The notes under the pieces were generated by a model. That model had not been told where the DNA came from. It saw only the letters and a list, made by a program, of their open reading frames with translations, and made no database searches. A program made the translations under genes and the position numbers. From IMG/VR virus record IMGVR_UViG_3300036792_000104, positions 1 to 44,655 of that record: 44,655 bases of DNA, one strand, 5' to 3'. The stretch comes from a virus. Shown piece after piece: positions 1-44,655 of this stretch; the stretch's first letter is position 1; every line of letters starts with the position of its first letter.

Positions 1-186
1 CCGCGCCCTGAGCGCCGTTGTGGATGTCTCCGACTAGCGACTTGAGCGCACCCTCTACTAGATCCTTCATCATAGTAGTGACAATGTTGCCGCCAGGAAT
101 CTTGCCTAGCAGCGCGTTGATGGGACCAAACACAACGTCAGCGATCTTGGTCAGAGCCCAATCCGCCATCTTGGCTAGCCCGGCCT
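1..186. repeat. Contig-end overlap, left copy
   Basis: These bases match 44470-44655 at every position except one: A at 128 against G at 44597. The repeat lies inside the tape measure gene and keeps its reading frame, so it is an assembly closure overlap or a terminal redundancy. The mismatch changes a Phe codon silently. It points to a polymorphic population or an uncorrected read rather than to a k-mer artefact, which would be identical. Confidence 0.95.
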
Positions 187-2827
187 CACCGGCATGGATC
201 AAGGAATCAAACGAATCCTGAATACCGCCGCTCGGCAGTAGCTTGGTGTTGATGGCGCGCGGGTTTTTGATGTTGGTCGGGCCAGGTCCGCCACCACCGT
301 GCGCGTAGCCGGGGACGCCTGCGGCGCGAAGCTGCGGGCCGAGCAACTGAGACTGACCGGCGGATAGAACCGTTTCATCCCTTGATACCCGGATCAGCAC
401 ATCGTCTGCCGTCTGGTGTGAACCGCCGGTGACCTTACCGACCGCGCCGCCCTCGGCTAGCTGCGGGAGGTGGAGTAGGCCAGCCGCCTTATTCCAGATG
501 GTAGCCAGCGGGTGCCAAATGTCGTTGATGACAAAGTTGATTGGCCCAGAGAATGCAGCCTTGATGCCGCTGACAATGGAGCTGACCGTACGGATAAGAC
601 CGCGAGCGCCATTCTCAATCGTAGTCCACGCGCCAGAGAAGAAACCTTCGATCGCATGGACTGCGTTAAAGAAGTCGTTCTTGATGTTGCTGGCAAGGTT
701 GCTGATGATGCCAGCGGCGACACGGATAGGCGAGGTCAGCCAGTTCTCGATAGCATTCCAGTTACCGCGAATCCAGTTCCATACGTCCTTTGCCCAGCCC
801 TCAATTGTGCTAAAGTGCTTGGCAATTTCCAGCGCCGCGACCGCGATAGGTCCGCCGAGGATGGCCAGCAGTAGCGGCCAATTGTTCTTGATCCACGCCC
901 AGACGGCGAACGCAAACGCCTTGATGTCGTTGAAGTGCTTAGCGATCTGGATAGCCGCGATGGCTACGGGTCCGCCGATGATCTCGACTAGGAGAGGCCA
1001 ATTCGACTTGAGCCAGCCCCACACCGCCTGAGCCGCCACCAAGATATCGTGCCACGCGGCAACGAAAAATTCGCGCACTGACTTAAACTTCACAGCCAAA
1101 AGCACGAGCACGCCGATAAGAATTACTACCGCAGCGGCGATGAGGATAACGGGGTTTGCGGCCATGACCACATCGAGCGCAGCCTGAGCGCCAGTCCAGA
1201 TCTTGGTGTACGTGGACGCCTTGAAAATCGACGTGGTGAAGTTGCCGATAGCCGAGCCGACGATTGCGAGCTTGCCGCCGAGCGTGCCCATGACGCCGCT
1301 AGCGTCAGCCGTGGCGACACTCGCGTCTTTCATGCCGCCCTTGAGGTTGCCCACGCCGGTCTTGACGCTTCCGATCTTCCCGCCAAAGGTACCCCACGCG
1401 CCGGACGCTTCCGAGGCCGCTAGGGTCGAGTCGTTCATTCCCTTTTTGAGATTGGACAGACCGCCAGGCAGGCCAGAGATAGCCGTGCCCACAGAGTGCA
1501 GCGTGGTAACGCCGGACTTGAGGGAAGTCAATCCGCTGTTCAACTTCTTGACCGCATCGAGGAACGCCAGCATATAGAGCGTATCCTTGAGCAAGTCGGG
1601 GTTGGCCTTTTCGAGAGCGTTGGCCATAGAGAGAAGCACGCCCACGAATGAGAACAGCGACCGCGAGTTAGCGAAGGTCGAGAGGTCGGCCATCGAGTTG
1701 CCGGTACGTATAAGCAGTGAGCCAAGCTGCTTGAGGTCGTTCATGATCACCGGAGTGTCGGACTTGAACATATCCATTAGCGCTTGGAAGCCAGAGTGAC
1801 TACCGAGGGTTTGACCCCACGTCTGGAATTTCTTGGTGATATCGTCTAGTCCCTTTGACATAGACGCCGCCTGCGGGTTGAACGCATGGAAGATACCCAT
1901 AACGCCTAGCACTAGGTGGCCGATAGCATCACCAAGGTTGACAATGGCAGGCTTGACTAGCGGTAGCTCGGACTTGAGCCATCCGGCGAATCCAGCCGAG
2001 CCCACGCCCTTACTGAGCTGACCGATAAGCACACTGAGCGCCGCCGCGCCAGCCTTGACGAATGGCGTCATATCCCTGAGTAGCGGGTTGACCAGCTTGA
2101 GGCCACTCAGAATAGGGGCGAACGTGAACCGCGAGAGGCTATCACCCCAGTTGGTGACGGACTTCTGAGCGCCAGTGAGCGCCGCAGCGAGTGCCTTGAC
2201 CTGAGCCGGGGTGTCAGCGATCAGCTTTTTCTGAGCCGCAGTCTTGCTAGCCGAGGCCAAAGCCGCGTCGTAGTTCTTGAGCTGTGAAACAGGGCCGAGC
2301 AATGCCAGCCCATATGCGCCTAGCCCCAGGCCGCCCGCAATTAGCGAGCTACCAAGGGCAAGCGTAGCGACAGTGACGCCAGCAATGACCGGCTCTAGGA
2401 TTCCAGTGGCCAGGTTAATGCCAGCCATTGCCTTAGAGAATCCGCCAGCATCCTTACTGCCTAGCGTTATGAACTTGTCGAATCCAGCGAGAATGGTAGT
2501 GGCCGCGCCGAGGTCGCCGGTACCTACCTTGAGATCGATCTTGGCCGTCTTGCCGTCGAGCGCCTTTACCTTCCGCTCTAGGTTGTCGAGCTGTAGGTCA
2601 GCGTCCTTTGCGTCCGCGCGAACCTTGATGATGACGTACTCACCATTGGCGCGCTGAACGCGCCGCTCGATCACATTGAACGGGCCTGCGGTCTGGTCAT
2701 TGACATTCGCCTTGACCGTTACGACCTTAGCTCCGAGCTTGCTAGCCGCAGCGTTAATGTCCTGCAAATCGGCGCGTGCCTGCCGCGAGTTAGACAGCAC
2801 ATTAAGCTGCACGCTCTTAACAGGCAT
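1..2827 (-). CDS. Tape measure protein, N-terminal part (gene continues at 43724-44655)
   Basis: This leftward frame stays open from the ATG at 2827 to base 1 and continues in frame at 44469, ending at 43724. The joined gene encodes 1,190 residues. The product sets tail length and is threaded through the tail tube. The start overlaps the stop of the tail chaperone frameshift frame (TAATG). The protein opens with a domain rich in charged and Ala residues. Long Ala/Gly/Val-rich hydrophobic stretches and repeated Trp-containing segments follow, around 550-1080 on the DNA, as is usual for tape measure proteins. The position directly after the chaperone pair and before the large tail proteins supports the call. 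The C-terminal lysozyme-like domain is described under the other part. Confidence 0.93.
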   Translation of the reverse strand, partial: MPVKSVQLNVLSNSRQARADLQDINAAASKLGAKVVTVKANVNDQTAGPFNVIERRVQRANGEYVIIKVRADAKDADLQLDNLERKVKALDGKTAKIDLKVGTGDLGAATTILAGFDKFITLGSKDAGGFSKAMAGINLATGILEPVIAGVTVATLALGSSLIAGGLGLGAYGLALLGPVSQLKNYDAALASASKTAAQKKLIADTPAQVKALAAALTGAQKSVTNWGDSLSRFTFAPILSGLKLVNPLLRDMTPFVKAGAAALSVLIGQLSKGVGSAGFAGWLKSELPLVKPAIVNLGDAIGHLVLGVMGIFHAFNPQAASMSKGLDDITKKFQTWGQTLGSHSGFQALMDMFKSDTPVIMNDLKQLGSLLIRTGNSMADLSTFANSRSLFSFVGVLLSMANALEKANPDLLKDTLYMLAFLDAVKKLNSGLTSLKSGVTTLHSVGTAISGLPGGLSNLKKGMNDSTLAASEASGAWGTFGGKIGSVKTGVGNLKGGMKDASVATADASGVMGTLGGKLAIVGSAIGNFTTSIFKASTYTKIWTGAQAALDVVMAANPVILIAAAVVILIGVLVLLAVKFKSVREFFVAAWHDILVAAQAVWGWLKSNWPLLVEIIGGPVAIAAIQIAKHFNDIKAFAFAVWAWIKNNWPLLLAILGGPIAVAALEIAKHFSTIEGWAKDVWNWIRGNWNAIENWLTSPIRVAAGIISNLASNIKNDFFNAVHAIEGFFSGAWTTIENGARGLIRTVSSIVSGIKAAFSGPINFVINDIWHPLATIWNKAAGLLHLPQLAEGGAVGKVTGGSHQTADDVLIRVSRDETVLSAGQSQLLGPQLRAAGVPGYAHGGGGPGPTNIKNPRAINTKLLPSGGIQDSFDSLIHAGEAGLAKMADWALTKIADVVFGPINALLGKIPGGNIVTTMMKDLVEGALKSLVGDIHNGAQGA

Positions 2828-3398
2828 TATGGATTCCTATCTGCGTTCTTTTTGCGCTCGGCGCGCTCGTAGTCAATCCCCTTGATGAGATTGAAAAAGT
2901 CGTACAGCAAAAGAGCGTCTACCATTGGCGGCGGGCAGTTGCAATCACGGGACAACTCGTAGAGGTATTCCGCGCGCACCTTGCCTATGTCGCTGTTTAG
3001 TAGACGCTGCCAATCGCCACCGGAGGTCAGGTCGATTCGGGGTCGGTCGTCTCTTCCTCCGTTGCTGCTTTTGGGGCCTTGCTCGCGCCAAGATCGACGC
3101 CGGTTGCCTCTTCGAGTTCGCGCCGCTCATCGTCGGAAAGGCCGTTGACGATGCCCTCGGCTAGCGCATTCGAGAATGCGGCAACCTTGAAGTTCACATC
3201 GTGGATGTTGCAGCGCTCACCGTTGGTGGTCTTCATGTACCAGTAGAGGCCGACCATTGCGTCGGGGTCCACTTCGACCATGCCCTTTTGCAGCCCCATG
3301 ACCGTAAGGCCGGTGGCTACCTTGATCGTGCGCGCCTGCTTGACATCCATCTCGTCAAGATCGATGGTGTACTTCTTGCCCTCGTAATCGAGTTCCAT
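2827..3398 (-). CDS. Tail assembly chaperone, long form made by -1 frameshift
   Basis: Frame 0 runs from the ATG at 3398. At the heptamer CCCAAAA (3075-3069), decoded as C CCA AAA, a -1 slip lets the ribosome pass the frame-0 stop. It then reads 80 further codons to a TAA at 2829-2827, giving a product of about 190 residues. The second frame has no convincing start of its own. It encodes a sensible mixed-charge sequence (KVRAEYLYELSRDC, LLLYDFFNLIKGIDYERAERKK) of the type seen in the T part of GT chaperones. Known chaperone pairs of this kind bind the tape measure protein and help assemble tail tube subunits. The TAA overlaps the tape measure ATG. Confidence 0.85.
3027..3398 (-). CDS. Tail assembly chaperone, short form
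   Basis: This is the 123-residue frame-0 product (MELDYEGKKYTIDLDEMDV start). It lies between the neck and tail tube genes and the tape measure gene, the classical place of the G-type tail chaperone. A purine-rich GAGAGAGGCAGAGG stretch precedes the ATG. The C-terminus is acidic and flexible (ATEEETTDPEST), which is common downstream of the slip site, because the short form only needs the folded N-terminal domain. The role is inferred from position, size and the frameshift arrangement. Confidence 0.85.
   Translation of the reverse strand: MELDYEGKKYTIDLDEMDVKQARTIKVATGLTVMGLQKGMVEVDPDAMVGLYWYMKTTNGERCNIHDVNFKVAAFSNALAEGIVNGLSDDERRELEEATGVDLGASKAPKAATEEETTDPEST
3069..3075 (-). promoter_or_regulatory. 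-1 ribosomal frameshift site CCCAAAA
   Basis: On the minus strand the heptamer reads C CCA AAA in frame 0 and fits the X XXY YYZ rule: X is C, Y is A and Z is A. Pro and Lys tRNAs can re-pair as CCC and AAA after slipping back one base. It falls at codons 109-110 of the short chaperone. The -1 frame is open from here to 2829. Confidence 0.85.
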
Positions 3399-3434
3399 TG
3401 CCTCTGCCTCTCTCGTGAGTCATAGTGACTCGGT

Positions 3435-3899
3435 TTACTTGAAGCCCAGTTGATGCGCCCAGTCATCTACGATCTCGGCGTACTTCTCCGCTGCGCGGTC
3501 TAGGGCTTGTTCTGCTGCATCTTCCATGTAGGGACGGTGCGGGGTCGGGTACCACTCGCCGCTGTAGCGCTTCGAGCCGACACGGGCGAACAGCGGGTGT
3601 CGCTTGCCAAACTCGAACGGTGCCGCGTTGCGGGCGTACTTGCCAGGCGTGCGCACGTAGACGCCGCCAGCGGTCAAGCCACCGCCTACGCGGGTAGCTG
3701 CGGGGATGCGCTTAGACCAAGCTGCGTTTGCACGAGCTTGCGCCGCGATGACCTCGGCCGCATCCTTGAGTCTGCCGCGCTCGGCCTGCCGCATAGCCGG
3801 GGTCGAGAGACTGGCCAGCTTGCGGATATCTGAACCCAAGGTTACCCCGCCGTTGCCGTTTACCACAGTGACGGTCGGGGCCGACCTTGGAGCGACCAT
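3435..3899 (-). CDS. HK97 gp10-like neck / tail completion protein
   Basis: The 154-residue product has an N-terminal helical segment rich in Ala and Arg (AAEVIAAQARANAAW). A basic Gly/Tyr-rich middle with RVGGGLTAGGVYVRTPGKYAR follows, and it ends in PYMEDAAEQALDRAAEKYAE. That order of an Ala-rich helix, a strand-rich basic core and a terminal helix after a P-x-M/L turn resembles the HK97 gp10-like family of head-tail joining proteins. Its place between the major tail protein and the chaperone is somewhat unusual for gp10, which normally precedes the tail tube. The start follows a tiny membrane-peptide frame by one base, so translation may be coupled. The family call is from pattern and context only. 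Confidence 0.5.
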   Translation of the reverse strand: MVAPRSAPTVTVVNGNGGVTLGSDIRKLASLSTPAMRQAERGRLKDAAEVIAAQARANAAWSKRIPAATRVGGGLTAGGVYVRTPGKYARNAAPFEFGKRHPLFARVGSKRYSGEWYPTPHRPYMEDAAEQALDRAAEKYAEIVDDWAHQLGFK

Positions 3900-3900
3900 C

Positions 3901-3978
3901 TCAGATCACGCCGAGCAACACGAGAATTACCACGATCGCTGCGGCCAAGACCGCGAGCACTGCAAGTTCTCTGACCAT
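3901..3978 (-). CDS. 25-residue single-span membrane peptide
   Basis: An ATG at 3978 is preceded by a strong GGAGGG ribosome site about seven bases upstream. It opens a 25-codon frame ending in TGA at 3901. After a short MVRE head, the rest is almost entirely Leu, Val, Ala and Ile with no charge, enough for one membrane span. It sits between the major tail protein gene and the neck-like gene, and its stop is one base from the next start. The good ribosome site and tight packing argue that it is translated. It may serve mainly to couple translation of the downstream gene. No function is known to me. Confidence 0.5.
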   Translation of the reverse strand: MVRELAVLAVLAAAIVVILVLLGVI

Positions 3979-4008
3979 CTTTGGCCCTCCGAAAGCGAGT
4001 TGTTTTAC

Positions 4009-5148
4009 TCAGACAGCGGGGATAGTGAGCGTGTCAGTGTCGCCAGTGTCGAGCGTGGTGTACGTGATCTGAATCGGGTTGTTCACTTCATCGTCAAGAC
4101 CAGTGAAGTTGACCGACTGAGTGATGACAGCGGGACCGCCGACCTTGGGGGCCTCACCGTCGAGCTTGATAGACGGGATGAGGATCTGTAGATCCTGCTT
4201 TTGCGAGCCCGAGCCAATGCCGATGCCGGTAAACTCAAGCAGCAGAGACGTAGGCGTGTCGGCCGTGTACGCCTCATACATGGCCTCTGTGTCCCACTCG
4301 ATGACGAACGTGCCAGAGATCGAACGTAGGCCGTTCTCGATCTGCTCTGCCTTGTAGCCAGCCGAGCCGAGGAAGTACCGCGACGTATCGAGCGCCATCG
4401 TCTGCTTGATCGAAATCGACTTGACCTGGCCGAGCCCGAGGCCGGTCCACGTACCAGACGACACGTTGGAAGTCGTGGTGATCGCCGCGCCAGTCGATAG
4501 CGTGGCCTGCCGGAAGTGGAACAGGTTGGACTGGTGGTTTGCCCACGTGGCAAGAGCCGGGGTCGTGGTGTTGAGTGGGTCACCGTTGTTCGTGGTGAGT
4601 CCGGCCAGCTCGTTACGACCATCGGCCGTAATAGTGAGCTGAGCAATCTCGCCGGTCTGGCACGCAATTTCCCAGTCAGACAGCTTGACGCCGACATAGG
4701 TAAACGGCTGCACAACCTGAGCGGTAGTCGTCACGCCCTTTTGCACGCAAAGCGATGCGCCCTGCGTGTTGCCGGGGATGTGGACGGCAGTCCAAGAGTT
4801 GGTCGTGGAGTTCTCGATCAAGTTGCCATTGGTGGCAAACACGCTCTGGTCAGTCGAGCCGACCATATACCGGAGTAGCCGGTTAAGCGCGGTGCAAGGC
4901 AGGTCCATGACCCACCCGCCGTTGACATCCCAGTTAGTCAGGACGCGCCGCCGCGTGCGAGCATACTTGCCACCCGCGTGCAGACCTTCACCCTGAACGG
5001 TGGTCTTCTTGCCCTCAAGCGTTTCGGACTTGATCTCGTAAGAGGTCACGCCGGTACCAGCGGTCAGCGTCGGAGCAACGCCGTAGGTACCTTCGGGGGC
5101 CACAAGGAACTGAGTAGATATACCCGATCCGACAATTGATGCGGTCAT
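4009..5148 (-). CDS. Major tail (tube) protein
   Basis: The 379-residue protein opens with MTASIVGSGISTQFLVAPEGTYG, the usual start of actinophage tail tube proteins of the phage_tube type. The rest is rich in Thr, Ser and Gly, beta-strand-like, and contains the tube-like stretch ITQSVNFTGLDDE near the end. It forms the stacked hexameric rings of the tail tube. GGGAG lies nine bases before the ATG. The gene lies upstream of the chaperone and tape measure genes and downstream of the tail terminator candidate, as expected. Size and composition fit well. Confidence 0.85.
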   Translation of the reverse strand: MTASIVGSGISTQFLVAPEGTYGVAPTLTAGTGVTSYEIKSETLEGKKTTVQGEGLHAGGKYARTRRRVLTNWDVNGGWVMDLPCTALNRLLRYMVGSTDQSVFATNGNLIENSTTNSWTAVHIPGNTQGASLCVQKGVTTTAQVVQPFTYVGVKLSDWEIACQTGEIAQLTITADGRNELAGLTTNNGDPLNTTTPALATWANHQSNLFHFRQATLSTGAAITTTSNVSSGTWTGLGLGQVKSISIKQTMALDTSRYFLGSAGYKAEQIENGLRSISGTFVIEWDTEAMYEAYTADTPTSLLLEFTGIGIGSGSQKQDLQILIPSIKLDGEAPKVGGPAVITQSVNFTGLDDEVNNPIQITYTTLDTGDTDTLTIPAV

Positions 5149-5153
5149 TTAGT

Positions 5154-5414
5154 TCAGCTCCCTTCGGGGTGCTCGGCCGCATTGGCTGCGGCTAGATCTG
5201 CCTGTGCTTTGGCCAGCTCGGCCTGAGCTGCGGCCACGTCATCGGGCGTGGAATCGTTCGGCGCATCCTTGCTCGGATCTGGCACGAGCGAACCGAGCCG
5301 GGGGTCACCTTCGGCAAGCGCGTTCGGAAGCAACGTCCCTTCCGGAACGTCAAGCTCCACCTTGTCACCCGGCAGATAACTGCCGAATGGGTGGACATAA
5401 ACGTATGTCTGCAT
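5154..5414 (-). CDS. Small protein with acidic Ala-rich tail, unknown role in head-tail region
   Basis: I choose the ATG at 5414 (MQTYVYVHPFG) because GGAGAG lies just upstream. An earlier in-frame ATG at 5432 has no ribosome site. The 86-residue product has a beta-like N-terminal half with a Pro/Gly pattern (GSYLPGDKVELDVPEGT). Its C-terminal helix is Ala/Gln/Lys-rich (AAAQAELAKAQADLAAANAAE) and could form a coiled coil. Its place between the tail terminator and the tail tube gene suggests a structural or assembly role. I do not recognise the family. Confidence 0.7.
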   Translation of the reverse strand: MQTYVYVHPFGSYLPGDKVELDVPEGTLLPNALAEGDPRLGSLVPDPSKDAPNDSTPDDVAAAQAELAKAQADLAAANAAEHPEGS

Positions 5415-5443
5415 GGTTGCCCGGCTCTCCATTGCGTTGCGAG

Positions 5444-5884
5444 TTAGGTCAAGCTGTTAACACGCGCCGAGCACCGCACGTCGAATGCGAGCTGCCCAAT
5501 GCATTTACCGGGCGCGTTTGAGTCTGGTGTAAAGGTGAAGTTGCCACACTCGGCAAAGCGCACATTGCCGCCGAGGTCGGCGTCATTCGCAACGGCAACT
5601 TCAACCAGCCCGAATGCCGTCATGGCTTCCGAGAGTCGCGCGGTGTAATCCTCATCGCCTGCGTAAGCGGTCAGCTCGCACATGATCGAATAGGTTTCTT
5701 CGCGCCTGTAATTCGGTCCAAGCTCGGCCGGGGTTTGATCACCGACGATTGCCAGGACTTGAAGCGTGATTGCCGCTGTGAACATTGGGAGCGGCTTGCC
5801 AAAGTTGACAGTCGCGTCCGACCCTAGCGCGGTCTGCGCCAACGTGAGAAAGTACGGAACCGCACTAGGAATCGAACTAGACAT
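5444..5884 (-). CDS. Putative tail terminator protein
   Basis: The 146-residue product begins MSSSIPSAVPYFLTLAQTALG, a start typical of actinophage tail terminator or head-tail connector proteins that cap the tail tube. It includes a strand-rich core with the ETYSIMCELTAYAGD stretch, as seen in gpU-like proteins. It stands after the connector genes and before the tail tube gene, the usual location. There are two or more Cys residues in the C-terminal third. The call depends on position and N-terminal pattern. Confidence 0.6.
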   Translation of the reverse strand: MSSSIPSAVPYFLTLAQTALGSDATVNFGKPLPMFTAAITLQVLAIVGDQTPAELGPNYRREETYSIMCELTAYAGDEDYTARLSEAMTAFGLVEVAVANDADLGGNVRFAECGNFTFTPDSNAPGKCIGQLAFDVRCSARVNSLT

Positions 5885-5907
5885 GTCATCGCCTCATCGA
5901 GTAGGGA

Positions 5908-6042
5908 TCAGTCGCCCGAGTCGCCCGGCCACTGCCGCGCGAGCTGCTGAGCGATGGTGGGCAGCAGGTTCGCACCGTTGTTGCCCTCGGTGTCGTACTG
6001 GTCAACGGCCGAATAGCCGGTGGCAGACGAGAATGCAGCCAT
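5908..6042 (-). CDS. 44-residue protein sharing its C-terminus with the upstream Ig-like gene
   Basis: An ATG at 6042 follows AAGAGGGGG by a few bases, a strong ribosome site, and the frame ends at a TGA at 5908. The product is acidic and Asn/Gln-rich. It ends in LARQWPGDSGD, which matches the LAREWPGDSGD end of the 125-residue Ig-like protein encoded just upstream. The shared end suggests either a duplication remnant or a common docking tail, perhaps for the capsid or neck. No other family resemblance is seen. Confidence 0.65.
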   Translation of the reverse strand: MAAFSSATGYSAVDQYDTEGNNGANLLPTIAQQLARQWPGDSGD

Positions 6043-6062
6043 GATTTACCCCCTCTTAGGGA

Positions 6063-6440
6063 TTAGTCGCCAGAGTCGCCGGGCCATTCGCGGGCCAGGT
6101 CAGTTGCGATCGGCCGCGATGGGTCGCCCTGTTCGGTGAAATACCCCTCATCGGGGATCGCCGCCGAGTGGACGTTGATGGTCAGTGAGCCGGACTGAAC
6201 CGCGCCCGCCGTGTCGGTGAGCGTGACCTTGATGGTTGCGGTGCCCGCAGCCGTAGGCGTGCCAGTGATCCGACTGAACGGCAGCGCGGCGTCAATCGCG
6301 AGCCCTGCGGGAAGCGTGCCCGAGGAAACGGACGCGGCCGAAAGCGCGGTCGCATTTCCCTGGTAGGCAATCGCCGCCTGATACGCCTGCCCGACAAAGG
6401 CGTCAGGAAGCGCCGTGGTGTTGATCACGATGTCTGTCAT
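6063..6440 (-). CDS. Ig-like domain protein, putative head decoration or accessory protein
   Basis: Residues from about 5 to 95 carry the hallmark of bacterial Ig-like (He_PIG type) domains: a GQAYQAAIAYQG strand, then SGTLPAGLAID, then ITGTPTAAGTATIKVTLTD. The last 30 residues are a linker ending in LAREWPGDSGD. Phage Ig-like domains are known as surface decorations that bind weakly to carbohydrates on hosts or particles. The gene lies between the capsid/connector block and the tail terminator, so it is likely a virion component. A related Ig-like segment occurs in the 1,662-residue tail protein. Confidence 0.7.
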   Translation of the reverse strand: MTDIVINTTALPDAFVGQAYQAAIAYQGNATALSAASVSSGTLPAGLAIDAALPFSRITGTPTAAGTATIKVTLTDTAGAVQSGSLTINVHSAAIPDEGYFTEQGDPSRPIATDLAREWPGDSGD

Positions 6441-6447
6441 GATTCCC

Positions 6448-7104
6448 TCATCCGATGATGGGCGTGCGCCGGTCAGGCTTGATCAGCTCAAGGATTCGCT
6501 CTGGTACTCCGAACGAAACCATTTCTTGCGGGTTAGCGCCAGAGCGTGCGTAGTCCGCAGCCACAGCGTCATAAGCGTCAGCCGAGCCCGAATACCGCTG
6601 CATGGCGTTTTGATACCAGTGCGCGATTAGCTCAAGCTCCGCTAGGACAATGTTGGCCTCTGTCGTATCCGTGCCCGCCGAATAGACGATGTGGATATTG
6701 CCAGAGCCAGGAACGAACGGCGCGGGGACGTTGCCGCCATAGCGCCGCGTAATGCAGCCCTCTTCCGCGTCATCGATCGAGTAGGCGAAGATGGAATCCG
6801 CAACGGAACCATTCGCCACGATGTCATTGACCTGAATATAGGCGAGGTCGTAGTTGGTCCAACCCCAACCCTCTTCAATCAGCTCGACCGAGAGAATCGG
6901 AATGTGACGCACCCAAATGGACAGGTCGCCGCCGTCGTAATACTCGTTGTATTCCTTGGGCACGATCTGCGAACACTCGCGCTGAATCACCTTGTCTGCC
7001 GCCGGAATGAAGATATTAGTCAACATCGCGTCGTCAGCCGTGTAGCCAGCGGACATCCGGAGGTGAGCCCGGACATCTGCCAAAGACGTAATAGAAGCGC
7101 CCAC
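6448..7104 (-). CDS. Head-to-tail connector (gp6-like)
   Basis: The 218-residue product has an N-terminal head-tail adaptor pattern: SLADVRAHLRMSAGYTADDAML, then FIPAADKVIQREC. It ends in a helix-rich part with LAELELIAHWYQNAM. This is the arrangement of gp6-like connectors that sit under the portal. I set the start at the GTG at 7104 because GGGAGG lies eight bases ahead. The GTG at 7113 touches that ribosome site and is unlikely. The gene follows the capsid gene, which fits the normal order. Confidence 0.75.
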   Translation of the reverse strand: MGASITSLADVRAHLRMSAGYTADDAMLTNIFIPAADKVIQRECSQIVPKEYNEYYDGGDLSIWVRHIPILSVELIEEGWGWTNYDLAYIQVNDIVANGSVADSIFAYSIDDAEEGCITRRYGGNVPAPFVPGSGNIHIVYSAGTDTTEANIVLAELELIAHWYQNAMQRYSGSADAYDAVAADYARSGANPQEMVSFGVPERILELIKPDRRTPIIG

Positions 7105-7217
7105 GTGACCCACCTCCCGTCATAGACAGGATCACCCCCTAGATAAGCAACACAGGGGTAAGGGAACCCCCCCGGCCAGCCGAGGCAAACCAGCCGAGAG
7201 GGTTGCTTTGGGTTGGG

Positions 7218-8642
7218 TCAGGACGTGTTGGTCTTGTACTCCACAACCGCGTGAAGGTCGTTCGGAACCGAGTCGAGCCGAACATACTGGATGTACCCGA
7301 CCTGCAAGAAGTCGGCGTATCGCTCGGTCAGCCGCATGGTGCCCGACTGCCGAACCATCCGAATGTTCATGGCGCGCTTGAAGTCACCGAACAGGACACC
7401 GCCAGCCGTAGAGGCCGAGGTGGACACCGCCGCCGCGTTCTGGTCGATGGTGACCGGGAAGCCCTCAACCGTCGCCAGAGCGCCAGTCGCGGGGCCGACC
7501 TGCACATTCGGCTGCCACAGCGGGTGACCGAAGCCATCCGTCAGGGACCGAATCTTGCCCTCGGTCGCGTCGTTCATGACGAACCGGCAGTTGCCAGCCT
7601 TGCGGTAGGCGGGGTCAACGCTCTTGGTGAGGTTGATCATGGACTGCCAGGACGGCACGCCGAGGCCGAGCGCCGCAGTAGCGGTGGACGGGTGCTGAAG
7701 GTTGAACACGGTCTCACCGGCAAGCGGCTGGTAGTAGCCACCCTTGGGCTGCGCGTCAACCTGGCCACCGGTCGTGTTCACCTGAGCGAACGCAGACAGC
7801 GACGGGTCGAGGCCGGTCATGGCCTGAGAGACGGCACCAAGACCCGCGTGCAGCTCCGCAGCGATCTTACGGCCGATGCGCTCGCCGCAACGGTCGGTCA
7901 CGAACGAGTCAACCGAGAAAGCCGAGTCGTTGATGATCGCGTAGGACGCAAGCACAACGTCGCTGGTGATGAACCAAGCGTGCATCATGCCCTGGCCGAA
8001 GCTGATCGCGGGCTGACCGCTCGACTGCGTACCCACAAGCTGCGTGTTCTCAGTGAGGTACTTACCGAGCGTGTTGGTCGGGTCGTTGGTCGGCCACGGC
8101 ATCGGAGCGCCGGTAGACGTTTCGATGGTGTTGCACAGCTCCATCAGGCCGCCGTAGTCGCGCAGACGGATAACCAGGTTATCCCAAAACGCCTGCGGAA
8201 TCAGGAAGCCAGCCGAGCCATCGACGCCAGAGCCGGGAGAAGTGGACAGCGGGGATTCGACGGTACGCTGCTCGCCAGTGGAAAGCATCCGCATCTCTTC
8301 CGGATTCAGCATCCCGCCGGGGCCTGCCATCGGATTCGACCGGAACCACTTCTCATAGGCGCGCTTGTAGCCGTCTTCTCCCGCAAGCTGCTCATCTTCC
8401 GAGCGGCCACGGACAGAGGCCATGTCACGAATGCCCTCATCGACCTTGCGAGAGCGCAGCAGCCGGTCAAGGTCGCCCTTGTCGCGGGTCAGCGCCTCAT
8501 CGGCGTCATCGAACTTCTTGCGGTCTTCAACGGTCAGCTCAGCGCCGCCGTCGAACTTCTCCATTACGGAGCGCATCGAGTCGTGCGCAGTCGCGATAGC
8601 ATCGCGTAGCGCCCTCTCACGCTCACTCATGCCGGTAGGCAT
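7218..8642 (-). CDS. Major capsid protein, HK97 fold
   Basis: The 474-residue protein starts at the ATG at 8642. A GGAGG ribosome site sits inside the last codons of the protease gene. Residues 1-115 or so form a charged helical scaffolding-like delta domain (ALRDAIATAHDSMRSVMEKF; KKFDDADEALTRDKGDLDRL). The capsid core follows, with GSAGFLIPQAFWDNLVIRLRD, IISDVVLASY-like strands (WFITSDVVLASYAIIND), and a C-terminal RYADFLQVGYIQYVRLDS. This matches the Phage_capsid pattern. The delta domain is normally removed by the protease encoded next to it. A longer frame reaching 8936 overlaps the protease and is not real. Confidence 0.93.
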   Translation of the reverse strand: MPTGMSERERALRDAIATAHDSMRSVMEKFDGGAELTVEDRKKFDDADEALTRDKGDLDRLLRSRKVDEGIRDMASVRGRSEDEQLAGEDGYKRAYEKWFRSNPMAGPGGMLNPEEMRMLSTGEQRTVESPLSTSPGSGVDGSAGFLIPQAFWDNLVIRLRDYGGLMELCNTIETSTGAPMPWPTNDPTNTLGKYLTENTQLVGTQSSGQPAISFGQGMMHAWFITSDVVLASYAIINDSAFSVDSFVTDRCGERIGRKIAAELHAGLGAVSQAMTGLDPSLSAFAQVNTTGGQVDAQPKGGYYQPLAGETVFNLQHPSTATAALGLGVPSWQSMINLTKSVDPAYRKAGNCRFVMNDATEGKIRSLTDGFGHPLWQPNVQVGPATGALATVEGFPVTIDQNAAAVSTSASTAGGVLFGDFKRAMNIRMVRQSGTMRLTERYADFLQVGYIQYVRLDSVPNDLHAVVEYKTNTS

Positions 8643-8643
8643 A

Positions 8644-9858
8644 TCAATCCTCCATTTGGATTGTTGCGAGTTCTGCGGTGCGCATCTTGAAGCGCATTCG
8701 CAGCTTTTCATCTTCCCGAGTGGAGGTAACCGGCTCGGAACGTGCTGGGTGGTCATAGCCGTTATCCGCGTTGTGCGTATGCGAGCTATCGTCATTCGCA
8801 TGGGTATGCGAGCCCTTAACGGGCGGGTGGTCTTGGTGCTGCCCATCCTCGGCCTTATTGGTCGGAGGGGACGGATTCTTGGGGTCGCCATCCTTGGCAT
8901 CGCGGGATTCCGGCGTAGACTTCCGGATCTTGGCATTGATGCCAGTCAGGAAAGACGCGCGCTGGTTATCCGGCAGAGCGTTATACAGCGAAACGAGCGC
9001 AGCCGCCATGTCGTCGTACTGCGTGCCGGTGACGGTGACTGCGGGCGCGCTGTTCTTGCTCGACCCAGCGGAGTCATCACCGATCGATCCATCCGGATTC
9101 CAGTTGGGCGGAATCTCACTGGACATGTCGAGCGACTTGGCCCGGCCGATGATGTATTTGCGAATCGCATTGTGACTCGCGCCGCCGCGACCAACCGCCT
9201 TGATGGCGTTGGAGAGGTCGTCACCGTCCGCGATGGGGTAGGAATAGTGGCCATCGGGGTTTTTGAACGCCTGCCCCTTGCCGCCCATTTCCTGCACCTG
9301 AGCGTCGGTGTACTTGGCCCGCATCTCGTGCTCATAGAACCGAGTGCGCGCTTCCATACCCGCCGCGAGTGCATCGCGGGTGCCGACCGAGGTCTGATCG
9401 TACGCCGGGAAAGTGCAGATCGAGATCTCTGGCACGCGAGCTTCGAGGATTTCCCGCTCATCGATGCCGTCTTCACCGACCGACCACTTGTCTTTCACCG
9501 GGTCGAAGCCGAATGAACAGCCGCCGTAGTTGCCAGCCCGAGTGTTCTTGACCGCATCCTGAGCGTAAGTCGTGTCCGCTAGGTTCTGCGTGTCCCAGTC
9601 GAGCCCGCCAGGGCCGTTCCTAAGACTGAGTGTACCCGCACTTTGTCGCGCGAGTGGCTTGGCCGAGTCATGGTTGTCGAGTAGAACCATGTCGCCCTCG
9701 GCCATCGTCTTGGTCAGGGCCGTGGGGTTGACCTTTTCACGGAAACCCCAAGGGGCCTTGCCGATCATGGTCCACTGGTCATACGCGATTGCGCGGCCGG
9801 TCAGGTTGCCGCTATCGGAGACAACCGGGGCCGACTTCCGCAGGAAACGACGTTCCAT
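8644..9858 (-). CDS. HK97-type prohead protease with a DUF6582-like C-terminal extension
   Basis: Residues 1-170 match the prohead protease family (S78): GRAIAYDQWTMIG, catalytic His63 in LLDNHDS, Ser115 in YGGCSFGF, and EARVPEISICTFPAYD. The protein is 404 residues long, about twice the usual size. Residues about 185-265 (GHYSYPIADGDDLSNAIKAVGRG, then RKYIIGRAKSLDMSSEIPPNW) resemble the DUF6582 module that accompanies many phage proteases. The tail is low-complexity with two SHTH motifs. The enzyme trims the capsid delta domain during head maturation. It lies between portal and capsid genes, directly abutting both. DUF naming is from memory. Confidence 0.9.
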   Translation of the reverse strand: MERRFLRKSAPVVSDSGNLTGRAIAYDQWTMIGKAPWGFREKVNPTALTKTMAEGDMVLLDNHDSAKPLARQSAGTLSLRNGPGGLDWDTQNLADTTYAQDAVKNTRAGNYGGCSFGFDPVKDKWSVGEDGIDEREILEARVPEISICTFPAYDQTSVGTRDALAAGMEARTRFYEHEMRAKYTDAQVQEMGGKGQAFKNPDGHYSYPIADGDDLSNAIKAVGRGGASHNAIRKYIIGRAKSLDMSSEIPPNWNPDGSIGDDSAGSSKNSAPAVTVTGTQYDDMAAALVSLYNALPDNQRASFLTGINAKIRKSTPESRDAKDGDPKNPSPPTNKAEDGQHQDHPPVKGSHTHANDDSSHTHNADNGYDHPARSEPVTSTREDEKLRMRFKMRTAELATIQMED

Positions 9859-11205
9859 TTAGTTCACGTCCGATTCTTGGTCATCGGGGTCTGTCCCCTT
9901 AGCAGGTGGCTTATCAGAGGGGCCGAGCGGAGCTGCGTTCGGGTTAACCATCTCGGTTTGCGAGTTGCCCGCCTGCATATTCAGCGGGGTAAGCGGCTCA
10001 TCGAGACCGTCAATCGTCGGCATGTTCTCGCGAATCCGGGCCTCATTACGAGTAAGCCAGCCCCACTGAATGGCGATGGCGTATGCCTGGAAACGCTCGG
10101 TCATCGATCCGCGCATCAAGCGGTTGAGGTCAAACTCGCAATACTGATTGCGCGCTGCCACAAGCTCGCGGCCGATCCTCTGTCCGAATCGGTTCGTGTA
10201 CCCGCTGATCGTGTAATCGATAAAGCCGACGTTCTGCTGTTCAATGCCAGTGCCCCATGATGTGGACTTCTCCACGTCCCCGACGAGGTGCGGCGGGATG
10301 CCGAACCAACGTGCAATTTCCGTCGTTTCCCAGCGCCGCGACTGCAAGAACTGCAATTGATCCGGCGGAATGGTGAGCGGCTGGAATGTGGTTTCCGCGT
10401 CAAGCACCGCGACTTCCGCAGCGTGCCCAACGCCGCCATGCTTTTGCATCCACTTCATGCGGATTGCATCGGCCTGGCCCTGCCGAGCTAGCGGGGCCTT
10501 GACGTTGATGACGCCGCCGAGCATGGTCCCGTTACGGTAGAAGCGCGCCGCGAGCCGGTCACCGGAAATGGCGGTGCCGATCGTGCGCTGAGCCATCTCG
10601 ACCATCGACAGGCCGCGAACGCCGTCAATGCCCATGCCACAGAGGTGCATTACCTCAAACGTGGTGAGGATGATGTCAGGCTTGTTCGCGTCTATGTGCC
10701 CGGTCTGCGGATTGATCTGCTTGACGTTGAAGATCTTGTTGCCCTCGGCATCCAAACCAACCTTGACGCGGCTTGGGTAGATCGGAACCAAGTCAACAAT
10801 TGGCCCAGAGGTCGGGCCGGTCGGTCCTGGCCCACGGATCTTCCGAATGTAGGCATTGCCCCACGTCGCGATGTGGACAACCGCCAGCTCCCACAGCTCA
10901 AACTGAGTGTAGGTCGTGTTGGGGTTGTTTGAATCCAAGATGCGCGGGTGTAGCAGTTCCTTGCCGGGGTCTTTGTAGGTCTTGATGGGGCAACCGGCGA
11001 TCACCGTAGACAACAGGCCGACACAGCGCCAGAACACAGGCAGCGCAAGCGCGTTCTCTGCCGTGATGCTCTCGCCTGTGTCAGAGCTGTTGATCTGCCC
11101 GTAGATTGAGTCGAGCGCTAGGGAGCTGAGCGGCACCGTAGGCGACTCAAACGGGTTGTGGATGCCCCCCAGCGCGTCACGCCGTTCTAGGTTGAACAGA
11201 GACAC
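9859..11205 (-). CDS. Portal protein, HK97 family
   Basis: The 448-residue protein begins at a GTG at 11205 after AGGGGG. It has the HK97 portal pattern: ENALALPVFWRCVGLLSTVIAG, NTTYTQFELWELAVVHIATWGN, VMHLCGMGIDGVRGLSMVEMA, a Gly-rich FYRNGTMLGGVI strand, and the RWETTEIARWFGIPPHLVGD segment that is nearly invariant in this family. The dodecameric ring forms the DNA entry vertex. The C-terminal 50 residues are Pro/Asp-rich and disordered. It lies between terminase and protease genes. Confidence 0.95.
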   Translation of the reverse strand: MSLFNLERRDALGGIHNPFESPTVPLSSLALDSIYGQINSSDTGESITAENALALPVFWRCVGLLSTVIAGCPIKTYKDPGKELLHPRILDSNNPNTTYTQFELWELAVVHIATWGNAYIRKIRGPGPTGPTSGPIVDLVPIYPSRVKVGLDAEGNKIFNVKQINPQTGHIDANKPDIILTTFEVMHLCGMGIDGVRGLSMVEMAQRTIGTAISGDRLAARFYRNGTMLGGVINVKAPLARQGQADAIRMKWMQKHGGVGHAAEVAVLDAETTFQPLTIPPDQLQFLQSRRWETTEIARWFGIPPHLVGDVEKSTSWGTGIEQQNVGFIDYTISGYTNRFGQRIGRELVAARNQYCEFDLNRLMRGSMTERFQAYAIAIQWGWLTRNEARIRENMPTIDGLDEPLTPLNMQAGNSQTEMVNPNAAPLGPSDKPPAKGTDPDDQESDVN

Positions 11206-11216
11206 GCTGCGCCCCC

Positions 11217-11549
11217 TTACAGAGCCTTGATCACGTCATCCACGGCTACCTGAGCCGCGCCGTTGGCCTTGAGTCGGCCGAGGTCGCGCACGAGCTTGGC
11301 AGCATGGGCCGCAAGCACCTTTTCACTAGACGCGGGCTGACGCTCGATGGCCAGCACGACCGCGAGCCCACCGATAATGGCCGAGTATTCCCAGCCAGTC
11401 AGTGCGCCGATGCCGGTAAGAGTACCGACCGCGCCGAGGATTTCCGTTAGGGTGAGCTTGGCCGAGCTGAGCTGAGCCACTACCCTATTGCCGAAGCTGC
11501 CAGCGCTTCGCAGCGCATTTAGCGCCTTGGTGAGATCTACCTTTTTCAT
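11217..11549 (-). CDS. Small protein with one or two hydrophobic segments, unknown
   Basis: The 110-residue product has a basic amphipathic head. Hydrophobic stretches follow (EILGAVGTLTGIGALTGWEYSAIIGGLAVVLAIE), long enough for one or two membrane spans. Its tail is a helical Ala/Lys-rich segment ending in VAVDDVIKAL. It sits between the large terminase and portal genes, where actinophages often keep small accessory genes. A holin-like role is possible but not supported by more than hydrophobicity. Confidence 0.7.
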   Translation of the reverse strand: MKKVDLTKALNALRSAGSFGNRVVAQLSSAKLTLTEILGAVGTLTGIGALTGWEYSAIIGGLAVVLAIERQPASSEKVLAAHAAKLVRDLGRLKANGAAQVAVDDVIKAL

Positions 11550-11562
11550 TGCCCCGTGCCTC

Positions 11563-13203
11563 TTATCCTACGTAAAGCGGTTCCGGTGGGTCATTGCGCC
11601 CGCGCATTGGGTCGGGCCTATCCTCTTCTCCATACGCTGAAACTGGAATTGCGTACTTCGAGGGCCGAGTTCCGCCGTATTCGCCTGCGTGCTCGTCCTG
11701 CATGTAGTAATCCACGCGGGATAGAGCCATTACAGCGGCCACGGCCAGGTCGATTTTACGCGGCGAATTAGCCGCATCCTTGACAATTCGAGTGCCGCGA
11801 GCATCCGTTTTGGTTGTGGCATTGTTGAGGTGCCGAATGAGCGCGGGGTTATTGTCGTGGGTGACCGTTTGGTCCCGCACACGTTCAAAGAATCGCTGTG
11901 TGGCCGGTCCCATATGGGAAAGGTTCTGCGGGAATGTGACGACGGGTAGACCTTCATCGGTCAATGTCTCTGCCGAGTCAAGCCATAGCCATTCGTCCCA
12001 TGCGATCTCTCGGACGTTGTAATCCTTGCACGCTTGGCGAATAGCCTCACGCACCATTGCGCGCGGCACGGTCCAATTAGGCTCATCCTGCGGACGCTCC
12101 CAAAGACCGAGCACACCAATCTGCGGGATCTCTTCGACCGAGACAACGACTAGAGCGGTACAGTCTCCGGACTTGCTTCCGTCGAATCCCAAGACCACGC
12201 CACGGGGGCATTGCAAGATAGACGGTCGCTCCGACTCGTAGCACAGTGACCAACTCCCCTGCGGCAGCCATGCCCGTGCGTTGTTCACCCACTGGTTTAG
12301 GCGCTTGGTGCGGAAGTCCGATTCGGAAACCTTGGTCAGAACAGACGCAAAGTCTTCCGGGTCGATGAGGTCGCCATAGCCGGGGTTGGCCATCTGATGG
12401 ACGGCCGAGTCTTTATAGTCAGCCTCTTCCGGCGCACCGTACCAGGCCATGAAGAAATTCGGGTCGATCACTTCGCCGCTGGCAACCTTGAGGCCGTACT
12501 GATACCGGCGGTAGCAGATCGAGTCTTGGCCCGTTTGATCGGCCTTGACGCCTGCGGTTGTGATGATTAGCAGCAGTGGATCGATGCGAGCGCCCTGCGC
12601 TTCCGCGAGCACGTTATACAGCTCATCGGTCGGCGCGGCGTGCAGCTCATCGTAGATGATCTCAGTTGGGTTGAGACCTTCCTTGGTGAACGCTTCGCTT
12701 GAGAGCACTTTATAAACGCTCCCGGTAGAAGTATACTCCAAGGCATCGCGGTACGGGGTTATCTGGTCTGAGAGGAACGGGTCAAGCTCGACCATGCGGC
12801 GCGCAACGCCGAAGACAATGCGGGCCTGTTCCTTGTCCGCAGCGGCAGAGTAGATCTCAGATCCATCTGAGCCCATCATCAGACCGTAGAGTCCGACCGC
12901 GCTTCCGAGAGCTGACTTCCCGTTCTTGCGAGGCAGGCCAATCATGGCCTCACGGTGCCGCAGACGGCCATCAGGACGCCGCGCGTGGACCATGCCAGTC
13001 ATCTCGCGCTGCCAGGGCCTCATGCGTAGCAGCGTGCCCGCTCGACCGCCCCAAGACTCCTTGGTGACGCGGCAGTAATCCTCTACAAACTCATCAACAT
13101 ACTGGCCGTCGCCCCGGTCAATGTCAGCCTGATCTACTGGTGTGAGAAAAAGGGGTCGGCATGTAGCCGTTATCACTTGCCGAGTGCGGGAATGGCCGGG
13201 CAT
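11563..13203 (-). CDS. terL: Terminase large subunit
   Basis: The motor protein packages DNA into proheads. In the 546-residue frame, a Walker A-like motif GLPRKNGKSA lies at about residues 89-98 and Walker B EIIYDE at about 181-186, followed by LHAAPTDEL. The C-terminal nuclease domain shows GFDGSKSGDCTALVV, and later NSPRKIDLAVAAVMAL with its conserved Asp. The ATG at 13203 overlaps the preceding gene by 31 bp without a clear ribosome site. A GTG at 13176, forming a GTGA overlap with the upstream stop, is an equally good start and would remove nine residues. Confidence 0.95.
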   Translation of the reverse strand: MPGHSRTRQVITATCRPLFLTPVDQADIDRGDGQYVDEFVEDYCRVTKESWGGRAGTLLRMRPWQREMTGMVHARRPDGRLRHREAMIGLPRKNGKSALGSAVGLYGLMMGSDGSEIYSAAADKEQARIVFGVARRMVELDPFLSDQITPYRDALEYTSTGSVYKVLSSEAFTKEGLNPTEIIYDELHAAPTDELYNVLAEAQGARIDPLLLIITTAGVKADQTGQDSICYRRYQYGLKVASGEVIDPNFFMAWYGAPEEADYKDSAVHQMANPGYGDLIDPEDFASVLTKVSESDFRTKRLNQWVNNARAWLPQGSWSLCYESERPSILQCPRGVVLGFDGSKSGDCTALVVVSVEEIPQIGVLGLWERPQDEPNWTVPRAMVREAIRQACKDYNVREIAWDEWLWLDSAETLTDEGLPVVTFPQNLSHMGPATQRFFERVRDQTVTHDNNPALIRHLNNATTKTDARGTRIVKDAANSPRKIDLAVAAVMALSRVDYYMQDEHAGEYGGTRPSKYAIPVSAYGEEDRPDPMRGRNDPPEPLYVG

Positions 13204-13487
13204 CCGAGGTCGGCCGCGAGCTGAGCTAGCGCCGCGTGCTCTTGCTGGTCATACGCGCGGGAAGGGTTGGTGTTCGGATTGCCCGGCGGTGGCTGTAGCG
13301 CCTTGACGGTATCGAGCGTGCGGCACAGGTGGGCTTCGAACTGAGACGACTGCGCGGCCGAGGCGTTCTTGGCTGCGGTGATCTGCTCTTGGGTCACAAA
13401 GAAACTAACCCCGATCGCAACGCCAATGATGACCAGCGCGCAGACGGCAGCCATCGCCCCGAAGAATGACGAACTGAATCGTTCCAT
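13173..13487 (-). CDS. Signal-anchor membrane protein of the putative lysis group
   Basis: The 104-residue product has one N-terminal membrane span (FFGAMAAVCALVIIGVAIGVSFFV) and an outward Ala/Gln-rich tail with two Cys and a PPPGNPNTNPS stretch. AAAGGA precedes the start. It is the last of four consecutive small genes between the terminase subunits, three of which encode membrane proteins. The layout suggests a holin/spanin-like set, but no sequence motif proves it. Confidence 0.7.
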   Translation of the reverse strand: MERFSSSFFGAMAAVCALVIIGVAIGVSFFVTQEQITAAKNASAAQSSQFEAHLCRTLDTVKALQPPPGNPNTNPSRAYDQQEHAALAQLAADLGCPAIPALGK

Positions 13488-13493
13488 TGATTA

Positions 13494-13775
13494 TCAGTCC
13501 TTTTGGAGAAGCTGAATGTCGCGCGTGTTGAGCGTGATCCGAGTCTCGTGATCCGCCAGCTTGGCGGTGGTTACCTCATTGGCGCGCTGCGTGCGCTCCA
13601 TAAAGGCATCGAACCGCAGCGTAAGCGCCGTGGTGGCCGCCGTGTTGTCCCGTAGGGCAATCGTTGACTCGCGTTCCTGTCCGCCCCGCTTGTAAAACCA
13701 GGCGATGCCGCCACCCAAGAGGCCAACTACGGCCACGACAGCGATCAGAATCGAAGCAAGGGTAGCGGCGTCCAT
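13494..13775 (-). CDS. Membrane-anchored coiled-coil protein, holin-like
   Basis: The 93-residue product has one N-terminal span (LASILIAVVAVVGLLGGGIAWFY), then a basic turn and a long heptad-like helix (AFMERTQRANEVTTAKLADHETRI). The start ATG overlaps the stop of the cysteine hydrolase gene (TAATG), with GGGAG seven bases upstream. This one-span plus coiled-coil design is common among actinophage proteins annotated as putative holins or holin partners next to a lysin gene. Confidence 0.75.
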   Translation of the reverse strand: MDAATLASILIAVVAVVGLLGGGIAWFYKRGGQERESTIALRDNTAATTALTLRFDAFMERTQRANEVTTAKLADHETRITLNTRDIQLLQKD

Positions 13776-14275
13776 TACTTAGCTCCCAAGAGGTCATAGA
13801 GACTGCCGGGTGTGACGTAGCCGGGCCACCTGCCGTCAGTGAACAGGTGAACGCCCGCGTCCTGGTAGCACTGATCGACTAGTTGCGAACAGATCATGTG
13901 CTTACTCGTCTGCACGAACGTCTTTAGGAACGGTAGCGGCAGATTGAGCCTATGAGCGACTAGCGCCCCGTAGTCGGCAAAGCTGTACGGAGTGCCGACA
14001 TAGCCAAGCGCCGCCTTGACGATGGCCGTCCGCTGAGTTGAGGTCAGGTCGAAATGGCCGGTTGACCAGTCGATGCCAGTCGCGGGGTACTCAGAGAGCG
14101 TGTGCAGCTTCGCGCCGCCCGGCTCGGCTTCCACGATGCCGGTACCGACGAACACAAAGGCGTGCTCGTAATTCTCATAGCCGTCGCCATTGAGCCACTG
14201 GCCGAGGCGAATCCACTTCGCAGCGGGCGCACCCATCTGCACAAGCCCAAAGTCACCTATCAGCGGAGTTGTCAT
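13775..14275 (-). CDS. Permuted NlpC/P60-like (papain-fold) cysteine hydrolase, candidate lysin
   Basis: The 166-residue protein shows the order expected of the circularly permuted NlpC/P60 (YiiX/LRAT-like) fold. His38 comes first, in YEHAFVFVGTGIVEAEPGGA. A GTPYSFADYGALVA turn follows. Cys129 comes last, in HMICSQLVDQCYQDAG. Members of this fold cut or transfer amide bonds, including peptidoglycan peptides. There is no signal peptide. Neighbouring genes encode three small membrane proteins, so a lysis function is plausible; release from the cell would need a holin. The assignment to lysis is inference. The fold assignment is fairly secure. Confidence 0.75.
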   Translation of the reverse strand: MTTPLIGDFGLVQMGAPAAKWIRLGQWLNGDGYENYEHAFVFVGTGIVEAEPGGAKLHTLSEYPATGIDWSTGHFDLTSTQRTAIVKAALGYVGTPYSFADYGALVAHRLNLPLPFLKTFVQTSKHMICSQLVDQCYQDAGVHLFTDGRWPGYVTPGSLYDLLGAK

Positions 14276-14498
14276 CGAATTGCCCCATCAGTTCCTTGTG
14301 GTGCCGCTCGTGCATGGCTTTGAGTTCCTTGTGGTGCTCGTGCCGCTGAGCGATTACCTTGTCTGTCACGCGGAATGCGCTGGCAATGAGTGCCAGCCGC
14401 AGGAAATCTGAGCCCGCCCCGCTCCAAAGCAGGTAAGGCCAGCTATTTGCGCTCGTGAGTCCCCAGAACCACATGACGTGGCCCCACCACGCGCTCAC
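14253..14498 (-). CDS. Small membrane protein with His-rich helical tail
   Basis: The 81-residue product begins with two aromatic hydrophobic segments (WWGHVMWFWGLTSANSWPYLLWSG; FLRLALIASAF). It ends in a His/Lys/Glu helix (HEHHKELKAMHERHHKELM) that contains an internal duplication of HHKEL. Similar 'SANSWPYLLWSGAGSD' proteins are frequent in actinophages near lysis genes. It overlaps the hydrolase gene by 23 bp and the small terminase stop by 4 bp, so the genes are probably co-translated. Confidence 0.75.
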   Translation of the reverse strand: MSAWWGHVMWFWGLTSANSWPYLLWSGAGSDFLRLALIASAFRVTDKVIAQRHEHHKELKAMHERHHKELMGQFDDNSADR

Positions 14499-14980
14499 CG
14501 ACCGGCGTTCTTTTGCGCCTTTGCCTTGAGGTCGAGTAGCGCGTTGGCTCGCTTCACTTCCTGAATGCCGAGCCGCATTCGATCACTAGGGCTGAACCCC
14601 AGCATCGAAAGAATCTTAATGATCTGCGCGCGGGTCTGCCTCACTTCGCGGATCAGGCCGTGAGCTACTACGCCGCCCGCCGCGCCGCGCACCATGAGGC
14701 CGTCCGTCTTGATCTGCGCTTGGTAGGCTTCCAATTCGTCCTGTGCGAGCGCTAGCATGGTCACAAGGTGTTCGTCTTCCTCGTGCAGCCAATGGCCAGC
14801 CGACCAGATCTTATCCCACATCGCGGTCCCAGCGGGGCCTAGGTCTTCCACACAGACCGGAGCTTGCCATTCAGGCGTGCGGATGGCTACTTCCTGCGAC
14901 GGCAGCTCGCGGCCATCTGCGGCTACACCCGGCTTGCGATCGTTCGGCCGAGCGCCAGCGGGTTTGTAGTGTCGTGCCAC
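14495..14980 (-). CDS. terS: Terminase small subunit, P27 type
   Basis: The 161-residue product starts at a GTG at 14980. It resembles P27-like small terminases: PVCVEDLGPAGTAMWDKIWSAG, a central helix (LVTMLALAQDELEAYQAQI), a short beta hairpin GLMVRGAAGG, a second helix (RQTRAQIIKILSMLGFSPSDRMRLGIQEVK), and a basic tail. It recognises the packaging start on phage DNA. It is separated from the large subunit by the lysis-like genes, an arrangement seen in other actinophages. Confidence 0.85.
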   Translation of the reverse strand: MARHYKPAGARPNDRKPGVAADGRELPSQEVAIRTPEWQAPVCVEDLGPAGTAMWDKIWSAGHWLHEEDEHLVTMLALAQDELEAYQAQIKTDGLMVRGAAGGVVAHGLIREVRQTRAQIIKILSMLGFSPSDRMRLGIQEVKRANALLDLKAKAQKNAGR

Positions 14981-15438
14981 GCTTCGCTCACCACCTAAAT
15001 TAAGTCGAAAATGTGCCCGAATTTGTCGGATTTACCAGGCTTTGCCGCCAAAACGGACAGATCGGCTTAAAATCAGGCGAAAATTACATGCAATTATGCG
15101 CGTGCCTGATAAGCGGCTCCTGCGCGGCAGCCGGTTTGAAGATTTGCCACCCCCCGGCCTGCCAGTGCCAAGCGATGGTGACTCAGCGGCAGCGCCAGTG
15201 GATGTCATGACCGGGTGACTACCCCACGATGCAGCGATGCAACAGTGCCAAGGTACCTCACGGTCACCACCCCAACGGCGAACGTTGGCATTCCTTTTTC
15301 GCCGGGTGGGGTCTGGTAGCGAAAATAGGAGGTCAGCAGTACCAGGCGAAAACTGTAGTACGCAATTCTATTTTTAAAGCAATGCACACTACATAATTAA
15401 GTATGTCGTTGTGGTGAATCAATGAATCAAGTATGTCT
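14981..15438. other. Intergenic region upstream of the small terminase gene
   Basis: I see no convincing gene in these 458 bases. The left half is GC-rich with short dyads. The right end (15350-15440) turns AT-rich and carries AAGTATGTC twice, at 15399 and 15429. Because small terminases often bind near their own gene, a packaging site here is possible but unproven. A 60-codon leftward frame at 15387-15205 has no ribosome site and poor coding character. Confidence 0.5.
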
Positions 15439-15741
15439 TTATTGTCTACGCTTATTCCATGCGATGTTGCAACGCAGATGTGCGTAGTCTAGATTGCTTC
15501 TATCATCACTACCATTGTTACGTCTTGGTATGACATGTTCAATTGATAGTTGTTTAAGTATTACTATTGGTTGATGACATATACAACACAACATACCAAT
15601 ACGAAACTCTTGACGCATTGTTCGTTCATTACGTTTGTATTCAGCAGAATACGATTGATTAGAACGATTGTGTTGTATTACTGATTGTGGACAACGCTGA
15701 TAACGATCATGTATTGCACCACATTTGCATGAACGTTTCAT
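15439..15741 (-). CDS. HNH endonuclease, AT-rich
   Basis: The 100-residue protein has CKCGAIHDRYQRCPQS at the N-terminus. The HNH core follows: CCICHQPIVIL, then LSIEHVIPRRNNGSDDRSNLDYAHLRCNIAWNKRR, with H in EHVIP, N in SNLDYAHLRCN and paired CxxC zinc ligands. HNH proteins nick or cut DNA and may aid packaging or act as homing nucleases. The gene is far richer in A and T than its neighbours, a sign of recent transfer. It lies near the small terminase, as HNH genes often do in cos phages. Confidence 0.88.
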   Translation of the reverse strand: MKRSCKCGAIHDRYQRCPQSVIQHNRSNQSYSAEYKRNERTMRQEFRIGMLCCICHQPIVILKQLSIEHVIPRRNNGSDDRSNLDYAHLRCNIAWNKRRQ

Positions 15742-15747
15742 CGTGTG

Positions 15748-16020
15748 TTATTTCTTTGGTGATGCCATTGCAGCAGCACTACGAAAACCGTCCAATACAG
15801 AATCACCTGTAATTGGATCACTGGTTTGATCGATCACTTGCAACAGCAGATTGGCAATTGCAGCCATTGCACACGATTGATCTTGCAGATTGTGTGACAA
15901 CGACATTGCAATACGGTAAGCGTTTTTGTCGTTCCGTCTGATTGCAGTGACGATTGCCAGTGCAGTGCGAAACTCGTCAATTTCTTCCGCAGTTGCACGC
16001 TCGTTTGGCTCGATGATCAC
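15748..16020 (-). CDS. Helical protein of unknown function
   Basis: The 90-residue product is mostly helical, Ala-rich and mildly acidic (EIDEFRTALAIVTAIRRND; SCAMAAIANLLLQVID). Its start overlaps the stop of the upstream tail-like gene by four bases. Like the HNH gene, it uses more A and T than the phage average. No domain is recognised. Confidence 0.7.
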   Translation of the reverse strand: MIIEPNERATAEEIDEFRTALAIVTAIRRNDKNAYRIAMSLSHNLQDQSCAMAAIANLLLQVIDQTSDPITGDSVLDGFRSAAAMASPKK

Positions 16021-16367
16021 GACGGCACCAACGATGATGCCTGCAACAGATCGGCAAGATTCTGAGTCGCGCCAACCGCGAAATTGACTGTCAGGTAACG
16101 CGGCTGGATTGGGAATCCCTCAAGCTCGCCACTGAGAACCCATTTCCAGTTGGTGGAAACGCCGCCGTTGTCCATCGCGAATAGCGACGTTGTAACGCCA
16201 GTTGTCAGACCACCTGATGCGTACAGATCAACAGCCTTGAGTGGTGCAATCAGGTTGCCATTCTGAACCCACACAATGTCGCTCGCCTGAAAGTGGAGGT
16301 GACCGTTGTCGAGGTTGGACAAGTCTTCCTGAACGGCGTTGATATTGACCGTGACGTAATTAGCCAT
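16017..16367 (-). CDS. Mini tail-like beta protein, paralogue 2
   Basis: The 116-residue product has a Thr/Val strand start (YVTVNINAVQEDL) and a core with VSTNWKWVLSGELEG. It ends in RYLTVNFAVGATQNLADLLQAS. It shares its layout and the GATQNL motif with the 113-residue product at 16577-16918. The pattern of strand, then a W-containing strand, then an xxVxFxxGATQNLxxLL end recalls the small beta modules at the N-termini of actinophage minor tail fibres. Here each module is a free-standing gene far from the tail operon. Function unknown. Confidence 0.65.
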   Translation of the reverse strand: MANYVTVNINAVQEDLSNLDNGHLHFQASDIVWVQNGNLIAPLKAVDLYASGGLTTGVTTSLFAMDNGGVSTNWKWVLSGELEGFPIQPRYLTVNFAVGATQNLADLLQASSLVPS

Positions 16368-16566
16368 TATCGTTCTCTCCGTTCGGCAGGCGATCAGTCA
16401 GAGCGCGAGTAATCGTCATCGCGTCCGGCGGGATGGGTGCAAACGCATCAGGATTGAGATGCTTCATCAGATCTCGCACTGTCACAGCTAGCGCGTGATA
16501 CTCGACCTCGGTCGATGCTTCTAGCTTAGTGGCGAGTGCTTCCAACTGTGCCCGCTTGCTCATCAT
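16360..16566 (-). CDS. Small helical protein between two tail-like paralogues
   Basis: The 68-residue product is helical and charged (QLEALATKLEASTEVEYHALAVTVRDLMKHL) with a Pro-rich hinge and an acidic end. It overlaps the next gene by eight bases and lies between the two paralogues. This suggests one operon in which it could bridge or chaperone them. No family is recognised. Confidence 0.65.
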   Translation of the reverse strand: MMSKRAQLEALATKLEASTEVEYHALAVTVRDLMKHLNPDAFAPIPPDAMTITRALTDRLPNGENDNG

Positions 16567-16576
16567 GTCGCCTCAA

Positions 16577-16918
16577 TTACGCGGTAGGTGTTGGCGTCCA
16601 TCCGCCAGCTTCAAGAACTGTGAAGAGATTTTGCGTTGCTCCAAGTGAGAACTTCACATCGAAGCCTACAGCGTGGATGTGTGGCAGACCTTGAATGCGA
16701 ATGAAAGCATTCCACTGCAACTCGCCCTCGCTGAAATTGTCTGACGCTAGCAGTACCGCTGAAAGCGATCCTGTTGCATCGAGCGATCCGTTGACGACTG
16801 GTGTCACGATGGCGACATTTGCGTCTGACATCAGCGTGCCACTAGCTGCGAACAGCCAATCGCCCATACCGGTCAGAGCGCCGAAGCTCGCGGTCACTGT
16901 GACAGTGTTAGTCGTCAT
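16577..16918 (-). CDS. Mini tail-like beta protein, paralogue 1
   Basis: The 113-residue product starts TNTVTVTASFGALTGMGD. It continues with GSLDATGSLSAVLLASDNFSEGELQWNAFIRI and ends with FDVKFSLGATQNLFTVLEAGGW. The 'default value, DATGSLSAVLLASD, Ww strand, LDL end' pattern is that of carboxypeptidase-regulatory-like beta modules found at the start of actinophage minor tail proteins. It is paralogous to the product of 16017-16367. A stand-alone module could be a virion decoration or an adaptor for a fibre. Confidence 0.65.
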   Translation of the reverse strand: MTTNTVTVTASFGALTGMGDWLFAASGTLMSDANVAIVTPVVNGSLDATGSLSAVLLASDNFSEGELQWNAFIRIQGLPHIHAVGFDVKFSLGATQNLFTVLEAGGWTPTPTA

Positions 16919-17036
16919 CGTTCATCGTCACCCCATCTGGTGAATCGGCATCGCGGGTTGCTGGTGACCATCGCTGTTGACCACCCCAAGCCCAGTGACA
17001 CCAACAGTAGGCAGGATGACGCGGATCGTGAGTCAC
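16908..17036 (-). CDS. 42-residue Cys/His/Trp-rich small protein
   Basis: A GTG at 17036 opens a 42-codon frame ending at the TAA at 16908. It overlaps the next start by 11 bp. The N-terminus holds an aromatic Cys motif (YCWCHWAWGGQQRW), and the end is acidic. Similar HPAYCxCHWAWxGQQR peptides are familiar from actinophages, which supports reality despite the lack of a clear ribosome site. It starts only 22 bases after the tRNA 3' end, so it may be translated from the processed transcript. Confidence 0.5.
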   Translation of the reverse strand: MTHDPRHPAYCWCHWAWGGQQRWSPATRDADSPDGVTMNDDD

Positions 17037-17058
17037 AGGTGATTCGTAGATCTTCAAG

Positions 17059-17132
17059 TGGCGGGAGTGGGATTTGAACCCACGACCTACAGATTATGAG
17101 TCTGCCGAGCTGCCAAGCTGCTCTATCCCGCT
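17059..17132 (-). tRNA. tRNA with CAU anticodon (tRNA-Met)
   Basis: The cloverleaf reads: acceptor AGCGGGA with TCCCGCC, D-stem GAGC/GCTC, anticodon stem GCAGA/TCTGT, loop CTCATAA and T-arm GTGGG-TTCAAAT-CCCAC. The first acceptor pair is an A-C mismatch (1:72). CCA is not encoded. The anticodon stem lacks the three G-C pairs of initiator tRNA, so an elongator Met or a lysidine-modified Ile tRNA is more likely. It is part of the leftward transcript. Confidence 0.92.
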
Positions 17133-17156
17133 ATGTAGGGGTGGTCTATTGGGGGT

Positions 17157-17239
17157 GGTCACCGGCTGGCATGTATCTGCCAGATGTCCGCTCGTGCCTG
17201 CGGTGTACGCCTGCACGGCTTATGTGTAGGCCGGTGACC
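17157..17239. other. 83-base structured element beside the tRNA
   Basis: A perfect 10-bp inverted repeat (GGTCACCGGC at 17157-17166 and its complement at 17230-17239) closes the element. Inside lie a CTGGCA/TGCCAG stem-loop (17166-17183; shares one base with the closing stem) and a CGTGC/GCACG stem-loop further on. No T-loop or anticodon arm is visible on either strand, so it is not a normal tRNA. It lies between the zinc-ribbon gene and the tRNA. It may be a processing signal or a small RNA. Confidence 0.6.
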
Positions 17240-17313
17240 GTTCTCAACCATCCCAGGTTGAACTGATCGCTTTTGCAGCGAGTCTATGACTTACTATAAC
17301 TGACGTTGTGTCG

Positions 17314-17481
17314 TCAGCCGGTCTTGCAGTCGGGGCAAGCCTTGTCAACTTCCTTGACCGGGGACTTGCGGATCTCAGCTACCCGGATGAACGCCTGAAC
17401 CTTGGCCCGTGGTGATTCATTCGTACGGCCGATGTGACCGCATTGGGTGAACCGCAAGAGCGTGTGCTGACTTGACTTCAT
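17314..17481 (-). CDS. 55-residue zinc-ribbon-like protein
   Basis: An ATG at 17481 opens a 55-codon frame ending at 17314. It has one Cys-x-His pair in the N-terminal part (TQCGHIGRTNES) and CPDC near the end, a likely four-ligand zinc site, plus a basic middle (RVAEIRKSPVKEVDKACPDC). TATGAT lies six bases before the ATG, so the message could be leaderless. It is the first leftward gene after the control region, the position of an early or regulatory protein. Function unknown. Confidence 0.6.
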   Translation of the reverse strand: MKSSQHTLLRFTQCGHIGRTNESPRAKVQAFIRVAEIRKSPVKEVDKACPDCKTG

Positions 17482-17876
17482 GGTGCCATCATACTAGCGA
17501 TGACGACAGTAGCGATTAGGACGCACCACAGAGCGAGAATCGTCCACGGTGATCTGATCATGCAGTTGAACGCGCGCAAGAAAGTTTCCCCCACGGTCTT
17601 AGACTACGCTCCTCGCTACGGGCGCTTCGCGCCCTCCGCTCGTCGCTACGTAGCCCCCTTCAAAGAACATAGTACATAGTTACATAGCTAAGTATACTCA
17701 GAGATTGCGACACTCCGTGTCGCTTGTTTTAGTTACCGTCCGGGGAAGTATTCCCAAGAGCTATAGAACGATGTTCTATGACATAGACGGCTTTAGCCGT
17801 CATAGACGATGGGTTGCGCTGCGGCGCAACGTCATGTAGAGTCACAACCACAACCACGACCGAAGGGACACCAACC
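17482..17876. promoter_or_regulatory. Control region between leftward and rightward arms
   Basis: No gene is seen in these 395 bases. The region is locally AT-rich with three ACATAG copies in 17666-17689 and the palindrome AGTATACT. It includes six perfect stem-loops (see the separate entry). TATGAT (minus strand, just above 17481) could serve the leftward arm. The rightward arm begins with the GTG at 17877 after AAGGGA. This is the natural place for divergent promoters and possibly a replication origin. Confidence 0.65.
17620..17830. repeat. Array of six different perfect short stem-loops
   Basis: Perfect dyads with 2-4-base loops occur at 17620-17634 (GGGCGC-TTC-GCGCCC), 17707-17723 (GCGACAC-TCC-GTGTCGC), 17743-17755 (GGGAA-GTA-TTCCC), 17763-17779 (ATAGAAC-GAT-GTTCTAT), 17786-17801 (GACGGC-TTTA-GCCGTC) and 17813-17830 (GTTGCGC-TGCG-GCGCAAC). 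The stem sequences differ but the geometry is constant. That suggests selection for structure or for paired half-sites rather than copying of one repeat. Confidence 0.85.
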
Positions 17877-18506
17877 GTGTCTGAGATCGAGATTTACCAG
17901 AGTCAGCTACCCACGGCTGACGCTCCCGAGGAACTGTCCGGCGTCGAGCTGATCAAGTGGCTTGACGGGAGGGCCGATGAGGTCGATTCCCAGACTGCCC
18001 TGATCGCGGGCGCGCTGGAAACCTACCAGCTCGTAGGTTCCGCGCTGCGGTGGAAGTCCGCCGAAGAGATCACGCGCGAGCTGACCAAGGATGGCGTCAC
18101 TCAGCGGACGCTGGCAAAGGACATCGGCAAGAGCCAGGCGCACGTGTCGCGATCGGTGCGGATGTGGGCCAAGTACGGCGAGTCACATGCGACTCTGGAA
18201 GCGTCCTACTCGGCGCTAGAGCATGACCTGATGATCGCCAACCCCAAGCCCGCCAAGGCCATCAAGTCGAGCGAGCCCATCGACGTTCGCAGCGATGAGG
18301 AACGAGCGGCCGATGAGGCAGCGGCGGCCGAGGCCGCAGCCAACGCCACGACGCCGAAGACCACCGGCTCGACCACCCCGGCTGACCCGTGGAAGTTCGC
18401 GATCACGGCTCTGCGGGCGGCGATGGACGATGACCAGGAACCCACCAAGGCGCAAGTGGCCGAGGTGCAGGGCATCGCTCACCGGCTAGAGAAGATCTAC
18501 GCCTGA
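17877..18506 (+). CDS. Helix-turn-helix DNA-binding protein, first gene of rightward arm
   Basis: The 209-residue product starts at the GTG at 17877, preceded by AAGGGA. A frame from a TTG at 17814 runs through the hairpin region and is unlikely. Residues 60-115 or so hold a helix-turn-helix (GVTQRTLAKDIGKSQAHVSRSVRMWAKYG) of the type seen in ParB/KorB-like and phage regulators. The middle is acidic and Ala-rich, and the end is a charged helix (DDDQEPTKAQVAEVQGIAHRLEKI). As the first gene after the hairpin array, it may bind that array to control transcription or replication. That link is inference. Confidence 0.8.
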   Translation: MSEIEIYQSQLPTADAPEELSGVELIKWLDGRADEVDSQTALIAGALETYQLVGSALRWKSAEEITRELTKDGVTQRTLAKDIGKSQAHVSRSVRMWAKYGESHATLEASYSALEHDLMIANPKPAKAIKSSEPIDVRSDEERAADEAAAAEAAANATTPKTTGSTTPADPWKFAITALRAAMDDDQEPTKAQVAEVQGIAHRLEKIYA

Positions 18507-18511
18507 AAATC

Positions 18512-18589
18512 GTCACGGGGTCGGGAACAACTCTCGGCCCCGGACGGTTACAGTAGGTACACCATCCCAGCAACGAAAGCAGGTTCACA
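18512..18589 (+). promoter_or_regulatory. Hairpin followed by promoter-like TTACAGT
   Basis: Between two rightward genes, a CGGGG...CCCCG stem-loop (18517-18543) could end transcription. TTACAGT at about 18549 follows, a TAnnnT-type -10 element similar to the TACAGT boxes at 31.55 and 33.56 kb. No good -35 box is visible, so the promoter call is tentative. Confidence 0.35.
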
Positions 18590-19009
18590 GTGGAACCCAC
18601 TTACGACGCAATCACGACCGAGCACGCGCGACTCTTCCAGAGCGGTTACCCATCGGTGACCTGCTTCATCGAGGAAGAGATCGAGGCCGAGATCGAGCGC
18701 ATCAATCCGGACAACCGGACGGTTACGGTCGCATCGCTGAACGGCCAGAACCACAAGCCCAGCGTCATCACGGCGTGGGCGAACGTGGCCAAGGCGCTTG
18801 GTGACGGCCATCTTCTCACGGTCGGCTACCAGTCGCTACAGATCGTGCGGGAAATGAACCCGCTTGAGCTGCGCAACACGGCGGTAGGGACGCTACAGCA
18901 GCGGCTTTACCTCAAGCAGCGAGAAGAGGCCAAGCAGTCGCTCATCTACCGCGATCACCTGGCCGAGACGAACGTCTGCCAAGACGCGAATTGCACGATC
19001 TGCGTCTGA
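18590..19009 (+). CDS. Unknown early protein with Cys-rich end
   Basis: The 139-residue product starts at a GTG at 18590 after AGCAGG. It is acidic in the first half (CFIEEEIEAEIERINPD), helical in the second (LQQRLYLKQREEAKQSLIYRDHL) and ends CQDANCTICV, a compact three-Cys tail that could hold metal. The stop overlaps the next ATG (TGATG). It is part of the early rightward operon. No family is recognised. Confidence 0.75.
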   Translation: MEPTYDAITTEHARLFQSGYPSVTCFIEEEIEAEIERINPDNRTVTVASLNGQNHKPSVITAWANVAKALGDGHLLTVGYQSLQIVREMNPLELRNTAVGTLQQRLYLKQREEAKQSLIYRDHLAETNVCQDANCTICV

Positions 19010-19341
19010 TGCACACGGGCGAGAAAATCGCGGGCGTGGGTGGCGTGTGGTGGGAAGTCATCGCACAAGCGCCTACGGCATGGGTCACCCACGTACCGCG
19101 ACACCGTGAGATCGAGGGCCGGATTGTCACCGGCTCTTGGTCTGACCCGTGGTGGCTTTACTGCCAGGTAGGCGGATGGGCCATCGCGCGGCGGTGGAAG
19201 AACAAGGCAATCAGCGGTTGGCTTAGCACGCCAGCTATCGAGGCTCGCGACGAAATCGTCATCGAGCAAATCCGCGATATGGAGGAATTGTTGGTTGAAG
19301 GGCTAACGATTCCGCACACCAACGGAGGATTCAGGGCATGA
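19009..19341 (+). CDS. Unknown Trp-rich early protein
   Basis: The 110-residue product begins at the ATG at 19009, coupled to the preceding stop. A TTG at 18991 in the same frame would lie inside the upstream gene. It is Trp-rich (GGVWWEVIAQAP; GSWSDPWWLYCQVGGWAIARRW) with an acidic helix near the end (EIVIEQIRDMEELLVEG). It overlaps the following gene by four bases (ATGA). No function can be assigned. Confidence 0.72.
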   Translation: MHTGEKIAGVGGVWWEVIAQAPTAWVTHVPRHREIEGRIVTGSWSDPWWLYCQVGGWAIARRWKNKAISGWLSTPAIEARDEIVIEQIRDMEELLVEGLTIPHTNGGFRA

Positions 19342-19865
19342 AAGTCAGGCACGTTCACGACCATCAGCGCAAGCATCCCAAGTCCCACAACTCCCCGCGA
19401 CGGTTCACCGTCTCGCTGACCGAGGGAGAGGTTGATTTCCTCATCGGCGTTACCGCGTCGATCGGTGGCGATCTCAAGGGCAGTCCCCGCAAGTACGCGC
19501 AGCGGATCTACGACGCGCTGACGGACGCGGCGGGATACCAGGCCAGGGACACGGACTCCTACCGTCACCTGCGCGGGATGCTCTGGTTCAGCGAGTATGC
19601 CAAGGGCGTTCCGTCCTACATGCGAGCGACGTACAACCACGCTCGCGACACGGTTACCACCCTCGGCCTGCTAGGCGAGGAAACGACCGGCGTCACATCC
19701 GAGGTCATGCACGCAATGGCCAGCGTAGGCGACGACATCGCCGCCGAACTTCATCTACAAGGGGAAACACTCGATGCACTTCCGATCCCGCACTTCACCC
19801 GCGAGCCCAACCGCTACGACGCCGTTCGGGAGCTGTTCACCCGTCTCGGTGCGATCTCGTCGTAA
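19338..19865 (+). CDS. Unknown early protein
   Basis: The 175-residue product starts with a His/Lys-rich basic head (KVRHVHDHQRKHPKSHNSPRR). A helical body follows (SLTEGEVDFLIGVTASIGGD; YRHLRGMLWFSEYAKGVPSYMRATYNHARDT). The basic head suggests nucleic acid or membrane contact. It is the third gene in a tightly overlapped rightward operon, and its end overlaps the lipoprotein gene by 17 bp. No domain is recognised. Confidence 0.75.
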   Translation: MKVRHVHDHQRKHPKSHNSPRRFTVSLTEGEVDFLIGVTASIGGDLKGSPRKYAQRIYDALTDAAGYQARDTDSYRHLRGMLWFSEYAKGVPSYMRATYNHARDTVTTLGLLGEETTGVTSEVMHAMASVGDDIAAELHLQGETLDALPIPHFTREPNRYDAVRELFTRLGAISS

Positions 19866-20265
19866 GGTCGTAGCCGCCACTGCGGCAGGCTTCGCAGCCA
19901 TCGGCGCGGTAGCGTTCTCGCTCACTGCGTGCAGCTCATCGGCTGGACTCTCGGCTACCGAGCAAGCGGTCACCGGCGCGGGCTGCAAGGTCACGGAAAA
20001 TCTCGACCATCAGCAGACCGTCGCGGCTGCGGCCAGCGACCCGACCACCGATGCCTACTTCACGACCGCGACCGAGGGCGTGTGCCCCAACGGCGACATG
20101 ATCGCCGCCATCGGCCTAAGCGCCAGCGGGCAGGCTTACGGGCCACTGCTACAGCAGTACGCCGCAGCGTCGATGCCAGCGGGTGTCACGGCCACCTGGC
20201 AGTCTCCCAACTTCATCGTTGAGGGGCCTGCGGGGTCACTGTCTCAGCTCGGCTCTAGCGACTAA
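19849..20265 (+). CDS. Phage-encoded lipoprotein
   Basis: From the GTG at 19849 the 138-residue product has a textbook lipoprotein signal. It has a basic start (RSRRKVV), a hydrophobic core (AATAAGFAAIGAVAFSL) and the lipobox LTAC followed by SSSAG. The mature part has a second Cys pair (GAGCKVTEN...EGVCPNGD) and would be anchored outside the cell membrane. A longer frame from 19774 overlaps the upstream gene by 92 bp and only adds a poor leader. Surface lipoproteins made early by some phages block superinfection by others; that role is inference here. Confidence 0.8.
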   Translation: MRSRRKVVAATAAGFAAIGAVAFSLTACSSSAGLSATEQAVTGAGCKVTENLDHQQTVAAAASDPTTDAYFTTATEGVCPNGDMIAAIGLSASGQAYGPLLQQYAAASMPAGVTATWQSPNFIVEGPAGSLSQLGSSD

Positions 20266-20304
20266 GCCATGAGACACACAAACCATGTGGTGGGAGTGAT
20301 CTGC

Positions 20305-20466
20305 GTGTACGAGCTAGCGGCAATCTACTCCCGTCGCGTCCCTACGCTCTCGCGGCTATCGCGCGAGCACCGATGGTTGGCCCCGGTACTTGTGGGCGGA
20401 CTCACGCTCCACCTGTACCGATACTGTCGGGAGATTCGAGAGGTGGTGGTTGTCGCGGACAGGTAA
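20305..20466 (+). CDS. Small basic protein with one hydrophobic segment
   Basis: I choose the GTG at 20305 (VYELAAIYSRRVPTLS) because GGGAG lies eight bases ahead. A frame from the ATG at 20269 has no ribosome site. The 53-residue product is basic with a short hydrophobic stretch (WLAPVLVGGLTLHLY) that may touch the membrane. Proteins with RRVPTLSxLxxxHRWLAP-like sequence are common in actinophages. It is the last gene before a strong terminator. Confidence 0.65.
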   Translation: MYELAAIYSRRVPTLSRLSREHRWLAPVLVGGLTLHLYRYCREIREVVVVADR

Positions 20467-20533
20467 CCGAGCAACGCGAAACGGCACAGGCCGCAGAATA
20501 TAGAGCAAGACAAAGATCTCGGCACACGAGAAA

Positions 20534-20568
20534 GCCCGGCCTCATCGGTGGAACGATGGGGACCGGGC
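20534..20568. terminator. Terminator between convergent genes
   Basis: GCCCGG at 20534-20539 pairs with CCGGGC at 20563-20568, with CTCATCG/CGATGGG as an inner stem. An A-run precedes the hairpin and CTCTTG follows it. It lies between the rightward operon ending at 20466 and the leftward gene ending at 20595, so it can act in both directions. Confidence 0.75.
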
Positions 20569-20594
20569 CTCTTGCTGTCTAGGGATGGATAAAT

Positions 20595-20879
20595 TCATTC
20601 ACTCCCAAGCTGCCTAGCCCGCGTGGCGGCCATCGTCGCTGAACGTGCGGCGCGCTGTTCTGCGGTCAGCGTGGTTGGCTTGCGAATGCTGATCAGGTTC
20701 GCCGGTAGCTCGCACTTGATGAATGCCGAACCTTCGAACACACCTTCTTCGAGGATCTTCAAGCCGGGTATCTTCTTGAGTTTCGTGATCACCTTCCGCT
20801 GAGCTGAGTAGATGTATGCAACATCGTCGGCATCGGTCATTCCGATGATCGTTTCACGTTCTGTCTCACTGAGTGCCAT
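20595..20879 (-). CDS. Small conserved phage-type protein, leftward in early region
   Basis: The 94-residue product starts MALSETERETIIGMTDADDVAYIYSAQRKVITKLKKIPG. This is the pattern of a small family (STERETxxxxxDxDxxxxIxTAQ...KLRKxP) seen in actinophages and plasmids, whose function I do not know. The tail is Arg/Ala-rich. It is transcribed against its neighbours and shares a 60-bp divergent promoter region with the gene at 20940. Confidence 0.75.
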   Translation of the reverse strand: MALSETERETIIGMTDADDVAYIYSAQRKVITKLKKIPGLKILEEGVFEGSAFIKCELPANLISIRKPTTLTAEQRAARSATMAATRARQLGSE

Positions 20880-20939
20880 GCGAACAGGATAACGAGCGTT
20901 TGTCCTGCTAGTGACATTTCGCCTGGTAAGGTAATTAGC

Positions 20940-21341
20940 ATGATCGCTCCGATTTGGGGTCCGTGGTGGCGCGCAGTGCTGGTAGGTGTCGCCAACCCAC
21001 CTGAACCCGCACTCAAGGCGTACCGCAAGACCCAGATCGGCCGAGGCAAAGACCTCAAGGCCAAAGACTTCGACGCCGCGCAGCGCGCAGCCAAGCTGCT
21101 CAACAGCCCGGCCGACTGCCTACAGCTCATCGTGTGGATGGCCAAGAACGGCATGGACCCGCTGTTTGTCCGGCCGGAAGGTCACGAGTGGTCTGTCAAG
21201 GAACGGGCGATCGTGGAATCGATCAGGACCAAGGGGCTGAACCCGCAAGTCCTCATCTACGATGAAGAGGCCATGTATGCCGCCCCAGCGCCCGCTACGA
21301 GCCCGCGCGACCTGATCAGGCTAGGATGGCGCGATGAGTGA
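20940..21341 (+). CDS. Unknown protein opening the second rightward operon
   Basis: The 133-residue product begins at an ATG right after TAATTAGC, which could be a -10 box for a leaderless message. It has a Trp-rich start (PIWGPWWRAVLVG) and a basic helical middle (RKTQIGRGKDLKAKDFDAAQRAAKLL). A second half follows with WMAKNGMDPLFVRPEGHEWSVKERAIVESI. It overlaps the next start by eight bases. No family is recognised. Confidence 0.7.
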   Translation: MIAPIWGPWWRAVLVGVANPPEPALKAYRKTQIGRGKDLKAKDFDAAQRAAKLLNSPADCLQLIVWMAKNGMDPLFVRPEGHEWSVKERAIVESIRTKGLNPQVLIYDEEAMYAAPAPATSPRDLIRLGWRDE

Positions 21342-21744
21342 CTATGACGCGCTGGTGACGCTCCTAGACCCCTTCCTGCGGGCAGACATCAGCACGCGGT
21401 CACCCTGGTACGGCATCCGCGCGCAGCACTGGCACACCGACGAACGGGTGTTGAGCTATGACATCAGCGGGCCGATGGTCGAGCCCGTGGTCACAATCCA
21501 GAGCCCGGCCGAGGCTCGCGCGTTCGCGCTCGCACGCTATGAGAAGCTGCTAGCCGCGCTGCGGGCTGACCGGTGGGTACTGTTGTCTGCGCCTGAGATC
21601 AAGTTCCGAAGCCATCTCAACCCGGCTTACTGGACCCTTGACGGCAACGTGCAGATGCATGGACATGAAGACATGATCGAGGCCGAAGTTTCGATCGAGG
21701 TGGCTCGCGCAAAGCGCGACCTGAGTACGGAGGTACACGAGTGA
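21334..21744 (+). CDS. Unknown protein
   Basis: The 136-residue product starts MSDYDALVTLLDPFLRADI and contains an Ala-rich helix (ARAFALARYEKLLAALRADRWVLLSAPE) followed by beta-like segments. AGG lies a short distance upstream of the ATG. It overlaps the next gene through GTGA. It sits in front of the SLOG and nuclease genes of the replication block. No domain is recognised. Confidence 0.7.
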   Translation: MSDYDALVTLLDPFLRADISTRSPWYGIRAQHWHTDERVLSYDISGPMVEPVVTIQSPAEARAFALARYEKLLAALRADRWVLLSAPEIKFRSHLNPAYWTLDGNVQMHGHEDMIEAEVSIEVARAKRDLSTEVHE

Positions 21745-22298
21745 GCGGCATGGATCTACTAGAGCGCCCGCGCGTTGACATCGAGCTAGAGCCGATGCTT
21801 GGCAGCCTGCCGACACACGAGCTGAACCAAACCCAGATCGGAGTCACAGGGACTCGCGCCCACATGCCGCCCTGGCAGCGTGACGCATGGTCGCAACTGG
21901 TCTACTGCTTCAAGCCGCTCACGGACAACCGGCACCACCCGCTAGCGCGGGTCGAGATGCACCACGGCTGCTGCAAGGGAGCTGACACCGAAGCGCACTA
22001 CCTTGGAGCGAAGTACGCCTATGACGTGTCGCTTCACCCCGCGTCCGGCGTCGATGAGTGGCAAGAGATGCTGTTCCCGGTGGGCAACGGCACGACCTAC
22101 CCGGAAGCCACGACCGCAGAGCGGAACAGGACCATCGTAGAGATGTCCCACGTGCTGCTAGCCGCGCCGCGCTTCCCCGAAGACGATCGCCGCAGCCGCA
22201 GGTCTGGCACCTGGCAGACGGTCAGGATGGCGCGAGAGGCCAAGATCCCGATCTATTACGCGATGGTCAACGGGACTCTCTACCGGGAAATGCCGTGA
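21741..22298 (+). CDS. SLOG-superfamily (DprA/LOG-like Rossmann) protein
   Basis: The GTG at 21741 has a perfect GGAGG seven bases ahead. In 185 residues it shows the hallmarks of SLOG nucleotide-binding folds: GVTGTR at 34-39, a HHGCCKGADTEAH loop at 74-86, RNRTIVEMSHVLLAAP at about 128-143, and a final SGTWQTVRMAREAKIPIYY strand-loop-helix. SLOG proteins bind nucleotides or nucleotide-derived signals and include DprA, LOG hydrolases and sensor domains of defence systems. A phage version could process or hide nucleotide signals. The fold is well supported, the role is not. Confidence 0.8.
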   Translation: MSGMDLLERPRVDIELEPMLGSLPTHELNQTQIGVTGTRAHMPPWQRDAWSQLVYCFKPLTDNRHHPLARVEMHHGCCKGADTEAHYLGAKYAYDVSLHPASGVDEWQEMLFPVGNGTTYPEATTAERNRTIVEMSHVLLAAPRFPEDDRRSRRSGTWQTVRMAREAKIPIYYAMVNGTLYREMP

Positions 22299-23110
22299 CC
22301 GACCCCACCCTAGCCCGACAGACCGCAGACGGCAGGTTCTACACACAGCCGTCAACCGGCGAGGCCGACTATGTGTCTGTCACGACCGTGCTCGACATGA
22401 AAGAAAAGCCCATAGCGCCTTGGGGTTACCGGAAGTGCGGCGAGTTCGTGTCCGAGAACCTAGAGGCGCTTAATCTACTCAAGGGCGATCCCAAGGCGAT
22501 CGTTGACCTTGTGCGCGGCGTCCCGTTCCGCAAGTCCGAGGAATCGTCGCAGATCGGTGATCAGATTCATGGACTCATCGAAGCCTATATCCACGGCAAC
22601 GGCATTCTCTCGGCCGAGGATCAGGCGACGGTCGATGGCCTCAAGGGAACGCCAAAAGGAATGTGGCGGCACTTCCTCGGCGTGATCGAGCGCTACGAAC
22701 CCGATTTCAAGTACACCGAAATCACCGTGTTCAGCGATAAGTACAAGTACGCTGGCACCTTCGATTGGCTTGCCAAGCTCGGCCCCAAGAACAATCGCAA
22801 GATAACCTTGGGCGACACCAAGACGGGTAAGTCGGTGTACCCTGAGACGGGTATGCAGCTAGCCGCGCTATTCTTCGCTGACTACGCGATGGGTGAAGAT
22901 GGCGTACAATTCGAGCTGCCCAAGGCAGAGAAGTTCGCGGTACTCCATACGCGCCCGCAAAGCGCGTGCATGTTCCCGATCGAGGAAATAGAGGCCAGTT
23001 TCAAGGCATTCCTCGGCCTACGGGATGTCTATGACTGGAAGGTCAATCACAGCGGGAGCGTGGTACGCTATGCTCCCAAGATCAAGGTACCGGCAAAGGC
23101 GGCCAAATGA
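22295..23110 (+). CDS. RecB/Cas4-like PD-(D/E)XK exonuclease
   Basis: The GTG at 22295 forms a GTGA overlap and has GGGA upstream. A longer frame from 22058 lies over the SLOG gene. The 271-residue protein carries the nuclease signature: His92 in GDQIHGLIEAY, Asp157 in AGTFDWLAK, GDTKTGK at 173-179 and a QLAAL helix. Such enzymes resect double-stranded DNA for phage recombination. The gene next to it encodes a zinc-ribbon protein that may bind DNA. Confidence 0.85.
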   Translation: MTDPTLARQTADGRFYTQPSTGEADYVSVTTVLDMKEKPIAPWGYRKCGEFVSENLEALNLLKGDPKAIVDLVRGVPFRKSEESSQIGDQIHGLIEAYIHGNGILSAEDQATVDGLKGTPKGMWRHFLGVIERYEPDFKYTEITVFSDKYKYAGTFDWLAKLGPKNNRKITLGDTKTGKSVYPETGMQLAALFFADYAMGEDGVQFELPKAEKFAVLHTRPQSACMFPIEEIEASFKAFLGLRDVYDWKVNHSGSVVRYAPKIKVPAKAAK

Positions 23111-23781
23111 AATTCCAGCTCTCACTGTCCCTCGGCCCTAGCGGGCACATCGTCTTCGAGGGGGAACAGTTCAGCGAGATAACCGAGTGGTGGGAAGCCG
23201 CAGGCGGCACGGTCGAGTGGCTGTCCAAGCGAATCCACGACGTGGTGGAAGCGTCCGAGGAAGGGCCGGGAGCGGCCAACATCATCCTTGGGCTAGGTGG
23301 TGAGGTGGTCAGCAAGGCGGACCCTACCACCTCGGCTGCGCGTGGCACGCAAGCGGGGAAGGGGGATGCGCGATCTGCTCGGACTGCTGGTGCGGCAGGC
23401 CGGAATGCTCGGCCAGTTCAGGACGCGCCGTTGCCGGATGCGCCTGATGATGACGATGATGATCTCAATCCGGGGTCCGAGGTAGACCCGTGGGACGAAC
23501 CCGAGCAACCCACGCGGCCGACGCCTGAGCGCCACGGCAGCGCGCCCGGTGGCAATCGAGCGCCGCGCGACCAGGGAAAAGGCGTGCTCAAGGACAACTT
23601 TGGGCGCATCTGGACCCTAAACCTTCCCGACGCGCCGGACTGCAATTGCGGTGAACCGGCCGGAAAGATGGTCGGCAAGAGTCAATCAACCGGCAAGCGC
23701 TACACTGTGTGGCGTTGTGCCAAGGATGCGCCAGGTGGTGATTACCGTGACAAGTGCGACTTCTCCGAGTTCCCCGACTAG
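23107..23781 (+). CDS. Protein with acidic linker and C-terminal zinc ribbon, possible DNA-binding partner
   Basis: The 224-residue product has a folded N-terminal part of about 65 residues (MKFQLSLSLGPSG; EWWEAAGGTVEWLSKRIHD). A long Ala/Gly/Pro/Asp-rich linker with DDDDDD follows. The C-terminal zinc ribbon reads CNCGEPAGKMVGKSQS, then WRCAKDAP, then DKCDFSEF. Zinc ribbons of this topoisomerase-like type bind single-stranded DNA. Coupled (ATGA) to the RecB-like nuclease gene, it could be the phage single-strand DNA-binding or annealing factor. That is inference. Confidence 0.72.
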   Translation: MKFQLSLSLGPSGHIVFEGEQFSEITEWWEAAGGTVEWLSKRIHDVVEASEEGPGAANIILGLGGEVVSKADPTTSAARGTQAGKGDARSARTAGAAGRNARPVQDAPLPDAPDDDDDDLNPGSEVDPWDEPEQPTRPTPERHGSAPGGNRAPRDQGKGVLKDNFGRIWTLNLPDAPDCNCGEPAGKMVGKSQSTGKRYTVWRCAKDAPGGDYRDKCDFSEFPD

Positions 23782-23794
23782 GGGTCAGCAAGTC

Positions 23795-24004
23795 GTGGCA
23801 AAGCGGCCGGTCCCGAAGAAAGACGCGGGCCACGCTCCGAACACGGGTCGGCCAAAGGCCACCCACGAATACAAGATGCTGCGGCGCGGGATTGATCCCG
23901 GCGACGTGGTTGTCATCGACGGATGGCACGTCCATTCGGTGGTTAGCTGCTTTAGCAACGGCAGCTCGGCCGAGGTGATTTTGTGGCTAGAAAAGGACGC
24001 CTAG
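23795..24004 (+). CDS. Small basic protein, unknown
   Basis: The GTG at 23795 opens a 69-codon frame. An earlier extension to 23651 overlaps the zinc-ribbon gene and is not used. The product starts with a Lys/Arg-rich segment (AKRPVPKKDAGHAPNTGRPK), continues with a compact strand-rich part (GDVVVIDGWHVHSVVSCF) and ends acidic. It may be a small beta-barrel. The ribosome site is weak (GGGG, distant). Confidence 0.6.
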   Translation: MAKRPVPKKDAGHAPNTGRPKATHEYKMLRRGIDPGDVVVIDGWHVHSVVSCFSNGSSAEVILWLEKDA

Positions 24005-24005
24005 C

Positions 24006-24212
24006 GTGTCCTGCGTAGAGGCAGATGAATGCATAACGGGCCTGCTCGGCTGTAACTGCGGGCAGGCTCGTGCGTCCATCGAGTTCCAACTTCTACTGCT
24101 CAAGAACGGAGCTAGCCTCAATGCAGACAATAGCCAAAGCCGTCATGAGGTCGGGCCTGAACGGGGAACCCCTCCCGGTCGTGTACCCGATGCTAGAGAG
24201 CGAGGGGATTGA
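24006..24212 (+). CDS. Possible Cys-rich small protein overlapping the ATPase gene
   Basis: A GTG at 24006 follows AAAAGGA at usable spacing and opens a 68-codon frame. The first 20 codons are Cys-rich (CVEADECITGLLGCNCGQ), and the end overlaps the ATPase gene by 92 bp. The overlap makes the last 30 residues doubtful. Without this gene the interval 24005-24120 would be empty in an otherwise packed operon, which favours a real product. Confidence 0.4.
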   Translation: MSCVEADECITGLLGCNCGQARASIEFQLLLLKNGASLNADNSQSRHEVGPERGTPPGRVPDARERGD

Positions 24213-24906
24213 CTTCCGCCGCGCTGGCACTTCGATGATTGCCGGTGAGCCCGGCAGCTACAAAAGCACGCTCGCTCTGAACCTGGTTTGCGCATGGGCG
24301 CAAATGGGCGTGACGTGTCTGTACGTCTCTGCGGACGCCGACCCACACACGGTGGCAAAGCGCTGCGCTGGAATCGTCACCGGCCACCCGGCCGAGATGA
24401 TCGAGCCGGTTATCAGGACCGGCAGCTATACCGATGACCTGCTCAAGCTGCGGTCGATCAATTGGGAGTTCAAATCCCTAGACGTGGGCGCGGTGGACAA
24501 GCGTATGCGCGCAATCGATGCCATGATTGGCAGCCCGCCGGATCTGGTAGTCATCGACAACCTGATGAACTGTGTCAGCTCGCCAACCGCGTTCGAGGAA
24601 CAAGTCACAATGACTCGCGACCTTGACGAGATGGCGCGTGCGAGCGGCAGTCACGTCATGATCCTGCACCACACCAAGGAAAGCCCCCCCGGCAAAGGCA
24701 AGACCTTCAAGCCCCCGGCGCGGTGGGAGATTCAGGGGAAGGTCAGTCAGTTCCCCCGGCTCATTCTCACCGTGTGTGAAGAGGCCGGTCACCTCGGTGT
24801 GGCGTGCGTCAAGAACACGAACGGGCCGCAGGATCGCAACGCGAACAATTGGCTTGACTTCCAAGTCAACGCCGACAACTACCAGGTGACGCCGTGGCTC
24901 GGATAA
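24121..24906 (+). CDS. RepA/AAA_25-like ATPase (replicative helicase or recombinase type)
   Basis: From the ATG at 24121 (GGAG nine bases ahead) the 261-residue protein shows a RecA-like core. Walker A is GEPGSYKST at 42-50, Walker B is DLVVIDN at 141-147, and a sensor-like HVMILHHTKESPPGKGKT follows. This is the RepA/DnaB-like AAA_25 pattern. Such ATPases unwind DNA or load the replisome. The neighbouring primase genes support a replication role. The protein is short for a full DnaB and lacks the N-terminal primase-binding domain. Confidence 0.85.
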   Translation: MQTIAKAVMRSGLNGEPLPVVYPMLESEGIDFRRAGTSMIAGEPGSYKSTLALNLVCAWAQMGVTCLYVSADADPHTVAKRCAGIVTGHPAEMIEPVIRTGSYTDDLLKLRSINWEFKSLDVGAVDKRMRAIDAMIGSPPDLVVIDNLMNCVSSPTAFEEQVTMTRDLDEMARASGSHVMILHHTKESPPGKGKTFKPPARWEIQGKVSQFPRLILTVCEEAGHLGVACVKNTNGPQDRNANNWLDFQVNADNYQVTPWLG

Positions 24907-25325
24907 CAGCAAGTCCAAATCCTCGGCGTAGGCGGCGGACCAAAGCGGAAATAGAGGCAGCTAAGCGCAAGGCTTTGTCTGCCCGCAAGCATTGGCTCAA
25001 GACCCGCCACCACATGACAATGGAGCAATACGACGAAATCAAAGCCTTCCAAGAGGGTATGTGCCCTATATGCCGACGAGCTACAGGCGCGACTAAAGAA
25101 TTGGCCGTGGACCATGACCACGCCGTCGCGCGGTTGGCTTGCACTCACCCGGAATCGCAGAGCTGCCAGAACTGTTGGCGCGGCGTTCTATGTGGGCCGT
25201 GTAATAACCTACTCGGACGAGCGAGGGATGACGTGATGTTTTTCTATCGCGCCATCGATTACATCACCAACCCCCCGGCTCGGCGGTGGCACGGTCAGCC
25301 GCTAAAGCAGATGCGGCATTCATGA
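24894..25325 (+). CDS. Recombination endonuclease VII
   Basis: The GTG at 24894 overlaps the ATPase end by 13 bp. The 143-residue protein begins with a very basic stretch (PNPRRRRRTKAEIEAAKRKAL). The endonuclease VII core follows: GMCPICRRATGATKELAVDHDHAVARL, then CWRGVLCGPCNNLLGRARDD, with four zinc Cys and the catalytic DHDH. Endonuclease VII resolves branched DNA before packaging and can generate host-genome cuts. Confidence 0.92.
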   Translation: MARITASPNPRRRRRTKAEIEAAKRKALSARKHWLKTRHHMTMEQYDEIKAFQEGMCPICRRATGATKELAVDHDHAVARLACTHPESQSCQNCWRGVLCGPCNNLLGRARDDVMFFYRAIDYITNPPARRWHGQPLKQMRHS

Positions 25326-25654
25326 TCAACATCGATATGCGCGCAGTGCTAGAGCATTACGGAGCGGATGACGTTCCCGAAGACGCTAGCCACTGGCGCA
25401 AGATGAAATGCCCATTTCACCACGAGCGGCACGCAAGCGCGGCTGTCGTGCTCGATGAGCACCCGAGATTCCGTTGCCTTGGCTGCGGCGTCTATGGCGA
25501 TGCTCTCGACCTAATCAAAGAGCAAGAGAGGCTAGAGGATGCAGCCGCGATCGAATGGGCGCGAGTTCACCTTGGATCAGAGGTCAACCGCGTACGCGCG
25601 CCAGCTAAGCCAGCTCGTTTCCGCAGTAGTTTCAGCAGAGATGACGATGACTGA
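25322..25654 (+). CDS. Primase zinc-binding domain (CHC2 type), separate gene
   Basis: From the ATG at 25322 (ATGA overlap) the 110-residue protein carries a CHC2 zinc motif: Cys30 and His33 in KCPFHHERHASA, then Cys52 and Cys55 in FRCLGCGVYGDALDLI. In DnaG-like primases this domain precedes the Toprim core in one chain. Here the core is the next gene, overlapping in the +1 frame. The two products probably act together. The end is basic and acidic in turn. Confidence 0.85.
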   Translation: MINIDMRAVLEHYGADDVPEDASHWRKMKCPFHHERHASAAVVLDEHPRFRCLGCGVYGDALDLIKEQERLEDAAAIEWARVHLGSEVNRVRAPAKPARFRSSFSRDDDD

Positions 25655-26252
25655 TGAGCATCCGGCCTATTACCGGCACATCGAGCCCTACTTTCAGAGT
25701 CACGCTGTGACTATGGATATGGCCGAACGATACCAGCTCGGCTATGTGGTCAACCCAGCTCCGCAGGATAGGCGCTTCCGTGGGATGCTGGTGATTCCGT
25801 ACATCACCCGCAACGGCATCAAGGCAATCAAGTTCCGATGCATGGAAGACCATGACCACAATATCCACGGTGGCAAGTACGGAGTGCCAGCGGGGCAAGG
25901 CGCACGGGTCTACAATCCCGAAGCCTACTTCGATGCGTTCAATACCATCGGTATCTGTGAAGGGGAGATAGATGCCCTTGTGGCTACCGAGGTAATAGGC
26001 ATCCCTACAATTGGGATTCCGGGCGTTGAGATGTGGAAGGGCCACGTAGACCAGTGGAAGCACACACTCAAAGATTATGACGAGGTGATCGTTTTCGGTG
26101 ATGGCGATGAGGCAGGCAAGCGAATGGCCCGCCAGATTCAAGAGGATCTAGGTACCCGCGCGCTGATTGCGCAGATGGACACGGGCGAAGACCTGGCCTC
26201 ATCAGTAGCCAAAGGAAACGCGGCATTGATCCGCGAGAGGGCAGGTCTGTAA
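25647..26252 (+). CDS. Toprim primase catalytic domain, separate gene
   Basis: I use the ATG at 25647, six bases after CAGAG. The ATG at 25641 abuts that site. The 201-residue protein holds the primase core start (MAERYQLGYVVNPAPQDRRFRGMLVIPY). The Toprim motif includes Glu105 in GICEGEIDALVA and Asp152/Asp154 in VFGDGDEAGKRMA. It synthesises RNA primers together with the zinc-binding partner encoded upstream. Overlap between the two genes is eight bases. Confidence 0.88.
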   Translation: MTDEHPAYYRHIEPYFQSHAVTMDMAERYQLGYVVNPAPQDRRFRGMLVIPYITRNGIKAIKFRCMEDHDHNIHGGKYGVPAGQGARVYNPEAYFDAFNTIGICEGEIDALVATEVIGIPTIGIPGVEMWKGHVDQWKHTLKDYDEVIVFGDGDEAGKRMARQIQEDLGTRALIAQMDTGEDLASSVAKGNAALIRERAGL

Positions 26253-26253
26253 C

Positions 26254-26475
26254 ATGTCGATGCTAGACCAAATCGAGAGGTACGAACCCAGGGGCGAAGA
26301 CTGCGGCGCGCACATGCGCTTCCTTGACCAGAGCGGACATGAAACCGTTGTGATCTGTTCACTTCTAGAACACGACGCGCTGTGCCCGCACTTCGACTTC
26401 CGGCTGCAAATCGCATGGTGCTCGATGAAGGATTCTTCTGCATGGTCGCTCGTGAAGAGGCAGAGCCATGTCTAA
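26254..26475 (+). CDS. Unknown small protein
   Basis: The 73-residue product starts MSMLDQIERYEPRGEDCGAHMRFLDQSGHETVVICSLLEH and has four Cys and several His residues in the first 60 positions, compatible with metal binding. GCAGG lies eight bases before the ATG. It overlaps the exonuclease gene by eight bases. No family is recognised. Confidence 0.65.
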   Translation: MSMLDQIERYEPRGEDCGAHMRFLDQSGHETVVICSLLEHDALCPHFDFRLQIAWCSMKDSSAWSLVKRQSHV

Positions 26476-27247
26476 GATCCTGTGCATAGACATCGAGACA
26501 TCCCCCAACCTCGCTCACGTCTGGCAGCTCTGGAAAACCAACGTCTATCCCAAGATGATCCTAGAGCCGTCAGACATCCTCGGCTTTGCGTGGGGTGAGT
26601 ACGACCCGCTGTCAGACCGGCCGGTGGCCAAGCGCTCGATTCAGTGGGTGTCGCGGTGGGATGGCGAACGCGCCATGCTCGACCAAGCCCATGAAGTGCT
26701 CGACCAAGCAGACATCGTGCTCACCAAGAACGGCAAGCGCTTCGATGTGCCGCGACTCAAGACCGCGCTAGCGCTGCACGAGTATGACCCGCCGAAGCCG
26801 TTCCGCCAGATTGACCTAGAAGAGGTCTGCAAGCGAACGTTTTCATTCCCCTCCCACTCGCTCGACTACGTGTGCAAGCAGTTCGGGCTAGGCGGGAAGG
26901 TCGGCAATGAAGCGGGCTATTCTCTTTGGCGAGAGGCCATGTCAGGTGACGCACAATCAAGGGCTAAGATGGGCGCATACTGTCGTCACGACGTGTGGCT
27001 CACGATCGAGCTGTATCGCCGCGTGCGACCTTGGATCGAGCGTCACCCCAACGTTGCTGCGGACATGACCCACCCGGCGCTACGATGCCCCAAGTGCGGC
27101 CACATGCAGCTTGTGCGCGACGGCATGGCGTACACCTCGGTCAGTACCTACCAGCGGTGGAAGTGCGTTCACTGCGGCAACCGCGCCATACGCGGAACAG
27201 CCCGTCTCAACCGAGGCGGCATCGGAATCACAGAGGCAGGATCGTAG
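26468..27247 (+). CDS. DnaQ-like 3'-5' exonuclease with zinc ribbon
   Basis: The 259-residue protein has the RNase H-like exonuclease motifs: D8 and E10 in CIDIETSPN, N88 and D93 in TKNGKRFDVPRL, and H174-D175 in YCRHDVWLT. A C-terminal zinc ribbon follows (CPKCGHMQLV, then WKCVHCGNRAIRG; Cys 207, 210, 233, 236). No polymerase domain is attached and none is found elsewhere, so it may proofread for or act beside the host polymerase. The ribbon likely contacts DNA. Confidence 0.85.
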   Translation: MSKILCIDIETSPNLAHVWQLWKTNVYPKMILEPSDILGFAWGEYDPLSDRPVAKRSIQWVSRWDGERAMLDQAHEVLDQADIVLTKNGKRFDVPRLKTALALHEYDPPKPFRQIDLEEVCKRTFSFPSHSLDYVCKQFGLGGKVGNEAGYSLWREAMSGDAQSRAKMGAYCRHDVWLTIELYRRVRPWIERHPNVAADMTHPALRCPKCGHMQLVRDGMAYTSVSTYQRWKCVHCGNRAIRGTARLNRGGIGITEAGS

Positions 27248-27249
27248 GC

Positions 27250-27624
27250 ATGGAAGACAGTCAGCTTAGGCAGTACGCGGCAGACATCAAGGCCAACAAC
27301 CAGGAAAAGGGTTGGTACGACGATGACCGCACCTTTGGTGACGAGATCGCTCTCATCCACTCCGAGCTGTCCGAGGCGCTAGAGGCGTACCGGGATGGTG
27401 GCTTCCAAGATCAGACCCGATACTTCGAGGGCGAGGGAATGGAGTTTCAGCTCAACCCCAACCCGAACCCCAAGCCCGAGGGCGTAGGCGCGGAACTGGC
27501 CGACGTGCTTATCCGGCTGCTCGACACCGCCTATCGGCACGGCATCGACCTTGACGGGGAAATGGACCGCAAGATGGCATACAACCGAACGCGGCCATAC
27601 CGGCACGGCGGGAAGCTGCTGTGA
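27250..27624 (+). CDS. MazG-like nucleotide pyrophosphohydrolase
   Basis: From the ATG at 27250 the 124-residue protein has a MazG pattern: ALIHSELSEALEAYRDGG, with Glu39 and Glu42, then ELADVLIRLLDTAYRHGIDL, with Glu82 and Asp85 as metal ligands. A NPNPNPKPEG insertion separates the halves. Such enzymes hydrolyse NTPs or alarmones and are common in phages. A longer frame from 26995 overlaps the exonuclease gene and is not real. Confidence 0.85.
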   Translation: MEDSQLRQYAADIKANNQEKGWYDDDRTFGDEIALIHSELSEALEAYRDGGFQDQTRYFEGEGMEFQLNPNPNPKPEGVGAELADVLIRLLDTAYRHGIDLDGEMDRKMAYNRTRPYRHGGKLL

Positions 27625-27743
27625 AAGTCCGCTGGTCTACCTCGGCCGCGCACGAGGTCTGCGATGAGCTGCCCGCGTCGTGGTGGTCCCGCGAGCGGTG
27701 GGCCGCGCGGTGGCGCAAGCTGACCGAGGGGTACGACCTGTGA
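27621..27743 (+). CDS. 40-residue Trp/Arg-rich small protein
   Basis: A GTG at 27621 with GGGAAG upstream overlaps the MazG stop (GTGA). The frame ends at the TGA at 27741-27743, which overlaps the next GTG. The product is rich in Trp and Arg in its middle (PASWWSRERWAARWRKL). Its perfect fit between two overlapped genes and strong G/C in third positions support it. No function is known. Confidence 0.65.
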   Translation: MKVRWSTSAAHEVCDELPASWWSRERWAARWRKLTEGYDL

Positions 27744-28111
27744 TCTGTAAGCCATGTCGGAACGGTGTTCACCTCGGCAACGTCTTCGATCCGATATCCG
27801 AGCCAGTCTGCCCCGGCGGAAGCTGGTGTGACTGCCAACATGCGGAGGGGAGTGCGATAAATCGTGATCTTGTTCCTCTCCATACTGGCGATCACGGTCA
27901 GCACGATACAGCTCACGCTGGTCATTTACGACTGGCGCAAACGCCCGCACCACCACAGCGCGATTGCTCGCGAGGTGGCCAAACATCTAGGGGGGAATCA
28001 TGCCCACCAAAGGCCGTCGCAAGACGAACATGCTCGCGCGGAAGTCGAGCCCCAAGGGCAATCAGGAACGATTCGACCGGCGGGCGAAGTCGTGGCCAGA
28101 GAAGGGGATGA
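27740..28111 (+). CDS. Cys4 zinc-ribbon protein, with overlapping and perhaps non-functional tail
   Basis: The GTG at 27740 overlaps the preceding stop. The first 40 residues are convincing (ICKPCRNGVHLGNVFD, then VCPGGSWCDCQH), a compact zinc site. The frame then stays open to 28111, but from about 27864 the third codon positions turn A/T-rich and two other genes occupy the same bases. Either a one-base shift ends this gene near 27867, or the last 80 residues are overprinted. I trust only the N-terminal part. Confidence 0.55.
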   Translation: MICKPCRNGVHLGNVFDPISEPVCPGGSWCDCQHAEGSAINRDLVPLHTGDHGQHDTAHAGHLRLAQTPAPPQRDCSRGGQTSRGESCPPKAVARRTCSRGSRAPRAIRNDSTGGRSRGQRRG

Positions 28112-28139
28112 GCAAGGGCGGGACGGCACTGGTGACTAA
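27864..28139 (+). CDS. Single-span membrane protein
   Basis: A GTG at 27864 with GGAGGGGAG 13 bases upstream opens a 91-codon frame. Residues 2-22 form a membrane span (ILFLSILAITVSTIQLTLVIY), followed by a basic His-rich turn (DWRKRPHHHS) and a charged tail. Codon use is typical of the phage up to about 28000 and less so after, where a second gene overlaps. The tail may therefore be passenger sequence. Confidence 0.55.
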   Translation: MILFLSILAITVSTIQLTLVIYDWRKRPHHHSAIAREVAKHLGGNHAHQRPSQDEHARAEVEPQGQSGTIRPAGEVVAREGDEQGRDGTGD

Positions 28140-28185
28140 GTGCCACAAGCCCGGCTCGCGCAACCCTCGGAAGGTTGGTCGGTGA
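28000..28185 (+). CDS. Very basic small protein
   Basis: The ATG at 28000 follows AGGGGGG. The 61-residue product is Lys/Arg-rich throughout (PTKGRRKTNMLARKSSPKGNQ; SRNPRKVGR). It has strong G/C third positions, which marks it as the real coding frame of this stretch. It could bind nucleic acid. Its stop overlaps the next GTG (GTGA). Confidence 0.65.
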   Translation: MPTKGRRKTNMLARKSSPKGNQERFDRRAKSWPEKGMSKGGTALVTKCHKPGSRNPRKVGR

Positions 28186-28478
28186 GCGTACCGTTCGACC
28201 CCTACACCCGGCCTGATCACCGTAACGAGTTCAACGGCCATTGGGACGCGCAGTGCGGATGCTGTATCTGCGTCGATCGGAGACGGACAACCGGAATGAT
28301 CTGTACGTGCGAGCACGCGGCATACCGACACCTGAAAGGCGTCTGCGTCGAGCTGGGCTGCCTGTGTGTAGAGTTCAAAGACAACAACGAATGGAGGCAT
28401 GGCTATGACCCAGCAAATGGCAGCGGCGAAGTACACGGCGGCAATGAACCAAGTGCTCACTCCGCTAAAGATGGGTGA
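28182..28478 (+). CDS. Cys-rich zinc-finger-like protein
   Basis: The GTG at 28182 has GGAAGG seven bases ahead. The product carries two Cys clusters (CGCCICVDRR; ICTCEHAAYRHLKGVCVELGCLCVEF), enough for two zinc sites. The last 25 residues overlap the next gene and look like low-value sequence. It is part of the run of small zinc-binding proteins in this segment. Function unknown. Confidence 0.65.
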   Translation: MSVPFDPYTRPDHRNEFNGHWDAQCGCCICVDRRRTTGMICTCEHAAYRHLKGVCVELGCLCVEFKDNNEWRHGYDPANGSGEVHGGNEPSAHSAKDG

Positions 28479-28881
28479 CAAGACCCACGCCGAAGTCGTC
28501 GGACCCCAGCTCTGCCTGTTCCGCGACAACGCGACCGGCCAGCCCGTGCCCGCAGTGGGGTATCTGGCAATGGTGGTCTTGGAGCATAACCGGCTACTCG
28601 GCCAAGACCCGCTTGGTATCAGCATCGGTATCAAGGGCCTGCTTCCGCCACAGAAAGCATTCGAAGACATCGCCGCCACGCTCCTAGAGCGGTGCCGAGA
28701 GATGCGCGATGAGGCCAACAGCCCCAAGCCGTCACTCGATGAAGCCGCAGCCGTCACCAAGGATGCCGAGGCCAAGAACGCAGACGCATTCGCGGCCAAG
28801 ATGTCTGAGCTGCACGAGAAGCCCGCTGGACCCGTCGAGAAGATCAGGACACCGCGTGAGCGTGAGAGCCATTTCTCATGA
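28405..28881 (+). CDS. Unknown helical protein
   Basis: The ATG at 28405 has GGAGG seven bases ahead. The ATG at 28399 is too close to that site. The 158-residue product has a helical N-terminus (QQMAAAKYTAAMNQVL). The middle reads GYLAMVVLEHNRLLGQDPLGISIGIKGLLPPQKAFEDI, and the tail is a Lys/Glu/Ala-rich helix (EAAAVTKDAEAKNADAFAAKMSELHE). No family is recognised. The codon bias is strong. Confidence 0.75.
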   Translation: MTQQMAAAKYTAAMNQVLTPLKMGDKTHAEVVGPQLCLFRDNATGQPVPAVGYLAMVVLEHNRLLGQDPLGISIGIKGLLPPQKAFEDIAATLLERCREMRDEANSPKPSLDEAAAVTKDAEAKNADAFAAKMSELHEKPAGPVEKIRTPRERESHFS

Positions 28882-29273
28882 CCGACTGCATCTACGGCGT
28901 CTATGTTTCGCTAGCGCCGCCAATCCCGATAGAAACAAACGACCTCCCTTACCCTCCCCCGGCGTACCGGCGTCCGTGCCATTGGGCACAGTTGCACGCG
29001 GGAATCCAACACATCATTCCAGTTTGGGAGCGTAACGCGCTCATCTGGCAGAGCTGCGGCTACCGGGTACAGGACATCGCGAAGGTAACCCACCACACCG
29101 CGCCAGAGGTGCGCGCCGCCATTGCCCGCGTAACCCGCACACTAGCCACGTGGGAGCGCGAACAGGACCGGCACGCCACTAGGTACCCACTGCGCGAGCC
29201 AGGCGCTCTATGGCCCGATGGTGCCCGCGAGAGGGATGCGTCCCGCCGACCTGGCAAGACGGTGAGTCACTAA
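28878..29273 (+). CDS. Sigma-region-4-like helix-turn-helix protein
   Basis: The 131-residue product has a Pro-rich start, a central aromatic segment and a helix-turn-helix-like stretch (ALIWQSCGYRVQDIAKVTHHTAPEVRAAIARVTRTLATWE). This resembles the DNA-binding end of sigma factors (region 4). It may be a late-gene activator or a DNA-binding accessory. The start overlaps the preceding stop. The HTH is by eye only. Confidence 0.6.
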   Translation: MTDCIYGVYVSLAPPIPIETNDLPYPPPAYRRPCHWAQLHAGIQHIIPVWERNALIWQSCGYRVQDIAKVTHHTAPEVRAAIARVTRTLATWEREQDRHATRYPLREPGALWPDGARERDASRRPGKTVSH

Positions 29274-29473
29274 TGGGACTACTGCAACCGAGGCCAAAGG
29301 CACCGCTAATGCTGCCCCCGGCACCCAAGCCAGAGGTATGCGACCGCTGCGGCCATGCATCCATGTACTGCATTACCGTGCCCGGCCACGGTGTGATATG
29401 GTTGTGTGGTCACCATAGTCACGAGCACTGGGATTACTTCCTAGAGCACGGCTATGGAATCCGTCTAGTGTGA
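29273..29473 (+). CDS. Small zinc protein resembling DUF7455
   Basis: The ATG at 29273 overlaps a TAA. The 66-residue product has a Pro-rich head and CDRCGHASMYCITVPGHGVIWLCGHHSHEH, matching the CDRCGxxA...LxxCxHHxxEH pattern of the DUF7455 family of small actinobacterial/phage proteins. The four ligands suggest a zinc knuckle that may bind RNA polymerase or nucleic acid. The family name is from memory. Confidence 0.7.
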   Translation: MGLLQPRPKAPLMLPPAPKPEVCDRCGHASMYCITVPGHGVIWLCGHHSHEHWDYFLEHGYGIRLV

Positions 29474-29487
29474 GAGGCACACGCCAC

Positions 29488-30462
29488 ATGGATTACGCGA
29501 ACATCTTCAACCCGGACTTCACGGTCTACATCAGCGGACCAATGAGGGGCAAGCCCGAGCTGAACTACCCGACCTTCAACGCGGTTGCCAAGGTGGCCGC
29601 CGCGCGTGGATGGAAGGTGTTCAATCCGGCGGACGAGGGCAACCTACCGCCCGATTCGGGATTCAACGCATTCATGCGTAAGGACATCGGGGACATCCTC
29701 AAGTGCGGCGGGATGGTTCTGCTGCCTGAGTGGAAGACCTCCGAGGGCGCGCGTATCGAGGTGATCGTTGCCAAGGCGCTTGGCTTGCAGTTCTTCGAGG
29801 CCAAGTGGTACGCGCCCGGCCAACAGGTCGGCAGGTGGGTGATCCACCACAGCTCGGCACCGAACATCGAGGCCATCTCTCTGACCGTCACCCCCAAGAC
29901 CGACGCCGACCCCAAGACGACCGCAGCGGGCATCGCAGCCGAGCTAGGCGTCAAGCCGGTAGGCATTGACCAGGAAGCGCGGAACCTGGTCTACGGCGCT
30001 CGTGCGGCCACCTACGGCCACCCACGCGGGGACTTCGACCGCGTGGCCAAGATGTGGTCGGCCATCCTGAATCACGATGTGACTTCCGAGCAAGTCGCGA
30101 TCATGATGGTTGCGTTCAAACTGGCCCGTCTCTCGCAGACGCCGACGCACCGCGATAGCCAGGTCGATACGATCGGCTACATGCTGTGTCTCGCGCGGCT
30201 ACAGGAAGACCCGACCGAGGCCGAGGCGTGGGCCAAGGGGGTCGAGCGCGCGGGTACCGGCGATGACGTGCGCAAGGCTCTTGAGGAACTGCGCGACACA
30301 GCGGTCAGGGCATACGCGCCGGATCACACCTACGCCAACTATCGGGAAGCCACCGACGCTGCATGGGCCGGACGCGGTTTCACTCGACCGCACACCGAAG
30401 CCGACCCAGACCACCCGTTCTCGCGCGGCACCAACTGGACTGACGGGGGGTCGATCGTATGA
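29488..30462 (+). CDS. DUF4406 / DUF6378-like fusion, putative nucleoside deoxyribosyltransferase-like protein
   Basis: I use the ATG at 29488 (AGAGG upstream). A GTG at 29470 is the alternative. Residues 1-105 match DUF4406: TVYISGPMRGKPELNYPTFN, then RGWKVFNPADEGN, then GGMVLLPEW and EGARIEVIVAKALG, a 2-deoxyribosyltransferase-like Rossmann domain. Residues about 165-260 match the DUF6378 pattern (LVYGARAATYGHPRGDFDRVAKMWSA, then EQVAIMMVAFKLARLSQ). Both occur in phage nucleotide metabolism; fusion is common. The Gly-rich loop and Asp/Glu residues typical of the fold are present. Confidence 0.8.
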   Translation: MDYANIFNPDFTVYISGPMRGKPELNYPTFNAVAKVAAARGWKVFNPADEGNLPPDSGFNAFMRKDIGDILKCGGMVLLPEWKTSEGARIEVIVAKALGLQFFEAKWYAPGQQVGRWVIHHSSAPNIEAISLTVTPKTDADPKTTAAGIAAELGVKPVGIDQEARNLVYGARAATYGHPRGDFDRVAKMWSAILNHDVTSEQVAIMMVAFKLARLSQTPTHRDSQVDTIGYMLCLARLQEDPTEAEAWAKGVERAGTGDDVRKALEELRDTAVRAYAPDHTYANYREATDAAWAGRGFTRPHTEADPDHPFSRGTNWTDGGSIV

Positions 30463-30701
30463 TTCCGTGGTGGGGTGACCTGATCATCGCAGTCGTGAGC
30501 GCGGGCCTGTTCTTTGCGCTGGTGATCCTCGGCCTGATCGCTGCGGCGGCCATTCACGAGATCAAGAAAGACAAGCGGCTCAAGACCGCGTATCGCGATG
30601 CGGTCAAGCGCGACGGCCGAGGGCCGACCATCATCCACGACAACCCCGGCGAAGAGATTCTTAGGCGTGTTCAGGGCCATTACCGGCGAGGGCACCTGTG
30701 A
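30459..30701 (+). CDS. Single-span membrane protein
   Basis: The 80-residue product has a strong membrane span at residues 7-32 (LIIAVVSAGLFFALVILGLIAAAAIHEI). A basic cytoplasmic tail follows (KKDKRLKTAYRDAVKRDGRG). The start overlaps the preceding stop (ATGA). Membrane proteins of this kind in the early region of actinophages have no settled role. Confidence 0.72.
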   Translation: MIPWWGDLIIAVVSAGLFFALVILGLIAAAAIHEIKKDKRLKTAYRDAVKRDGRGPTIIHDNPGEEILRRVQGHYRRGHL

Positions 30702-30898
30702 TGCGTCACGAGGGCGGCGACATGTTCTCGCTCGACCTCGGCGCGATGTCCGATGACAAGGAAGCCGCTGCGCGGGCCGCAGAGCCACGTACGCACGATT
30801 GCAGCCACCCGCTTACCTCCCACACTGGGACCGAGGCAACGTGGCCGTACCGTGTCTGTGCGCACGTTCCGTGCCCATGCCGCATCCTGGTTGACTGA
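30698..30898 (+). CDS. Small His/Cys protein, last of this operon
   Basis: A GTG at 30698 overlaps the previous stop. An ATG lies one codon later. The 66-residue product ends in THDCSHPLTSHTGTEATWPYRVCAHVPCPCRILVD, with Cys/His spacing typical of a small actinophage zinc family (HDCSHPxxSH...YRVCxHVPCPC). A large stem-loop follows. Function unknown. Confidence 0.68.
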   Translation: MMRHEGGDMFSLDLGAMSDDKEAAARAAEPRTHDCSHPLTSHTGTEATWPYRVCAHVPCPCRILVD

Positions 30899-30909
30899 AC
30901 GGGGCAATC

Positions 30910-30967
30910 GGCCCCCGACTCGCGCTCTGCTCCGAGGTCTAGAGAGCGGTGCTAAAGGTCGGGGGCC
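30910..30967 (+). terminator. Compound stem-loop terminator
   Basis: GGCCCCCGAC at 30910-30919 pairs perfectly with 30958-30967, and CGCTCT/AGAGCG (30923-30928/30943-30948) forms an inner stem. It lies just after the last rightward gene of this operon and before a leftward gene. A TTGCC run follows, so U-tract support is weak, but the stem is very strong. Confidence 0.7.
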
Positions 30968-31031
30968 TTGCCATTCTCCTGCGCTTCCGGCGTCGTTTCG
31001 ACCGGTTGATCTGGCGTTTGGACATGGGGCC

Positions 31032-31241
31032 TCACAAGACGTAGGTAGACGGATCGTCGCGGACTTCGATCTCTAGCTCATCCCGCAGGAACCGAAGCCG
31101 TGAAGTCGATATGACCTTGACGCCGAGTGACCAGCTAAGCCGGATGGCTAGCTGCGCGTCCATGTAGCCGAGCACTTGCACCCACGGTATCGGGCCGAGC
31201 TGGCGATCTTTCTCTCGGTCGAGAACCTTTGACGGTGGCAT
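31032..31241 (-). CDS. Small basic protein, leftward
   Basis: I choose the ATG at 31241 (MPPSKVLDREKDRQ) because GGGAGG lies seven bases ahead. The frame extends to 31382 through the promoter region, but without a ribosome site. The 69-residue product is basic and helical (PIPWVQVLGYMDAQLAIRLSWSLGVKVI) and ends in an acidic tail. No family is recognised. Confidence 0.7.
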   Translation of the reverse strand: MPPSKVLDREKDRQLGPIPWVQVLGYMDAQLAIRLSWSLGVKVISTSRLRFLRDELEIEVRDDPSTYVL

Positions 31242-31398
31242 CCTTGCACCTCCCTTCCGTCGCTTGTTCCCTGAGTGTAACCCCGTCGCTATCAAACCGA
31301 TACCCCACCCGGCAAGGTTCGCGGATCTAGTTGCCGATCGCGTGCCCAAAGATGAGATCAGTTGATTGGCAAGCGATTGCACAACTGTATGAGGGCAT

Positions 31399-31435
31399 AA
31401 AAAAACCCCCGGTCACCTCTTGCGAGGGCCGGGGG
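31399..31435 (-). terminator. Strong intrinsic terminator, leftward
   Basis: On the minus strand, CCCCCGG (31435-31429) and CCGGGGG (31412-31406) enclose an inner CCTC/GAGG stem and are followed by seven T residues. It ends the leftward transcript that passes 31564, or a small RNA starting near 31545. Confidence 0.85.
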
Positions 31436-31563
31436 TCTCTTGTCTCGGTTGTCCGTGGACCGAAACGTATGGAGTTGTTTATTCAGTTTTTCGACTAAGG
31501 CTAGGGTCCGTAGCCGTGTTTCATGCGTTCGCCCTAGCCCGTCTAGATCTACTGTACCACGGG
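31436..31563 (-). ncRNA. Possible small RNA between a TACAGT box and the terminator
   Basis: No gene is present. On the minus strand TACAGT (31556-31551) lies just after the stop of the 85-residue gene. A GGCTAGGG/CCCTAGCC stem-loop (31499-31506 with 31532-31539) and then the intrinsic terminator follow. A transcript of about 145 bases is possible. No -35 box is clear, so the same features could merely be the 3' end of the longer message. Confidence 0.35.
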
Positions 31564-31821
31564 CTACATACCCGTTGGGTCACCGTTGGAGTACCGCGTT
31601 GGCGGCACCCACTCGCGCGAGCGATACTGCACACCGTACGCTGAGTCACGGTGATTCGCTGACGGGTAGTAGACGATGGATTGATCTCGGCCTATGTCGA
31701 GGTCGAGGTTGGGTGTGCGTAGCGCCGCGTCGATCTCTTGCGGCGTCCACACTGGGTAAGCGGCTGCGGCCAGTTCCTCGGCCTTGCGCTTGCTGATGCT
31801 GCGGACGGTGCCGGGCCTCAT
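31564..31821 (-). CDS. Unknown small protein
   Basis: From the ATG at 31821, with AGGAAGG eight bases ahead, the 85-residue product reads RPGTVRSISKRKAEELAAAAYPVWTPQEIDAALRTPNLDLD and ends with SREWVPPTRYSNGDP. It is helical in the first half and acidic in the middle. A longer frame from 31905 overlaps the membrane-protein gene. No family is recognised. Confidence 0.65.
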   Translation of the reverse strand: MRPGTVRSISKRKAEELAAAAYPVWTPQEIDAALRTPNLDLDIGRDQSIVYYPSANHRDSAYGVQYRSREWVPPTRYSNGDPTGM

Positions 31822-31961
31822 CGCCGCACCTTCCTCATGGTCATGATCGTTCCCACCACGACTAGGAAGCCGCAGAATAGGAACTGGCCGAGCGAGTGTC
31901 CCCACATCAGGGGGACGAACGCGAGTGCGACGATCGCTAGCCAGACTAGCAGATGCCTCAT
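31818..31961 (-). CDS. 47-residue two-span membrane protein
   Basis: The ATG at 31961 has AAAGG nine bases ahead. The stop overlaps the next start (ATGA). The product has two hydrophobic segments (HLLVWLAIVALAFVPLMW; QFLFCGFLVVVGTIM) and a basic end. It is downstream of the DUF932 gene and its hairpin. Function unknown. Confidence 0.65.
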   Translation of the reverse strand: MRHLLVWLAIVALAFVPLMWGHSLGQFLFCGFLVVVGTIMTMRKVRR

Positions 31962-31980
31962 AGGTAGAACCTTTCAGGGC

Positions 31981-31998
31981 CGGGGGCCGTAGCCCCCG
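31981..31998 (-). terminator. Perfect GC hairpin after the DUF932 gene
   Basis: CGGGGGC and GCCCCCG flank a CGTA loop. It lies nine bases after the stop of the leftward DUF932 gene, with no T-run following. It may be an attenuator or a weak terminator before the two small genes. Confidence 0.6.
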
Positions 31999-32007
31999 AC
32001 CGGTTGA

Positions 32008-33078
32008 TTAAGCGATGACTAGCTTGCGCTCCTGAACCGACTTGAGCGCGGCCAGCGCCTTACTGTCATCGTCGGCAGTCTTGCCGAGCGTCAGGTTGAG
32101 CATGTTTCGCTCCATGCGGCCACCATCGGCCACCTGAACCGTACGCTCCCACGTGCGCCACGTGTTGTCGAGCTGCAACAGGCCGAAGCCCGTTCCGTTC
32201 CACGGCTGGACCTTGGGGTCATGCAGCCAAAGTGCGCGCATGGCCTCTCGCTTGTTCTCAGCGATGGTGTAGCCGCGACCCGGCTTGTCAGCCGACTTGG
32301 CTTCCGGCATCGGAACCATTTCGTCAAGCCAGAGGTCGAAGTCCTTATCGGACACTTCCACTGCCTGTAGTTCCTCGGCCATAGCGGCGAAGTCCTCGCC
32401 AGCCTTGAGGGTAAGACCCAGAGTCGATCGGGCCTCTTCCATCTTGGCACACGAATTGCGCGTGTGCTTGAAGCCGACGCGGGTCTGAGCGCCCTGCCGT
32501 GCCATCTCGAACGTGTTGTCACAGACCGCAGCGTCCACGCCGGTAAACCAGGTGGTGAGAAGCGATCCGTCACAGCTAGTCGCACCCGTAAACCACGGGG
32601 TGAATGCGAAGCCGCCGACTTCCCACTGCTCGGGTAGCTTGACCTGATGAAAGGCCACAGCGCCCTTGCGGAGAAGCGCGACCGCCGCCGTCTCAAGATT
32701 CGAGTCGGTGATGGTCGAGAGCGCCTTGTTAATCCACTCATCGTAGCCGTGGATTCGGTAGCCGCTCTTGAAGACGCCGAGGATTTCGCCCCGCGCGTCT
32801 GCGGTGCCCGCGTCGTGAACGCGGATGATGCTCTGTCGTTCCGGGTCAACGACCGGGATTCGGTTGCTGCCATCGGTGAAGACCGAGCTAACCGGGCCTG
32901 AGACGAGCTTGACATCAAGCAGACGCTTGACCTCTTCCACGGGTACCGGGCCATCGAAGTGCGTGCCATCGGTCATGTACTCACCGTTGGCCTTGTTTGC
33001 CCACCACGCAGGACCACGCTCATCGGTGAAGCCGATGCGGATGTTCTCACGTAGCCAGGTCAGAGTTTCAGCAGACAC
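32008..33078 (-). CDS. DUF932 (phage/plasmid-like) protein
   Basis: I choose the GTG at 33078 (VSAETLTWLREN) because AAAGGA lies about nine bases ahead. A GTG at 33096 would place that site inside the gene. The 356-residue protein carries the DUF932 pattern: DVKLVSGPVSSVFTD, YRIHGYDEWI, FTPWFTGATSCDGSLLTTWFTGVDAAVCDNTF, TRVGFKHTRNSC, and WRTWERTVQVADGGRMERNMLNLT near the end. Members occur widely on phages and plasmids, with no settled biochemistry known to me. It is transcribed leftward from the operator-bearing promoters at 33.45-33.59 kb. Confidence 0.85.
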   Translation of the reverse strand: MSAETLTWLRENIRIGFTDERGPAWWANKANGEYMTDGTHFDGPVPVEEVKRLLDVKLVSGPVSSVFTDGSNRIPVVDPERQSIIRVHDAGTADARGEILGVFKSGYRIHGYDEWINKALSTITDSNLETAAVALLRKGAVAFHQVKLPEQWEVGGFAFTPWFTGATSCDGSLLTTWFTGVDAAVCDNTFEMARQGAQTRVGFKHTRNSCAKMEEARSTLGLTLKAGEDFAAMAEELQAVEVSDKDFDLWLDEMVPMPEAKSADKPGRGYTIAENKREAMRALWLHDPKVQPWNGTGFGLLQLDNTWRTWERTVQVADGGRMERNMLNLTLGKTADDDSKALAALKSVQERKLVIA

Positions 33079-33108
33079 TAGGTAGTGTCCTTTCACTTGG
33101 GATGGTTA

Positions 33109-33124
33109 GTGCCAAAATTGGCAC
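33109..33124. terminator. Perfect palindrome GTGCCAAAATTGGCAC
   Basis: This 16-base palindrome lies between the T-arm of the structured RNA and the DUF932 gene. It lacks a T-run, so it may be an RNA processing or attenuation element or a protein-binding site rather than a true terminator. Confidence 0.5.
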
Positions 33125-33181
33125 CGTGGCTAGTGGGGAGTCGAACCCCTAACACGTCTCGTAGTCGCTTGCTGCCAGCGT

Positions 33182-33203
33182 CAGGCAACGGTTTCCCTGA
33201 TCC
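33182..33203 (-). repeat. 22-base pseudoknot unit, copy 1
   Basis: This is identical to the unit at 33279-33300. On the minus strand CAGG pairs with CCTG across a loop containing CCG, which can pair with the upstream TGG (U-G plus two G-C). That gives an H-type pseudoknot inside the CAGCGT/ACGCTG hairpin. Confidence 0.85.
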
Positions 33204-33278
33204 AGTAACGCTGATCTCTTTAGCTTCACTTCTCGAACGATGTGCTCACCCGGTCTAGCCTCGCGGGGTAGGTCTGAC

Positions 33279-33300
33279 CAGGCAACGGTTTCCCTGATCC
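33279..33300 (-). repeat. 22-base pseudoknot unit, copy 2
   Basis: This is identical to 33182-33203, 97 bp away. Here the outer pairing is CGG with CCG, a compensating change relative to copy 1. It lies inside the 10-bp plus 5-bp hairpin at 33262-33325. Confidence 0.85.
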
Positions 33301-33455
33301 GGTAGCCAGACTCGGCTACCCCGCGATGTACTTCCTCTATTCTGTAGACCGGGTGTTTCGCCTCTCGGCTACTGTCCCTCTCTAGCGTCCCCGTGTCTCT
33401 CGACCTTGAGCCCGCTAGGGGCCTTCGCCCCGGTCCCTGTTCTGCTGTTGTACTT

Positions 33456-33485
33456 AGTGTAACAAGGATTCATCTGAATCCATTC
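33456..33485 (-). promoter_or_regulatory. Leftward promoter B with palindrome in spacer
   Basis: On the minus strand, TACACT (33461-33456) is a TAnnnT -10 box. Upstream lies the palindrome GGATTCA-GA-TGAATCC (33481-33466), in the spacer region. The -35 (GAATGG) is weak. It would start the structured RNA near 33449. The layout matches promoter A base for base in spacing. Confidence 0.5.
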
Positions 33486-33560
33486 CCGCCGAGCCAGGTT
33501 CCGTGAAGATTTTTTCTGGCCTGCCCTGCGGCTGCTACCCTCTGTGCTGTTGTGGTTCCC

Positions 33561-33590
33561 ACTGTACCATAGGTTCGTCTGAACCCACAA
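33561..33590 (-). promoter_or_regulatory. Leftward promoter A with palindrome in spacer
   Basis: On the minus strand, TTGTGG (33590-33585) and TACAGT (33566-33561) are 18 bases apart. The palindrome GGTTC-AGAC-GAACC fills the spacer (33585-33572). A repressor or activator dimer bound there would act directly on the polymerase. Confidence 0.55.
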
Positions 33591-33607
33591 GAGGTAGGAC
33601 GAAAAAC

Positions 33608-33636
33608 TTGCCGATCGCGTGCTGAGCTGGCATAAT
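33608..33636 (+). promoter_or_regulatory. Rightward promoter, likely leaderless message
   Basis: TTGCCG and CATAAT are 17 bases apart. CATAAT ends seven bases before the ATG at 33644, so transcription would start at or beside the start codon. This suits the leaderless messages common in actinobacteria. Confidence 0.6.
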
Positions 33637-33643
33637 GTGAGGT

Positions 33644-34126
33644 ATGGCAGAGATCAGGTCGCACGGACTGTGCGTCATGGGCTGCGGTCGGAAGCCCACC
33701 CACCGGAACAACATGTACTGTGAGTGGTGCTACGACACGTGGCGGCGGGGCGGGTTTGACAAGGTGCCCGTCAAGACCAAGGTCAAGGCAGCGCGGGACA
33801 AGAAGACAGGCAAGATCATCCGCAAGGCCAGTGTCCGAATCCAGTGGAAGTGCCCGCCGGATCACCGGCCGCCCGGTTACCAGAGCATGGCCGAGCTGCG
33901 GCAGCAGACGGACAAGCGGCCGAGGTGCAGCGAGGAAGGTGGATGCCCCAACCTGGCCAGGCATGGCGGGAAGTGTGACAAGCACAACGGGCGCGCTGCG
34001 GCGCGCATAGCCAAGTACCGGGCCGAGGGCAAGACCAAAGAGTGGCAGCAGCGACACGTAGCAAAGGTCGGCACACAGCAAGAGCACGCCCGCGCGGGGC
34101 TGCAAATGGCTGTCTGCGTTGACTGA
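33644..34126 (+). CDS. Zinc-finger-type protein, unknown
   Basis: The 160-residue product has a Cys-rich head (GLCVMGCGRKPTHRNNMYCEWCYDTW), a second cluster (KCPPDH; RCSEEGGCPNLARHGGKCDKHNG) and many Lys/Arg. The design suggests nucleic acid binding through two zinc sites. It is the first gene of a rightward operon running to 36469, driven by the 33608 promoter. No named family is recognised. Confidence 0.75.
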   Translation: MAEIRSHGLCVMGCGRKPTHRNNMYCEWCYDTWRRGGFDKVPVKTKVKAARDKKTGKIIRKASVRIQWKCPPDHRPPGYQSMAELRQQTDKRPRCSEEGGCPNLARHGGKCDKHNGRAAARIAKYRAEGKTKEWQQRHVAKVGTQQEHARAGLQMAVCVD

Positions 34127-34508
34127 CAACGGCGCGTGCCGCAACTGCGGCGGACCTATCGGACCCAAGAACAAAACCGGCTACTGCCTCAAGACGCACG
34201 AGTGCCGTGTCTTTGGCAGCGCGGCGCGTCGGCAGAGTTCCAACGGAATGCTTACCCCGATGCGCAAGCACGCGGGTAGGCTCATACCAGAGGTGCGGGA
34301 CTTGGACGATAACGAGATCATTATCGATGACGTGGCAATCCACGTCGCGATAGCCGGTGAACGGCACGTGTCCCTAACCGAGACAGAACGCAGGATCGTG
34401 GTTAGATGCCTGCTACTGCGGGGCATGGATGACAAAGAGATCGCCCAGCATCTCGGCATCAAGGTGATGACCGCGAAAGATATCGTGCGAGAGGTGCAGA
34501 GTGTCTAG
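34119..34508 (+). CDS. Zinc knuckle plus LuxR-type helix-turn-helix regulator
   Basis: The TTG at 34119 overlaps the previous gene by eight bases. Only this start retains the CRNCGGPIGPKNKTGYC zinc motif. The 129-residue product ends in a GerE/LuxR-like DNA-binding domain: SLTETERRIVVRCLLLRGMDDKEIAQHLGIKVMTAKDIVREV. It may control late or middle genes. TTG starts are less common, but the motif supports it. Confidence 0.72.
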   Translation: MTDNGACRNCGGPIGPKNKTGYCLKTHECRVFGSAARRQSSNGMLTPMRKHAGRLIPEVRDLDDNEIIIDDVAIHVAIAGERHVSLTETERRIVVRCLLLRGMDDKEIAQHLGIKVMTAKDIVREVQSV

Positions 34509-34746
34509 GAAACACAACATGACTCACCCCGACCGGAAGCGCTCCAACTACCCGGATCGCCTGCGCAAGAGAGGTCTCACCAAGGCACCGACGATGGAAG
34601 ACCTAGAGACGCTACGCAAGCGCCAGCAAAGGCGCTACGACCAAGCGGGGTCGCCGTGGCCGGATCTCTGGAATCCGAACAAGCCCAAGATGCAAGAACA
34701 GCTCGACCTGAGCTACGGGGGGCACTGGTATGCCGGAACACTCTAA
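34501..34746 (+). CDS. Small basic protein, unknown
   Basis: The GTG at 34501 overlaps the preceding stop by eight bases. The ATG at 34519 is an alternative. The 81-residue product is Arg/Lys-rich in its first half (HPDRKRSNYPDRLRKRGLTK) and Trp/Pro-rich in its second (GSPWPDLWNPNKPKM). Function unknown. Confidence 0.65.
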   Translation: MSRKHNMTHPDRKRSNYPDRLRKRGLTKAPTMEDLETLRKRQQRRYDQAGSPWPDLWNPNKPKMQEQLDLSYGGHWYAGTL

Positions 34747-34879
34747 GGGCCATAAGGGCCGCAAGATAGGCCGCAACAAAGACAAGTGCGCGCGGTACGC
34801 CGCGCAGCACAAGCGGACCAAGAACAACCCGCTCCGCAAGCCCCACGACCCAGAGAGGCAGCGTCATGGCAACAGATGA
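34730..34879 (+). CDS. 49-residue very basic protein
   Basis: The ATG at 34730 follows GGGGGG by seven bases, and the frame ends at 34879. The product is Lys/Arg/His-rich from end to end (KGHKGRKIGRNKDKC; QHKRTKNNPLRKPHD) and resembles the small basic peptides of many actinophages. It overlaps both neighbours. Confidence 0.65.
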   Translation: MPEHSKGHKGRKIGRNKDKCARYAAQHKRTKNNPLRKPHDPERQRHGNR

Positions 34880-35036
34880 TCAAGAGCCGGTCGAAGACCA
34901 CACCGAAGAGAAGTCGCCCAAGAAATACCGCAAGCGCACGACCGATCAGCATCCCCTGTTCGGCGGCAACCCCACGTCTTACATCGACGGTGAGAAGTGG
35001 CGAAGGTCCATCCCCAAGGCCGGACGTGACAACTGA
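34866..35036 (+). CDS. 56-residue small protein
   Basis: The ATG at 34866 has GAGAGG six bases ahead. The frame ends at the TGA at 35034-35036, overlapping the next start. The product has an acidic head (DDQEPVEDHTEEK), a basic middle (KKYRKRT) and a C-terminal part with HPLFGGNPTSYIDGEKWRR. Function unknown. Confidence 0.65.
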   Translation: MATDDQEPVEDHTEEKSPKKYRKRTTDQHPLFGGNPTSYIDGEKWRRSIPKAGRDN

Positions 35037-35491
35037 TGGAAATTCGTTCGTCCATCGTCTGGTCAGTCGTCGGCAGCGGTCGCGCCATCGCGTCAGAGCT
35101 GACGTGGACTAGCACCGATCCCCTCGCCATCCATGCCTGCTTTCACGAGCTGTACGGGAATCTGTTCTGGCAGTTCGCGCGGGCGATCGTTGCCGAGGCT
35201 CTGGCCTACGGTCACTCTGGTGACTGCGATGTGACCATGCAGCGCGGCACCTACGGTCAGTCGCCAGCTACCGGCAACCCGATGTTCATCGAGCAAGCGG
35301 GCGGCGACGTGGCATGGCTGTACCTGTCTAGCCCAGACGGGACAGTCGCGCTCGCGACCGAGGCCGAGCCGTTGGGCAAGTTCCTGGCCACGACGTTCGA
35401 TCAGGTTCCGCTCGGCTTCGAATCGATCGAGGAAGATCTCGACCGAACGCTTGACTCACTGCTGTCAGGTGAGTTAGAGTCCTATCTGTGA
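35036..35491 (+). CDS. SsgA-family (sporulation/cell-division) protein
   Basis: The 151-residue product follows the SsgA-like family along its length: SELTWTSTDPLAIHACFHELYGNLFWQFARAIVAEAL, then GDCDVTMQRG, then VAWLYLSSPDGTVALATEAEPLGKFLATTFDQVPLGFES. In streptomycetes and relatives these proteins place and activate division and spore septa. A phage copy may redirect host septation or delay sporulation. The start overlaps the upstream stop (TGATG). This is one of the clearest host clues in the window. Confidence 0.85.
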   Translation: MEIRSSIVWSVVGSGRAIASELTWTSTDPLAIHACFHELYGNLFWQFARAIVAEALAYGHSGDCDVTMQRGTYGQSPATGNPMFIEQAGGDVAWLYLSSPDGTVALATEAEPLGKFLATTFDQVPLGFESIEEDLDRTLDSLLSGELESYL

Positions 35492-35721
35492 CTCAAGACA
35501 AGCCGAAACCAGAGACAGTGCATCTCGGCCACGCAGACTCGCGGGAAGATGCGTGGAAGCTAGTCGAGATGTACGCAGAGCTGATCACAGATAGCAAGCT
35601 ACCGCTTGCGGTCGGCCTGCGTCCGAGCGCGGGAGGGTTTGAGGTGTACGCGGTAGCGGCACCCAAGCCCCCTGCCCAGCGCGACAAAGACAACCATCCC
35701 AAGGAAGGACCGGCCAAGTGA
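35488..35721 (+). CDS. Small protein, unknown
   Basis: The GTG at 35488 overlaps the SsgA-like stop. The 77-residue product has a compact alpha/beta-like core (SREDAWKLVEMYAELITDSKLPLAVGLRPSAGGFEVYAVA) and a Pro/Lys-rich tail. Its spacing suggests co-translation with the SsgA-like gene, so it may be a partner. No family is recognised. Confidence 0.68.
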   Translation: MTQDKPKPETVHLGHADSREDAWKLVEMYAELITDSKLPLAVGLRPSAGGFEVYAVAAPKPPAQRDKDNHPKEGPAK

Positions 35722-36017
35722 CCGATCTCGCCACCAAGACCAAGAGCACCCTGTATCGCATGTGGGTCAGCTCACCCGAGTACGGCGCGCGGGTCTGCCG
35801 CGAGTACCAGGACGGGCCACCGATCGACTTCACAGACAAGGCCGAGGCATTCAGGCAGGCCGAGGCAGCGGGCAACCGGGCGGGAGCTGCGGTCTACGGA
35901 ATCCAGACCGTCAAGACCACCGTCAAGGAAGACCCCATCGACTGGACCGGCGGCCAGCCCTACGCCGACCCAGTTCCCCCGGTCGTGGTCAACGCGGATG
36001 GAAGGGACTACGCCTGA
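35718..36017 (+). CDS. Small protein, unknown
   Basis: The GTG at 35718 overlaps the previous stop. The 99-residue product has an aromatic basic start (STLYRMWVSSPEYGARVCREY), an Ala-rich helix (AEAFRQAEAAGNRAGAAVYG) and a Pro-rich end. It is co-transcribed with the phosphoribosyltransferase gene. Function unknown. Confidence 0.68.
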   Translation: MTDLATKTKSTLYRMWVSSPEYGARVCREYQDGPPIDFTDKAEAFRQAEAAGNRAGAAVYGIQTVKTTVKEDPIDWTGGQPYADPVPPVVVNADGRDYA

Positions 36018-36469
36018 TGCTTCACTACGACACACATCGTGGTCTGTCGGATCTGACGGAAGTCGTCACGAACACGGTCAACGCCCTGCGGGCGCGGTGT
36101 AAAGACTTCGATTCCATCGCGGTCATGGGCACCTCTGGCCTCATCGTCGGGTCGGCCGTGTCCGTCCTACTCCGCAAGCCTCTGGTAGTCGTCAGGCCAG
36201 ACGCCGAGATGCGGTGCTTCCATAACAAGATGGTCGAGAACAAGGCCAACATGGGCCAGCGCGTTCTGTTCCTTGACGATCAGATCTCAACCGGCCGCAC
36301 TCTCAAGGAGGTGCAAGACAAGATCGCCGTAGCCGGTGGGCTGGTCACCGGAACCTACATGTACCAGTATGACAGGCACGACGCCTGGTCACTAGACGAA
36401 CAGTGCGACTACGGCGAACCGCCGTGGTGGCTGTCTGCGGAAGTGTGGGACGCCGCAGCACGCCGTTAA
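36017..36469 (+). CDS. Phosphoribosyltransferase
   Basis: From the ATG at 36017 (TGATG overlap) the 150-residue protein has the PRPP-binding loop VLFLDDQISTGRT at 83-95, preceded by a hydrophobic strand and a SSGLIVGSAVS-like pyrophosphate loop (MGTSGLIVGSAVSVLL). Such type I enzymes salvage purines or pyrimidines. The exact base is not clear from the hood region. A longer frame from 35762 overlaps the preceding gene and is not used. Confidence 0.82.
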   Translation: MLHYDTHRGLSDLTEVVTNTVNALRARCKDFDSIAVMGTSGLIVGSAVSVLLRKPLVVVRPDAEMRCFHNKMVENKANMGQRVLFLDDQISTGRTLKEVQDKIAVAGGLVTGTYMYQYDRHDAWSLDEQCDYGEPPWWLSAEVWDAAARR

Positions 36470-36499
36470 AGCCCCCTAGCAGCCACGTAGAGGGCACAA

Positions 36500-36537
36500 G
36501 AAAGCCCCGGCACCATAACTGGTGACCGGGGTCTTTC
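36500..36537. terminator. Bidirectional terminator between convergent arms
   Basis: GAAAG-CCCCGG pairs with CCGGGG-T-CTTTC, with an inner CACC/GGTG stem. A- and T-rich flanks give a U-tract in either direction. It lies between the end of the rightward arm at 36469 and the end of the leftward arm at 36544. Confidence 0.85.
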
Positions 36538-36543
36538 ATTGCC

Positions 36544-36729
36544 TTACCGTCGCTCTGACGGGCCTTGCTCGTGATAACCCGCTAGGGCTGCCTCATCTCT
36601 CGGAATCCAATAGCACTCTTCGCTGCGGCCACAGAGAACGCAGGTACCGGCGTACGGTGGCGCGACGGTTGCGGGCAACAGGTGGCTTGCCTGGCAGCGG
36701 CGACAGAACGGGATAGCTTCCATCGTCAC
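36544..36729 (-). CDS. Zinc-ribbon protein, last gene of leftward arm
   Basis: A GTG at 36729 forms a GTGA overlap with the glycosidase-like gene. The ATG at 36723 is an alternative. The product has two CxxC pairs (FCRRCQASH and TCVLCGRSEEC) with a short linker, a classic zinc ribbon, and an acidic-basic tail. Function unknown; it may be a small late regulator. Confidence 0.65.
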   Translation of the reverse strand: MTMEAIPFCRRCQASHLLPATVAPPYAGTCVLCGRSEECYWIPRDEAALAGYHEQGPSERR

Positions 36730-37541
36730 GCAGTCTGAAAGTTGATGTTCGCCGCCGCACTGCCCTTGAAGTTGGCCTGATTCGGGCCGGTGGCCACGAT
36801 CGAGAGCGTGTAGTCCGTGCCGCGAGCCAGCGAGCCACCGCTGTACTCAGTGCCCTTGATGCCCGTGCGCGGGTAGGACAGAACGAGGTCGCCAGCGTGG
36901 CGGACCCAGATGTCATACTGCGGCTCTGGCAGGCCGGTGACCGCAACCGGCGGGGTCCAAGTCACCTTGAATCCCGTGTGGCCGGGAGTCAGCCGCAGGA
37001 AGCGCGGCGCGGGGTAGCTGAGCACGACCGGCGGGAGCGGGGCAGGCTTGACGTATCCGGTCCACGACACAGGGGCCGTAGTCCAGACGAGAGATTCGTC
37101 GTAGTTCGCGTGGACCTGAGACGAACCCTTGTCCTGGCAGGCCAGAACGTGCGGGTAGTCCTGCGGGCCGAAGATCGTTCCATCGAGTGTCGCCACCCAA
37201 AGGAAGTAATCCACGCCGAGGATCTGTGAGCCGGTGAGCTGACGGACTTCCGGCAGCGTGGACTTGTTACAGTACACCACCGCATCCTTGACGCCGGTCG
37301 AGTTGTTGTGATTGATCACCCAATCTTCGAGCGACCCGGCCTTGTCCCCGGTTTCCCAGTCGCGAACCGCCATCGACGGCATCGAGCCGTTGACATCGAT
37401 TCCGATCACGGGAGTGTGTGGGAACCGCTTCCGGACGAGCGTGCCGTCTGCGAACGCGCCGTCACCGTAGAAAGCGGCGATGTCGGTACCCGCGAGCGGG
37501 ATAGCCATCGGGGTAACGCTGTCGCGCATGATGAGAGTCAT
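36726..37541 (-). CDS. Glycosidase-like TIM-barrel protein with C-terminal fibronectin type III domain
   Basis: The 271-residue product begins with the pattern of GH25/DUF1906-like barrels: VTPMAIPLAGTDIAAFYGDGAF, TPVIGIDVNGS, DWETGDKAGSLEDWV, VKDAVVYCNKS, and a late ACQDKGSSQVHANYDESLVW strand. Residues about 180-270 form a fibronectin III domain (PRFLRLTPGHTGFKVTWTPPV; TDYTLSIVATGPNQANF). Such proteins act as lysins or as tail-tip enzymes that open the host wall. It lies at the end of the tail module. Confidence 0.72.
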   Translation of the reverse strand: MTLIMRDSVTPMAIPLAGTDIAAFYGDGAFADGTLVRKRFPHTPVIGIDVNGSMPSMAVRDWETGDKAGSLEDWVINHNNSTGVKDAVVYCNKSTLPEVRQLTGSQILGVDYFLWVATLDGTIFGPQDYPHVLACQDKGSSQVHANYDESLVWTTAPVSWTGYVKPAPLPPVVLSYPAPRFLRLTPGHTGFKVTWTPPVAVTGLPEPQYDIWVRHAGDLVLSYPRTGIKGTEYSGGSLARGTDYTLSIVATGPNQANFKGSAAANINFQTA

Positions 37542-37550
37542 TGTTGTTCC

Positions 37551-38162
37551 TCACGTATCCGTTGATTCGAAGACCCCGTATCGGGAGTAGTAGCCGGTGA
37601 AGTTCGCCACGAACCTACCGTCAATGAAACTGGTATTGAAGTTGAAGGTCGTGTTGAGAGCGACGGTCGTGTCAATCTGCACGGCTACATTATCGCCAGG
37701 ATACAGAACCCAAGGGCACTGCCAGGCCGAGGCCGCCACAGTGTCAGTCGCAGCGGTTGCGGCACACAGACTCGACTGGCAGATGTTGAAGATCTGCGTA
37801 CCGCTCGTGTGGTTGGGGTTGTGAGTCCCAGCCGTGACTATGAACCGGGTCGAGAATGAAGCGCCCGACGCTGCGGACTGAATGCCGAGGCAATACTCCA
37901 TATCGTAATAGCCCTGCGTTACGATGGTCGCAGTGCCAGAGGCCGAGGTGAATACCGCGTCTGAGTCCACGGCCACGTTTGTGTACTTGACAGTCGTAAA
38001 CGCATTGGACGGGATAGCCTGCCCCGCGACTGCGAGGAAGTGCCAGATAGGCCGTTGGTCACAATCGACTAGGAAGTTAACCGCTTGTGCGAGTGCTTCC
38101 ATGTTCGCCGCGCTCGGCGCGGTGCCATCGGTGAATGTCGGGACCGTGGGAACGGTTGCCAT
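37551..38162 (-). CDS. Minor tail protein
   Basis: From the ATG at 38162 the 203-residue product has the actinophage minor tail start ATVPTVPTFTDGTAPSAANMEALAQAVNFL. A beta-rich C-terminal part with many Ser, Thr and aromatics follows. It likely forms part of the tail tip or receptor-binding complex. An upstream extension to 38546 overlaps the next gene and is not real. Confidence 0.75.
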   Translation of the reverse strand: MATVPTVPTFTDGTAPSAANMEALAQAVNFLVDCDQRPIWHFLAVAGQAIPSNAFTTVKYTNVAVDSDAVFTSASGTATIVTQGYYDMEYCLGIQSAASGASFSTRFIVTAGTHNPNHTSGTQIFNICQSSLCAATAATDTVAASAWQCPWVLYPGDNVAVQIDTTVALNTTFNFNTSFIDGRFVANFTGYYSRYGVFESTDT

Positions 38163-38163
38163 T

Positions 38164-38718
38164 TTACGCCCCCATCCATTCGAGGCCAAGGCGCGTCGGG
38201 ACGACGCTATCAGTGACCATTGTTCCGCCATCGGCATAGAGCCGAAGATGCACCCAATCACCGTTATACATAAACAACGGAACCATGCCCGCCGCAGAAC
38301 AGCGGGTGCCCACACTCGACCCCGCCTTGGAATACGAGCCCCAGAATGGGCCGAGGCTCTGGTTGACGCCATTCGGGTTATTAAAGCCGGTGGTAAACCA
38401 GACGCCAGCCATGAGGGCATTACCTGCCGACGTAGACGAGGCCGTATACCACACCTTGTAAAATCCGGGTGTGCGCACGACCAAGCCGACGCCGGGGGCC
38501 GGGTGCATTGAGTCGGTGTCAAAGTTGGTCGTGGCAAACGTGACATCTGTCGTCGGTGGGTACGTCGTGCCGATAGCCTGCCCCCCGGCCGTGTCGGTGA
38601 TCAGCGCAATGGGCTTGTTTAGCATGAAGGTACACGCCGCCCCTACCGCGTTGAGCTGAGCTGCGGTAGCAACAGACCCGGCTGGAATGTCGTTGACGAC
38701 CGGAACAACTAGAGTCAC
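38164..38718 (-). CDS. Minor tail protein
   Basis: The GTG at 38718 has GAGGGTG about eight bases ahead. The 184-residue product begins VVPVVNDIPAGSVATAAQLNAVGAACTFML and is beta-rich with PGFYKVWYTA and LMAGVWFTTGFNNPNG stretches. This pattern recurs in the C-terminal half of the 1,662-residue protein and in the 203-residue neighbour. It is a tail-tip beta sandwich by pattern. Confidence 0.72.
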   Translation of the reverse strand: MTLVVPVVNDIPAGSVATAAQLNAVGAACTFMLNKPIALITDTAGGQAIGTTYPPTTDVTFATTNFDTDSMHPAPGVGLVVRTPGFYKVWYTASSTSAGNALMAGVWFTTGFNNPNGVNQSLGPFWGSYSKAGSSVGTRCSAAGMVPLFMYNGDWVHLRLYADGGTMVTDSVVPTRLGLEWMGA

Positions 38719-38730
38719 TGTGATTCACCC

Positions 38731-41700
38731 TCACGTCGAGTAGGTAACCTTGAGCGACCACGAACCGGGGCCACCCGAGTAATACCCGTAGTCGGAAAGG
38801 TTGGTGTCATTCGGATAGCCGAGCGAGTAATACGTCATACCGCCAGAGGTAAAGCAGGTGATGAAGTTAGACCCGAGCGACTGAGTAATTGTCCCGACCT
38901 TGACCGCAATCTGTGTCAGGCCATTCTGCCCGCCGCTGTTCACGATATTGAAGGTCGAGCCACCCAAGCCGTTCTTGCCGGTCCCCATCTTCATAGCGCC
39001 GCCTGCACCGTACCAGGTATGCAAGCAGTGGAACGTCAGGAATACAGACGTGATCTTTGGCCCGTGGGCCGCTAGGTCTGCAATCATGGTCGAGACGGGC
39101 CAAGAGATCTGACTCGATTCCGAGCCGATGCCACCTTGCGGGTCACCAACGTAGCAGTTGCCGTTGGAGTTGCGCCGGTTGTAGTTGGCCTGGTTGCCGT
39201 AGTAGGCATAGGTGTTCAGGTTCGTATACGTCTTAGTGGTGATCACGGGAGAGTTACCCCCGCCACCGCCGCCACCGCCGGTCACGGTGCCGCCTGCCGT
39301 CGTGCTGTTGAGCTGCACGCGGTCATCGTTCGCCGCGAAGCCGCGCCACACACCCGAGAACATCGAGCCACCCCAGTTGGTGGAGGTGTTGAAGGTGACG
39401 CCGGTATCCTGCGCCGCAGCCAAGGCGATCATGTCGCCTACGCCGAGGTACATACGGGTCGAGACGTTGTTGGACGGGAACGCGCCGGTATTGCTGAACG
39501 ATGGCACCTGAGAGCCGATAGGGCAGACGTAGGCGAGGTTAGCGGTCGGGCTGCGGGTGCCTGCCGCCACGCCCTGTGCGGCTGCCTGAGCGACCAGGAA
39601 AAGCCCTTGGTTGACCGCTCCTGTCACCGTCTGCGCACCCCAGTTGACCACGCCGTCAAGGTCGTAGTAGCCGGGCACCGTGACCACGTACCAGTTAGGC
39701 CACGCGGGGATAGCCCCCATGCCGCCCTCGGAGTCAATGTAGAGGTTGTCGAAAAACACGTGGGTGTTGACGAACTGCCCCGAGCCGAACCCCTGAGTCG
39801 TGGCCACAGCGCCGACGCACCACATAGGCGGATTGGTTATTAGCCTTGCGTTGGCAGTCAGCCCGCGTATGTCATTGGCCCCAACGTAGCTGTGACCGTT
39901 GGCAGCCGGATTGTTCAATGCGGTATTGGCGAAGTTCGGAGTATTGTAGGGACCGCCGCCGTCGTGCTGCACATCCTTGCCGTCAGCGATAGGCGTAGAC
40001 AAGTCCATAGCCGAGACACCGACGCGGGTAGTCGAGCCCAGTACGCCATAGGTCGAGTCACCCAAGCGCCACGCGCGCTGCGCTTCCGCAGGCGAGGTGT
40101 AGAACTGAATCGACCGCGCGGCATGGGTAATCGTTTCGTTGATCCCCTCAATGAACCACTCGCGAGAGATGGCCTGATCGGGGAAGTTGGCCGGGAGCGT
40201 GCCGCTCGGAGCGATCATGTTGTCGATCTCTAGGGCATAGAGCGTGCTAATCCCAATGCCGGTAGACGCCTTGGATAGCGTCTTGAGATCGATGGTGAGC
40301 TGACCAGGCAGCAGCCACGGGTCAGACCGCGCATTCGCTGCCCATGCAGAGAAGTCATCCATATTGGGCGTAGTCCAGAACACGAACGGAGATAGCCCGA
40401 GCTGAGCATATGCCCGCGACCAAGAGATGATCGGGAGCTGAACGGGACTGGCCGCAGTCGAGGTGGCATAGGTGCCGTACTCCGCTTGCGCCGCGACGTT
40501 GACATATCCGGTACCGGTCGAGAACACAGCCGAGGCAACGCCCTGCTCATTGACCATGAATTGGTCGAGCACTTCATAGCCCATCGTGGCATCGAAGGTA
40601 TCCGGCGGCAGGAGAAGATCGGGAGCGCCGTAGCCCATGCGCCAATCCCGCGTGTGGAAATTGACGTTGCCGGTAGCGTCTACGAATATCAAGCCCTGCT
40701 CGGCCTGCTCGAAGTTATTCATTGCCCCGAGCGCGTTGGTGCCGCTCACGTCGTAATACTCGACCAGGGAAAGACCGAGGTCTTGCTCGTTTAGATTATT
40801 CCAGTAAGCGGGGATAGAAGCGTACAGACCGAGCCGTGCAATGCAGTCGTCGGAAGTCGCTTCCCACATGCCGTACTGGCCTAGCCGTGCGTCCTGCACA
40901 ATCTGATGCGGCGATAGCAGGTAGTTGTAGATCGAGACACACGAGATGTTCCCGTAGAAGCAACCGCCAATACCAGAGTCGGCACCCACGACCATCGTGT
41001 CAAACGTCTGGTTGAGGTTGAGCGCGAACGTGGTACCGACCTGGTTACCGTCCATGTACGCCGTGACCGCGCCGCCAGTGACCGCGCCCTGAATCTGCAA
41101 CGCGATGTGGTGAGGCATTCCATTGGTAACGTCAGGCGTATAGCTGAGCGTCAGGGAGTGGATAGGCGTGGGCGCAAGGTTGCTGGTGAAGTTCGCGCCA
41201 CTGAACGATGGTGGCTGCTTGTAGTAGCTGATGACGATGTTCAGAACGCCAGCGGTGTTAGTCTCCTGAACCGAGGCCATGAGGTTGTAACCGCTGCCAG
41301 AGTCCGAGAGAGTGAAGATGACATATGGGCCGAAGTTGCTAGCGCTCGTGTTGTGCGCCGCAATGAACGGGTCAGGCATGAAGAATGCTTCCGCAGTCCA
41401 GTCATTGCCCACCACGTTCGTATTGATCGTGTCATCGTCGGCCAGCCGCGTGCGTAGAGAGTAGCCCTTGTTCCCCGTGAACTGGTTAGCGTGCGACGGG
41501 TTAGCCGTCGTGACCGGAACTAGGCGCACGTTCCCTAGAGGTGATGTGATCGGACCCGTAACGCCCGCGTCAAACCCGCGCAGGAAAGACGTAGGCGTAG
41601 CCGAGCCATCGGGCCAATACTCCGAGCCGTCCGAGGTCGAGCCGGGAGCGATGGCGTCAGCTAGAGTCTCGACCCCCGCCGTCGTATCGTTCCACGCAAT

Positions 41701-43719
41701 CGTCGCTACGTTGGTCCCGTCGGAGTTGTGCAGCCTCAAAGGCGGCCCGTTGTTGCCGCTGCTTTCTGCTGCTATTCCGGTCCCGCCGGATGTCCCCACG
41801 TCGTTTAGCGCCCAGTGGTATAGAGGTCCGTTGAGTAGAACCTGTTCCCTTGTCCAGCAAGTCAGCGAATCCTCTCGGTTAAGCGGCGCGAGCACATCGG
41901 TAGTGGATACCTGCAAGATGCCCGTGTTTCCGGTATTGTCGAAAGTATAGCTGAGCTGAGACAACGGGCCGTCAGCGCGCGTATGCCAGACGCCATTCTC
42001 GTCAGTCAGGTTGATCTGACAGCGCCGCTGTAGGGTTACGTCCCCTAGAAGCGCTGACACAATTGAGCCCGACTTGAAGCGGGTAAAGTAGCCGTTGTCA
42101 TTCTGCAACTGGAATGAGCCAGAGCCAGCCTGAATCTCAGAGATCGAGTCCTGCCGACCGCGCGCCAGAGAGATACCCTGATCCATTCGCACGAACGGAG
42201 ACACGTCCATGAATGCCTCACCACCGGCCGAGCCCGTGCCGCTCGTGCCGTTGTTCCAATCCACAAGCACCTGCGAATCAGATTGCGTGAGGTAGAAAAG
42301 CTGACCGTGGTATTGGTCGCCGCCAGGCGTAGTGCCAGGGCCTTGCACGACAATGCGCACCTTGGCCGCGTTGCTCGGAGAGGTGTCCGCGATATAGACG
42401 GGCTGCCAAGCTGCGGCCGGGGAGTTGTACCACGCCGCGAGCTGGAATCCGCCAGCGACAGGACCGCCCCAGTCGGTTTGAATCAGCGTGCCGCCGCTCG
42501 TGTACCAGGCTAGGCCGATGTTCATAACGTCGGTGTTGATGGCAGGCAGTAGATACCCAGAGGCAATGTAGCCCTTGTTTGGCTGCACGTTGTAGAAGCC
42601 GGTTTGCATGATGCTGAGCCCGGTACCGGTCGAGTACCAGAGCATCGAGCCCGTGCCGACTAGCGACGTGTTCGAAGTGAACGAGGGGGACGAAACGTTG
42701 GTGTTGGCGTTCCACGTGCCCAGCGATGCCGACGAAAAGTCTGAGTCATTGCGACTCAACAGATTGCTATGCAGAGCCATCGTTGCCGTGGCACTCGCGC
42801 CGCTCGGTCGCATGATGATGGTACCGGGCACTAGCCCGCTCTGGCCATTCACGTCTGTGACCTGTAGAACGAAATTAAACGTTCCGGACGCGGACGGGTT
42901 AGATCCAAACAGAGAGTAGATGCCCAGACTGTTAGAGATCGAGACGCCGGTTGGAAGACTTCCACTAGAGAGCGTCCATGTGTACGGGCCGGTACCGCCA
43001 GCTTCCGTGCCGGTGAGCTGAGCAAAGTAGCCGTCATGCTGAACGCCGTTGGTGAACGTCGGCGTAGCCGAGACAATCGCCATCTCCATTGTGAGGATGA
43101 TGGCAGACCAAGCCGCAGACACGATGGTGGCCGTGCCCGTGAGCGAGGTCGTAGCGTTGACTACCTGGTAAGCCACAGACAGGCGCGGGCCGGTACCGTT
43201 GGCGTCTAGGTTGGTCAGGACGTGGCTCGACCACGGTGCCGCGTACGTGGGGACGCCGCCAGCCTGAGCATCGACCACGAACATCAGCGCGTGCTCTTGC
43301 GCCTGTGAGAGCACGCCAGAGGCATTGGTGGTTACCGCAGTCGAGGCAGAGCTAGACCCGTTGTTCGTTTTATCGTGAGCCGTGACGTTGTTGTCGCCCA
43401 CGATAACAACAGCCTGAACCGAGGTGTTGGCCGAGTAGGTGACCGGGATTGTGTCAACCCCACTCGTCAGGGGGTTAGCGCCGTCGCATTCCCAAATGAA
43501 CTGCTGCACCGTCGCCTGTGAAGTCTGCGAAGCAGTCTGGGTATAGACGTTTCCCTGCGAGTCGGGGCCGACAGTGACAGTTACCGACGCCACGTTAGCC
43601 AGCACCATGACGAGAATTGAATCGTTGTTCGCCACGTTCGCGGACACAGTTGTGGTAAGGGTTGTCGAACCACCGGCAGCGTGGCTATTGCTGCCTGCCA
43701 GGTATGGTGCGTTGGTCAT
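38731..43719 (-). CDS. Large multidomain tail protein (1,662 residues)
   Basis: The single ORF covers a beta-rich N-terminal region, then a He_PIG-type Ig segment (about 220-310: SGSLPTGVSISNSLG, then SGTFNFVLQVTD). A LamG/concanavalin-like module follows at about 750-940 (DWTAEAFFMPDP; GMPHHIALQIQG; VTAYMDGNQVG; CFYGNISCVSIYNYLLSPHQI), then a tail-tip body. An eight-Gly hinge (DNA about 39257-39280) leads to a C-terminal beta module. It follows the tape measure gene, where the distal tail and baseplate proteins usually lie, and appears to combine several of them in one chain. It probably binds the host surface. Confidence 0.85.
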   Translation of the reverse strand: MTNAPYLAGSNSHAAGGSTTLTTTVSANVANNDSILVMVLANVASVTVTVGPDSQGNVYTQTASQTSQATVQQFIWECDGANPLTSGVDTIPVTYSANTSVQAVVIVGDNNVTAHDKTNNGSSSASTAVTTNASGVLSQAQEHALMFVVDAQAGGVPTYAAPWSSHVLTNLDANGTGPRLSVAYQVVNATTSLTGTATIVSAAWSAIILTMEMAIVSATPTFTNGVQHDGYFAQLTGTEAGGTGPYTWTLSSGSLPTGVSISNSLGIYSLFGSNPSASGTFNFVLQVTDVNGQSGLVPGTIIMRPSGASATATMALHSNLLSRNDSDFSSASLGTWNANTNVSSPSFTSNTSLVGTGSMLWYSTGTGLSIMQTGFYNVQPNKGYIASGYLLPAINTDVMNIGLAWYTSGGTLIQTDWGGPVAGGFQLAAWYNSPAAAWQPVYIADTSPSNAAKVRIVVQGPGTTPGGDQYHGQLFYLTQSDSQVLVDWNNGTSGTGSAGGEAFMDVSPFVRMDQGISLARGRQDSISEIQAGSGSFQLQNDNGYFTRFKSGSIVSALLGDVTLQRRCQINLTDENGVWHTRADGPLSQLSYTFDNTGNTGILQVSTTDVLAPLNREDSLTCWTREQVLLNGPLYHWALNDVGTSGGTGIAAESSGNNGPPLRLHNSDGTNVATIAWNDTTAGVETLADAIAPGSTSDGSEYWPDGSATPTSFLRGFDAGVTGPITSPLGNVRLVPVTTANPSHANQFTGNKGYSLRTRLADDDTINTNVVGNDWTAEAFFMPDPFIAAHNTSASNFGPYVIFTLSDSGSGYNLMASVQETNTAGVLNIVISYYKQPPSFSGANFTSNLAPTPIHSLTLSYTPDVTNGMPHHIALQIQGAVTGGAVTAYMDGNQVGTTFALNLNQTFDTMVVGADSGIGGCFYGNISCVSIYNYLLSPHQIVQDARLGQYGMWEATSDDCIARLGLYASIPAYWNNLNEQDLGLSLVEYYDVSGTNALGAMNNFEQAEQGLIFVDATGNVNFHTRDWRMGYGAPDLLLPPDTFDATMGYEVLDQFMVNEQGVASAVFSTGTGYVNVAAQAEYGTYATSTAASPVQLPIISWSRAYAQLGLSPFVFWTTPNMDDFSAWAANARSDPWLLPGQLTIDLKTLSKASTGIGISTLYALEIDNMIAPSGTLPANFPDQAISREWFIEGINETITHAARSIQFYTSPAEAQRAWRLGDSTYGVLGSTTRVGVSAMDLSTPIADGKDVQHDGGGPYNTPNFANTALNNPAANGHSYVGANDIRGLTANARLITNPPMWCVGAVATTQGFGSGQFVNTHVFFDNLYIDSEGGMGAIPAWPNWYVVTVPGYYDLDGVVNWGAQTVTGAVNQGLFLVAQAAAQGVAAGTRSPTANLAYVCPIGSQVPSFSNTGAFPSNNVSTRMYLGVGDMIALAAAQDTGVTFNTSTNWGGSMFSGVWRGFAANDDRVQLNSTTAGGTVTGGGGGGGGNSPVITTKTYTNLNTYAYYGNQANYNRRNSNGNCYVGDPQGGIGSESSQISWPVSTMIADLAAHGPKITSVFLTFHCLHTWYGAGGAMKMGTGKNGLGGSTFNIVNSGGQNGLTQIAVKVGTITQSLGSNFITCFTSGGMTYYSLGYPNDTNLSDYGYYSGGPGSWSLKVTYST

Positions 43720-43723
43720 TGCC

Positions 43724-44655
43724 TCACCCTATGTTCGTCGGCTGGTTGCCGTGGTGCCTCTTGTAGTCGCGTACCTTTTGGATAATGCGGAGCGCCGCAG
43801 CGTCCGGGTCAGAGTCGCCAGCGACCGTGATGTAATACGTGTCCCCGCCGCCGCCGTTGGGGATGACTCGCTCTGGCCCGTTCTCGGCAAACTGATATCC
43901 CATGCCGGAACGCATTCCAACTCCAATGACGTGCTCTGGAATGATGCCGCCGCCCGCGTAGCTGTAGCCGTTGAACGTCTGCTCACCGGATACCGGAGAG
44001 GTGGACACGCCGCCCTTGGGTGCCGCAGCCGAGCCGGGGTTGCCCATGATCTGAGCCGCGAGAGAAAGACCGGTCGAGTGAACGTCGTTGATGCCATATC
44101 GCTCGACCCCCTTACCCCATTCGTTGGCCGCCTGCAAGATCGAGGTAGCGCCGCGCATCTCTGCAATGACACCCTCGTCGCCCGAGGTCTGAATGAATCG
44201 GATCACAGCGGGAAGCTGCGTCCGCAGTCCACCGGAGAAGTCCGCGTTAGAGATTGTGCCGGGCGGCGTCCAACCGATGAGCCCTCGGCCACCTGTGCCC
44301 TGCGCGAACGGATTCCAAGTAGATTCACCCCAGATCGAGGCGATAGCGCCTGCGGCTGCAATCTTGTGCCCGCCAAAGACGTACTGCAAGAGATAGTTAT
44401 AAATCTCTCGGCCGTTGGCCATCTCGCCGCCAGTGGCACCGCCAGCGGGACCGGCGGCAATCGTGGCCGCCGCGCCCTGAGCGCCGTTGTGGATGTCTCC
44501 GACTAGCGACTTGAGCGCACCCTCTACTAGATCCTTCATCATAGTAGTGACAATGTTGCCGCCAGGAATCTTGCCTAGCAGCGCGTTGATGGGACCGAAC
44601 ACAACGTCAGCGATCTTGGTCAGAGCCCAATCCGCCATCTTGGCTAGCCCGGCCT
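43724..44655 (-). CDS. Tape measure protein, C-terminal part with lysozyme-like domain
   Basis: This part completes the gene that starts at 2827. At joined-protein residues about 961-1086 lies a phage tail lysozyme-like domain: IYNYLLQYVFGGHKIAAAGAIASIWGESTWNPFA, with the likely catalytic Glu at about 991 in WGEST, then GRGLIGWTPPGTIS, and QLPAVIRFIQTSG. Such domains cut peptidoglycan during DNA entry. The last 60 residues contain YYITVAGDSDPDAAALRIIQKVRDYKRHHG. The frame matches base for base across the circular junction. Confidence 0.93.
   Translation of the reverse strand, partial: AGLAKMADWALTKIADVVFGPINALLGKIPGGNIVTTMMKDLVEGALKSLVGDIHNGAQGAAATIAAGPAGGATGGEMANGREIYNYLLQYVFGGHKIAAAGAIASIWGESTWNPFAQGTGGRGLIGWTPPGTISNADFSGGLRTQLPAVIRFIQTSGDEGVIAEMRGATSILQAANEWGKGVERYGINDVHSTGLSLAAQIMGNPGSAAAPKGGVSTSPVSGEQTFNGYSYAGGGIIPEHVIGVGMRSGMGYQFAENGPERVIPNGGGGDTYYITVAGDSDPDAAALRIIQKVRDYKRHHGNQPTNIG
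44470..44655. repeat. Contig-end overlap, right copy
   Basis: This matches 1-186 except at 44597 (G against A at 128). The same reading frame of the tape measure gene continues on both sides. Confidence 0.95.

Follow-up and report, generated by a model that had tools for sequence, protein, structure and literature searches.

tRNA-like structures are a known kind of RNA. The tRNA-like domain of tmRNA (RF00023, RF01849-RF01851) combines an acceptor, a D-loop without a full D-stem and a T-arm, with a long helix where an anticodon arm would be, and the element described here has the same parts. It differs from tmRNA in that G3-U70 and the GGTTTCGAC D-loop are both missing, no tag was noticed, no Rfam match is obtained and the element sits in an mRNA leader.

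Known substrates of RNase P include acceptor/T-stem-loop models, the his mRNA, the P1/P7 C4 RNA and the tRNA-like end of TYMV (PMC11143913, PMC12710915). The phage elements share with such substrates (AT1 acceptor-stem + T-stem-loop, his operon, P1/P7 C4 RNA) the tRNA-style stack of acceptor and T-arm; the natural substrates are moreover excised from longer transcripts, as the phage elements would be. By contrast, a conserved D-loop and a fixed cassette are added in the phage elements, and their 3' end is AC, not RCCA. A tRNA-like fold within or at the end of an mRNA is also found in the TYMV tRNA-like structures, the mitochondrial t-elements and mascRNA, all of them substrates of RNase P or RNase Z. 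The phage elements likewise lie within mRNAs, but they are not terminal at a genome 3' end, belong to bacterial dsDNA phages and occur in many intergenic copies.

The cluster M mycobacteriophages Bongo and Rey carry conserved intergenic repeats. These occupy the same intercistronic place, i.e., a structured element before a Shine-Dalgarno sequence, but are long perfect hairpins without T-arm. In two cluster M intergenic gaps (L084, L085), long near-perfect hairpins followed by CACACGAGAAGGGA stand at the place of the tRNA-like element. In the literature searched, no description of an intercistronic tRNA-like cassette in phages was found (papers outside it may exist), and no relative was found for the large, maskable form reported here.

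The tRNA-like element upstream of the DUF932 gene

The window is the whole of IMGVR_UViG_3300036792_000104, a virus contig of 44,655 nt (44.7 kb). The gene set is of the siphovirus type, and the nearest match of the terminase is Pontimonas phage phiPsal1 (44% identity), Streptomyces phages coming next. A single tRNA gene, tRNA-Met (CAT), is present (17058-17132, minus strand). The minus-strand stretch studied (about 33560-33078) is flanked by a plus-strand gene (33644-34126) and the DUF932 gene (Table 1).

Table 1. Features of the minus-strand region upstream of and including the DUF932 gene
Feature	Positions	Strand	Remark
Promoter-like TTGTGG-18 nt-TACAGT, putatively for the leader transcript	33561..33590	-	sequence reading
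Inverted repeat GGTTCAGACGAACC, possible operator copy 1	33572..33585	-	exact match to GRTTCAGAYGAAYC
Inverted repeat GATTCAGATGAATC, possible operator copy 2	33467..33480	-	
Leader segment CCCCTAGCG («anti-T»)	33413..33421	-	complementary to TGTTAGGGG (33154-33146), T-arm 5' side; predicted pairing probability 0.98 in the full leader
Leader segment CACCCGGTCTA («anti-D»)	33345..33355	-	perfect complement of the acceptor-strand end and D-loop (33257-33247)
Leader hairpin (11-bp and 9-bp stems) with motif copy 1	33261..33326	-	z = -5.1
26-nt motif copy 1, TACCGGATCAGGGAAACCGTTGCCTG, in the leader hairpin	33279..33304	-	
tRNA-like element (acceptor, D-loop, long arm, T-arm, discriminator A)	33127..33260	-	sole full-rule match
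Acceptor 5' strand GGCTAG	33255..33260	-	
D-loop ACCGGGTGA, closing pair C33253-G33247	33246..33254	-	family consensus ACCGGCAGA
Long arm replacing the anticodon arm, 96 nt	33151..33246	-	
26-nt motif copy 2, TACTGGATCAGGGAAACCGTTGCCTG, inside the long arm	33182..33207	-	
T-arm GGGG-TTCGACT-CCCC	33135..33149	-	
Acceptor 3' strand CTAGCC	33128..33133	-	followed by discriminator A33127 and CG
7-bp hairpin GGTGCCA-ATTT-TGGCACT	33108..33125	-	directly 3' of the element, as in other cassettes
Shine-Dalgarno AAAGGA of the DUF932 gene	33088..33093	-	from sequence
DUF932 gene	32008..33078	-	GTG start 33078, MSAETLTW; 49 nt 3' of the element

On the minus strand, 33101-33480 folds at z = -5.3, better than 100/100 shuffles, which confirms the structured RNA proposed by an earlier sequence-only reading of the window. 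The long range of its helices explains why the region was not ranked when fold z-scores were scanned in 160-nt tiles. That reading had named a conserved protein frame over the same bases as evidence against an RNA: two ORFs do overlap the region, and neither has a match in 50,697 phage records.

The canonical T-arm of the same reading is present. The reading had found no complete acceptor stem; such a stem exists nevertheless, its two strands being complementary over 6 bp. This acceptor strand was proposed before the D-loop rule was known, and the linker ACCGGGTGA that follows it then matched the consensus ACCGGCAGA of the phage family described below. The idea of a tRNA mimic or tRNA-like RNA upstream of the DUF932 gene thus holds, on the basis of the acceptor, the T-arm and a D-loop that matches a covarying phage consensus.

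The full rule (i.e., T-arm, 6-bp acceptor, GG linker and AC) finds one match in the 44.6-kb window and 0 in 300 shuffled windows, the rule having been relaxed to a 4-bp T-stem and an A-A mismatch after the window had been seen. The window element, with its 4-bp T-stem and an A-A mismatch between T-stem and acceptor, is the weakest form that the rule accepts. When isolated, the fragment 33260-33125 adopts the fold of the element with no constraint imposed.

A T-arm followed by an acceptor half could also be an identity segment copied from a host tRNA gene, i.e., an attachment site, since the core of an attP is often a copy of a tRNA gene's 3' half. This is very improbable: no integrase was found among the window proteins scanned (part of the predicted ORFs), the element also has a 5' acceptor strand and a D-loop, and a single genome contains many related elements.

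The region has no match in Rfam at its thresholds; at E up to 10 a chance miRNA match alone is obtained, and no tmRNA. No tRNA or tmRNA is called by ARAGORN, and neither ARAGORN nor the Rfam tRNA model gives a cloverleaf with anticodon arm. The Infernal-type covariance search and ARAGORN, suggested in the sequence-only reading as a check with tmRNA and tRNA models, thus return nothing here. A degenerate tmRNA that lost its tag and kept its pseudoknots, as that reading had considered, would account for the tRNA-like end, the long helix at the place of P2 and the possible pseudoknots, and reduced tmRNA-like RNAs do occur in related phages. We nevertheless hold it to be scarcely credible, given the missing tmRNA D-loop GGTTTCGA and G3-U70 (pair 3-70 is C-G in the window), the absence of any Rfam or ARAGORN match in the region and the position of motif copy 1 outside the tRNA-like element. 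The weak GACACG/CGTGTT helix, placed by the same reading where helix 2 of tmRNA would be, is absent from the predicted folds.

The intercistronic family in other phages

Upstream of the DUF932 genes of Rhodococcus phage Shagrat and of viral contig L002, a T-arm can be made out together with a matching acceptor strand. Moreover, tRNA-like elements of about 40 nt are localized between genes in the mycobacteriophages Cuke, Send513 and Thumb and in dozens of viral contigs. In the 40-nt form a 5-bp acceptor leads into an 11-nt linker, in which a GG is invariant; then come a T-arm of 6 bp with the loop TTCGA, the 3' strand of the acceptor and AC. A mechanical scan of the fetched stretches gives 14 elements for Cuke (besides two true tRNAs), 12 for Send513 and about 9 for Thumb, almost all on one strand, compared with about 0 in shuffled sequence. 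These elements have no annotation in the deposited records and no ARAGORN or Rfam calls in the stretches tested. A degenerate pattern is found in at least 120 viral DNA stretches; among the matches listed, several dozen hold elements and the rest are tRNAs or chance. A stricter pattern is found in 7 of 84,980 genomes, 5 of which are Actinobacteria.

Among 80 distinct 40-nt copies, 99.0% of cells pair (65.7% when shuffled), 12 of the 13 pairs show changes in both partners, with a covariation score of 0.818 (0.175 for shuffles, at most 0.152 for slid partners), although the pairing of most positions is expected, because the scan required those pairs. The linker (D-loop) pair 7-13 was never a search criterion. 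It is standard in 80/80 copies with four pair types and is independent evidence for the family structure. Covariation is also seen between linker base 14 and the final base of the T-loop (A-U 62, G-C 8, other 10). Two loci (L148 and L165) have a full 4-bp D-stem instead. The family members are therefore tRNA elbows without anticodon arm. Another arm stands in the place of the anticodon arm at Cuke 34561, L105 and Send513 18643.

The cassette runs from a stop codon over about 8 nt to the element and on to a hairpin, a Shine-Dalgarno sequence and the start codon. For most elements of Cuke, Send513 and Thumb, the distance from the stop is 7-11 nt and that to the next start 40-52 nt; the exceptions are partly genes with apparently wrong annotated starts. 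A hairpin of at least 6 bp within 14 nt 3' of the element is found in 26/35 cases, compared with 85/700 random places.

The window has the same organization. Its T-arm, with a loop of the TTC[AG]AN[CT] type, lies directly before the acceptor 3' strand (33149-33128). The 6-bp acceptor, within the 5-7 bp of the family, is followed by a D-loop of the A, N, Y, G, G type, in which C33253-G33247 fits pair 7-13, and A33246/T33139 are as expected from the covariation of linker base 14 with the last T-loop base. The 3' end is ACG, with the AC of the family, and not CCA; the 7-bp hairpin, AAAGGA and a GTG 49 nt on come next, as in the family (AC, hairpin of at least 6 bp, Shine-Dalgarno, start about 40-52 nt on). 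R1, a covariance model of the 40-nt copies, matches only the T-arm of the window (10.2 bits, E 1.3); the 96-nt arm breaks the model, which does not span it. The window element is best read as a tRNA-like structure without anticodon arm and a large-arm member of the actinophage cassette family, the largest among the examples examined.

The element is not specific to DUF932. The sequence-only reading had considered a regulatory RNA for this gene, and the element is indeed directly upstream of it, but such an upstream element is present at only about 5/80 viral DUF932 loci, and a general tie to DUF932 was therefore rejected.

Two other observations were made in viral sequences. The Rhodococcus phages REQ1 and Shagrat (L003:1464-2200, L006:1839-2190) have in common a conserved noncoding stretch of about 180 nt, probably structured, which lies 3' of the integrase and 5' of the DUF932 operon. 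A further group (33 distinct copies, e.g., L180:9310-9387, L217:7989-8065, L271:9494-9570) comprises reduced tmRNA-like RNAs, about 78 nt in length, with the tmRNA D-loop GGTTTCGA, a P2-like stem, a T-arm and no room for a tag; their pattern matches 48 viral stretches. The alanine identity pair G3-U70 is kept in 33/33 of them, in contrast to the variable remainder of the stem. These RNAs could mimic tmRNA in an alanylated form or inhibit ribosome rescue.

The long leader and its predicted pairing with the element

The 11-bp long-range helix of the sequence-only reading is present, CACCCGGTCTA (33355-33345) pairing with TAGACCGGGTG (33257-33247); the stem of the hairpin that it encloses is of 11 bp and not 10 (33326-33316 / 33271-33261). 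Two perfect 11-bp helices per 381-nt stretch are obtained in 3/1000 dinucleotide shuffles. The leader hairpin 33326-33261 is very stable and directly adjoins the first base of the tRNA-like element. The duplicated unit is real too, but it is of 26 nt rather than 22, TAC[C/T]GGATCAGGGAAACCGTTGCCTG, with one mismatch and a spacing of 97 nt. A pseudoknot in each repeat, as had been suggested, is only one possibility, because each repeat can also form a nested hairpin that has a GAAA cap and a 4x4 internal loop. Because of these repeated possible pseudoknots a type III toxin-antitoxin system was considered; it appears unlikely, the two copies not being tandem and the downstream gene being DUF932. 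The sequence observations of the earlier reading are thus confirmed and its interpretation is partly supported.

No homolog of the window RNA was obtained by DNA similarity (phages, plasmids), by exact motif scans of viral contigs and 84,980 genomes, or in 17 related records; 11 matches to the 16-mer and 25 two-copy matches are all without the surrounding motif. The leader, the long arm and the 26-nt motif are thus without covariation support.

The promoter-like site noted earlier is there, but a strict sigma-70 scan gives no minus-strand promoter. The inverted repeat GRTTCAGAYGAAYC has 2 exact copies, 105 nt apart, each directly 5' of a TACAGT/TACACT box; this pair is a possible set of operators of the leader.

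In the folding model the long leader can pair perfectly with the D-loop and would thereby hide the element. For the full transcript the predicted acceptor probability is 0.00. For an RNA starting at 33345 or later it is 0.99-1.00, the T-arm reaching just 0.27 in the same model. A fold constrained to the element costs 8 kcal/mol. Masking is put forward as a hypothesis, because the model leaves out pseudoknots and D-loop/T-loop contacts. A pseudoknot is conceivable too, in which an 8-bp helix of the leader would be stacked end to end with the acceptor and the leader hairpin.

The region might also be a riboswitch-like, cis-regulatory leader of DUF932, in which the pair of 26-nt motifs binds a ligand or protein and the tRNA-like appearance is secondary. 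The strongest folding signal lies there (z = -5.5 for 33356-33246), the 26-nt motif has a near-perfect second copy and the pairing of the leader coincides exactly with the D-loop. Such a leader would leave unexplained the T-arm, the acceptor, the D-loop match, the AC end and the cassette spacing, which are common to other phages, and it has no Rfam match; we regard it as improbable.

Processing as the proposed function

We lean towards the reading that the element is an RNase P/RNase Z-type processing site, at which cleavage is presumed; the family elements are probably cut marks that split long phage messages. The placement after a stop codon, the missing anticodon and a hairpin as new 5' end fit processing. 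The leader RNA would carry the anticodon-less element just 5' of the DUF932 gene, RNase P of the host would cut at 33261/33260, and RNase Z or exonucleases would act at the 3' end of the element, so that the cut DUF932 message would have a protective hairpin at its start. For other phages, the role of such an element would be to set adjacent genes apart. For the window it is more speculative that pairing of the leader with D-loop and T-arm hides the element until this pairing is lost, possibly upon binding of a factor to the two copies of the 26-nt motif. The full leader, predicted without the element (acceptor 0.00), argues against the processing model, unless the equilibrium is altered by tertiary contacts or a factor. 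The 4-bp T-stem with its A-A mismatch, the ACG end in place of CCA and the lack of homologs for leader, arm and 26-nt motif in the searches made count against it as well.

Processing is favoured over binding without cutting, i.e., an uncut tRNA mimic bound by EF-Tu, the CCA-adding enzyme, a synthetase or a phage protein and controlling downstream translation or stability. Such a mimic would agree with the elbow (D-loop/T-loop) as the most conserved part of the family, and in the sister group of reduced tmRNA-like RNAs the invariable G3-U70 points to a synthetase-linked role for that group. There is no common synthetase identity, however, because the window and most mini elements are without G3-U70, and a new 5' end accounts better for the fixed hairpin 3' of the element. 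This mimic appears rather unlikely.

A bolder reading, which we hold to be less likely than not, is that actinophages punctuate their polycistronic early messages with anticodon-less elements cut by the host, and that the window version has become a switch, masked by the leader until a signal sensed by the duplicated motif frees it. «tRNA punctuation» is known mainly from mitochondria. If the elements are cut as proposed, many phages would use it and obtain separate messages from one transcript without a nuclease of their own. The family is widespread, covaries extensively and is missing from Rfam, from ARAGORN calls and from the deposited annotations examined. The window version suggests that such processing may be regulated too.
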